This document shows positions 1 through 40,757 of a stretch of 40,757 nucleotides of DNA, piece after piece. Source of the stretch: Planctomycetota bacterium (GTDB taxonomy: Bacteria > Planctomycetota > Planctomycetia > Pirellulales > PLA5); NCBI GenBank assembly GCA_003576845.1, contig QEVJ01000049.1, positions 1-40,757 of the forward strand, read 5' to 3'. The stretch's first letter is position 1. The number at the start of each line of letters is the position of its first letter. A model generated the notes under the pieces. That model saw only the letters and a list, made by a program, of their open reading frames with translations, had not been told where the DNA came from and did no database searches. The translations under genes were made by a program, and so were the position numbers.

Positions 1-927
1 CGGATCCCAGTCGCCGCCCCATATCACCTTGATCACGTTCCAGCCCGCGCCGCGGAAGATCGCTTCGAGTTCCTGAATGATCTTGCCGTTGCCGCGGACC
101 GGGCCGTCGAGCCGCTGCAAGTTGCAGTTGATGACGAAAATCAGGTTGTCGAGCTTCTCGCGCGAGGCGAGCGTGATCGCGCCGAGCGTTTCCGGCTCGT
201 CGCATTCGCCGTCGCCCAAGAAAGCCCAGACGTGCTGGTGCGTCGTATCCTTAACGCCGCGGTCGCGGAGGTAGCGATTGAACCGGGCCTGATAGATCGC
301 CATCAACGGCGCGAGGCCCATTGACACCGTCGGAAATTCCCAAAACTCCGGCATCAACCACGGATGCGGATAGCTCGACAGTCCGCCGCCGGGTTGGAGT
401 TCGCGGCGAAAGTTGTTGAGTTGCTCTTCGCTGAGCCGGCCTTCGACGAACGCCCGCGAATAGACGCCCGGCGAAGCGTGGCCTTGGAAATAAATCTGGT
501 CGCCGTCGTAGCCGGATTCGCCCTTGCCGCGGAAGAAGTGGTTGCAGCCGACCTCGAACAACGTCGCCGCAGAGGCGAACGTGCTGATGTGCCCCCCGAT
601 GCCGTGGGTGCCGCGATTGGCCCGGACCACCATCGCCATCGCGTTCCAGCGGATGATGCTCTTGATTCGCCGCTCAATCTCGCGGTTGCCGGGATAGATT
701 GGCTGGTCGACCGGGCTGATGGAATTGATGTACGGCGTATTGGCCGAAAACGGCAGGTCGACTCCCTCACGAAGGGCCTTTTCATTCAACTGGCTAAGCA
801 GGTAGCTCGCCCGCTGCGGTCCGCGGGTTTTGAGCACATAGTCGAGGGATTCGAGCCATTCGGACGTCTCGACCGGATCGGCGTCCGGTCCTGTGGCGGC
901 GGTTCTACTGGCTTCAACGTACGTCAT
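1..927 (-). CDS. aceE: Pyruvate dehydrogenase E1 component, homodimeric type (3' part outside the window)
   Basis: Thiamine-diphosphate-dependent E1 subunit of the pyruvate dehydrogenase complex, which decarboxylates pyruvate and passes the acetyl group to the lipoyl E2. The minus strand is open from ATG at 927 to the window edge, giving the first 309 residues of a protein normally near 890. The N-terminus has the family pattern: [13 protein letters not shown] near residue 20, NTPYINSI near 72, the [16 protein letters not shown] segment near 110, a Y(D)[13 protein letters not shown] stretch, and the ThDP/metal motif GDGECDEPE near 243. E. coli has M where this protein has C in that motif. A ribosome-binding site (AGGGGG) lies 7 nt before the ATG. 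E2 and E3 genes are not in the window, so their linkage cannot be judged. Identification is firm; the missing C-terminus is only due to the window boundary. Confidence 0.95.
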
Positions 928-1070
928 GCGCACCCCCTGTCCGGGTTAATTCGCTCCCGCCCAAGTTCTCTAAATATACAACCGGTAAATTATCGGGATC
1001 GGACCGCGGATCGTAAAGGGCGGAGGACGACGAGCTTATCGGCGGCCGGCCGAATGACTGGGATTATGGA

Positions 1071-1236
1071 AAGTCTCAAGTTTTAAGTTTCAAGGCTCAA
1101 ATAAGGCGAAAGGCGTAATGCTCAAGGCCCAATTCTCAGTGCCCAATGAGTGCTCAATGCCCAGGGGCGAAGATGGTTTGGGAACACATTGAGCCTTTTG
1201 CCTTTAACCTTATTTGAACCTTGAAACTTGAGACTT
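1071..1236. repeat. Long imperfect inverted repeat of CTCAAG-type low-complexity DNA between aceE and the next gene
   Basis: This 375-bp space (928-1302) holds no gene. About 45-bp arms at roughly 1071-1125 and 1188-1236 are imperfect reverse complements: both read AAGTCTCAAG, TTTCAAGG(C/T)TCAAATAAGG and AAAGGC in order, with the left arm carrying 7 extra bases. The intervening sequence repeats the same vocabulary (CTCAATGCCCA, CTCAGTGCCCAA). The transcript could form a long hairpin between two divergently transcribed genes. The composition (short units of CTCAAG/TTGAAC) links it to the other low-complexity arrays in this window. Confidence 0.75.
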
Positions 1237-1302
1237 GAGCCTTGGGCCGTACCGGGCCGCGTTCGCGTGGTCCGATTCGCAACGCCGTGCTATCGTTAGG
1301 TT

Positions 1303-2481
1303 ATGCCCCCAGTCGCGCGATTCCTTCGACACGCCCGCAGCGCCTTTGGGTGGATTGCGCTGGCTGCTTCGGTCGCCGTTGCTGGGCCGCTTCTCGCCGT
1401 CGATCACGTTGCCATTCGCCGCGCCGAGGAGGCCGAAGAAACGCGGCTGTCGGGGCGCGTGGTCGTCGAGGCCGTCGACAAGAGCCTGTTGTTCCAGACG
1501 GCCGACGGCGGACTTTACGCGATCACCGCCGAGCAGGTCGTTCACCGCGATTCGGATCCGCAACCGTTCGAGCCGGTCTCCGCCGACGACCTCGGCAAGC
1601 AGTTGCTCGCCACGCTACCAGCGGGCTTCGACGTTCATCGCACGCGGAATTACGTCTTCGCGTACAACAGCAACAAGGCCTACGTCCAATGGGTCGGGGC
1701 GCTGTTCGAGCGGCTCCACCGCGGCTTCCACACCTTCTGGCAAGGCAAAGGGATCAAGCTTTCCGAACCCGAGTTTCCACTGTGCGTGCTCGTGTTTGCC
1801 GACGACGAATCGTACTCGAGCTACGTCAAGCAACACTACGGCGAGGCAGCGAGCAAACTGGCAGCGTTCTACGCGCTGTCGACAAACTACGTCACGCTGT
1901 ACGACTTGACGGGCGTCGGGGCATTGCGGCGCGAGGGTTCGCGGCGCGGTAATTCCGGCCAGATCAACGAAATGCTCTCGCATCCTTCCGCATCGCAGAA
2001 CGTCGCGACGGTCGTGCACGAGGCGTTTCACCAGTTGCAATTCAACTGCGGCCTAAGCCAGCGGTATGCCGACGTGCCGCTGTGGGTGGCCGAAGGATTG
2101 GCAATGTACTTCGAGACGCCGGACCTGAAGTCGGCGCAAGGCTGGCGGACCATCGGCGCGGTTCACCACGGCCGGCTTCGCGACTTCCGCGGTTATTTGC
2201 CCAATCGGCCCGAAGCCTCGCTCAAGTCGCTCGTCGTCGACGACAAACGGTTTCGCGACGCCCGCGGCGCGATCGCGGCCTACGGCGAAGCGTGGGCGAT
2301 GAACCACTTTCTAATGCAGCGGCATACGAAGGAATACGCTGCCTATCTCAAGGTCGTCGCCGCCAAGCCGCCGGCGGTCGTGCAAACGCCCGAAGACCGG
2401 CTCAAGGAGTTCACGGCCGCGTTCGGGGAGCTCGAGGCGCTCGACGCGGAGTTTCTTAAGCACGTGCAAGCGCTGCGGTGA
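1303..2481 (+). CDS. Exported DUF1570-type protein with a gluzincin-like HExxH motif
   Basis: 392 residues starting at ATG 1303. The N-terminus has a basic stretch followed by a hydrophobic segment (about residues 15-32, ending LLAVDH), consistent with export. The C-terminal half matches the planctomycete DUF1570 pattern: VVHEAFHQLQFN places H239-E240-x-x-H243, and VAEGLAMYFE supplies a candidate third zinc ligand, E264, about 20 residues later. That spacing is typical of gluzincin metallopeptidases. The order of elements suggests a secreted or periplasmic zinc peptidase, but the substrate is unknown and activity is not established for the family. It stands alone: the preceding gene is divergent and the nitrate reductase gene follows after 138 bp, so co-transcription with napA is possible but there is no functional link. 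Confidence 0.85.
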   Translation: MPPVARFLRHARSAFGWIALAASVAVAGPLLAVDHVAIRRAEEAEETRLSGRVVVEAVDKSLLFQTADGGLYAITAEQVVHRDSDPQPFEPVSADDLGKQLLATLPAGFDVHRTRNYVFAYNSNKAYVQWVGALFERLHRGFHTFWQGKGIKLSEPEFPLCVLVFADDESYSSYVKQHYGEAASKLAAFYALSTNYVTLYDLTGVGALRREGSRRGNSGQINEMLSHPSASQNVATVVHEAFHQLQFNCGLSQRYADVPLWVAEGLAMYFETPDLKSAQGWRTIGAVHHGRLRDFRGYLPNRPEASLKSLVVDDKRFRDARGAIAAYGEAWAMNHFLMQRHTKEYAAYLKVVAAKPPAVVQTPEDRLKEFTAAFGELEALDAEFLKHVQALR

Positions 2482-2619
2482 ACCGAACCGGCGCCGTGCG
2501 CGGCGCGCGTTTTGGCGCGGCCGAGACGTCGAGTTTGCATCTGGACTGCATCCGCCGGTCTGCCGTACCATGTCTGCGGCATTCGATGCAAGTTCTTCTC
2601 GAACCCTCGGCGAAAAATC

Positions 2620-5013
2620 ATGCCCGCTCAGCCCTATCTCGATTGCCAGAGAGCCGCCGGCGGAACTTCTGGCGAGGTCCCCCGTCGCGACTTTTTGATG
2701 CAGCTTTCGATCGTCGCCGGCGGAACGGTGATCGCGGGCTGCGCCGACAATCCCGGACCGAATCCCACCGCCACGGAACTACAGAACGTTTCGTGGTCGA
2801 AGGCGCCGTGCCGATACTGCGGCACCGGTTGCGGTGTCGAGGTCGGCGTGAAGGAAGGGAAGGTCGTGGCAGTTCGCGGCGACGAACTCGCGCCCGTCAA
2901 TCGCGGCTTGCTCTGCGCGAAGGGTTATCATTTGCCCGGCATGTTGTACGGCGAAGATCGCCTGCTGTATCCACTCAGGCGCAATCCGGACGGCAAGGGC
3001 TTTTCGCGAATCAGTTGGGACGAAGCGATCGCCCTGATCGCCGAGAAGTACCGCGCCGCGCTCGACAAGCACGGACCCGAGTCGATCGCCATGTACGGCT
3101 CCGGCCAGTGGACCGTGTTCGACGGTTACGCGGCGCTCAAGTGGTTCAAGTCCGGCATGAAAAGCAACAACCTCGAAGCGAACGCCCGAGTTTGCATGGC
3201 CAGCGCGGTGGCCGGGTTCATGACGCAGTTCCAAAGCGACGAGCCGATGGGCTGCTACGACGACTTCGAAGCGGGGCACGATTTCTTTCTCTGGGGCAAC
3301 AACATGGCGGAGTGCCATCCGGTGTTGTTCAGCCGCATCTTGGAGAACCGCCGTAAGAACAAGAATGTGCAGATCCTCGATATCGCCACGCGCTGGACGC
3401 AAACCTCGGATTTCGCCGACGTGTTCGTGCAGTTCAAGCCCGGAACGGACCTCGCCCTCGCCAACGGCATTCTCCACCTGCTTGTCGCCAAAGGCCAGGT
3501 CAATTCATCGTTCGTCGACGAGCACGTGACGTTCAAACGCGGCATCGAGGACCTCGACAAGATCGGCTACGGCTGCTTCGGCGAGCAGGCGGACAAGTAC
3601 ACGTTCAAGGACGAGCCGAAGGACAGCAGCTTCGACGAACTCAAGCAATTCCTGGCCGATTACACGCCCGCGAGGGTGAGCGAGATCACCGGTGTATCGC
3701 CGGCGCAAATCGAAGTCCTGGCGGAGCTCTACGGCAATCAGCGGCGAAACTCGGTGAGCGTCTGGTGCATGGGCGTCAATCAGCACGTCCGCGGCACGTG
3801 GATGAACAATCTCATCACCGACATCCACCTGCTGACGGGCAAGATTTCCCGGCCCGGCAACAACCCGTTCAGTCTCACCGGCCAACCGTCCGCGTGCGGC
3901 ACGGTCCGCGAAGTCGGCACGCTCTGCGACCGATTGCCCGCCGATCGCACGGTGACCAAGCCCGAGCATCGCGCGGAAGCGGAGAAGCTCTGGAACGTCC
4001 CGGCGGGCACGATTCCCGAAAAGCCCGGCTATCATACGGTCGATATGTTCCGCGCCCTGGCTCGCGGCGACGTGAAGGTCATCTGGATTCAAACCACGAA
4101 TCCCTGGGTCAGCCTGCCGAATCTTACCCGCTTCGAGCGCAAGCCCAACGACGGGCGGTTTATTATCGTGAGCGACATCTATCCGACGCCGACTACGGCC
4201 GCAGCCGATTTGATTCTGCCTTCCGCGGCCTGGGTCGAGCGGGAAGGCGTGTTTGGCAACACGGAACGCCGCACGCAACAGTGGAACAAGCTCGTCGACC
4301 CGCCCGGCGAAGCGAAGGAGGATGCCTGGCAGATCGTCCAGGTCGCCAAGAAAATGGGCTACGATAAGCTGTTCCCGTGGAAGGACGAGGACTGGCACAA
4401 GCCGATGTTCGAGGAGTACCGCTCGTTTACGGTCGGCATCGGCAAGGACGTGGCGAGCTACGAACAGCTCAAAGCCGAGCGGGGGATGCGTTGGCCGGTG
4501 GTCAACGGCCGCGAAACGCGATATCGCTATGCCGCGCCCTACGATCCTTACGTCAAAAAGCCCGAGGGCGTCCACTTCTACAAGGCCAAGGGGTACGGCG
4601 AGCGGGCGGCGTTCTGGCTGCGGCCGTATCATCCGCCGGCCGAGTCGCCGGACGCGGATTATCCGCTATGGCTTACCACCGGCCGCGTGCTCGAACATTG
4701 GCATACCGGCTCGATGACGCGCCGCGTGAAGCAACTGCATCAGGCCGTGCCTGCCGCGTATGTCGAGATCGAGCGGACCGACGCCGAATCGCTCGGTATT
4801 TCTTCCGGCGACAAAGTGCGGGTGAAAAGCCGCCGCGGCGAAGTGGTTTTGCCGGCGGTCGTGGACGGCCGCGGTCGTCCGCCGAAAGGAACCGCGTTCA
4901 TCCCCTTCTACGACGAATCGAAGCTCGTCAATCTGCTGACGCTCGATGCGATGGACTCGATCAGCAAGGAACCGGACTACAAAAAATGCGCCGTGCGCAT
5001 CGAGAAGGTGTAG
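2620..5013 (+). CDS. napA: Molybdopterin nitrate reductase catalytic subunit, NapA-like, Tat-exported
   Basis: Catalytic subunit of a periplasmic-type nitrate reductase (nitrate to nitrite) carrying Mo-bis-MGD and one 4Fe-4S cluster. From ATG 2620 the protein has 797 residues, close to the family size (about 830). A twin-arginine signal is visible (PRRDFLMQL then a hydrophobic stretch ending VIAGC), so Tat export, possibly as a lipoprotein, is likely; a longer upstream frame to 2512 would bury this signal and is not preferred. Cluster ligands are C64, C67, C71 and C99 with the NapA spacing. The probable Mo ligand is C192 in ARVCMASA, followed by EPMGCYDD as in NapA. The C-terminal MGD-binding part has the expected LTTGRVLEHWHTGSMTRR. 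The cytochrome gene starts 2 nt after the stop. No napD-like chaperone or napC-like quinol dehydrogenase is adjacent. Confidence 0.92.
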   Translation: MPAQPYLDCQRAAGGTSGEVPRRDFLMQLSIVAGGTVIAGCADNPGPNPTATELQNVSWSKAPCRYCGTGCGVEVGVKEGKVVAVRGDELAPVNRGLLCAKGYHLPGMLYGEDRLLYPLRRNPDGKGFSRISWDEAIALIAEKYRAALDKHGPESIAMYGSGQWTVFDGYAALKWFKSGMKSNNLEANARVCMASAVAGFMTQFQSDEPMGCYDDFEAGHDFFLWGNNMAECHPVLFSRILENRRKNKNVQILDIATRWTQTSDFADVFVQFKPGTDLALANGILHLLVAKGQVNSSFVDEHVTFKRGIEDLDKIGYGCFGEQADKYTFKDEPKDSSFDELKQFLADYTPARVSEITGVSPAQIEVLAELYGNQRRNSVSVWCMGVNQHVRGTWMNNLITDIHLLTGKISRPGNNPFSLTGQPSACGTVREVGTLCDRLPADRTVTKPEHRAEAEKLWNVPAGTIPEKPGYHTVDMFRALARGDVKVIWIQTTNPWVSLPNLTRFERKPNDGRFIIVSDIYPTPTTAAADLILPSAAWVEREGVFGNTERRTQQWNKLVDPPGEAKEDAWQIVQVAKKMGYDKLFPWKDEDWHKPMFEEYRSFTVGIGKDVASYEQLKAERGMRWPVVNGRETRYRYAAPYDPYVKKPEGVHFYKAKGYGERAAFWLRPYHPPAESPDADYPLWLTTGRVLEHWHTGSMTRRVKQLHQAVPAAYVEIERTDAESLGISSGDKVRVKSRRGEVVLPAVVDGRGRPPKGTAFIPFYDESKLVNLLTLDAMDSISKEPDYKKCAVRIEKV

Positions 5014-5015
5014 CC

Positions 5016-5546
5016 ATGCGAACGAGTCGCTTGCTACCCGCCGCGCTCTCGTGCCTTGCCCTCATAGTCGCTGGCTGCGGCGATGCCGCATCGCACAACG
5101 AGAGCGCCCCCGCTTCGCTCGCCATCCGGGCAGAACGCCGCGCGTTCGCAGGCGCGCCGCCGGTCATTCCACACGCGCCGCAATCGACCGACTGCACGAA
5201 GTGCCACACGGCGACCGGCATGGAAGTGCCGCGGCTCGGATTCGCGCCCGCGAACCCGCACGGGCACACGACCGGCTTATCCGACTCGGCCCGCTGCAAA
5301 CAGTGCCACGTCTTCCGCCAGACCGACGCCGTGTTCGCGGCATCGACGTTCGCGCCGCTCGTGACAGTCGGCCTCCGCGGCGAGCGGGCTCACGCGGCCG
5401 CGCCGCCGACAATGCCGCATCGCGCGTTCATGCGCGAGAATTGCCTCGCCTGTCACGACGGCCCGTCGGCCCGGCCCGAAATCCGCTGCTCGCATCCCGA
5501 GCGGAGCCGCTGTCAGCAATGCCACGTGGCGAGCAACGGCGAATAG
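5016..5546 (+). CDS. NapB-like multiheme cytochrome c lipoprotein with four CxxCH sites
   Basis: 176 residues, ATG 2 nt after the napA stop, so translationally coupled. The N-terminus is a lipoprotein signal (LIVAGC), placing it in the periplasm on a membrane. Four heme-binding motifs are visible: CTKCH, CKQCH, CLACH and CQQCH. The first half (PPVIPH..., then CKQCHVFRQTDAVFAASTFAPL) resembles NapB, the diheme electron-transfer partner of NapA, including the NTFTP-like end. The second half repeats the pattern (PPTMPH..., two more CxxCH), which suggests an internal duplication giving a tetraheme NapB. Role by context: electron supply to the NapA-like subunit. What reduces it is unknown, since no NapC/NapGH gene is adjacent. 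A function as a general multiheme cytochrome cannot be excluded. Confidence 0.82.
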   Translation: MRTSRLLPAALSCLALIVAGCGDAASHNESAPASLAIRAERRAFAGAPPVIPHAPQSTDCTKCHTATGMEVPRLGFAPANPHGHTTGLSDSARCKQCHVFRQTDAVFAASTFAPLVTVGLRGERAHAAAPPTMPHRAFMRENCLACHDGPSARPEIRCSHPERSRCQQCHVASNGE

Positions 5547-5650
5547 CGGCCGTTGGTATCCAAGGGAACAGACGCGCGAAGTCCAACGGCGGTTTCCACG
5601 GGTGGACGAGCCACACGTGCCACCCCAAATCCAGCGCGAGGTCCGCGGCC

Positions 5651-6904
5651 TTAACGGCCTTCGGCCTTCTTCACCGAAACTTCGTCGAACCAGATCTTAC
5701 CGACGCCGCCGAGCAGGCCGATGCGGATGCTGGCTTCGCGGGCGTTGCCGGGAACCGCGACGCGGGCTTTCTCGGTGTACCAGGCGAATGAGCCGAACCA
5801 GTTGCCGATCACGGCCGGCTGGCCGACGGGCGCGCGGCGCTCGTCGAAAAACGTGATGACGACGTGCGGCATTTGGTCGAGGTTGTCGCCGGCACGGATC
5901 GACTCGCCTTTGACGCGGCACGACACGTCCAGTTCGCGGACCTTGCGCCCATCGACGGCGAAGCCCTGCAGCGCCTGGCTATTGCGGCCCGGATGGGCGT
6001 TGCTGAACAGCGCGGAGTGCTCGCCCGGTCCGCCGCCCTCCGCATCGAGCTGCATCTGCTGCATGTAATACCACGCGGCCGGCGTTTGGCCCGGCGGGTC
6101 GTCCGGCTTTTCCGCGGGAACTTCGATGACCTCCTCGAAACCGCCATTGGCAATGGACGGATTGGCCGGATCGGGTTTGATCTTGCGCTGCGACTCCGCC
6201 GCGCCGGTCATCGGCACGAAGAACGTCGTTTGTAGCGCTTCCGGTTCGAGCTTGCCGCCTTGTTTGCGGTAGAGATAGAGCACTTGTTGATAGCGCTGGC
6301 CAACGGGGACGACGATCCGCCCACCTTCGCGAAGCTGATCGACGAGCGGCTTGGGCACCGTCTCGGGCGAGCACGTGACGATGATCTTGTCGAACGGAGC
6401 ATGTTCCTTCCAGCCGGCGAAGCCGTCGCCGATCTTCGTTTTCACGTTGTCGTACTTCAGTCGCCGGAGCGTGGCCGCGGCTTTGCGGCCGAGCGGTTCG
6501 ACGATCTCGATCGAGTAGACTTCCTTGACGAGCTCGCCGAGGACGGCGGCCTGATATCCGCTACCCGTGCCGATTTCAAGCACTTTGTCGGTCGGCTGCG
6601 GGTCGAGCTGCTCGGTCATGAACGCGACGATATACGTCGACGAGATCGTCTGGCTCTCGCCGATCGGCAGGGCCATATCGAGATACGCCCGGTCGCGAAG
6701 ATTCGGGGCGACGAACTCGTGCCGCGGAACCTTGCCCATCGCTTCGAGCACCCGCTTGTTCTTGATCCCGTTGCCGACGAGGTCTTGCTTGACCATCAGA
6801 TCGCGGGCGTCGTCGAGGGCCTTGCGCGATTGGGCCGAAGCGGGCGCCGCAGAACTTGCGACGCACAGCGCAGCGAGCAAGATGGCGATGGGCGTCCGCT
6901 TCAT
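5651..6904 (-). CDS. Exported protein-L-isoaspartate O-methyltransferase fused to a C-terminal carbohydrate-binding-like domain
   Basis: 417 residues from ATG 6904, chosen because it opens directly on a signal peptide ([20 protein letters not shown], then PASAQS); the open frame continues upstream to 7045 without signal-like sequence. Residues about 28-230 are the PCMT family: [30 protein letters not shown], the SAM-binding motif [15 protein letters not shown] near 108-122, and GGRIVVPVG. This family methylates isoaspartyl residues in damaged proteins using S-adenosylmethionine. Residues about 260-417 form a second domain (NGGFEEV..., later [12 protein letters not shown]) resembling beta-sandwich carbohydrate-binding modules of the CBM4/9 type. 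The exported location is odd because SAM is cytosolic. It is convergent with napB and divergent from the aldolase gene. Confidence 0.85.
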
Positions 6905-7044
6905 CGGTGTTGCCGAAAGAATTCCAGGTGTTTGGGGCGCAGACAGAATCGGCCCCGCGGGATACCCTCGTGCATTGTAGCATTTGCCGACCGAAAAGCC
7001 GCCTTTTCCGCTCGATTCCTTGCAATTCGCTTCCCATTCCGGCA

Positions 7045-7842
7045 ATGAAGACCAATCCCGTCAAACGTAAACTTGCATCCGGCCAGGCGACATTCGGCAC
7101 GTGGCTGTCACTGGGCGACTTGTACGCCACGCGAGTATTGGCCCGATTGGGATTCGACTGGCTGACGCTCGATCTCGAACACGGGGCGATCGACTGGTCG
7201 CAGGCGGCGGCGAACTTTGCGGCGATCGCGGACGCCGGGTGCGTGCCTTTGGCCCGCGTGCCGCAGGGGAGCCACGACTACATCAAGCGGGTGCTCGACT
7301 GCGGGGCCTGGGGCATCGTCGTACCGATGGTGAACACGGTCGAGCAGGCCCGCGTCGCGATTGCGGCGGCGAAATACCCGCCGGCGGGCAATCGCAGCTT
7401 GGGGGGCGGCTGGCATGCGCTGAACTTTGCCGCGACGCCCGCGGAGTATTACGCGAAGGCGAACGACGAAATTCTCGTGATTCTGCAAACGGAAAGCCCG
7501 ACGGGAATCGACAACGCCGAGGCGATTTACAAACTGCCCGGCGTCGATGCGATCTTCGTCGGCCCGGTCGACTTGCGGGCGAACATGACGCGCGCCGACG
7601 GCACGAAGGCGACGGATCAGGAGTTCGAAGCGGCCCTGCAACGCATCGTCGACATCGGCAAGAAGACGGGCACGCCGACGGGCATGCACACGATGGACCC
7701 GCAGTCGGCCCTGCGGCGCGCGGAACAGGGGATGCAGTACATCGCGATCGGCAGCGAGTTGTCGCTGCTCACGCAGGCAGCGAAGGACGTCGTGAGCATC
7801 GTCCTGCCGGAGCAAGCCGGACGCGATGTGGCGAAGTATTGA
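7045..7842 (+). CDS. HpcH/HpaI family aldolase
   Basis: 265 residues from ATG 7045. Class II (metal-dependent) aldolase family that cleaves 2-keto-3-deoxy sugar acids or 4-hydroxy-2-oxo-heptanedioate to pyruvate (or a pyruvate analogue) plus an aldehyde. Family signatures: FGTWLSLGD near the start, [47 protein letters not shown] (the E is the usual metal ligand), [10 protein letters not shown] (the D is the second ligand) and AIGSELSLL. The exact substrate cannot be read from sequence; 2-keto-3-deoxy-L-rhamnonate aldolase is a reasonable guess since the next gene is an SMP-30 sugar-lactonase relative. The two genes are convergent, so this is proximity only. The longer frame from 6856 has no signal or family match and is not used. 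Confidence 0.9.
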
Positions 7843-7849
7843 CGCCGCG

Positions 7850-7876
7850 GTAGGACGGACTTGAAGTCCGTCCTAC
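7850..7876. repeat. Perfect 12-bp palindrome between convergent genes
   Basis: GTAGGACGGACT at 7850-7861 and AGTCCGTCCTAC at 7865-7876 are perfect reverse complements with a 3-nt loop (TGA). The hairpin fills the gap between the aldolase stop and the stop of the opposite-strand SMP-30 gene, overlapping that gene's last codons. There is no T-tract on either side, so a classic intrinsic terminator is not supported. The sequence type (GTAGGACGGACTT.AGTCCGTCC) looks like a dispersed palindromic repeat and could still shield both transcript ends. Confidence 0.7.
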
Positions 7877-8850
7877 GAGGGCGCAGGCTTCCACGCCGGA
7901 AATGCGACCTGGCCCGGTTTTTTGACGCGGGTGCGGTAGAGCGTCTTGCCGGCGGTGATGTAGAGATCGCAACCATCCGCCCCGCCGAATGCGCAGTTGG
8001 TGATCAGGTCTTCGTAAACCGGGATGCGGCCGAGGAGTTCGCCGTGCGGCGTAATGACGTACACGCCGGGCGGGACGTCGGCCGTTTCGTGCAGGCCGCG
8101 GGGTGTGAGGACGCCGGCCGCGACGTAGAGATTGCCTTCCACGTCGAGCCGCATCCCGTCGCCGCCGCGGCCGGGCGCGAAGTCGTAAACCAGCCGCTGA
8201 CCGCTCGCATTGCCCGCGTCGTCGAGGTCGAACGCCCAAATCTTGCGATTTCCGCCAGGCACGGGGCAGCTATCGACGACGTAGAGCGTGCGGCCGTCTT
8301 GCGTGACGGCGATGCCGTTGGGGCGCTGGATTGCCGGCTGCGCTAGAATCCGCGTCACGCGGCCGCTGGGGTCGATGCGATACACGCCCTCAATGTCCAT
8401 CTCCATTCGCGAGCGGTCGCCGTAGCACGGATCGGTGAAATAAATTCGGTCGCGGCCGTCGACGCAAATGTCGTTGGGCGAGTTGTAGCGCACCGTGCGA
8501 CCGTCGGAGCGTTCCGTGCGATCGGTGAGGATTTCATACTTGCCGGTTTGCAGATTGGTGCGGGTGATGCGTCGTCCACCCCCCTCGCCGAATTCGGCGC
8601 CTTCGCAGTGCAAGAGCCGACCCTGGCGGTCGAAGGTCTGACCGTTCGTGCGACGGCTTGGCTGGCGGAAGACCTGCACGGCTCCGTCCGGCGCGCGGCG
8701 GAGGATGCGGTTGTTGAGGATGTCGGAGAAGTAGACGGAACCGTTGGCGTCGACGACGGGGCCTTCGGTGAAGACCAGCGTCGAGGCGGCAACGGCTGGC
8801 TCGTTACAAACCGTCTGTGGAAGGCTCATCCCCGCTTTCGGTTCACGCAT
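7873..8850 (-). CDS. SMP-30/gluconolactonase family protein
   Basis: Calcium- or zinc-dependent six-bladed propeller of the senescence-marker-30 / gluconolactonase family, expected to hydrolyse sugar lactones. Metal ligands of the family are visible: E29 in FTEGPVV, N126 in NSPNDICVDG, N178 in RPNGIAV and D193 in YVVDSCP. From ATG 8850 the protein is 325 residues. This start is preferred because GGAG lies 7 nt upstream; alternatives at 8868 and 8829 differ by only a few residues. The frame stays open into the 3' end of polX, but that part does not look like family sequence. No signal peptide is seen, so it may be cytosolic. It lies 38 bp downstream of polX on the same strand and may be read through from it. 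Confidence 0.87.
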   Translation of the reverse strand: MREPKAGMSLPQTVCNEPAVAASTLVFTEGPVVDANGSVYFSDILNNRILRRAPDGAVQVFRQPSRRTNGQTFDRQGRLLHCEGAEFGEGGGRRITRTNLQTGKYEILTDRTERSDGRTVRYNSPNDICVDGRDRIYFTDPCYGDRSRMEMDIEGVYRIDPSGRVTRILAQPAIQRPNGIAVTQDGRTLYVVDSCPVPGGNRKIWAFDLDDAGNASGQRLVYDFAPGRGGDGMRLDVEGNLYVAAGVLTPRGLHETADVPPGVYVITPHGELLGRIPVYEDLITNCAFGGADGCDLYITAGKTLYRTRVKKPGQVAFPAWKPAPS

Positions 8851-8888
8851 TTCGCCGCTCCAGAGCATTCGTGATTCGTTGCGCGAGG

Positions 8889-10607
8889 TTACTTGTGCAA
8901 CAACTTTTTGAGCTTCGCCCAGGGCCGCGCGTTCGCTACGTCGTGTTGGGTAAGCCCCGCGCGGCGGGCTTGGAGGATGCCGTAGCGCATGACGCCCAGG
9001 CCCTCGGTGCTGTGGGCGTCGGTGTTGATGACGATCGGGATGCCGCGTTCCTTGGCGGCGGCGCACGCTGTGTCGTCGAGATCGAGCCGCTTGGGATTAG
9101 CATTGAGTTCGAGCAGCTTGTGGTGCTTTCTGGCGGCGGCGTAGACCGCTTCGAGATCGACTTCGTAGGCCATGCGGCGATTGAGGAGCCGGCCGGTCGG
9201 ATGGGCAATCGCGTGGACGTGCGGGTCTTCGAGCGCGCCGAGAATTCGCTCGGTGATCTGCGCGCGGGGCTGATTCTGTCCGTAGTGGACGCTGGCCACG
9301 ACCCAATCGGCCTGTGCGAGCACGTCGTCGGGCAAATCCATGCCGCCGCGTTCAAGAATGTCGCACTCGATGCCCTTGAGAACCAGAAAACCGTCGTCGG
9401 CCTCGGCGTTGAGGCGGTCGATCTGCTTCCATTGGGCGAGCGCACGTTTGGCGTCGAGGCCATTGGCCATCGACACGCGCTTCGAGTGGTCGGTGATCGC
9501 GATGTATTTGAGGCCGCGCTTCTTCGCGGCGGCGACCATGTCCTCGATCGAGGCGCGGCCGTCCGTGGCGTGCGTGTGCATGTGCAGGTCGCCCTGGATG
9601 TCGCGCTCTTCGACGAGCACGGGCAACGCGCCGGCCGCCGCCCAATCGAACTCGCGACGAGCTTCGCGTAGCTCCGGCGGAAAGACGGGCAAGCCGAGCG
9701 TGTCGTAAACCTCTTTCTCGGTGCGGCCGGCGACGTACTTCTCGCCGCGGAACACGCCGTACTCGTTGATCTTAAGGCCCTCTTTTTTGGCCAGCGAGCG
9801 GAGGACGATGTTGTGGTCCTTCGACCCAGTGAAGTAGACCAGCGCCGCGCCGAACGACTGCGGCGGGACGACGCGGAGGTCGATTTGCACGCCGGTGGAA
9901 AGCCGCACCGACATCTTCGTGTCGCCGCGGCCGATGACCGTCTCCAAATCTGCGATCGTCGCGAAGCGATCCATCAGGGCCTCGGGATCATCGGCGACGG
10001 CGAGCACGTCGAGATCGCCGACCGTATCGCGGCCGCGACGATAGCTGCCTGCCATTTCGAGTTGCTTGACGCCCTGGGCGCCGCGGAGATGGGCGAGCAC
10101 GCGCTGGGCCTCGATGTCGGCGTCGGCCCACAACATGCGGACGGTCGATTGCTCCGCGACGGAAAGACCGGCGAGAATCGCTTGCTCGGTCTTCGCGCCA
10201 AATCCCTTGAGGCCGCGGACTTTGCCGGCTTCGCACGCGGCGCGGAGTTCGTCGAGCGTTTTGACGCCGAGTTCCTTGTAGAGCGCCGCGGCTTTCTTGG
10301 GGCCGACGCCGGGAATCCGCATTAACGCAAGGACGCTTTCGGGGACCTGGGCCGTCAGTTCTTCGAGCAGTGGGAGTTTCTCGCCGGCGACCAGAGCTGC
10401 GATCTTGTCCGCGAGGTCCTTGCCGATGCCGTCGATGTCGGTGAGGGAGCGATTCTCGTCGGCGAGGATGGCGGCGGCGGGTTCGCTCAGGTCGCGGATG
10501 GTGCGTGCGCCGTTTCGGTACGCCCGGACGCGGAACGGGTTTGCGCCCGTGAACTCCAGGAGGTCGGCGATGTGGTCGAACGTGTCGGCGATCCGAGCGT
10601 TGTCCAT
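8889..10607 (-). CDS. polX: DNA polymerase/3'-5' exonuclease PolX
   Basis: 572 residues, the standard size of bacterial PolX, a family X polymerase for gap filling in base-excision-type repair with a PHP exonuclease domain. Order of parts: N-terminal 8-kDa-like region with helix-hairpin-helix motifs (IDGIGKDLADKI near 58, IPGVGPKKAAALY near 98, GLKGFGAKTEQ near 132); nucleotidyltransferase motif GSYRRGRDTVGDLD at 187-200 with catalytic D198 and D200, and D243 in QIDLRV; thumb region; PHP domain from about 335 with DLHMHTHATDG (340-350), ITDHS (371-375), HPTGRLLNRR and NTDAHS. All key residues of both active sites are present. The start ATG at 10607 opens directly on the family N-terminus. Divergent from the phosphomutase gene across 183 bp. 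Confidence 0.95.
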   Translation of the reverse strand: MDNARIADTFDHIADLLEFTGANPFRVRAYRNGARTIRDLSEPAAAILADENRSLTDIDGIGKDLADKIAALVAGEKLPLLEELTAQVPESVLALMRIPGVGPKKAAALYKELGVKTLDELRAACEAGKVRGLKGFGAKTEQAILAGLSVAEQSTVRMLWADADIEAQRVLAHLRGAQGVKQLEMAGSYRRGRDTVGDLDVLAVADDPEALMDRFATIADLETVIGRGDTKMSVRLSTGVQIDLRVVPPQSFGAALVYFTGSKDHNIVLRSLAKKEGLKINEYGVFRGEKYVAGRTEKEVYDTLGLPVFPPELREARREFDWAAAGALPVLVEERDIQGDLHMHTHATDGRASIEDMVAAAKKRGLKYIAITDHSKRVSMANGLDAKRALAQWKQIDRLNAEADDGFLVLKGIECDILERGGMDLPDDVLAQADWVVASVHYGQNQPRAQITERILGALEDPHVHAIAHPTGRLLNRRMAYEVDLEAVYAAARKHHKLLELNANPKRLDLDDTACAAAKERGIPIVINTDAHSTEGLGVMRYGILQARRAGLTQHDVANARPWAKLKKLLHK

Positions 10608-10790
10608 GCGAGGAAGTTTACCGCGAGCCAGGGCGAAGGGCTATTGGGCGGGTGGCTCGGCGGCACGTGCGAAGCGCCAGTCCTGGGCGAAATGCCAGCG
10701 ATGAGCGATGATTGATGTGCGATGGACGACTAGCTTTGCCGGTTCCCCGTTCTTCGCTCCTCGCTGCTTAATCCTCATTCATCGCTTGCC

Positions 10791-12188
10791 ATGCCCATGC
10801 GTCCTGCTCCGATCATCAGCGTTTCCGGTCTTCGCGGCATTGTGGGCGAGAGCCTGACGCCCGATGTGGCGTTGCGTTACGCCGCGGCGTTCGTGGCCGA
10901 CTTGCCGGCGGGGCCGATCGTCCTCGCACGCGACGGCCGGGCGACGGGGCCGATGATTGTCGACGCGGTGCGCTCGGCGCTGCTGGCGACGGGGCGGGAC
11001 GTGCTCGATGCCGGTGTGGCCGCCACGCCGACCGTCGGCGTGCTGGTTCGCGAACATCGCGCGGCGGGCGGGATTCAAGTTTCTGCCAGCCACAATCCGG
11101 CGCCGTATAACGGTCTCAAGCTGTTCGGCGGCGAGGGACGGGTTATTTCCGCGTCGTCGGGCGAGCGAGTGATCGAGCGGTATCGCGCGGGCGAGCTTAC
11201 CTGGGCCACGCACGATCACGTCGGACGCGCAAACACGATTGCGGACACGACATCGCGGCATCGCGATCTGGTGCTGGCGACCGTCGACGCCGAGCGGATT
11301 CGCCGGCGACGGTTCAAAGTGCTCGTCGACGCCAATCGCGGTTCGGGCAGCGTGCTCGGGCAGGTGCTGCTCGATGCCCTCGGATGCGAGGCGATTTGGC
11401 TCGGCGCTTCGCCGGATGGGTTATTCGATCACGCTCCGGAACCGACGGCGGAAAATCTCAGCGGCGTAGCGCAGCAGGTTGCCGCGTGGAACGTCGACGT
11501 GGGTTTCTGCCAGGATCCCGACGCGGATCGGTTGGCGATTATCGACGAGGCGGGCCGGTATGTGGGCGAGGAATACACGCTCGCGTTATGCGTGGCTCAC
11601 GTGATGGCGACGGCGGATGGCCGCGACGGCCGGCCCGCGCTCGGCCCGGTGGTGACGAACTGCTCGACGAGCCGCATGGCACAGGACCTGGCCGAACGAT
11701 ACGGTGTGCCCTTCTTCCGCTCTGCGGTGGGCGAGGCGAACGTGACCGACGTCATGCGGCGCGAACGGGCACTGATCGGAGGCGAAGGGAGCGGCGGCGC
11801 GATCGATCCGCGCGTGGGCTATGTGCGCGACAGCTTCGTCGGCATGGCGCTCGTGCTCGATATGATGGCCCGGCGCGAACTGCCGATCAGCAAGCTCGTC
11901 GAAGAACTGCCGCGGTATGCGATCGAGAAGGATAAGGTGACGGTGGCTGGGGGCTGGGGACTGGGGGCTGGGAGTTGGGGATCGAGTCCGGCGGCGAACG
12001 CATTGCGACGGGCCTTTGCGGATGCGGCGGCCGATGCGAGCGATGGGTTACGATTCGAATGGCCCGATCGCTGGTTGCTCGTCCGCGCGAGCAACACGGA
12101 GCCGATCGTGCGGATCGTGGCCGAAGCGCCGCGGGCCGAGGACGCGAGGGCCATGTGCAGCAAGGCGGCCGCGGTTTTGGCGGAGTGA
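10791..12188 (+). CDS. glmM: Phosphoglucosamine mutase / phosphomannomutase family protein
   Basis: 465-residue alpha-D-phosphohexomutase. Phosphoserine loop SASHNPAPYNGLK (98-110, catalytic S100), metal loop DPDADR (241-246), sugar-binding loop GGEGSGG (329-335) and phosphate-binding RASNTEP (431-437) are all intact, so the enzyme should be active. GlmM (glucosamine-6-P to glucosamine-1-P, feeding UDP-GlcNAc) is the likeliest role, but phosphomannomutase or phosphoglucomutase cannot be separated by eye, so the symbol is tentative. Oddity: residues about 386-398 are Gly/Trp/Ser-rich (GGWGLGAGSWGSS), encoded by a GGGGCTGGGGACTGG-type repeat at the junction before the C-terminal domain; it adds sequence without breaking the frame. 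The start could also be the second ATG at 10797. Convergent with the M16 peptidase gene. Confidence 0.88.
   Translation: MPMRPAPIISVSGLRGIVGESLTPDVALRYAAAFVADLPAGPIVLARDGRATGPMIVDAVRSALLATGRDVLDAGVAATPTVGVLVREHRAAGGIQVSASHNPAPYNGLKLFGGEGRVISASSGERVIERYRAGELTWATHDHVGRANTIADTTSRHRDLVLATVDAERIRRRRFKVLVDANRGSGSVLGQVLLDALGCEAIWLGASPDGLFDHAPEPTAENLSGVAQQVAAWNVDVGFCQDPDADRLAIIDEAGRYVGEEYTLALCVAHVMATADGRDGRPALGPVVTNCSTSRMAQDLAERYGVPFFRSAVGEANVTDVMRRERALIGGEGSGGAIDPRVGYVRDSFVGMALVLDMMARRELPISKLVEELPRYAIEKDKVTVAGGWGLGAGSWGSSPAANALRRAFADAAADASDGLRFEWPDRWLLVRASNTEPIVRIVAEAPRAEDARAMCSKAAAVLAE
11946..11986. repeat. GGGGCTGGGGACT-type tandem array inside the mutase gene
   Basis: About 41 bp of near-tandem heptamer-like units (GGGGCTG, GGGACTG, GGGGCTG, GGAGTTG, GGGATCG). 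It lies in frame inside the phosphomutase gene and encodes a Gly/Trp/Ser-rich insert. The units resemble those between the two DUF6268-like genes near 35.9 kb. Confidence 0.75.
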
Positions 12189-12240
12189 AGAGTGGGCAGT
12201 GGACAGTGGACAGTTTCACTGCCCACTCTTCACTGCCCAC
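12188..12240. repeat. Inverted GTGGGCAGTGGACAG-type repeat between convergent genes, possible bidirectional terminator
   Basis: The 58-bp gap between the mutase stop and the M16 peptidase stop consists almost wholly of this repeat. AAGAGTGGGCAGTG at 12188-12201 is perfectly complementary to 12217-12230 (14-bp stem, 15-nt loop), and a further CACTGCCCAC copy follows at 12231-12240. It could stop or stabilise both converging transcripts, although no T-tract follows. The units are the same as those inside the M16 gene at 13568-13738. Confidence 0.75.
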
Positions 12241-12246
12241 TAACCA

Positions 12247-15147
12247 CTATTGTTCCTTGAACGTCCCCGCGGTCACGATGATGAGCTTGTCTGGATCGAC
12301 ATACTTCTTGATGGCGGCGTTGACCTCGTCGAGCGTGAGCGCGGCGAGCTTGGCGGGATAGTCGTCGATCCAGGACGGGTCGAGGCCGCGTTCGATCGCG
12401 TCGAGAATCGCGTTTGCCATGCCGGCGCTGGTGGCGAGACGCACCTGATGCGCTCCGGCGAGGGCGTTCTTGCGATATTCGAGTTCCTCGGCGGTGATGC
12501 CCTGTCGCTGCCAAAGCCTGAGTTCCCGATCGGTCGACGCGAGGCCGCGGTCCAACAGCGACGGAGCGAACGTGCCGCGGACGCTCCACGTGCGATCCAA
12601 CGTGCCGCCGCCGGACAGGACCGCGCCGATGCCGTAGGTGAGGCCTTCCGTGTCCCGGATTTTGCCGATCAGGCGGCTCGTGAAACCGTCGCCGAGGACC
12701 GATGTGGCGACTGAAAGCCGGAGGTGGTCTTCGTCGGGGTAGCGGAGACCGGTCGGCAGTCCGAGGGCAACGCTCACGCTCCGCTTGCCGGGAATACTGA
12801 CGGCGATCTTGTTGCCTTTTTCCGGCGGTTTGGCGGCCGCAACATCGGGTAGCGTCTGGCCGCCTTTCCACTCGGAGAACGACTTTCCGAGTTCCTGGCG
12901 AATCTGTGGGGCGTCGACGTCGCCGACGACGACCATGCGGACCTCGGCCGGGCCGAACCACTTGGCGTGAAAAGCCTTCACGTCGTCGAGCTTGGCCGCT
13001 TTGACCGATGCGATGATTTCTTCGGGCATGCGGCGATGGTGGGGATGTCCCTCGGGAAACGCCGCGTTGGCGAAAGCGTGGGCGGCCATCGCGTCGGTGC
13101 TTTCGCGAAGCTGCTCGGCTTCGGCCAGGCTCTGGATGCGGAGCTTCTCGAACTCGTCCTCGGGGAAGCTCGGCTCGCGGAGTTGCTCGGCCAGGAGCGA
13201 AACGACGCGCGGGGCGTCCTTCTTCAGACAGCGGGCGGAAAAGCGGATCGAAGTCGCATCGTTGCTGAATGAAATCCGCGCGCCGACCTGATCGAGCATG
13301 GCGGCAATGGTATTGGCGTCGTGCTTCTTCGTTCCCCGTTCAAGCATTTCGGCGGCAAGCGCCGCGAGCGTCGGGTTTTCCGGCTCAAACGCGGGAAACG
13401 AGCCGACGATCGTAATCACGTTGCGATAGCCCGTCGGACAGATGAGCACGTCCATGCCGGCAATGCGGTCGCGCTGGATGCGGGGAGCGATCTTGCTCGC
13501 CGATTCGTTCGCGGGGGTCGCGGCGGGTTCGTCGGCTTGTGCGGCCGTTAGCGAGCAGGCGGTCATGGGAAGTGGAGAGTGGGCAGTGGGCAGTGAGCCG
13601 TGGGTAGTGGGCAGCGAGCAGAGCTCCGATTCGAACGGTCGTTCGTCGGCGTCGTCGTCGCCTTTCTGTCCACTATCCCCTGTCCACTGCCCACTCGCCT
13701 GTCCACTATCTACTGCCCACTGCCCACTTGTATCTGCCCTCTGGACGCTCGACGTCTTCTCGGCCGCGTCGTCGTTCTGCGGAAAGTGCGGGATGAACCA
13801 GCCAGTGGTGCATTGATCTTCGCGGAAGTATTTTTTGGCGACGCGCTGCACGTCTTCATGCGTGACGCGGGCGATGGCTTCGTCGAGCGTGTAATACAGC
13901 GCCCAGTCGCCCGTGGCGATGCACTCGTTGATGGCCGCGGCAATGGCGAACGATCCGTCGCGGCCGAAGGCGGTCTGAGCGTTGTTTTTGGCGATGGCTG
14001 TGGCGACTTCTTCGGCCGTAACGCCTTTGTCTTGCACCTTGGCGATTTCTTCGAGCAGTTTCTTCTCGACGTCTTCGTGCTTCGTGCCGGGAGTAAGTTC
14101 GGCGGTCGTGAGGTGCAGCGTGGGATCGCGATTGAAATACGGCGAGGCGGAAACGTCGGTCGTCAGGCTCTTGTCGGTCAGGGCCTGGTACATGCGGCTG
14201 TTGCGGCCGTCGCTGAGAATCAAACTGAGCACTTCGAGCGCGGGGAAATCGGCGTGCGTGCCGGGCGGGATTTTGTGGGCGAGCATCACGACGCCCAATT
14301 CGCCGGGCCGCTTCACGACCACGCGGCGAGGGCCGGTCTGCGGCGGTTCTTCCGTATAGACCTGCGGAATGGCCCGGGGCGCTTTGCCGATCGTGCCGTA
14401 GGTCCGCTTGATTAGGTCGAGCGTTTTGGCTGCATCGAAATCGCCGATGATCGTAACCGTCGCGTTGTCGGGCCAATAGAACGTGTCGTAGAACTCGCGG
14501 AGCTTTTCGATCGGCACTTTTTCGATGTCGCTGCGCCAGCCGATTGTGCTGTGATGATACGGATGGGCATGGTAGGCGGTCGCCCAGACTTCTTTTTCGA
14601 GGGCTTCGCTGGGCAGGTTCTCGCCGCGCTCGAACTCGTTGCGGACAACGGTCATTTCCGGCCGGCGGTCGTCCTCGCGAAGCCGCAAGTTGCGGAGCCG
14701 GTCGGCTTCGAGGCCGATGACCAGCGGCAAATGCGTGGGAGGCACGGTCTCGAAGTAGTTCGTGCGGTCGAGCCACGTCGTGGCGTTCGTGATCGCGCCG
14801 GTGCGTTCGAGAAGCTGGTCGAAGCCGTTGCCGTTCTCTTTGCTGTGGCGGTACGTGCCCTTGAACATCAAGTGCTCGAGCAGGTGCGTCGCGCCGGTCG
14901 TGCCGTAGGACTCGTTCCGTGAGCCGACGCGGTAGGTGACCATGAACGTGACCGCGGGGGCCGAGTGGTCGGGGAGCAGCAAGACGGCAAGGCCGTTGGA
15001 GTCGAGCTTGTATTCGGTGATGTCCTGGACCTTGCGGACTTCGGTGAACCCTTCGGCGCCCGCGGCCTTGGGGGAAAAACCGGCGATGAACGTCAAGAGA
15101 AACGAGATCGAAACGGCCGCAACGATCGATCGGATGCGCAAGCTCAT
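12247..15147 (-). CDS. Exported two-domain M16 (pitrilysin-type) zinc metallopeptidase
   Basis: 966 residues from ATG 15147, chosen because it begins a signal peptide (basic MSLRIR then a hydrophobic run ending near AAGAEG). First half: inverted zinc motif H88-L-L-E91-H92 in GATHLLEHLMFKGT, with E171 in VVRNEFERGEN as third ligand; a complete M16 catalytic site. Second half (from about residue 540) is a second M16 pair without HxxEH, ending in the substrate-binding R/Y type sequence DTEGLTYGIGA, as in the inactive partner domains of this family. Such proteins degrade peptides in the periplasm or act as processing peptidases. Oddity: about residues 471-527 between the halves are encoded by inverted arms of a GTGGACAGTGGGCAG-type repeat, giving an SGQWAVDSGQ-like linker. 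Convergent with the mutase gene. Confidence 0.92.
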   Translation of the reverse strand: MSLRIRSIVAAVSISFLLTFIAGFSPKAAGAEGFTEVRKVQDITEYKLDSNGLAVLLLPDHSAPAVTFMVTYRVGSRNESYGTTGATHLLEHLMFKGTYRHSKENGNGFDQLLERTGAITNATTWLDRTNYFETVPPTHLPLVIGLEADRLRNLRLREDDRRPEMTVVRNEFERGENLPSEALEKEVWATAYHAHPYHHSTIGWRSDIEKVPIEKLREFYDTFYWPDNATVTIIGDFDAAKTLDLIKRTYGTIGKAPRAIPQVYTEEPPQTGPRRVVVKRPGELGVVMLAHKIPPGTHADFPALEVLSLILSDGRNSRMYQALTDKSLTTDVSASPYFNRDPTLHLTTAELTPGTKHEDVEKKLLEEIAKVQDKGVTAEEVATAIAKNNAQTAFGRDGSFAIAAAINECIATGDWALYYTLDEAIARVTHEDVQRVAKKYFREDQCTTGWFIPHFPQNDDAAEKTSSVQRADTSGQWAVDSGQASGQWTGDSGQKGDDDADERPFESELCSLPTTHGSLPTAHSPLPMTACSLTAAQADEPAATPANESASKIAPRIQRDRIAGMDVLICPTGYRNVITIVGSFPAFEPENPTLAALAAEMLERGTKKHDANTIAAMLDQVGARISFSNDATSIRFSARCLKKDAPRVVSLLAEQLREPSFPEDEFEKLRIQSLAEAEQLRESTDAMAAHAFANAAFPEGHPHHRRMPEEIIASVKAAKLDDVKAFHAKWFGPAEVRMVVVGDVDAPQIRQELGKSFSEWKGGQTLPDVAAAKPPEKGNKIAVSIPGKRSVSVALGLPTGLRYPDEDHLRLSVATSVLGDGFTSRLIGKIRDTEGLTYGIGAVLSGGGTLDRTWSVRGTFAPSLLDRGLASTDRELRLWQRQGITAEELEYRKNALAGAHQVRLATSAGMANAILDAIERGLDPSWIDDYPAKLAALTLDEVNAAIKKYVDPDKLIIVTAGTFKEQ
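13568..13738. repeat. Inverted arms of the GTGGGCAGTGGACAG repeat, in frame inside the M16 peptidase gene
   Basis: Left arm about 13568-13621 (repeats of AGTGGGCAGTGGGCAGTGAG), right arm about 13665-13738 (repeats of CTGTCCACTGCCCACT and CTACTGCCCACTGCCCAC), in opposite orientation and separated by about 44 bp coding for an acidic GDDDADERPFESE stretch. The whole stays open in the peptidase frame and falls between its two domains. Confidence 0.85.
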
Positions 15148-15344
15148 GAGATGGCCCGGAAAACGAGTAAACCGTAGAGAAGCAGACAGCGCGGCCATTG
15201 TCGCGGCGAGGCCGCGGTTTGGCAATGCGAGTGCACCGAGAGCCGCACCCTCGTTACCGCCAAAAGAATGGCCTCGGCCGAGGCGCCGCCCGGACTCGAC
15301 CGGCCGCCGTTGCGGACGGGGGTGAGGTCAAATTCGCTCGCCGA

Positions 15345-15674
15345 TCACGCGCATATCTGCCGGCGCTCGTCGACCGCTTCGATGGCTTCGACGGCCAGCG
15401 GCAGCAGGTAGTCGAGTGGGCACGGGCATTGCGTCGACTCCCGGTTCGCACAGTGGCTGCAAACTTCTTCGTGGAACCGAATGCGGTACGGCTCCAACAG
15501 CCCGCTGGGCGATTGATGGCAAAGTTCGACGACCTCTGCCAGGTGCAGTTCGATGCCGCAGAGCTTTCCGTGGGGCGCACAGGGCGGCCCGCCGGGCGGC
15601 CGTTCGATGCAATGGCTGCAAACCCGAACCCGAATTTCGGCCATGTATTCGTCTAATTCGTTGGTCGTAAACAT
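15345..15674 (-). CDS. Small cysteine-rich protein of unknown function
   Basis: 109 residues from ATG 15674, which has a good ribosome-binding site (GGGAGGGAGCC immediately before it); the frame extends to 15710 but lacks such a site. No family is recognised. Ten cysteines are visible, including two CSHC motifs at 19-22 and 72-75, a CPC at 83-85, and C32, C39 and C52-H53, so two metal-binding modules (zinc or Fe-S) are plausible. Each CSHC follows a similar context (IRVRVCSHC and IRFHEEVCSHC), hinting at an internal duplication. There is no signal peptide. It stands alone between the M16 and gamma-glutamyltransferase genes. The strong ribosome-binding site and the ordered cysteine pattern support a real gene. 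Confidence 0.6.
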   Translation of the reverse strand: MFTTNELDEYMAEIRVRVCSHCIERPPGGPPCAPHGKLCGIELHLAEVVELCHQSPSGLLEPYRIRFHEEVCSHCANRESTQCPCPLDYLLPLAVEAIEAVDERRQICA

Positions 15675-15956
15675 GGCTCCCTCCCGAAATGTTAGTGTTG
15701 GCCGTGTCATTGTTGTCTAACGAATGCAAAGCACGTGCCCGCGAACGCCGGCGGTTTTTTGTGTTTTCCGCCTAGCCTTCGCCAAGCAAAGCGGGCAATT
15801 GGCGAACGTTTCGAGGACGCTGGCAAGTGAATCGCTGGCACGGTGTGCTAGCGCGTACCGGATTCGCACGCAGCCGCGCGAAGCTGGGCGCGGGGGCGTT
15901 CTGCGGCGAATGGTTGTCGTCGCGCCGCGTTTGCCGAATTATTCTCCCGGCCGGCG

Positions 15957-17717
15957 TCAGTAGCCTAGCGCGCACCCATCTTTGCGCGGATCGCTCGCTC
16001 CTTGCAGAACGCCGTGTTCCCAGTCGATGAGCACCGCTTGATAGCCGCCGAAGGAGCCTTTCTCGCGGCGGACTTGATGTCCGCGGCGGCGGAGTTCGTC
16101 GAGCGTCGCGTCGAAGATGCCGCTTTCGACGGCGACCGTGCCGCCGGCGGATTCCATCGGTTCGCCGGTCGGGGTCGCGCTGCCCAGGTGCCGTACGCGG
16201 GCGGCGTCGCCGGCTTGCTGGAGGTTCATGCCAAAGTCGACCAGGTTGACGACGATCTGCACGTGCCCCTGCGGCTGCATGTCGCCGCCCATCACGCCGA
16301 ACGAGAGCCAGGGGCGGCCGTCCTTGGTGACCATTGCCGGAATGATCGTGTGAAACGGTCGCTTGTGCGGTTCGTATTTGTTGGGATGCTTGTCGTCGAG
16401 GGCGAACAGGCAGCCGCGGTTCTGCAGGACGAAGCCGACGTCGCCCGGGGCGACCTTCGAGCCGAAGCCTTCGTACAGGCTTTGGATCAGTGAGCAGCAG
16501 TTGCGGTCTTTGTCGACGACTGTGATATACACGGTGTCGCCGTGAGCCAGCTTTGGGTCGCCGGCGGGCACGTCGGTGGCGGCCTTGGTCATGTCGATCG
16601 ACTTACCGCGCGCTTCCGCGTACTTCTTCGAGATCAGTTCCTCGACGGGCGGCTTGCCGAACGCGGGGTCGTGGTAAAAGCGGGCCCGGTCCGCGAACGC
16701 GAGTTTTTTGGCCTCGGTGAAGAGGTGAATGTAGTCGGCGCTGCCGTACCCGAATTTCCTGAGGTCGTAGGGTTCGAGCAGATTGAGGATCTGCAGCGCC
16801 GCGATGCCTTGGCCGTTGGGCGGCAGTTCCCAGACGTCGTAGCCGCGGTAGTTCGTCGACACGGGATCGATCCATTCGCTTTTGTGATCGGCGAAATCGG
16901 CGGCCGTGAAGAAGCCGCCGTTGGCCTCGCTGAATCTCACGATCCTCTCGGCGATCGAGCCTTCGTAGAATTCCTTCGCTCCGCCGCGAGCAATCTGGCG
17001 ATACGTCGCGGCAAGTCGCGGCAGACGCGCGATCGTGCCGACCGCCGGGGCTTTGCCGTCGACGAGATACGTCGCGGCGCTGTCGGGCCACTCGCTGAGG
17101 GGCTTTTCGGCGCCTTTCCAATAGCTGCCAATGATTTCGGCGACCACGAAGCCATCGTCGGCCGCCGAAATGGCCGGCGCGAGAACATCGGCGAGCTTGC
17201 GCCTGCCGAAGCGGCCGAGCAAATCTTCCCAGCCGCGAACGCACCCGGGCACGGACCAGGAGAGCGGGCCGGTGGTCGGAATCTGCTTGAGGTCCAGGCG
17301 GCGAAACTCGTCGATGGCAAGTTTGTAGGGACTGCGGCCGCTGCCGTTGAGGCCGTAGAGCTTCTTGGTCTTGGCGTCCCAATAAATGACGAACAGGTCG
17401 CCGCCGACGCCACAACTCATCGGCTCGACGACGCCGAGCATGGCATTGACGGCCACGGCGGCATCGGCGGCGTTTCCCCCGGCACGCAGAATGTCCAAGC
17501 CAGCCTGGGTCGCGGCCGGGTGGCTCGACGCGACCATCCCGTTACGGGCCATCACGACGGAGCGGGTCTGTTTGGCGTCGCCGCTGGGGCGGTCGTAGCC
17601 GCCAGCGAGATTGCGGTCTTGCGGAGATGGGGGCGGTTGTTGGGCCGTGGCAACGGAAAGCAAAGCGGACATGGCGAGCGCCAGGGCGGTGGTTGGAGTC
17701 CGGAATGTGGCGTACAT
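15957..17717 (-). CDS. ggt: Gamma-glutamyltransferase
   Basis: 586-residue N-terminal-nucleophile hydrolase that cleaves the gamma-glutamyl bond of glutathione and related compounds, made as a proenzyme that cuts itself into large and small subunits. Signal peptide: residues 1-25 (hydrophobic LALAMSALLSVATAQ), so exported. Large subunit: MVASSHPAATQAGLDILRAGGNAADAAVA (61-89) and MSCGVGGDLFVIYW. Autoprocessing site HGDTVYITVVD with nucleophile T395. Small subunit: CSLIQSLYEGFGS, NRG near 430 and MGGDMQPQGHVQ. The length matches the family. It has its own transcription unit, with the SNF2 gene divergent across about 180 bp. Whether this member prefers hydrolysis or transfer cannot be told. Confidence 0.94.
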   Translation of the reverse strand: MYATFRTPTTALALAMSALLSVATAQQPPPSPQDRNLAGGYDRPSGDAKQTRSVVMARNGMVASSHPAATQAGLDILRAGGNAADAAVAVNAMLGVVEPMSCGVGGDLFVIYWDAKTKKLYGLNGSGRSPYKLAIDEFRRLDLKQIPTTGPLSWSVPGCVRGWEDLLGRFGRRKLADVLAPAISAADDGFVVAEIIGSYWKGAEKPLSEWPDSAATYLVDGKAPAVGTIARLPRLAATYRQIARGGAKEFYEGSIAERIVRFSEANGGFFTAADFADHKSEWIDPVSTNYRGYDVWELPPNGQGIAALQILNLLEPYDLRKFGYGSADYIHLFTEAKKLAFADRARFYHDPAFGKPPVEELISKKYAEARGKSIDMTKAATDVPAGDPKLAHGDTVYITVVDKDRNCCSLIQSLYEGFGSKVAPGDVGFVLQNRGCLFALDDKHPNKYEPHKRPFHTIIPAMVTKDGRPWLSFGVMGGDMQPQGHVQIVVNLVDFGMNLQQAGDAARVRHLGSATPTGEPMESAGGTVAVESGIFDATLDELRRRGHQVRREKGSFGGYQAVLIDWEHGVLQGASDPRKDGCALGY

Positions 17718-17897
17718 GGTTGTTCATTCTTTGTGAACCGAATGGCGAATCGGAGCGTTGCGAGGTCGGCTGTATGACGATACCCCCCACGATATCGCGT
17801 TGCAACTCGCGATACTTGACGAACGGCGCTTTGCAGGCCAGAACCACGGTTATTGCCGCGGCCGCATCGTGCAACGGCGCGGCATCCAAGGATTGGC

Positions 17898-20609
17898 ATG
17901 GCGCTGGAACTCGCGATAACGCCGCAGGGACGCCCGATCGTCCATGAAACGCCGACGGAAGCGGCCGCCGTGCTCGCGCCGGCGGTCGAGAAGCGGATCG
18001 CCGGAGCGTTTGCCGACGACGCGGCTTGCGGGTTGTTGCATCTGGCGACCGCCGAGCTGCAAACGGCGCTGCCGCCGCAACTGGACTTCGCGCGCGCGGT
18101 CGGCCGGGCGTATCTCACGCGGTTCTGCCAGACTCCGGCCCGCGACGATTCCGGCGAACCGGCGCCGGTCCCGGCGGATGCGGCGGTCATCGAGGCGCTG
18201 GTCCGCGACGCGCCGCCGATGATGGGGCTGGAATACCTGAGCGCCGCGACGCTCGCGGCGTGGTGGGAACAACTCGACCGGCTCGTCCGCGACGAGATCA
18301 AGCGTTATCCGGGTGGCGCGGCGGGCTATCTGCGCGAGCGGAATCCGCTGTGGCGGCTCGTCGGACGGGTCACGCTGCACCTGGCGGAAAACAAACGGGA
18401 TCCCGAGCATCCCTTCGCGTTTCTGGCGACGTATGCCACGCGGCTCTCAGCTCAAGGCCGGGTGCAGCACGAGCCATTGGGCCGCGCCCTGCAACAGTAC
18501 GCGGGAGCGAAGAACCGCGAGATGCTACTCGCGTTGCTCGCTCCGTTGCAACGGGCAGCGGAGACCAGTGCGCTGGTCAAGGAGCTCGTTGACTCGGGCG
18601 ACATCTATCATCCGCTGGCGTGGAGGCCGCACGATGCGTACCGCTTTCTCAAAGAAACGCCGACGCTGGAGGAAAGCGGAGTCATCGTGCGCGTGCCTGA
18701 CTGGTGGCACGACAAGCGACCTCCGCGGCCTGCGGTAGCGGTGCGCGTGGGGCGCGGCTCCGGCACGGCGCTCGACGCGGAGTCGTTGTTGTCGTTCTCG
18801 GTCGACGTGGCTCTCGACGGCGAGCCGCTTTCCGAGGACGAGTTGCAGGCGCTGCTCGCCTCGGCCGGCGGGCTCGTGTCGCTGCGCGGGAAATGGGTCG
18901 AAGTCGACCGCGAGAAGATTCGGCAGGCGCTCAAGCACTGGAAGACGGTCGAGCGGGCGGCGCGGGAGGGAGTGTCGTTCTTCGAAGGCATGCGGCTGTT
19001 GTCGGGGGCCACGCTCGATCGCGACGCGGCCGCTTCGATCCCCGACGCCGAGCGCGAATGGACCGGCATCGCAGCCGACGACGCGGTCGTCGAATTACTG
19101 AGCAAGCTGCGCGATCCGGCAAGGCTGGAAGGCGCCGCGATCGGCGGACTGCGGGCCGAGTTGCGGCCGTACCAACGGGTCGGCGTCAATTGGCTGCGAT
19201 TTCTCACGCAACTGGGGTTGGGGGCATGTCTGGCCGACGACATGGGGCTGGGCAAGACGGTTCAAGTGATCGCGCTGTTGCTCAGCCGCAAGGAACACCG
19301 GCGGCAGGACGGCGTGCGCGGCGGATCGGCTCGGGCGAGCCTGCTGGTCGTTCCGGCGTCGCTGATTGCCAACTGGAAGAGCGAGTTGGCCCGATTCGCG
19401 CCGTCGCTAACGTCGTGCGTCGTGCATTCGTCCGAGATGTCGACGGACGAGGTCGAAGCGGGACCCGCGGTCCAGGCGAGCGATGTCGCCATCACCACCT
19501 ATGCGATGCTCGCGCGGCTCGATTGGCTGCGGGCGCGGACGTGGGACCTGGCGATTCTCGACGAAGCGCAGGCGATCAAGAACGCCGGCACGAGGCAGAC
19601 CCGGAACGTAAAGGAATTGAAGTCGGCCGGCCGCATTGCGCTGACGGGAACGCCCGTCGAGAACCGCCTCGACGATCTGTGGTCGATTTTCGATTTTCTC
19701 AACCCCGGCCTGTTGGGTTCCGCCAAAGCCTTCGCGGCCGTGGCGAAGAAGCTCGTATCGGGCGAGGGGCCGCGGTTCGGGCCGCTCAGGTCGCTCGTGC
19801 AACCGTACATCCTGCGGCGGCTCAAAACGGATAAACAGGTGATCTCGGACCTGCCCGACAAGACGGAAGTCACGGCATTCTGCCCGCTTTCGAAAAAGCA
19901 AGCCGCGCTGTACGAGCAAGCGGTGCGCGAGCTGGCGGAGCGGTTGCGAACGGCGAGCGGAATGGAACGGCGGGGGCTGGTGCTGGCACAACTGATGCGG
20001 CTCAAGCAGATCTGCAATCACCCGGCCCAACTACTCGGCGACGGCGATTTTTCCTCGGAGCAGAGCGGCAAGTTTCAGCGGCTCGCGGCGATCGCCGAGG
20101 AACTCGCCGCCCGGCAAGAGCGGGCGCTCATATTCACGCAATTTCGCGAGATGACCGAACCGCTGGCGGAATTTCTGGCGGGCGTGTTCGACCGGCCGGG
20201 GTTGGTGCTGCACGGCGGAACGACGGTCAAGCGGCGAAAGGAGCTTGTCGCGTCGTTCGCGCGCGAGGACGGCCCGCCGTTTTTCGTGCTCTCGCTCAAG
20301 GCCGGCGGAACCGGATTGAACTTGACATCGGCGTCGCACGTAGTGCATTTTGACCGCTGGTGGAACCCGGCCGTCGAGAATCAGGCCACCGACCGGGCGT
20401 TTCGCATCGGCCAGCGGCGAAACGTGCTGGTTCACAAGTTCGTATGCCGCGGAACGGTCGAAGAGCGGATCGACGCCATGATCGAGGAAAAAGCCGGTTT
20501 GTCGCGCGACCTGCTGGAAGGGGGTGCGGAAGCCCGGATCACGGAGATGAGCACCGAAGCTTTGTTGAATTTCGTCGCCCTCGACCTACACAAGGCCGTC
20601 GACGCATGA
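17898..20609 (+). CDS. SNF2-family ATPase (bacterial SWI2/SNF2 with DUF3670-type N-terminal region)
   Basis: 903 residues from ATG 17898. Residues about 290-350 carry the DUF3670-like pattern LDGEPLSEDELQALLAS...LRGKWVEVD that precedes the motor in bacterial SNF2 proteins. Motor: Walker A in LADDMGLGKTVQVIALLL near 440-460, DEAQAIKN (motif II) near 553, LTGTPVENRLDDLWS (motif III), and the C-terminal RecA-like lobe with LSLKAGGTGLNLT, HFDRWWNPAVENQATDRAFRIGQ (motifs V/VI, about 815-838). These are dsDNA translocases that remodel protein-DNA or RNA polymerase complexes. The next gene, 49 bp downstream, encodes a SWIM zinc-finger protein; SNF2-SWIM gene pairs are a known bacterial association. 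An upstream start at 17853 is possible but lacks support. Confidence 0.93.
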   Translation: MALELAITPQGRPIVHETPTEAAAVLAPAVEKRIAGAFADDAACGLLHLATAELQTALPPQLDFARAVGRAYLTRFCQTPARDDSGEPAPVPADAAVIEALVRDAPPMMGLEYLSAATLAAWWEQLDRLVRDEIKRYPGGAAGYLRERNPLWRLVGRVTLHLAENKRDPEHPFAFLATYATRLSAQGRVQHEPLGRALQQYAGAKNREMLLALLAPLQRAAETSALVKELVDSGDIYHPLAWRPHDAYRFLKETPTLEESGVIVRVPDWWHDKRPPRPAVAVRVGRGSGTALDAESLLSFSVDVALDGEPLSEDELQALLASAGGLVSLRGKWVEVDREKIRQALKHWKTVERAAREGVSFFEGMRLLSGATLDRDAAASIPDAEREWTGIAADDAVVELLSKLRDPARLEGAAIGGLRAELRPYQRVGVNWLRFLTQLGLGACLADDMGLGKTVQVIALLLSRKEHRRQDGVRGGSARASLLVVPASLIANWKSELARFAPSLTSCVVHSSEMSTDEVEAGPAVQASDVAITTYAMLARLDWLRARTWDLAILDEAQAIKNAGTRQTRNVKELKSAGRIALTGTPVENRLDDLWSIFDFLNPGLLGSAKAFAAVAKKLVSGEGPRFGPLRSLVQPYILRRLKTDKQVISDLPDKTEVTAFCPLSKKQAALYEQAVRELAERLRTASGMERRGLVLAQLMRLKQICNHPAQLLGDGDFSSEQSGKFQRLAAIAEELAARQERALIFTQFREMTEPLAEFLAGVFDRPGLVLHGGTTVKRRKELVASFAREDGPPFFVLSLKAGGTGLNLTSASHVVHFDRWWNPAVENQATDRAFRIGQRRNVLVHKFVCRGTVEERIDAMIEEKAGLSRDLLEGGAEARITEMSTEALLNFVALDLHKAVDA

Positions 20610-20658
20610 ACGCTCGGTTTACGTTCGCCGCCGCAAATCCAAATCGAAGGGAGTCGCC

Positions 20659-21801
20659 ATGTGGTATCGCTTCAAACCCTATGTCAGCGTCGCGAAGCGC
20701 CGGGCCAACGCCGCCCGCGAAGTATCGAAACTCCAAAAGAACGGCCAAAAGATCGAGCCGGTGGTGATCGAAGGCCGCAAGATCGCCACGACGTTTTGGG
20801 GGCAATCGTGGTGCAAGAATCTCGAAGCGTATAGCGATTTCTCGAACCGCCTGCCGCGTGGCCGGACGTATGTCTGCAACGGCTCGGTGGTCGATCTGCA
20901 AATCGAGCCGGGGAAGATCACGGCGCTCGTCAGCGGCTCGTCGCTGTACCGGATTGCCATCGACATCGACAAGTTGCCGACGGCGGCGTGGACGACAATT
21001 CGCCGGGAGTGCGCGGGGCAGATCGGGTCGATCGTCGAATTGCTTCAAGGCCGGCTCTCGAAGCACGTCATGGAAATCGTGACGCAACCGAACGACGGGC
21101 TCTTTCCCAAGCCGAAAGAGATTCGCATGAAGTGCTCGTGTCCCGACTGGGCCGGGCTGTGCAAGCATCTCGCCGCGGTGCTCTACGGCGTTGGCGCGCG
21201 GCTCGACCGCCGGCCGGAACTGCTGTTCCACCTGCGGCAGGTGGACCACATCGAGTTGATCGAACAGGCAGTCGAGGCCGACAGCGGTCGGACGTCGGCG
21301 AAAGCGAACAAGAAGACGATTGCCGCGGGAGACTTGGCCGACGTCTTCGGGATCGACATCGACTCGGACGGCAAGGACGGTACGTCGGGCGTTGCCGCGG
21401 CTTCGAAAAAGCCCCGCGGCTCGTCCAAGGCGGGGAAATCGGCGAAGGCGGCGAAGGCGGCCAGTGCGTTGCCAGCCAGCGGCGCGGACGTCGACATTGG
21501 TCCCGAGTCCGCGCCAAAAACGCGAACGCCGCGGCGAAGCCCGCGGCGGGATTCAGAGCAACCCGCGGCGGGCGAATTGTCGTCGGAAACCGCCCTATCG
21601 ACCGCCCCCCCGCGGAAGAAGCGTGCGGCGCGTGCCGTGGCCTCCGGGGAAGGCACGGCGGTTCGACCGGCCGGTAAGCGTTTGACTGAGCGTGCTGCCG
21701 CAAGCGCAGTTACCGCGGCTCGGCGAGGCAAAATGCAAGCCACCGCTCGGGGGCCGCAGCCCGCAGGTAAGACAAAGCGCGATTCTCGGCGTCCCAAGTA
21801 G
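20659..21801 (+). CDS. SWIM zinc-finger protein with a long basic Ala/Lys/Ser-rich tail
   Basis: 380 residues. The SWIM motif CxC-x6-CxH is complete (C159, C161, C168, H170 in MKCSCPDWAGLCKHLAAVLYG), a zinc-binding fold associated with nucleic-acid or protein contacts. The N-terminal part (WGQSWCKNLEAYSDFSNRLPRGR, then a beta-rich region) is the usual companion of this motif in bacterial SWIM proteins found beside SNF2 ATPases. From about residue 245 the protein becomes low-complexity and basic (KKPRGSSKAGKSAKAAKAA, PRRSPRRD, PPRKKRAARA), resembling histone-H1-like tails, presumably a disordered DNA-binding extension. It starts 49 bp after the SNF2 gene with GAAGGGAG 8-15 nt before the ATG, so the two are very likely one operon. 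Role inferred: accessory subunit of the SNF2 motor. Confidence 0.88.
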   Translation: MWYRFKPYVSVAKRRANAAREVSKLQKNGQKIEPVVIEGRKIATTFWGQSWCKNLEAYSDFSNRLPRGRTYVCNGSVVDLQIEPGKITALVSGSSLYRIAIDIDKLPTAAWTTIRRECAGQIGSIVELLQGRLSKHVMEIVTQPNDGLFPKPKEIRMKCSCPDWAGLCKHLAAVLYGVGARLDRRPELLFHLRQVDHIELIEQAVEADSGRTSAKANKKTIAAGDLADVFGIDIDSDGKDGTSGVAAASKKPRGSSKAGKSAKAAKAASALPASGADVDIGPESAPKTRTPRRSPRRDSEQPAAGELSSETALSTAPPRKKRAARAVASGEGTAVRPAGKRLTERAAASAVTAARRGKMQATARGPQPAGKTKRDSRRPK

Positions 21802-21918
21802 GCCGTAAACGGCGTGCAGATAACCATTTGCAGACGTTTCGGCCGCAGCATCGTCGCGGCTTGGCGGCGCTACCGGGCCGTTCGCGGTCCGGGCTGGGCA
21901 AAATGCGGCGGACCACGG

Positions 21919-21946
21919 TTGCAAACCGCGGCAGGATTGCTAAACT
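21919..21946 (+). promoter_or_regulatory. Candidate sigma70-type promoter for rpsO-pnp
   Basis: TTGCAA (21919-21924), 16-nt spacer, TAAACT (21941-21946), in the 287-bp non-coding stretch before rpsO. It would give a leader of about 135 nt, long enough for a folded control region; rpsO leaders often bind S15 for autoregulation. The match is moderate and no experimental support is visible. Confidence 0.35.
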
Positions 21947-22088
21947 GACGGCTTGTGTATTGTTTTAGGTACTTGTGTCGTAACAGTTTGTGTAGGAGTT
22001 CCCAGAGTCTGGAGATTGGGTCGGCGCGGCGCGGGAAAGTGCCCTGCCGGCGATCCGGTCTACCGTCGTGAGGAAGTGCGGCTAGCAG

Positions 22089-22358
22089 ATGTCCATAACC
22101 AAAGAGCGGAAACAGGAAGTCATCAAGACCTTTCAGCGGCGCGAGGCGGACCGGGGCTCGCCGGAAGTCCAGATCGCGGTCTTGACCAGCAAGATCAACT
22201 CGCTGACCGAACACCTGCGCACGCATCGGAAGGATTATGCCAGCCGACGCGGGATGTTGATGATGGTCAGCCGGCGCCGTCGCCTGCTGGATTATCTCAA
22301 GCGGATCAATCCAGAGCAGTACCTCGAAATGCTCCGTCGTCTCGAGCTGCGCAAGTAG
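22089..22358 (+). CDS. rpsO: 30S ribosomal protein S15
   Basis: 89 residues, exactly the family size, starting at ATG 22089. Typical signatures: MSITKERKQEVI, GSPEVQIAVLTSKINSLTEHLRTHRKDY and SRRGMLMMVSRRRRLLDYLKR. S15 binds 16S rRNA in the central domain and helps form bridge B4. Gene order rpsO-pnp, conserved across many bacteria, confirms the call. The 282 bp to pnp hold no other gene. The nearest purine-rich stretch (GAGGAAG) sits about 13-19 nt before the ATG, farther than usual, so leader folding may bring it close. Confidence 0.97.
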   Translation: MSITKERKQEVIKTFQRREADRGSPEVQIAVLTSKINSLTEHLRTHRKDYASRRGMLMMVSRRRRLLDYLKRINPEQYLEMLRRLELRK

Positions 22359-22640
22359 GAGCGCCGTCGCGCGAGCGCTGGCGCCCGGGAAATCGGGCGA
22401 CATCCTCCGCATCCTCCGAACCCGAGTGGTTCCCATCACGGCCTCGGCCGGTCGGTCGCCGGATTGCGCGGCGCGTCTCGCGATCCGAGACGCCTTCTTT
22501 CCCCGGCGAGGGTGGTCTGCGCACGCGGTTCACCCGTCGGACGCTCGACGGCGGCGGCGGGTCGCGCCCGGTTTGCAGTCGTGGCCCGTTCGCGAAGTCC
22601 AGACTCGAAGAACACTCAGCCAACGTGAGAGGAAAATCCA

Positions 22641-24917
22641 TTGAAAGTACGTGTTGAAAAACAGATCGGCGGGCAGTTGTATGCCATCGAAACTGGGGTG
22701 CTCGCCAAACAGGCCGCTGGGGCGTGCCTGATCCAGTACGGTCAAACGGTGGTCCTCGTTGCCGCCGCATCCGGTCCGCCGCGGCCGGGCATCGACTTTT
22801 TCCCGCTGATGTGCGATTACCGCGAGCGGACCGCCGCCGCCGGCAAGTTTCCGGGCGGGTTCATCAAGCGCGAAGGCCGCCCGACGATGAAGGAAACGCT
22901 CACGTCGCGGCTCATGGACCGGCCCATCCGGCCGCTGTTTCCCGATTGGTTCAAGGACGAGATTCAGATTCAAGCCTTCGTCATGGCGAGCGACAAGCAG
23001 CACGATGGCGACGTGCTGGCGATGACCGGGGCGGGCTGCACGCTGGGCTTGGGCGGGTTGCCGTTCCGCGGCCCGATCGGTTCGGTGCGGCTGGGACGGG
23101 TGAACGGCGAGTTCGTCGTGTTTCCGTCGCAGGATCAGCTCGAAGAGAGCGACCTCGACTTGATCGTGTCCGGCAGCCGCGAATCGGTGCTGATGATCGA
23201 GGGCTTTGCCCGCGAAATGCCCGAGGCCGACATGGTCGCGGCGGTCGACACAGCGCACGCGTACATTCGCGAGTTGTGCGACTTGCAGGACGAGTTGTTC
23301 CAGAAAGTCGGCGTGGCGGCGAAGGAATATGTTATTCCGCCGTCCGACGGTTTGGCCGAGCGGTTGACGTCGGCGTACTACGACGAGTTCAAGTCCGCCA
23401 AGATGACGCCGGGGAAACAGGATCGCGCGGCCGCCGTGGCCGCACTGAAGGAGCGGGCGCTCGCCGAGACCATTCCCGATCCCAAGGCGGAAGGGGCCAT
23501 TGCAGCCACGGCGTTCGGCACGGCCTGGCACGACTTGGAGCAGAAGGTGGTTCGCGATTTGATCCTCAGCGGCACGCGGCCGGACGGCCGCGGCACGAGG
23601 GATTTGCGCGACATCGCGTGCGACGTCGACGTGTTGCCGTGCGTTCACGGCTCGGCCATGTTTCAACGCGGCGAAACCCAGGCGCTCATTACCGTTACGC
23701 TCGGCACCGTGCGCGACGAGCAGCGGGTCGACGGACTGATGGACGAATACTCCAAGAAGTTCATGCTCGACTATAACTTCCCGTCGTTTTCGGTCGGCGA
23801 AGTGCGGCCGATCCGCGGACCGGGGCGGCGCGAGATCGGCCACGGCGCGCTGGCCGAACGGAGTGTCAAATCCGTGCTGCCTTCGCCCGAAGATTTTCCG
23901 TACACCGTGCGGATCATCTCGGACATTCTCGAATCGAACGGTTCGAGCTCGATGGCCAGCGTGTGCGGCGCGACGCTCGGCTTGATGGCGGCCGGCGTGC
24001 CGATCTCGAACCCGGTGGCGGGAATTTCGATCGGCCTGGTCAAAGAGTCGAACGACAAGTGGACCTTGCTCACCGACATCATCGGCGACGAGGATCACTT
24101 CGGCGATATGGACTTCAAGGTGGCCGGCACGCAGAACGGCGTGACGGGAATCCAGCTCGACCTGAAGATCGACGGGATTTCGCGGGACATCATCGTGGCG
24201 ACGCTGCAACAGGCCCGCGAGGCTCGGATCAACATCCTCCGCAAGATGCTGACGCGGATCTCGCGGCCGAAGGACGACATTGCCGCGACGGCCCCGCGGT
24301 TGTTGCGGACGAAGATCGATCCCGAAAAGATCGGCATGCTCATCGGTCCGGGCGGAAAGAACATCCGGGCGATCCAGGAAGAGACGGGCACGGTCATCGA
24401 GGTCGAAGACGACGGAACCGTCACGATCGCCAGTACGAACGCCGAGGGCGCCCGCGAGGCGCTCAATCGCGTCGAGTTGGTCACGGCTTCGGTCCAGATC
24501 GGCCGGATTTACGACGGCCGCGTGACGAGCGTCAAGGATTTCGGCGTGTTCGTCGAGATTCTGCCCGGCAAGGACGGCTTGTGCCATATCAGCGAGCTGT
24601 CGGACGAGTACGTGCAGCGGGTGATCGACGTGTGCCGCGTCGGCGATCGAATGAAGGTCAAGGTCATCGCGATCGACGAGCAGGACCGCGTGAAGCTCAG
24701 CCGCCGTCTGGCGATGGAAGAGCTGGGCGAGGAAGTGAAGATGCAACCGCACGCGGCCGGACCGGTCGAAGACTACGACGGCGGCGGACGATCGAACGGC
24801 GACCGCGATCGCGGCGACCGAGGAGACCGTCGCGGCGGACGCGGCGGCGACCGCGGACGCGAACGAGCCGGCGGCCGGGGACGCGGCGGCGATCGGGGTG
24901 ATCGTTACGATCGCTAG
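22641..24917 (+). CDS. pnp: Polynucleotide phosphorylase with an Arg/Gly/Asp-rich C-terminal tail
   Basis: 758 residues. Phosphorolytic 3'-5' exoribonuclease of RNA decay. The start is TTG at 22641, with GAGAGG 8 nt upstream; the N-terminus (KVRVEKQIGG) aligns with the family start, so the unusual start codon looks genuine. Domains in order: two RNase PH-like cores (FPGGFIKREGRPT, SRLMDRPIRPLFP; then RPDGRGTRDLRDI, FQRGETQAL, RREIGHGALAERS) separated by a helical linker; KH domain with GPGGKNIRAIQEETG near 568-582; S1 domain about 617-690 (GVFVEILPGKDGLCHISELS). From about 712 the tail is RG/RD-rich (RGDRGDRRGGRGGDRGR), like RGG boxes in other RNA-binding proteins. Downstream of rpsO; ended by a strong terminator. 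Confidence 0.97.
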   Translation: MKVRVEKQIGGQLYAIETGVLAKQAAGACLIQYGQTVVLVAAASGPPRPGIDFFPLMCDYRERTAAAGKFPGGFIKREGRPTMKETLTSRLMDRPIRPLFPDWFKDEIQIQAFVMASDKQHDGDVLAMTGAGCTLGLGGLPFRGPIGSVRLGRVNGEFVVFPSQDQLEESDLDLIVSGSRESVLMIEGFAREMPEADMVAAVDTAHAYIRELCDLQDELFQKVGVAAKEYVIPPSDGLAERLTSAYYDEFKSAKMTPGKQDRAAAVAALKERALAETIPDPKAEGAIAATAFGTAWHDLEQKVVRDLILSGTRPDGRGTRDLRDIACDVDVLPCVHGSAMFQRGETQALITVTLGTVRDEQRVDGLMDEYSKKFMLDYNFPSFSVGEVRPIRGPGRREIGHGALAERSVKSVLPSPEDFPYTVRIISDILESNGSSSMASVCGATLGLMAAGVPISNPVAGISIGLVKESNDKWTLLTDIIGDEDHFGDMDFKVAGTQNGVTGIQLDLKIDGISRDIIVATLQQAREARINILRKMLTRISRPKDDIAATAPRLLRTKIDPEKIGMLIGPGGKNIRAIQEETGTVIEVEDDGTVTIASTNAEGAREALNRVELVTASVQIGRIYDGRVTSVKDFGVFVEILPGKDGLCHISELSDEYVQRVIDVCRVGDRMKVKVIAIDEQDRVKLSRRLAMEELGEEVKMQPHAAGPVEDYDGGGRSNGDRDRGDRGDRRGGRGGDRGRERAGGRGRGGDRGDRYDR

Positions 24918-24951
24918 GCATTCGCTTCCACGAGAGCGTGTTATTCAATTG

Positions 24952-24990
24952 CGGGCCGCGTCGACATCGATCGACGCGGCCCGTATTTTT
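24952..24990 (+). terminator. Intrinsic terminator after pnp
   Basis: Perfect 13-bp stem: CGGGCCGCGTCGA (24952-24964) and TCGACGCGGCCCG (24971-24983), 6-nt loop CATCGA, followed by TATTTTT. It begins 34 bp after the pnp stop. This is the clearest rho-independent terminator in the window. Confidence 0.92.
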
Positions 24991-25062
24991 CGTTCGGAGG
25001 TGGCAAGTATCCGCCACCCGCAACCGGTTTCCCGGCACCGGATGCCAGCCCTCGATACGAAA

Positions 25063-25147
25063 CTATCCACCGATTGCACAGATTTTCACAGAACAGCCGT
25101 CGGCCGCGATCGAGTGGGCAGCGGACAGTCGACAGAATGGGCAGTCC
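25063..25147. repeat. Fragments of dispersed repeats in the non-coding patch after pnp
   Basis: The 470 bp from 24991 to 25460 hold no convincing gene. Two repeat pieces are recognisable. About 25063-25098 reads, on the minus strand, CTGTGAAAATCTGTGCAATC followed by GGTGGATAG, a dispersed element type whose chance translation gives ENLCNRWI-like peptides. At 25112-25147 a short array of GTGGGCAGCGGACAG units matches the repeat between and inside the mutase and M16 genes. The rest shows nothing I can name. Confidence 0.5.
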
Positions 25148-25362
25148 GCCGGGTGCCACGGCTGCCTTGTCCAGCAGTGCGGAAGCGGCGAACGACCAAC
25201 CATGGGGCACGCCGCTTCGGCTGGCTCCGTCGTCGAAATCGCGTTAGGACGTATAAGAGAATGGACGCGCCAACGGCAGTTCACACTGCTGGACAAGCCA
25301 GCAGCGGCACCGGCGCTCAACGTATGCGCGCAATCAGAAATGCAAATTCAGCCATGCCACTG

Positions 25363-26117
25363 CTTTATTTGACCTTATTTGACCCGAAAAACGCTCCCGG
25401 AATTCACAGTTTGCTGCCGCACCACTCGCGGGGTATAAGAAGTTCTACGCGGGGGCACTTGTGGCCAAGGCAAAGCAGGTAGAACCGCTCCGAGCGAGAC
25501 TCAATTCACTCGAAAGCCGCCCCAGAGCGGCACCGGATGAGAAACCGAAAGCGCCAATAGAGGCCGATATCAAACGCACAAACACTGCAATCGAAAACAC
25601 GCTAAACGAGGACTTGCTCGCGATTCCTGAATTCGACTTGCGTAAGCCCACCCCCAGCAGCGTCGGCAAACCGTGGGCGCAATTTGGAATTAGCGAGAGT
25701 TCGTCACCCGGAGAACACGAAAAGGAAATCGCACACGTCACTTGGACGTGCATTGGGCACCCACGAAAACACGATGGCACGCGCTGGCTAGCTGCCGTCC
25801 CTAAAGTCGAAATCGCGGTAGTGATCCACCAACTTCCGAAAGGGCATGAAGTCAAACACGAACATCGCTGCTACGAGGTTCTAAAGATCAAAACGATTGT
25901 CGATAACCGAGAAAAAAAGCCAATGCTCGAAGTAAAGGAAATCGACGCAAACGAATTATGGGGCGACATTCTCGCGATGAAGAAACGTCAACTCATGCCA
26001 AAACCAAAGCCGATTCCCATGAAGAAGCCGAACGGCAAAGATTCCGGGTAGCGCCCCGGAACAATGCCTCCCGCGACCTTATCGTCGAAGAACATTGGGC
26101 GAAATAAGGCGAAATAA
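25363..26117. repeat. Inverted pair of 10-bp tandem dimers flanking an orphan gene
   Basis: TTATTTGACC occurs twice in perfect tandem at 25365-25384. GGCGAAATAA occurs twice in perfect tandem at 26098-26117; its complement is TTATTTCGCC, 8 of 10 identical to the left unit. The two dimers thus form an imperfect inverted pair about 710 bp apart, with the orphan gene at 25461-26051 between them. No transposase is present. Boundaries of a mobile unit are only a possibility. Confidence 0.5.
25461..26051 (+). CDS. Hypothetical protein, possible transferred gene
   Basis: 196 residues from GTG 25461, with GGGGG 6-10 nt upstream. No family is recognised. The N-terminal 60 residues are charged and probably coiled or disordered (EPLRARLNSLESRPRAAPDE, then IEADIKRTNTAIENT). 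The middle looks folded (IAHVTWTCIGHP, RWLAAVPKVEIAVVIHQLP, RCYEVLKIKTIVDN) and the C-terminus is Lys/Pro/Met-rich (LMPKPKPIPMKKPNGK). Base composition is visibly less GC-rich and codon use differs from every neighbour (many AAA, AAT, ATT), suggesting horizontal origin. It is isolated in a repeat-rich patch between the pnp terminator and a REP-like element. The coherent composition and length make a real gene more likely than a chance frame, but the function is unknown. Confidence 0.6.
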   Translation: MAKAKQVEPLRARLNSLESRPRAAPDEKPKAPIEADIKRTNTAIENTLNEDLLAIPEFDLRKPTPSSVGKPWAQFGISESSSPGEHEKEIAHVTWTCIGHPRKHDGTRWLAAVPKVEIAVVIHQLPKGHEVKHEHRCYEVLKIKTIVDNREKKPMLEVKEIDANELWGDILAMKKRQLMPKPKPIPMKKPNGKDSG

Positions 26118-26172
26118 AGAAGCGCTGGCCTGATCCCTTTCATAAACTCAAAGCATTCTGGGGACATACCAG

Positions 26173-26239
26173 GGGACAGACCCTTTGGAAAATGCGTTTT
26201 TAGCCGCAGTTTGCGGCATGCCTGAGAGGGTCAGTCTCC
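26173..26239. repeat. REP-like nested hairpin element
   Basis: GGGGACAGACCCT (26173-26185) pairs imperfectly with AGGGTCAGTCTCC (26227-26239), 11 of 13 positions. Nested inside is a perfect hairpin, GCCGCA-GTT-TGCGGC (26204-26218). GGGGACAGACCC-type ends are typical of palindromic elements moved by REP-associated tyrosine transposases, but none is encoded here. The element fills the 250-bp gap between the orphan gene and the opposite-strand CRTAC1-type gene. Confidence 0.6.
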
Positions 26240-26302
26240 TTTTTCAACAAGCTGTTAGCGACCCAATCGGCGAAGGAACTCGCCTCCTACAGTTTTGGGA
26301 CT

Positions 26303-28108
26303 TTAGTCGCTTGCGGGCGCAGACTCGCGGTGGGGGCGACGGGCCCGATAACCTTCGAGCCGGGCGGCGATTTCGCGTTCGCGGGCCGCGTCCGATTGGC
26401 TTTTCGCGACGGCGAGGGCCGCTTCGGCCATTTTGACCGCGTCCGGGAATCGCCCTACCTCCGCGTATGCGGCCGCGAGCGCATCGAGAACCGCCAGGTC
26501 GCGCCGCCCCGGGCCGTTCGCGAGCGGCTCGACCAGTTCCAACGCCTCGCGGCCGTTGCGGAGCGCGTCTTCCGGGCTGGTCGACAGGAGCCACGCGAGA
26601 CCCGCCCGCGCCGCGACATGGTCGGCATGGTATTCGAGGGCCCGGCGATAGGCGGCCGCGGCGTCCTGCGGCTTCCGCTCGAATTCCGCAATCCGGCCAG
26701 TCATCTGGTGCATGTCGGCCACGCGGAGGTTGCGATTCACGTCCTCCCGCGAGCGGCCCGGGCTCGGCGGGGCGGATTCCTGACTCAAATACTTGTCGAT
26801 ATACGCCCGGGCGTCGGCGGGATAGCCGCCTTCCAAGTGGGCAGACGCGACCGCGATCGGGTGCGACTCGAACAGGTCACGGGCCCAGCGGCCGGCAAAC
26901 GGGACCGCCCGCTGACGATAGGTCGCCGGATCGGCGGCCATGTCGAGGACGTCGGTGAGCAGAACCCGCGGCTCGACGGGACCGAAGTAGATCATCGTTC
27001 CGCGGCCGGCGGGGTCGATGAGCAGGCTTAGCGGCAACGGCAACGTCCGCTGGCGGTAGACCACGCGCCGCTGGAACTTGTCGACCGCGGCCAGCAAGGC
27101 GTTGTTTGCGCGACCGGCATAGAACGGGTATTTGAGGTTCGCGAGCACCGACCGAAGCGCATCGGCCGTCGGCGGATCGGACTGGTTCAGCCCATCGACG
27201 TTCAGGGCGACGATCCGCACCTTGAGCCGATCGAGGGCCGCCTTCTCCGTGCCGAACTCCCGAAGCTCCTTCAGACACGGCGCACACGACGTGGACCAGA
27301 AGTTGAGGAGCACCGGCACGCCGACGAGGTCCGCCGAGCGAATCGTCTGGCCCGCGAGATCGACATACTCGTACTCGTCCATCGGCAACGGTTCGAGCAG
27401 CTTGACGCGAGCGACGGACGATTGCGGCGGCGACTGCGGGGGCGAGGGCCGCAGCGCGACGTTTCGCGATACGGCGTTCGCTTCGGCTCGGCCCGTTCCT
27501 TGAACGAGGCGATAGCGGCCGTTCGGCTCAAGTCCGGCAAACGTCTCGACGCCCGGCTCGCCGCCCGTGGGCCAGCGAACGGTGACGCGCTCGATCTTGA
27601 TCGCGTTCGTTGTCGTTGCGTCGCCGAGTCCGAAGTGCAACCGCCGGGACGACTGGCTCAGATAGCCGTCGCCCGCCACGACCGATTGGACGAGCTTTCG
27701 CGGAGCCTGGCCGCCAAGCTCGACCTCGACCCACGCGCCCACCGCGTCGCGATTCGTGCCGCGCTCGGGATCGCCGACGAGTTCGAGCGTCAGATGGGCG
27801 TTGCCCGAGGAAATGTCGTTGCGCAGGAAGCGGACGCGGGGACTCGTGCGGTTGGCCACCCATAGGTCGAGGTCGCCGTCGTGGTCCCAGTCGGCGACCG
27901 CCACGCTGCGGGCGTCGTCGTCGAAGTCGAGACCCGTCGCGGCGGATACGTCGGCGAACCGCGGGCCGCGGGTGTTCAGAAAGCAGCAATTCCGCTCGCG
28001 GCCGCTGAACGAACGGCCTTCCTGGATCATCTGCGCAAGCTGCGTCCAGGCCGAGAGATAGGTTTCGCTCGGCGTGAGCTGGCCGGTGCCGGTGGGTGTT
28101 TGCGACAC
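26303..28108 (-). CDS. C-terminal part of a CRTAC1-type protein: last FG-GAP motif, ASPIC/UnbV, thioredoxin-like and TPR domains
   Basis: 601 codons open from GTG 28108. The first 100 residues finish an FG-GAP propeller (DWDHDGDLDLWVANR near 73-87 is a calcium-loop motif). ASPIC/UnbV domain about 110-205 (NAHLTLELVGD..., VVAGDGYLSQSSRRLHFGLG, RVTVRWPTG). Thioredoxin/TlpA-like domain about 235-400 with redox motif C275-A-P-C278 in NFWSTSCAPCLKEL. TPR-like helices from about 490 (AAAYRRALEYHADHVAARAGLAWLL, ALELVEPLANG). Standing alone this would be odd: no signal peptide, no ribosome-binding site in place before GTG 28108, and a propeller fragment at its start. It lies in the same frame as the gene at 28130-30205, separated only by a UGA and seven sense codons, so I read it as the second half of one protein of about 1300 residues. 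Confidence 0.8.
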   Translation of the reverse strand: MSQTPTGTGQLTPSETYLSAWTQLAQMIQEGRSFSGRERNCCFLNTRGPRFADVSAATGLDFDDDARSVAVADWDHDGDLDLWVANRTSPRVRFLRNDISSGNAHLTLELVGDPERGTNRDAVGAWVEVELGGQAPRKLVQSVVAGDGYLSQSSRRLHFGLGDATTTNAIKIERVTVRWPTGGEPGVETFAGLEPNGRYRLVQGTGRAEANAVSRNVALRPSPPQSPPQSSVARVKLLEPLPMDEYEYVDLAGQTIRSADLVGVPVLLNFWSTSCAPCLKELREFGTEKAALDRLKVRIVALNVDGLNQSDPPTADALRSVLANLKYPFYAGRANNALLAAVDKFQRRVVYRQRTLPLPLSLLIDPAGRGTMIYFGPVEPRVLLTDVLDMAADPATYRQRAVPFAGRWARDLFESHPIAVASAHLEGGYPADARAYIDKYLSQESAPPSPGRSREDVNRNLRVADMHQMTGRIAEFERKPQDAAAAYRRALEYHADHVAARAGLAWLLSTSPEDALRNGREALELVEPLANGPGRRDLAVLDALAAAYAEVGRFPDAVKMAEAALAVAKSQSDAAREREIAARLEGYRARRPHRESAPASD

Positions 28109-28132
28109 GACCTGTCGCCAATAGAAACTTCA
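28100..28132 (-). other. In-frame UGA followed by a bacterial SECIS-like hairpin (candidate selenocysteine site)
   Basis: On the minus strand the codons read GAT TTG TGA AGT TTC TAT TGG CGA, translating as GDL-UGA-SFYWRQVVSQ. Seventeen nucleotides after the UGA begins the loop of a perfect 6-bp stem: GCGACA (28118-28113), loop GGUCG, UGUCGC (28107-28102), extended by UU/AA across one bulged G. In E. coli fdhF the GGUC of the SelB-binding loop also begins 18 nt after the UGA and its loop is AGGUCU, so position and loop agree closely. The bulged base in fdhF is U; here it would be G. Insertion of selenocysteine is inferred, not shown. Selenocysteine machinery (selA, selB, selC, selD) is not in this window. 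Confidence 0.6.
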
Positions 28133-30205
28133 CAAATCGCCCGTGTCTTCTTGCGTGATGAAGCCGTTGGCGACGTAGATGTCCTCCCAGCCGTCGTTGT
28201 TGAGATCGACGAACTTGGAACCCCAGGCCCAGCGGCCGAGCGTGACCGCGGCATCGAGGCTTACGTCCTGGAACTTGCCATTGCCGAGATTGCGATAGAG
28301 CGAATTGCCGCGGGCGTGGTGACGAAGTTGTTCGAGCGTTTTGGCGTCCGCGCCGGCGAGGAATTGGGCCTGTTTCGTGACGCGGTTGCCCGCGGACGAG
28401 AACATGTTGGCGACGTAGAGGTCGAGGTCGCCGTCGTTGTCGTAATCGCCCCAGCAGGCGGACATGCCGGGACCGATGTCGTCGACGCCCGCTTCGCCGG
28501 CGACGTCGCGAAAGCGGCCGGCGTCGTTGCGATACAAGTTGTCGCGGCCGAAGTCGTTGGCGACGAACAGGTCGTCATCGCCGTCGTTGTCGTAATCGCC
28601 CCAGGCGGCGGCGTAGCTGAAGCGTCGGTTGTTCTCGTCGAGGCCGACTTCCTTGGTGACCTGCTTGAACCGAAAGCCCTGCCCGAACCGCGGATCGACG
28701 CGCGGGCCGTCGTTGCGGAGCAGCACGTTGCGGCCGCCGTTGTTCGCGTCGTGATACGGCACTGGGCGGGCGAAGAGAATGTGCCGCTCGACGCCCGGCC
28801 GCGGGTTGTAACCGCAGACGAACAAGTCGAGGTCGCCGTCGCGGTCGTAGTCGCTCGCCGCGAGCGAATAGGCAAACGACGCGGGCATCAGGGCGGTGCC
28901 GGCCGGGGTGAACCGCCCGCGACCGTCGTTCGCAAAGAACGCCACGCCCTCCCACACGGCGACGGCGAGGTCTTGATCGCCGTCGTTATCGAAATCGGAG
29001 AAGAGCGCGGCGTGCGTCGCGTCGATGAGATCGACTCCCGCCGTCGCGGACACGTCGGTCGCCGTGCCGTCGGCGTTTTGCACGTAGAGCCGGTTGGGCA
29101 ACCCGCCGGGCTGGCACACGTAGATGTCTTCCAGGGCATCGCCGTTTACGTCCGCGACGGCGATCCCCTGCCAACCGCCGACGTCGATGCCGAGCCGCTC
29201 GTCGAGATTGCCCGTCCAGTGGTCGGTGCCCAGGAGGAGTTGCGAGGCGAACGACGCGTTCGCCCCGAGGACGGCGGTCGTGCAGTCGGCGAACATGCCG
29301 CCTATGTCCGCCGTGGCGACAATGTTCTCGAAGTCGCTCGCGGCAATCGACGCCAGCAGCGGCAGTGCCTTGTCCGCAGTGCGTCGCCACGTGCAGCGGC
29401 ATTGGGCGTTCCACTGCACGCTGCCGGTCGCGGTGGGTCCGCCGATTTGCATCACCATCGTCGTCGTGGCGGTGTCGCCGGCGATGTCGACGCTCACCGT
29501 CTTGAACTTGGCGTGAATGTGCGGCTCGTCGCCGAGCGAGGCAATCAGATCGTTGAGCGCGGCGGCGAGTCCCACGATTCCGCGATGCTTGACCGCCTGG
29601 TCGCCGGCGGCGCGGCCGACTTGGAACGTCGCGTCGCGAAAGGTTTCTTCAAGCTGGCGGGCCGAGAGGTCCGTCGCGGTTACGTCGGCTGTGGCAAGCG
29701 ATTCGAACGCGGCGGCTTCGACGGGTTTCGCGGCGGAGATGAAGGCCGCGAGTTTTTTGAGTTGCTTGTCGGCGGCGTCGTTGAAAACCTCGGCGTCCCA
29801 GCCGTCGCGTTCGGCCGGCGTTTCCAGCGTGCGGCGCGTCGCGGCCGGCAACGCATCGGGCGACGTGGGGCGAACGAGCTCTTGCGGGGGCTGTGGCGAT
29901 TGCGACGGAGACGCACTGGCGTCCGGCAACGACTCGCGGGGAGAGTCGCCAACGTTGTTCGACGTCGACGGCGGCTGCTCGATGGCCGACTTGCCGCCTT
30001 CGGCGCTCGCGGTAAGTGCCGGCGGACGTTTGCCGTCGTCGTTGGACCCGCGTTCCCGATCGCCCAAAAAACGGTCGAACGCGACGTAGCAGGCAATCGC
30101 GACGGCGAATGCCAACAAGACGAGCCACCCGCGCCGTCGCGAGCCGGGCGAATCGGGCCGTTGCGCGGCTGGCGTCTTGGGAATGAATTGCGAGTTGGCA
30201 GCCAC
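28130..30205 (-). CDS. N-terminal part of a CRTAC1-type FG-GAP repeat protein, ending at a UGA that may be recoded
   Basis: 691 codons from GTG 30205 (AAGGG 8 nt upstream; GTG at 30271 is possible). A single membrane helix at about 26-47 (GWLVLLAFAVAIACYVAF) anchors it, followed by a Ser/Pro-rich linker and an alpha/beta region to about residue 320. Six FG-GAP calcium loops follow in order: DVNGDALEDI, DFDNDGDQDL, DYDRDGDLDL, DYDNDGDDDL, DYDNDGDLDL, DLNNDGWEDI. The open frame ends ANGFITQEDTGDL-UGA. CRTAC1-type propellers continue past this point with an FFWRQVV-like segment and a further blade, and exactly that (SFYWRQVV and a seventh calcium loop) follows the UGA in the same frame. Likely an exported, membrane-anchored protein of unknown substrate; this family is abundant in planctomycetes. 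Confidence 0.85.
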   Translation of the reverse strand: MAANSQFIPKTPAAQRPDSPGSRRRGWLVLLAFAVAIACYVAFDRFLGDRERGSNDDGKRPPALTASAEGGKSAIEQPPSTSNNVGDSPRESLPDASASPSQSPQPPQELVRPTSPDALPAATRRTLETPAERDGWDAEVFNDAADKQLKKLAAFISAAKPVEAAAFESLATADVTATDLSARQLEETFRDATFQVGRAAGDQAVKHRGIVGLAAALNDLIASLGDEPHIHAKFKTVSVDIAGDTATTTMVMQIGGPTATGSVQWNAQCRCTWRRTADKALPLLASIAASDFENIVATADIGGMFADCTTAVLGANASFASQLLLGTDHWTGNLDERLGIDVGGWQGIAVADVNGDALEDIYVCQPGGLPNRLYVQNADGTATDVSATAGVDLIDATHAALFSDFDNDGDQDLAVAVWEGVAFFANDGRGRFTPAGTALMPASFAYSLAASDYDRDGDLDLFVCGYNPRPGVERHILFARPVPYHDANNGGRNVLLRNDGPRVDPRFGQGFRFKQVTKEVGLDENNRRFSYAAAWGDYDNDGDDDLFVANDFGRDNLYRNDAGRFRDVAGEAGVDDIGPGMSACWGDYDNDGDLDLYVANMFSSAGNRVTKQAQFLAGADAKTLEQLRHHARGNSLYRNLGNGKFQDVSLDAAVTLGRWAWGSKFVDLNNDGWEDIYVANGFITQEDTGDL

Positions 30206-30371
30206 GCGGCCGACCCTTGCTGCACGCAAAGAAATGGCGAACCAAAAAAACGCGAATTCGATTCTAGACACGGCGATTGACCGTCGCCAGTCCGCGGGTC
30301 GCGCGACTTGAACGCAAATGTCGGGTGAGCCTCACTTCGTTCGGCCGACCCTATCCATTACGCCCCAACCG

Positions 30372-31199
30372 TTATGCGGCGGCGCGAGTATTTGAGACAT
30401 TCGCCGTAACGCTCGGGTCGTCGTCCGGCTGCGGCAGGGCGTGTTCCATTTCCCAGAGCCGGGCCTGCTTGACGAACGTGTTGAAGAACGCGGTGAGCAT
30501 GCAGACTTGCAGCCCGGCGAGGCCGTCGAGAAAGCCGAGCCGCAGCAAGTAAAGCTGCAAGAATCGCAGCATCGGTCTGATCGCAAGGCCAAAGAAACCC
30601 GTCCGTCTGCCGCGGTCCCACGAGTCTTCCGCGCCGAGCTTCGTGTATTTCACGTGCTTGGCGAAGAACTGGTCGAACGTCCAATAGGTGTAGTGGGCGA
30701 GATTGGCTCGCGTGTGCCCGGCGCGCCGCGGATCGACGTCGATCTCCTCGTGGACGCGGACTTGCCGATAGCGGCAAACGTCGCGGCGGATCAAGCGGAA
30801 CACGGCGTCGCTGTTCCACCCGCAATAGCGAATGCGGTGGCCGAGAAAATAGTTTTCGCGGCCGATCCAATAGCCGTCGAGATGCTCGGGCGGGTCGGCG
30901 AGGATCGCGCGGATTTCGGCGGCCAGTTCCGGCGTCACCCGCTCGTCGGCGTCGACGATCAGCACCCACGGATGGGCCGCTTGCGGAATCGCCCAGTTCT
31001 TGAAGTCCGCATAGCCTACGAACTCGCGTTCGATGATGCGGCACCCGCCGATCGACCGCACGATGTCGAGCGTATCGTCGGTCGACAGCGAGTCGGCGAC
31101 GAGAATCTCGTCGGCCAGGCCCTGCACCGACGCGATGCACGCGCGGATGTTCCTCCGCTCGTTGCGGCAAGGGATCAGAACGGTGAGTTTCGCGGACAT
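30372..31199 (-). CDS. Family 2 glycosyltransferase (WaaE/KdtX-like)
   Basis: 275 residues from ATG 31199. GT2 fold: LTVLIPCRNERRNIRACIASV at the start, ADEILVADSLSTDDT (nucleotide-sugar binding), and the DxD motif D83-A-D85 in VLIVDADERVTPEL. The later pattern GYWIGRENYFLGHRIRYCGWNSD..FRLIRRD and VRVHEEI is typical of the WaaE/KdtX branch that adds hexose to lipopolysaccharide core or related glycans. The C-terminal region has amphipathic helices (LRFLQLYLLRLGFLDGLAGLQVCML) likely to touch the inner membrane. The acceptor is unknown. It is on the same strand as ruvB and the small gene upstream, but the 160-bp gap makes an operon uncertain. Confidence 0.9.
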   Translation of the reverse strand: MSAKLTVLIPCRNERRNIRACIASVQGLADEILVADSLSTDDTLDIVRSIGGCRIIEREFVGYADFKNWAIPQAAHPWVLIVDADERVTPELAAEIRAILADPPEHLDGYWIGRENYFLGHRIRYCGWNSDAVFRLIRRDVCRYRQVRVHEEIDVDPRRAGHTRANLAHYTYWTFDQFFAKHVKYTKLGAEDSWDRGRRTGFFGLAIRPMLRFLQLYLLRLGFLDGLAGLQVCMLTAFFNTFVKQARLWEMEHALPQPDDDPSVTANVSNTRAAA

Positions 31200-31359
31200 G
31201 GGGCCTGCGACGCGCGAAGGGCGAAAGATCGTGCCAACGACGGCCGCATACAGTACCCTACGGCCGGCGGATCACCAAGATCATTCCAATGTCGCAGGCC
31301 GTCACGCCGTCACTTCGACCGCGAACAATCTGGACGCCCAATTGCCTCCGGATGACGCG

Positions 31360-31596
31360 CTATTCGCCACCCACAGCAAATGAGGCCGCGTCGTCGCGCA
31401 AATCGCGAAGCGCCCGGTCGACGATGCGGCGAATCTGTTTTTCCACTTCCTCGACCGACCGCTTCTCGTCTGGCAGCGCCATCCAGCAGAACTGAATCGC
31501 CTGACGGATTTGATGATCGACCTGCTGCGGGCTTAAAAAAACCCGCATACGTTCTCGATCATCGGGGTCTTTGGGGTCAAACCGTTCAATACCCAT
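31360..31596 (-). CDS. Small conserved hypothetical protein, 78 residues
   Basis: Starts at ATG 31596 (MGIERFDPKDPDDRERMR); the frame remains open to 31677 but that part looks non-coding. The sequence is highly charged and helical (SPQQVDHQIRQAIQFCWMALPDEKRSVEEVEKQIRRIVDRALRDLRDD), soluble, with no signal peptide. No domain is recognised. The good coding character and its position between ruvB and the glycosyltransferase gene, same strand, support it. The helix pattern would suit a dimeric or partner-binding small protein, but no function is claimed. Confidence 0.65.
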   Translation of the reverse strand: MGIERFDPKDPDDRERMRVFLSPQQVDHQIRQAIQFCWMALPDEKRSVEEVEKQIRRIVDRALRDLRDDAASFAVGGE

Positions 31597-31724
31597 AAGA
31601 TTCCGCTTGTCTTGGCGTTCGTTCGGATTTGCGACGTCGTTCGTGGACTTCGCGTCGATTGCCCGCCGTGTATTCACGGCGGGCTATATAACACAGCGGG
31701 CTAAATCTTACGGTGAGCCAAACT

Positions 31725-32783
31725 CTAGCGTGGGCCAAACGGCAGTTGACGTTGGGCGTCGCCGCCGGCTTGCGGTTCGCTCGCCTCGCGCACCGGTGGC
31801 GTAAGCCCGAGATGTTCGTACCCTTCCGCCGTGATTCTTCGGCCGCGGGGCGTGCGGACGACGAGCGCCGATCGCAACAAGAACGGCTCGACTTCATCTT
31901 CGAGCGTGTCGGGCTCGAGGTTCAGCGTATGGGCGATCGCGTCGACGCCGACCGGTCCGCCGTCGAACACGCGGACGATCGTCGCGAGGTACTTGCGGTC
32001 CTGACCGTCCAAACCGAGCACATCGATGCCCTGCATGTCGAGGGCTTCGCGGACGACGCTAACGGTCGCCCTCCCGCCGGCCCGGCTGGTGGCAAAATCT
32101 CGCACCCACCGCAGCCGATTGTTCGCAATCCGCGGCGTTCCGCGGCTGCGGGCGGCGATTTCGTCGGCCGCCTCGTCGTCGAGCGGAAGCTTCAGCTTCG
32201 TGGCGTTGCGGCGGACGATTTCGGCCAGTTCGACGACCGTGTAGAAATCCAAATGCTCGCGCATCTGGAACCGATCGCGCAGGGGCGCGGAAATCAAACC
32301 GGTCCGCGTCGTCGCGCCGATCAGCGTGAACGGCTTGAGCGTGATATTGAGCGTCCGGGCGTTGACGCCTTCGCCCAAAATAATGTCGATCCGAAAATCC
32401 TCCATCGCCGGATAGAGGAACTCCTCGACCGGCTTGGGGATCCGGTGAATTTCGTCGATGAACAGCACCGAGCCGGCTTCGGCGTTGGTCAGATACGGAA
32501 TCAGGTCCTTGGGCGCCTTGAGCGTGGCCCCGCTGGCGATCTGAAACGGCACGCCGAGATCGCGGGGAATGCACGTGGCGAACGTCGTCTTGCCGAGGCC
32601 AGGCGGACCGTCGAACAGAATGTGTCCGAGCGGCTCGTTCCGCTTGCTGGCGGCGTCCACCGCGATGCCCACCCGCGCGTACACCGCCCGCTGTCCGACC
32701 ATGTCCTGCATCCGTTGCGGGCGCAGGTCGCGGTCTTCGTCGTCGGACGCTCCGGAAGATTGATAGAGCGGTTCGCGGGCCAT
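31725..32783 (-). CDS. ruvB: Holliday junction branch migration ATPase RuvB
   Basis: 352 residues, the normal size, from ATG 32783. AAA+ motor that drives branch migration with RuvA at Holliday junctions. Walker A GPPGLGKTT (59-67), Walker B with DEIHR (110-114), sensor 1 GATTRTG, the SAPLRDRF segment, the arginine-finger region (SRGTPRIANNRLRWVRDF), then the winged-helix domain (RVFDGGPVGVDAIAHTLNLEPDTLEDEVEPFLL, RTPRGRRITAEGYEHLG). All family motifs are intact. ruvA and ruvC are not adjacent. A TATAGT hexamer on the minus strand near 32887-32892 could be its -10 element. Confidence 0.96.
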   Translation of the reverse strand: MAREPLYQSSGASDDEDRDLRPQRMQDMVGQRAVYARVGIAVDAASKRNEPLGHILFDGPPGLGKTTFATCIPRDLGVPFQIASGATLKAPKDLIPYLTNAEAGSVLFIDEIHRIPKPVEEFLYPAMEDFRIDIILGEGVNARTLNITLKPFTLIGATTRTGLISAPLRDRFQMREHLDFYTVVELAEIVRRNATKLKLPLDDEAADEIAARSRGTPRIANNRLRWVRDFATSRAGGRATVSVVREALDMQGIDVLGLDGQDRKYLATIVRVFDGGPVGVDAIAHTLNLEPDTLEDEVEPFLLRSALVVRTPRGRRITAEGYEHLGLTPPVREASEPQAGGDAQRQLPFGPR

Positions 32784-33244
32784 GAAGAAGCCGAATGCTT
32801 GCTGCGGAAAGAACGCCGAAGTTACTACGCCTAATCGACTTAGGACGTGCGCGAGTGCAGCGTCAACTCATCCATCCTGCGACTACTATACCAGCGCACA
32901 GCGGCAGACATGAAGAGCAACGCCGGTGAGGGTCGCAAAGCGGGTGCATGTCGCGACTTGCGCAAACGGGTGGCCTTTCCGACAACCGCGGGATTAGTCG
33001 CGGGTACACCTCCCTATCATCCGCAGCTCTCGCAATTTATTGTAATTGGATCGGTTTGGCTTTCTCGACCACCCGCCATCCGCACTGCTGCCATTCTTCG
33101 GGCACACGGCCCATCGGTCTCAACGTCCGGACCGACCTTGCCGGCGAGCGGCTTACGCGGTACTAATCCGCCCTCACGTCGTGTTCCCCAGTGGGCCGTG
33201 AAGTCCCTCGCGCAGTTGGCCCAGCCGTCCAAGCGTCTCTCGCC
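32784..33244. other. Intergenic stretch without a recognisable gene
   Basis: 461 bp between the divergent ruvB and DUF4105-like genes. Apart from a TATAGT -10-like hexamer on the minus strand near 32887-32892, I see no RNA gene, terminator or repeat. Short open frames here lack ribosome-binding sites and family resemblance. Confidence 0.5.
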
Positions 33245-34132
33245 ATGCGCCAAGGCCATCGTTCCGCACCGTGGTGGTTGCTTGCGGGGACCGCGCTCAG
33301 CGCCGCGGCGTTGGCCACCGGGTGCAAGTCCGTCACGACCTCCAAAAAGGATCCGATGGCCTACTTCGTGCCGTCGAACCAGCGGGTGTGGTCGCCGGAC
33401 CAGGCGGTGCTGCCGACCGCCGACATCGGCCGCGACGAGGTCCTCGTGCGGAACGTACGGAACTGCAAGTATCTCTCCGCCGACGATTACGTCGTCGATT
33501 ACTACGACCGGCTGATCGCCCTCGGCGATCTCGTGTCGGTCGACTACATCGTCGTGCCGTTTCAAGCCATGCCGACGATGGCGCATACGATGGTCAGCTT
33601 CGGCACCCGCGACGGGCAGCAGATCGTGGTGTCGGTCGAGATTCGCAAAGAGGCCGGCGAAAGCTATAGCGTCGTCAAGGGCCTGCTCAACGAGTTTGAG
33701 ATCATGTATGTCGTCGCCGACGAACGAGACGTTATCGACCTTCGCGCGCGGCACCGCGGCGACGACGTCTACGTTTACCCGTTGCGGGCCAACCCGGAAC
33801 AGGCGCAGGCGATCTTCGTCGATATGGTGCGGCGGGCGAACCAACTCGCCGAACGGCCCGAGTTCTACAACACCGTCTCGAACAACTGCACCACGTCTCT
33901 GCTCCTGCACTTCAACCGCATCGCCAAACGCCCGATCTCCGCGGCCGACCCGCGAGTAATCCTGCCGGGCTTGTCCGATCAGTTGCTCTACGAACTCGGC
34001 CTGATCGACACGAACGTAAGTTTCGAGGAAACGAAACGGCGAGCGAATGTCAGCCCGCTCGCCCGCCAGCACCGCGACAACCCCGACTACTCGCAAGCGA
34101 TCCGGGCGAATTGGTATCTAAGGCGGCAATGA
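33245..34132 (+). CDS. DUF4105 / Lnb-like periplasmic lipoprotein
   Basis: 295 residues from ATG 33245, chosen because it opens a lipoprotein signal (MRQGHRSAPWWLLAG... ending ALATGC-K, lipobox cysteine at about 29); a GTG at 33191 would bury it. The central region resembles DUF4105 (the N-terminal periplasmic domain of Lnb): NVRNCKYLSADDYVVDYYD, HTMVSFG, SVEIRKEAGESYS, VYVYPLRANPEQAQAIFVDMVRRANQL and FYNTVSNNCTTSLLLHF. In Lnb proteins this domain takes part in N-acylation of lipoproteins. Here the transmembrane part of Lnb is missing, so only the soluble domain is present and the activity is uncertain. Single-gene unit; a parS-like site lies 130 bp downstream. Confidence 0.75.
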   Translation: MRQGHRSAPWWLLAGTALSAAALATGCKSVTTSKKDPMAYFVPSNQRVWSPDQAVLPTADIGRDEVLVRNVRNCKYLSADDYVVDYYDRLIALGDLVSVDYIVVPFQAMPTMAHTMVSFGTRDGQQIVVSVEIRKEAGESYSVVKGLLNEFEIMYVVADERDVIDLRARHRGDDVYVYPLRANPEQAQAIFVDMVRRANQLAERPEFYNTVSNNCTTSLLLHFNRIAKRPISAADPRVILPGLSDQLLYELGLIDTNVSFEETKRRANVSPLARQHRDNPDYSQAIRANWYLRRQ

Positions 34133-34259
34133 GACAGAAACCGCCGCGGTGTGGCGACGTAATGGCGACGCTATGGAAAGGTCTCCCGACCTCGCCGCCA
34201 TACCCCTGACCGACAGGTCTCCAACTCCGCCGTCGCCCCAAATGCAATTCAACTGCAAA

Positions 34260-34275
34260 CGTTTCACGTGAAACG
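34260..34275. other. parS-like centromere site
   Basis: CGTTTCACGTGAAACG, a perfect 16-bp palindrome. The inner 14 bases equal the ParB binding consensus TGTTTCACGTGAAACA; only the outermost pair differs. It lies in the 405-bp non-coding gap between the DUF4105-like and the first DUF6268-like gene, as expected for a functional intergenic parS. It implies origin-proximal location, since parS sites cluster near oriC in most bacteria. parA/parB are not in the window. Confidence 0.72.
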
Positions 34276-34492
34276 CACAACAAAGGTGAGAAAACCTGGA
34301 CTTGACAACGACCCAGCTTGCCAAACCTAACCCCATAGAGTGGGCTGTGCCCGCCGCAATCGCCGATCCCTTCCGCATTTGGCGACGCTGTTCTTGGATC
34401 GCACCGTGGGCGCGAAGGAACGCAGAATGCGCATCACCGGACGCTAGGCAACGTCGGCGAACTGCGGAATTTAGGGAATCTCTCTGCCGATC

Positions 34493-34520
34493 TTGACGCT
34501 TGCGGGCGGATTTTGGTAAT
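34493..34520 (+). promoter_or_regulatory. Candidate sigma70-type promoter before the first DUF6268-like gene
   Basis: TTGACG (34493-34498), 16-nt spacer, GGTAAT (34515-34520); 5 of 6 and 4 of 6 consensus matches. The ATG at 34538 follows closely, so the leader would be only about 10 nt, with no clear ribosome-binding site. Confidence 0.4.
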
Positions 34521-34537
34521 CACCGCCGCGGAAAATC

Positions 34538-35884
34538 ATGTCTTATCGGCCGGATGCCTCGTCGCGCTTGAGGCCCGTGGTGACATTTCTCGGAAAACGC
34601 TGGTGGATTGCGTCGCTTTTGGTGCTGGCGCTCGTCGTGCGCGCGGCGGCCCAGACGGTCCCACGGGTGCAACCGCCCATGGCGCAGCCGGTGGCGCCTG
34701 CGGCCCCGCTCGGCGCGCCGTCGCTCCCCGCGGCGCCGACCTATCCCGGCTATGGCCAGCCTTACGTCAGCGCGCCGCCCTATGCCGCTCCGCCTGCAAC
34801 CGCGGGCGGCGGAATTTTTTCGGTGCCGCCGACCGGCGCGGCGCCGCCGGGATATGTGCCGCCCGGTTATGCGCCGCCGGCCGTCACGGGCGCTCCGCCG
34901 GGCTACGGCACATACTCGCCCGACCCGCGGTTCGTGCAAGGCCCGTCGTCGATTTTTCCGCCCGCTCCGTACAGCAATCCCTATCCCGGCGGCAACGTCT
35001 ATTACAACCAACCCGACGGCGGCATCGCGCAGTACACCAAGTTCATCCAGGGCATCACGCTCGAACACACGTGGCTCGCCGGCGACGATAGCACGGACCT
35101 CGATCAGAACGATTCCGACGTCGCCGTGACATTCGCACTGCCGATCTTTCCGAATCCCAAGAACCCGCTCTATGTTTCGCCGGGCTTCGGGTTGCACCTG
35201 TGGGACGGTCCGGCGTTTCCAGACTCGTTTCCGGCCGATCTCCCTGCGCAAGCCTATGACGCGTATCTCGATGTCACGTGGCGGCCGCAATTTAACGAAG
35301 CGTTCGGCATGGAACTGGCCGTGCGGCCCGGCGTGTATTCGTCATTCGATGCGATCAACTCCCAGAGCATTCGCCTGCAAGGCCGCGGGCTGGGGTTCAT
35401 TCGCCTTTCGCCGGCTTGGCAACTGGCGATCGGGGCCGTGTATCTCGACCGGCTCGATATCAAACTCCTGCCGGCCGGCGGATTGATCTGGACGCCCAAC
35501 GAAAAGAATCGCCTGGAATTCCTGTTTCCGAAGCCAAAGCTCTCGCGCTACCTGATGACCGCGTGGACGAACACCGAATGGTGGATTTACGCGACGGGCG
35601 AATACGGCGGCGGCTCGTGGACGATCGAGCGCGCGCCGGAAACCGATCCGCTCGTCGCCGCGATGGACGATCAAATCGACATCAACGATTTCCGCGTAAT
35701 GGTCGGGCTGGAATTCAAGCCCACGCAAAGCATTGACGGCAACTTGCCGCCGACCCGGCGGCAATACGTCGCCTACTTCGAGGTCGGCTACGCCTTCGAG
35801 CGCGAGATCATTTATCGCAGCAATGTGCCGGACGAGTTCAATCTGCCGGAGACGTTTTTGCTGCGGGGCGGGATCAGGTTTTGA
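34538..35884 (+). CDS. DUF6268-like outer-membrane beta-barrel protein, Pro-rich N-terminus
   Basis: 448 residues from ATG 34538. Signal peptide: basic start, then WWIASLLVLALVVRAAAQ. Residues about 30-150 are Pro/Ala/Gly/Tyr-rich with repeats such as PPGYVPPGYAPP and APPGYGTYSP, probably a flexible surface or periplasmic linker. From about 165 the sequence alternates as in beta-barrels and ends in an aromatic residue (LLRGGIRF), the usual outer-membrane insertion signal. Motif LPAGGLIWTPNEKNRLEFLF is shared with the next gene. Function unknown; the family is common in planctomycetes. The second paralogue follows in the same direction across a low-complexity repeat, which suggests tandem duplication. 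Confidence 0.82.
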   Translation: MSYRPDASSRLRPVVTFLGKRWWIASLLVLALVVRAAAQTVPRVQPPMAQPVAPAAPLGAPSLPAAPTYPGYGQPYVSAPPYAAPPATAGGGIFSVPPTGAAPPGYVPPGYAPPAVTGAPPGYGTYSPDPRFVQGPSSIFPPAPYSNPYPGGNVYYNQPDGGIAQYTKFIQGITLEHTWLAGDDSTDLDQNDSDVAVTFALPIFPNPKNPLYVSPGFGLHLWDGPAFPDSFPADLPAQAYDAYLDVTWRPQFNEAFGMELAVRPGVYSSFDAINSQSIRLQGRGLGFIRLSPAWQLAIGAVYLDRLDIKLLPAGGLIWTPNEKNRLEFLFPKPKLSRYLMTAWTNTEWWIYATGEYGGGSWTIERAPETDPLVAAMDDQIDINDFRVMVGLEFKPTQSIDGNLPPTRRQYVAYFEVGYAFEREIIYRSNVPDEFNLPETFLLRGGIRF

Positions 35885-35939
35885 GGGGCGAGGGGCGAGG
35901 ATCGAGGATTGGGGATTGGGGATCGAGGATTGAGGGAGG
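35884..35939. repeat. GGGGATTGGGGATCGAGGATT-type array between two paralogous genes
   Basis: About 56 bp of near-tandem units (GGGGCGA, GGATCGA, GGATTGG, GGATTGGG, GATCGAGG) running from the stop of the first DUF6268-like gene to the translation start of the second. Same style as the array inside the mutase gene. Confidence 0.8.
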
Positions 35940-35946
35940 ATGGCGT

Positions 35947-37077
35947 TTGGAGATTTGCTTGCGGGCGGAGTCGTGGCGGTGGTTGGCGCGGTCGGGCGCT
36001 GGCTTCGTTGCTGCGCTCGCGCTGGTAACGACGTTGTTTGCACAAGGGCTTCAGCGACTCCCGGCCGTGGAAATGCCGCCCTCGGCGCTGCCGGTTTGGG
36101 AAGCGCCGGTTGATGCCGCGCCGATCAACGCAGCGCCGATCGGCTCGGGTACTCTCGGAACACCGTCCGCCGGCGTTCTGCAAGCCACGCCCATCTACGC
36201 CGAAACGATCAACGCGGGCAATCCGATCACCGACAGCGCGCTGTACGACGACTTCATCACGGGCGAAATGTCGACGTGCGGCGTCAAGCGGATTCCCGAC
36301 TACAAGAGCGGCTTCTTTCAAAAGATCCGCTTCACGGGCACGTGGATTCCGTCGTTCGACGAGACCGACGTCGGCTTTAGCGATCTCGAAGCGCTGGCCA
36401 TGTTCGCCGCGCCGCTGCCGACGACAGATTGGCCGCTCTTGATGACGCCGAAGTTCATGGTCCGGTATCTCGATGGGCCAAGCTCGCCGGACCTGCCCGC
36501 GAGGCTCTACGACACGTCGATCGAGTTCCGCTGGTTGCCGAAGCTCACCGACCGGCTCCGTCTGGCCCTGGCGATCGAACCCGGCGTTCACACCGACTTC
36601 GAAAAGTACGACGCCGACGCCTTTCGCACGCCCGGACACGGCGTCGCGATTTACGATTGGACGCCGACGCGGCAACTCGTCCTGGGCGCGATGTACCTCG
36701 ACCGCGAAGACATCAGCGTCCTGCCGGCCGGCGGGCTGATTCTCAAACCCAACGAAGACTGGCAGTTCGACCTGATCTTTCCGTATCCGAAAATCGCCGG
36801 CCGCCTGTGGGCCGACGGACGCACCGAGTTCTGGCACTACGTCGCCGCCGAGTTCGGCAGCGGTCCGTACTCGATCCGCCGCGTCGACGGCCGCCAGGAC
36901 GTCATCATCTTAAGCGACTATCGCTTGCTCTACGGCCTGGAACGCAAACAGCTCGGCGGCCTCTGGAGCCGCATCGAGGCCGGCTACGTCTTCGGCCGCG
37001 AGATCGAGTTCGTCAGCAACGACCCCCGCTACCAGCCCTCGCCGACGCTGCTCCTGCGAGCGGGCGTGCAATACTGA
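35947..37077 (+). CDS. DUF6268-like outer-membrane beta-barrel protein (second paralogue)
   Basis: 376 residues if TTG 35947 is the start (GGGAGG about 8 nt upstream). The frame is open back to TTG 35881, but that part is repeat-encoded (RGSRIGDWGSRIEGG). A signal-like stretch follows (WLARSGAGFVAALALVTTLFAQG). The barrel part shares the family pattern with the preceding gene: ARLYDTSIEFRWLPKLTDRLRLALAIEPGVHTDF, LVLGAMYLDREDISVLPAGGLILKPNEDW and a C-terminal aromatic residue (LLRAGVQY). No Pro-rich linker. Function unknown; presumably an outer-membrane protein. The lack of an ATG near the start and the abutting repeat suggest that the original start region was altered. Confidence 0.8.
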   Translation: MEICLRAESWRWLARSGAGFVAALALVTTLFAQGLQRLPAVEMPPSALPVWEAPVDAAPINAAPIGSGTLGTPSAGVLQATPIYAETINAGNPITDSALYDDFITGEMSTCGVKRIPDYKSGFFQKIRFTGTWIPSFDETDVGFSDLEALAMFAAPLPTTDWPLLMTPKFMVRYLDGPSSPDLPARLYDTSIEFRWLPKLTDRLRLALAIEPGVHTDFEKYDADAFRTPGHGVAIYDWTPTRQLVLGAMYLDREDISVLPAGGLILKPNEDWQFDLIFPYPKIAGRLWADGRTEFWHYVAAEFGSGPYSIRRVDGRQDVIILSDYRLLYGLERKQLGGLWSRIEAGYVFGREIEFVSNDPRYQPSPTLLLRAGVQY

Positions 37078-37158
37078 ATCGCTGCCCGGCGCCACTGCTG
37101 GGCGAGCCGGCAGGCGCGCCGAGCGACGCCCATTCCAAAATCGACATCTATCGATGCG

Positions 37159-38481
37159 CTAAACCGGCCCTGCGTAGAGCACCTCGGCCACCGACGACCC
37201 TGGGGCATAAAGTACCAGCCCGCCGTGGCGGTCGTTTACGTGCACCACGCAATCGCTCGTGCCCGCGGCGTGCTTGGCGAGAATCGCTTCCATCGCCTGC
37301 ACCGCCGCCACCACTTGCCGATCGGCCGCCAGGTCATTGTACGACAGCGAACGCACGCGGCTGAGCCGTTCGTCGCGCTCGCTCGCCGGGCCACCGTATT
37401 CGACGAACGCGACCTCGCGGGCAAACTTTTCGAGCACTTCGACGCCGTAACCTCGCTGCGCGCGTGTGCCGTCGGGTTCAAGGAACGTGCCGTTGTAGTG
37501 GTTGTTGATGTTGATCTTCGTGGCGATCGGCGTCCGGCCTTCGATCGTACACTCGACGCCGCGCCGCCGGCTGTGACCGTTCCACACGCCGTTGTCGAAC
37601 CGGAACTGCACTTCCTGCTCGACGTAGCCGGGAAAATTGTCGGGCGTCACCCAACTCGTGTGGATATCGTAGGCCGCCTCGCGTCCGTCGTTGTATGCAT
37701 AGACGAGCCGCAGTTGCGTCGAATCCCACGTCGGGCCATCGGCCGGGCCGACGAGTCCGCGCTGTCCGGTGCAATGCACGCGCTTGAGCCGGCCGCCGAA
37801 CGTGAAGTCGATCAGCTTGATGTAATGCACCGCGACGTAGGTGCCCGGGTTGCGTCCCGTGATCCACTCGGCAAACTGGCTGCCGGAGATGGATTTCGGT
37901 TCGAGCAGCGAGCAATAACCGTTATTGCAGTGCGACAACAGTCCGTCGGCGACAAGCGTGCGAAGTTTCTTGTGGTCAGGGTCGAGCAGCTTGTGGTAGA
38001 CGACTTTGGCGACGCAGCGATTCGATTCCGCAAGCCGCGCGAGTTCGTCGAGTTGTGCCAGCGAAAGCACCGAAGGTTTTTCGATGAGCACGTGGCGACC
38101 GGCGGCCAGCGCCGCGCGGGCAATCTCGAAATGCCGATCGTCCGGCGTGGCAATGCAAACCACGTCGACGTCGGAAGCCAATAACTGCGTAATGGCATCG
38201 TCGCCGGCGAAACTGGCGAACGACTTGAGGGCCGCGGGAGCTGCGTTGCGGTATTGCTCGGCGCGCTTGCCGGTCCGCGTGGCGACGGCGGCGAGTTCGA
38301 CCTCGCACAGCCCGAACCGCCGGTCGTAAAGTCCGTCGCGGGCCGCGTTCTCGAAGAACGGCCGATAGGTCTCGTCGAAGATCATGCCCATGCCGACCAT
38401 CCCGCAGCGAAGCCGCGGAACGTCGGCTGAATCTCGGGCCAAACGCGGCGAACCGGATGGGGTAGTGGAAGCGCTGTTCAT
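37159..38481 (-). CDS. Gfo/Idh/MocA family oxidoreductase
   Basis: 440 residues from ATG 38481 (TTG 38499 adds six). NAD(P)-dependent dehydrogenase family acting on sugars or inositols. Rossmann motif CGMVGMGMIFDETY (26-39), IATPDDRHFEIARAALAAGRHVLIEKP with the conserved E134-K135-P136, then the typical KVVYHKLLDPDH stretch. The C-terminal alpha/beta domain is present (NPGTYVAVHYIKLIDFTFGG, PGYVEQEVQFRFDNG). No Tat or Sec signal, unlike many planctomycete relatives, so it is probably cytosolic. Substrate unknown. Its neighbours are unrelated and on the other strand. Confidence 0.92.
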   Translation of the reverse strand: MNSASTTPSGSPRLARDSADVPRLRCGMVGMGMIFDETYRPFFENAARDGLYDRRFGLCEVELAAVATRTGKRAEQYRNAAPAALKSFASFAGDDAITQLLASDVDVVCIATPDDRHFEIARAALAAGRHVLIEKPSVLSLAQLDELARLAESNRCVAKVVYHKLLDPDHKKLRTLVADGLLSHCNNGYCSLLEPKSISGSQFAEWITGRNPGTYVAVHYIKLIDFTFGGRLKRVHCTGQRGLVGPADGPTWDSTQLRLVYAYNDGREAAYDIHTSWVTPDNFPGYVEQEVQFRFDNGVWNGHSRRRGVECTIEGRTPIATKININNHYNGTFLEPDGTRAQRGYGVEVLEKFAREVAFVEYGGPASERDERLSRVRSLSYNDLAADRQVVAAVQAMEAILAKHAAGTSDCVVHVNDRHGGLVLYAPGSSVAEVLYAGPV

Positions 38482-38642
38482 GGCGCCGAGCGTACCCAAC
38501 GCTCGCCGCGGCGGCTAGTGCCCGCATTATGCCGCAAGTTTGGCTCGCGGCCGGGCTTTTGTTAAACTAGCGGAAGGCGGCAAACGCGGTCGAACGCCGC
38601 CGTAGGATATCGCACTACAACGCCGAAACAGCGGGGTCGGCA

Positions 38643-40602
38643 ATGCACCGAAGCAGGACTTTCACGGCGCGAGGACGGAACACGCGATATGCCGCATCCG
38701 TGTCGGCGCGTATCGCATGGGTTTTGGCGCTCGGCACGGTTACAACCGCCGCGCATGCCCAACCCGCCCGCACCCTGCCGTTCCAAAAGCCGACCGGCGC
38801 TGGGGCTTACAACGAAGTCAAGCGCTTCACGGGCCACACCGGCGCGGTGAGCTCGCTCGCCCTCTCGCCCGACGGTCGGTATCCTCGCCTTCACGCGGAC
38901 CGGCGATCTGGTCATCGCCGGCGACAAAAGTCCCAAGTACTCCGCCTGCGTTTACGTTTGGCAATGGAACGCGAACAAGGTGACCTTCGCCTGGAACGAC
39001 GCCGACGCTGGCGTGGCGGCCGCCGCGATTTCGCCCGACGGCAAGATCGTCGGCGCGGTCGAGAGCAACGGCCGAACGCGGCTCTTCTGCCGCGAGCAGA
39101 ACGCCACGCTGGTCCTCGAAGAAGCGCATGCCTCGTATCGCCGCACCACGATCGGTTTCTCGCCCGACGGCAAGACGATTCTCACCGGCGGCATCAACGG
39201 CTTCGTTCATCGCTGGCGCCACGGCATCGACGCCAAACACCTTTACCGCGGGCCGAATCAGTCGTTCCCGCCGGAGTTTCGCAGCTTGATTCGAGCCAGC
39301 GCCTATGCCCCGGACGGTTCGTGCGTCGGCACCGCGCACGACGACGGAACCGCGCGGATTTACCTCGAAAAAGCCAAACTCAAGCACCGGCTGATGGGTC
39401 ACGAGGGCGGCGCGACCTGCGTCGCGTTCACGCCCGACAGCAAGTACATCGTAAGCGGCGGCAACGACAAGACGATTCGCGTTTGGGACATCGCCGCGGG
39501 GCAACTGTTGTGGGAAATCTCCGGTCACAGCGCGGCCGTCACGCGCGTCCTCGCGCCCACTCCCGATACGGTCGTCTCCGCCAGCGCGGACGGCACGATT
39601 CGCCTCTGGCGGCGCGGCAGCGAAGGCGATTCGGCCCTAGCTGACGTGGCGGCCGACTTCGTGCGCAAGCGGCCGGAGCGGAAAAAGTCGCTCCCCGTGC
39701 CCGACAAAAGCGCGGTGGCGAAGTCGAAGTCGCTCATCAAGGACTTGTTCGCGGCCGACTTTGCCAAGGCCACGGACGACAGCGGCCGCCGCGGCCTGGC
39801 GACGAAGCTCTTGGCCCAAGCGCGGCAGGAAGAGAACCTGCCCGAGGATCGCTACGCGGCGCTCGATTCGGCCGAAGCGTTGGCGATCGAGGCGAAGGCC
39901 ATCGGCCTGGCGATCGAGATTGCCGACGAGTTTGGCGTGTGGTTCGAGGGCGATGCGTCGCCGCGACTGGTCGGCGTGGTGCAGGGCTTATCGAAAACGT
40001 GCCGCTCGGTCGCCGAACGCACGGCGCTGGCCAAAGCGGCCCTGCGGCTTGCCGACGAAGCAGCCGGCGAAGATCGTTATCTCGACGCCTCGCGAATCTT
40101 GGAGGATGCCGGTTCCGCCGCGCTTGCCGCGCGCAAGAGCGATTTGCAGGAGGCCGTCAAATCCGTCGGCGAACGGATCGAGACGGCGAAGGCGGCACAA
40201 GCGACGTACGAGAATGCTCTCGCGTTGCTCGCCAATAACTCGACCGATCCGGCGGCGAGTCTCGTCGCCGGCCGGTTCCTGTGTTTCGTCCGCGGCGACT
40301 GGGCCAAGGGCGTGAAACACCTCGCGCGGTGCGGCGATGCGAAATTGCAGAAGGCCGCCGAGAAGGAACTCGCGATGCCGGAAAGCTCGGAGGAATTCGA
40401 GATGCTCGGCGATCTGTGGCAAGCCGCCGCTGCCACGGCCGACGCGGGCGACAAGGCGGCCTGCGCCGCTGCGGCCGAGTATTGGTATCGCAAGGCGCTC
40501 GAAGGCGCTGCCGGTTTGCGGAAAGTCAAAGTCCAGCGCTCGCTCGACGCCGTCGGGCCGGTGCCGCAGAACTTGCGGCGGCGGGATGGGGTTGGAGGTT
40601 AG
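38643..40602 (+). CDS. Exported WD40-repeat protein with an apparent frameshift near 38880
   Basis: The start at ATG 38643 opens a signal peptide (ARIAWVLALGTVTTAAHAQP) and the first WD40 unit (NEVKRFTGHTGAVSSLALSPDGR). At about 38874-38881 the coding sense moves to the +1 frame, which continues ILAFTRTGDLVIAGDKSPKYSACVYVWQWN and further WD40 units (AAISPDGKIVGAVESNGRTRLF, GFSPDGKTILTGG, LMGHEGGATCVAFTPDSKYIVSGGNDKTIRVWD, ISGHSAAVTRVLA...GTIRLW) to about 39625. A helical region with TPR/SEL1-like spacing follows to the stop at 40602. Read alone, the second frame could only start at GTG 38980 and would lack a signal and its first units. Either an indel inactivated the gene or the sequence has an error; no slippery heptamer is visible. 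Function unknown. Confidence 0.8.
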
Positions 40603-40617
40603 AGGCAGTGCTTTGTA

Positions 40618-40642
40618 CTAGCATTTCGGTTGCTAGCATTTG
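40618..40642. repeat. Short hairpin and direct repeat after the WD40 gene
   Basis: CTAGCA (40618-40623) and TGCTAG (40631-40636) form a 6-bp stem with a 7-nt loop; CTAGCATTT also recurs directly at 40634-40642, followed by TGTTTT. A weak terminator for the upstream gene is possible. The remaining DNA to the edge shows nothing else. Confidence 0.35.
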
Positions 40643-40757
40643 TTTTATGCTGTCAGTCGTGTCCGGCTATAAGTCGAATAGTGACAACTGGTTAGGAGAA
40701 CCGGGTTCTGAAAACGGTGGTTTTTCGTCCGCCAGGGCCTGATTTAGCGGGTTTTTT

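Follow-up and report, generated by a model that had tools for sequence, protein, structure and literature searches.

A gene interrupted by a single in-frame UGA in a planctomycete genome is almost certainly, judging from comparison with its relatives, an intact selenoprotein gene, one member of a family in which this UGA is translated as selenocysteine (Sec). Computation establishes the recoding site, the hairpin that follows it, the decoding machinery of the genome, the domain layout of the product and the joint conservation of Sec with a thioredoxin CxxC motif. The window, by which we mean the whole stretch of 40,757 nucleotides analysed (Planctomycetota bacterium, contig QEVJ01000049.1), carries two minus-strand open reading frames, 28130-30271 and 26303-28108, that share one frame; the upstream one terminates in UGA at 28130-28132, and seven sense codons, SFYWRQV, lie between it and a GTG at 28108. 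A preliminary description had already seen two frames in register around one UGA and bridged by seven codons, as these coordinates confirm, and its reading that the UGA encodes Sec is now strongly supported by the comparative analysis.

The features of the gene are collected in Table 1. The gene had been assigned to the CRTAC1 type, and both FG-GAP and ASPIC domains are indeed found, together with TPRs. The predicted fold of the core (571 residues, pLDDT 90) matches murine CRTAC1 (9etn) over 440 aligned residues with a TM of about 0.7, and in the model Sec714 caps a helix. The CxxC thioredoxin domain proposed for the same protein is recovered by AhpC/TlpA-like matches to PF00578 and the TlpA/ResA profile, at scores under the curated equivalog cut-offs, and its motif reads CAPC. 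The only N-terminal hydrophobic segment (residues 49-65) is a probable anchor, which agrees with the earlier description of a membrane-anchored protein.

Table 1. Features of the candidate selenoprotein gene in the window
Feature	Position	Strand	Remarks
CRTAC1-type selenoprotein gene, whole	26303..30271	-	1322 residues including Sec714, predicted start; family homology along the entire length
Hydrophobic N-terminal segment WLVLLAFAVAIACYVAF, probable membrane anchor	30077..30127	-	similar segment in 62 of 91 members
CRTAC1 core: FG-GAP beta-propeller with calcium-loop motifs, Sec helix and ASPIC	27476..29176	-	murine CRTAC1 9etn_A, Z 37.3
Conserved motif D-L-U-S-F-Y-W-R-Q-V-V-S-Q, Sec at predicted helix N-terminus	28100..28138	-	
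UGA, predicted Sec codon, residue 714	28130..28132	-	position common to 105 relatives
SECIS hairpin GCGACA-GGUCG-UGUCGC	28102..28118	-	loop 17 nt past the UGA, -9.3 kcal/mol
ASPIC/UnbV domain	27512..27745	-	PF07593, 2.3e-16
AhpC-TSA/TlpA-like thioredoxin domain	27113..27370	-	profile matches
CAPC motif (CxxC, C996 and C999), thioredoxin active site	27275..27286	-	
C-terminal TPR repeats	26402..26572	-	

An alignment of homologous proteins across the site, which the preliminary description had suggested, reveals that many genomes have a UGA at the identical residue, followed by a conserved hairpin; the 105 relatives come from the Planctomycetota, Verrucomicrobiota, Acidobacteriota and Gemmatimonadota. 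In close members the UGA is set within D-L-U-S-x-[FY]-W-R-Q-V-V, all 36 order-level members have it at one aligned position, and across the relatives both reading frame and motif are conserved upstream and downstream of it. Of 392 genomes sampled in the phylum, at least 89 contain relatives, nearly all of them with UGA copies, and one planctomycete genome holds ten paralogues of the family.

The published bSECIS model calls for a stem of 4-16 bp, a loop of 3-9 nt with a G within its positions 1-2, a spacing of 16-37 nt and an MFE of at most -7.5 kcal/mol. The hairpin at 28102-28118 agrees with the model in each respect, with a 6-bp stem, the 5-nt loop GGUCG, a spacing of 17 nt and -9.3 kcal/mol; the perfect stem GCGACA/UGUCGC and the loop position first described are exactly as we find them. 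When the window sequence alone is folded, the hairpin is as stable as its composition predicts (z = -0.03), and an Rfam search gave no relevant match at the UGA site. The significance of the hairpin comes from its conservation across relatives, not from single-sequence stability: of 83 close UGA members, 78 keep all six stem pairs, whereas synonymous recoding predicts 2.98 +/- 1.68, and a hairpin with all six pairs is found in none of the 25 paralogues without UGA. Its conservation exceeds what protein constraint accounts for. Compensatory stems are seen among the relatives (GCGCCA/UGGCGC, GCGGCA/UGCCGC, GCGACG/CGUCGC and GAGGCG/CGCCUC), and remote UGA groups have a nearby hairpin of other sequence.

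The search of the same genome for the selenocysteine machinery, also proposed at the outset, recovered selA, selB, selD and a tRNA-Sec (selC) whose anticodon is UCA. A second tRNA-Sec-like match (L010) was rejected as tRNA-Cys. The family and SelB occur together: within the order, all 10 family genomes have SelB and none of the 20 SelB-less genomes has the family. In the phylum sample SelB is present in 82 of 89 family genomes (p = 5e-14), the 7 without a clear SelB including several incomplete assemblies, and among 28 named family genomes from several phyla it is present in 26, two of them known with a non-Sec copy alone, and not clearly present in 2.

The preliminary description had counted varied residues other than Cys or UGA at this site as evidence against selenocysteine, and such variation does in part exist: in close non-Sec paralogues the residue is Glu, Ala, Gln, Asn, Arg, Asp, His or Ser. 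These paralogues, however, are without the hairpin and usually without the CxxC of the thioredoxin domain, and because both features have gone they look like derived proteins that have dropped the Sec function. No close Cys orthologue was found, and a pattern search for motif copies with Cys in the Sec position had no match in the 392 genomes; Cys at the site is confined to a remote subfamily (L048, L049, L050, L158 and L186). The absence of Cys from the close non-Sec paralogues is not typical of selenoproteins, and it makes a straightforward thiol/selenol argument less compelling.

Apart from Sec and the two cysteines of the thioredoxin motif (C1016 and C1019 in A2 numbering), no Cys/Sec column of the family is conserved. 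Every one of the 90 UGA members with at least 400 residues downstream has the CxxC, whereas it is found in just 3 of the 20 non-Sec paralogues (p = 3e-17). On the tree this co-loss amounts to few independent events: 4-5 informative independent pairs, every one pointing the same way (sign test p ~0.06). Four members with UxC constitute a PDGUxC group, in which the real stop comes 201-220 residues on and there is no thioredoxin domain; the short members L098, L247 and L255 have neither thioredoxin domain nor UxC. Gene neighbourhoods across several phyla disclosed no common operon and nothing that points to a substrate. In two Roseibacillus the neighbourhood includes cytochrome-type PSD/DUF1592 and DUF1552 genes, and other neighbourhoods are varied.

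Other readings of the interrupted gene can be weighed against this evidence. A pseudogene or a sequencing error could each give one in-frame stop in one assembly; this explanation, which we regard as having practically no chance of being right, is refuted by the comparison with relatives, since the same UGA recurs in about 100 of them, in many independent assemblies, with frames intact and motifs conserved. The presence of an in-frame GTG 21 nt downstream might suggest termination at the UGA and reinitiation at 28108, to give separate propeller and thioredoxin proteins. Yet close members conserve the peptide encoded between UGA and GTG (SxFWRQVV), its residues form part of a predicted helix, and where a paralogue has Glu, Ala or Gln in this position its reading frame is unbroken; nor is there a Shine-Dalgarno-like stretch upstream of 28108, just as the preliminary description had reported no ribosome-binding site for the downstream frame. 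Two genes are, on this showing, very improbable. Only a little less improbable is a UGA that is read by programmed readthrough, or has been generally reassigned, with insertion of an ordinary residue such as Trp, Arg or Gln. The Glu, Ala, Gln, Asn, Arg and Ser of close non-Sec paralogues do imply that some proteins accept ordinary residues at this position; however, neighbouring genes in the window use UGA as a normal stop, the internal stop is always TGA and never TAA or TAG among the matches listed below E = 1e-130, the presence of the family tracks SelB, and the hairpin conforms to the SECIS model and is absent where there is no UGA.

A further alternative accepts the selenoprotein and differs over its chemistry: Sec might bind a metal or another ligand, and the TlpA domain would then serve a separate purpose and not be the electron partner of Sec. 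The calcium loops, lined with conserved acidic residues, give this some appeal. Against it stand the absence of any conserved Cys or Sec besides Sec itself and the CxxC, the loss of these two together, and the Cys that the thioredoxin-less group carries two residues past Sec. We consider it unlikely, with a chance that is still appreciable.

The explanation that we prefer, and hold with high confidence as a whole, is that SelB and tRNA-Sec decode the UGA as Sec, guided by the hairpin directly downstream, and that the product is an anchored extracytoplasmic propeller-thioredoxin protein in which Sec is recharged in cis. The 1322-residue protein would be extracytoplasmic and probably membrane-anchored; its scaffold of calcium-loop propeller and ASPIC domain would place Sec714 at the N-terminal end of a helix lodged between blades, with the TlpA-like domain and then the TPRs C-terminal to it. 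The Sec selenolate would act as the catalytic nucleophile in a redox reaction, becoming oxidised in reaction with a small molecule or a partner protein; the thioredoxin domain of the same chain would then supply electrons from its CxxC to reduce it again.

In fold and domains the core resembles CRTAC1 (cartilage acidic protein 1) and bacterial FG-GAP-ASPIC proteins, but the Sec helix and its motif are peculiar to the branch described here; to our knowledge, CRTAC1 itself has no thioredoxin or TPR domain. As in E. coli FdhF and other SelB/SECIS selenoproteins, a short hairpin whose loop opens with G comes 16-37 nt after the UGA, whereas the protein family and the hairpin sequence are both new. 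The UGC-containing TlpA disulfide reductase and other thioredoxin-fold selenoproteins (PMC13188914) share the TlpA-like domain and a predicted Sec redox function; there, however, Sec lies inside the thioredoxin-fold domain, while here that domain has the CxxC and Sec lies about 280 residues upstream in the propeller. Glycine reductase selenoprotein A is cited as lacking Cys homologues (PMC12013277), and in the present family too no close Cys orthologue was found, but no relationship is seen, and this family does have a remote Cys subfamily as well as paralogues with neither Cys nor Sec. The preliminary description knew of no selenoprotein of the CRTAC1 type, and none of FG-GAP/CRTAC1/ASPIC type stands among the 119 prokaryotic families of the 2026 inventory (PMC13188914, Table 1), which takes in those of Haft and Tolstoy 2025; an earlier mention among the planctomycete candidates of PMC4807772 is possible.

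The finding places a widespread candidate selenoprotein family on a protein scaffold from which selenocysteine was not known, and does so in phyla with poorly explored selenoproteomes. Under standard annotation each family gene would be broken into two false proteins or a truncation, and searches for Cys/Sec pairs would miss the family for want of close Cys orthologues, a blind spot of Cys-homologue-dependent methods that the loss pattern exposes. With relatives in so many genomes of the phylum and ten copies in one, the family may be a main use of selenium there. We lean, by a little, towards the view that it represents an overlooked large class of extracytoplasmic CRTAC1-propeller selenoenzymes, each chain including its own thioredoxin reductant, where sulfur does not take the place of selenium. 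If so, loss of Sec removes an entire redox function, CxxC and SECIS included, and not selenium alone; this joint loss, with replacement by residues other than Cys, would offer a rare natural experiment on the capacities of selenium that sulfur lacks, and bacterial CRTAC1-like proteins would gain a plausible, if predicted, chemistry.

The two minus-strand frames of the CRTAC1-type gene share a single register, as the preliminary description had proposed, with the codons SFYWRQV lying between the UGA and the GTG of the second frame. The window is part of contig C272 of a 7.0-Mb genome that is 99% complete. A Pfam search placed FG-GAP repeats on both sides of the UGA, followed by ASPIC/UnbV, then the anticipated thioredoxin-type domain (AhpC-TSA/TlpA-like, with the CxxC motif CAPC) and finally TPRs. 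The hydrophobic segment at residues 49-65 suggests that the protein is membrane-anchored, the remainder being extracytoplasmic. The window also encodes a molybdopterin oxidoreductase.

Features of the CRTAC1-type gene and other loci (window positions unless a contig or locus is named)
Feature	Position	Strand	Remarks
Upstream frame	28130-30271	-	
In-frame UGA	28130-28132	-	residue 714 of the predicted 1322-residue read-through product
Downstream frame	26303-28108	-	GTG at 28108
SECIS hairpin GCGACA-GGUCG-UGUCGC	starts 11 nt after UGA, loop 17 nt	-	-9.3 kcal/mol
Molybdopterin oxidoreductase	2512-5013	+	4Fe4S domain, TTG start
selD, own genome	G000:C145:10145-11071		in-frame TGA
SCO1/SenC fusion, Akkermansiaceae MAG	L121:1617-4115	-	fused to FG-GAP + ASPIC

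The UGA is common to many genomes. A search of 39 genomes of the order gave about 35 strong homologous loci (E < 1e-180; 39-74% identity) in eight genomes, every one with one internal TGA (two in one fragment) and none with an internal TAA or TAG. The UGA aligned to residue 714 in 36/36 close sequences (consensus DL-U-SxFWRQVVSQSP), and a second UGA-bearing copy lies on contig C10 of the same genome. With a profile of 33 members, 89 of the phylum's 392 sampled genomes yielded relatives, almost all of which contain a single TGA; many of the genomes compared are MAGs. Others occur in named assemblies of Verrucomicrobiota (Akkermansiaceae, Roseibacillus), Acidobacteriota, Gemmatimonadota and other Planctomycetota; one genome has ten copies, all with UGA.

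The perfect 6-bp stem and its loop are as previously described, and they satisfy all limits of the bacterial SECIS model: stem 4-16 bp, loop 3-9 nt, a G at loop position 1 or 2, spacing 16-37 nt and energy at most -7.5 kcal/mol (PMC13188914). Against its own composition the hairpin has no excess stability (z -0.03), and energy alone is no proof; the evidence comes from comparing relatives. At the fixed offset, all six pairs form in 78 of 83 close UGA members (five of six in the remaining five) and in 0/25 paralogues without UGA; the hairpin is kept with the UGA and lost without it. Synonymous recoding from each gene's own codon usage would give 2.98 +/- 1.68 such members. Stem changes are two-sided (GCGCCA/UGGCGC, GCGGCA/UGCCGC, GCGACG/CGUCGC, GAGGCG/CGCCUC), and 493/498 cells are paired, as against at most 478/498 after shuffling of the 3' arms. 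Distant UGA groups have a hairpin of different sequence at almost the same location.

All the machinery sought is present in the genome: selB (365 bits), selA (513 bits), selD (362 bits) and, as selC, a tRNA-Sec with UCA anticodon. Because its selD carries an in-frame TGA, SelD is itself probably a selenoprotein, and it serves as an internal control. Within the order, UGA-bearing relatives occur in 10/19 genomes with SelB and 0/20 without (p = 1.5e-4). SelB is found in 82 of the 89 family genomes of the phylum (p = 5e-14), the other seven, without clear SelB, including incomplete assemblies, and in 26 of 28 named genomes across several phyla, two of the 28 (L132, L147) carrying a non-Sec copy. 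In the Acidobacteriales locus L132 a Ser codon (TCC) occupies the site and the hairpin is missing, although the genome encodes SelB. A general reassignment of UGA is ruled out, since other window genes end normally at UGA. The conserved UGA, hairpin, machinery and SelB co-occurrence support the proposal that this codon would specify selenocysteine.

Varied residues other than Cys, which had been held to count against that reading, do occupy the site in close non-Sec paralogues (Glu, Ala, Gln, Asn, Arg, Asp, His or Ser; Cys was not seen). UGA stands at the site in 83/94 close members (score > 500) and 14/26 at score 300-500, in a set where non-Sec copies are over-represented through deliberate collection of loci without internal stop and where members related by descent are not independent events. 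A DNA pattern for the Cys version of the motif matched nothing in 392 genomes; the UGA version matched at 64 collected loci. Cys is limited to a remote CRTAC1 subfamily (NGHxSGxSxxDYC[TV]xFW; L048, L049, L050 of the window's own genome, L158, L186), mostly without thioredoxin domain, and the family could therefore escape Cys/Sec-pair searches. The authors of one method state that it may fail for selenoproteins without Cys homologues, glycine reductase selenoprotein A being the only earlier case (PMC12013277).

In the family alignment, Cys or Sec is well conserved at just three columns, the Sec itself and the pair of Cys in CxxC. Where the protein runs on for 400 residues or more past the site, 90/90 members with UGA have CxxC, vs 3/20 with another, non-Cys residue (p = 3e-17). 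The tree has about 7-9 changes of Sec state, and CxxC followed their direction in all 4-5 informative independent pairs (sign test p about 0.06). U-x-C occurs in only 4/105 UGA members, short ones ending before any thioredoxin domain (L100, L101, L145, L254; PDGUTC, PDGUSC, PDGURC); three other short members have neither. We infer that Sec would be the catalytic nucleophile, its oxidised form being reduced by the attached CxxC or, in the short type, by the neighbouring Cys.

No conserved operon was found in the neighbourhoods examined. A DUF1592/PSCyt1 and DUF1552 gene pair lies immediately upstream of the Sec CRTAC1 gene in two Roseibacillus loci (L123, L130), and the SCO1/SenC fusion adjoining the Sec gene in L121 is a further redox fusion on the CRTAC1 scaffold. 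CRTAC1/FG-GAP genes also adjoin hydrazine synthase homologues outside the anammox group (PMC12758564).

AlphaFold2, run with Cys substituted for Sec, gave a confident model of the core (pLDDT 90.2, pTM 0.93). In it the Sec position begins a helix (349-360 in core numbering) that lies between propeller strands. Among solved structures, murine CRTAC1 comes closest (Z 37.3, rmsd 2.4 over 440 residues). FG-GAP and ASPIC were found in 34/34 members from several phyla, and an AhpC-TSA match in 29/34.

The preliminary description knew of no selenoprotein of this type, and the 2026 inventory of prokaryotic selenoproteins, which covers 119 families and subfamilies, indeed holds no FG-GAP, CRTAC1 or ASPIC protein (PMC13188914). 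The literature searched never joined 'selenoprotein' with 'CRTAC1 family', and papers with both 'FG-GAP' and 'selenoprotein' were, judging by their titles and abstracts, unrelated. Selenoproteins are on record for planctomycetes (PMC4807772), this family not being found in the passages compared. On the sequence evidence, the predicted CRTAC1-type selenoprotein is a new family, in which the recoding is ordinary, the protein new and the evolution uncommon.
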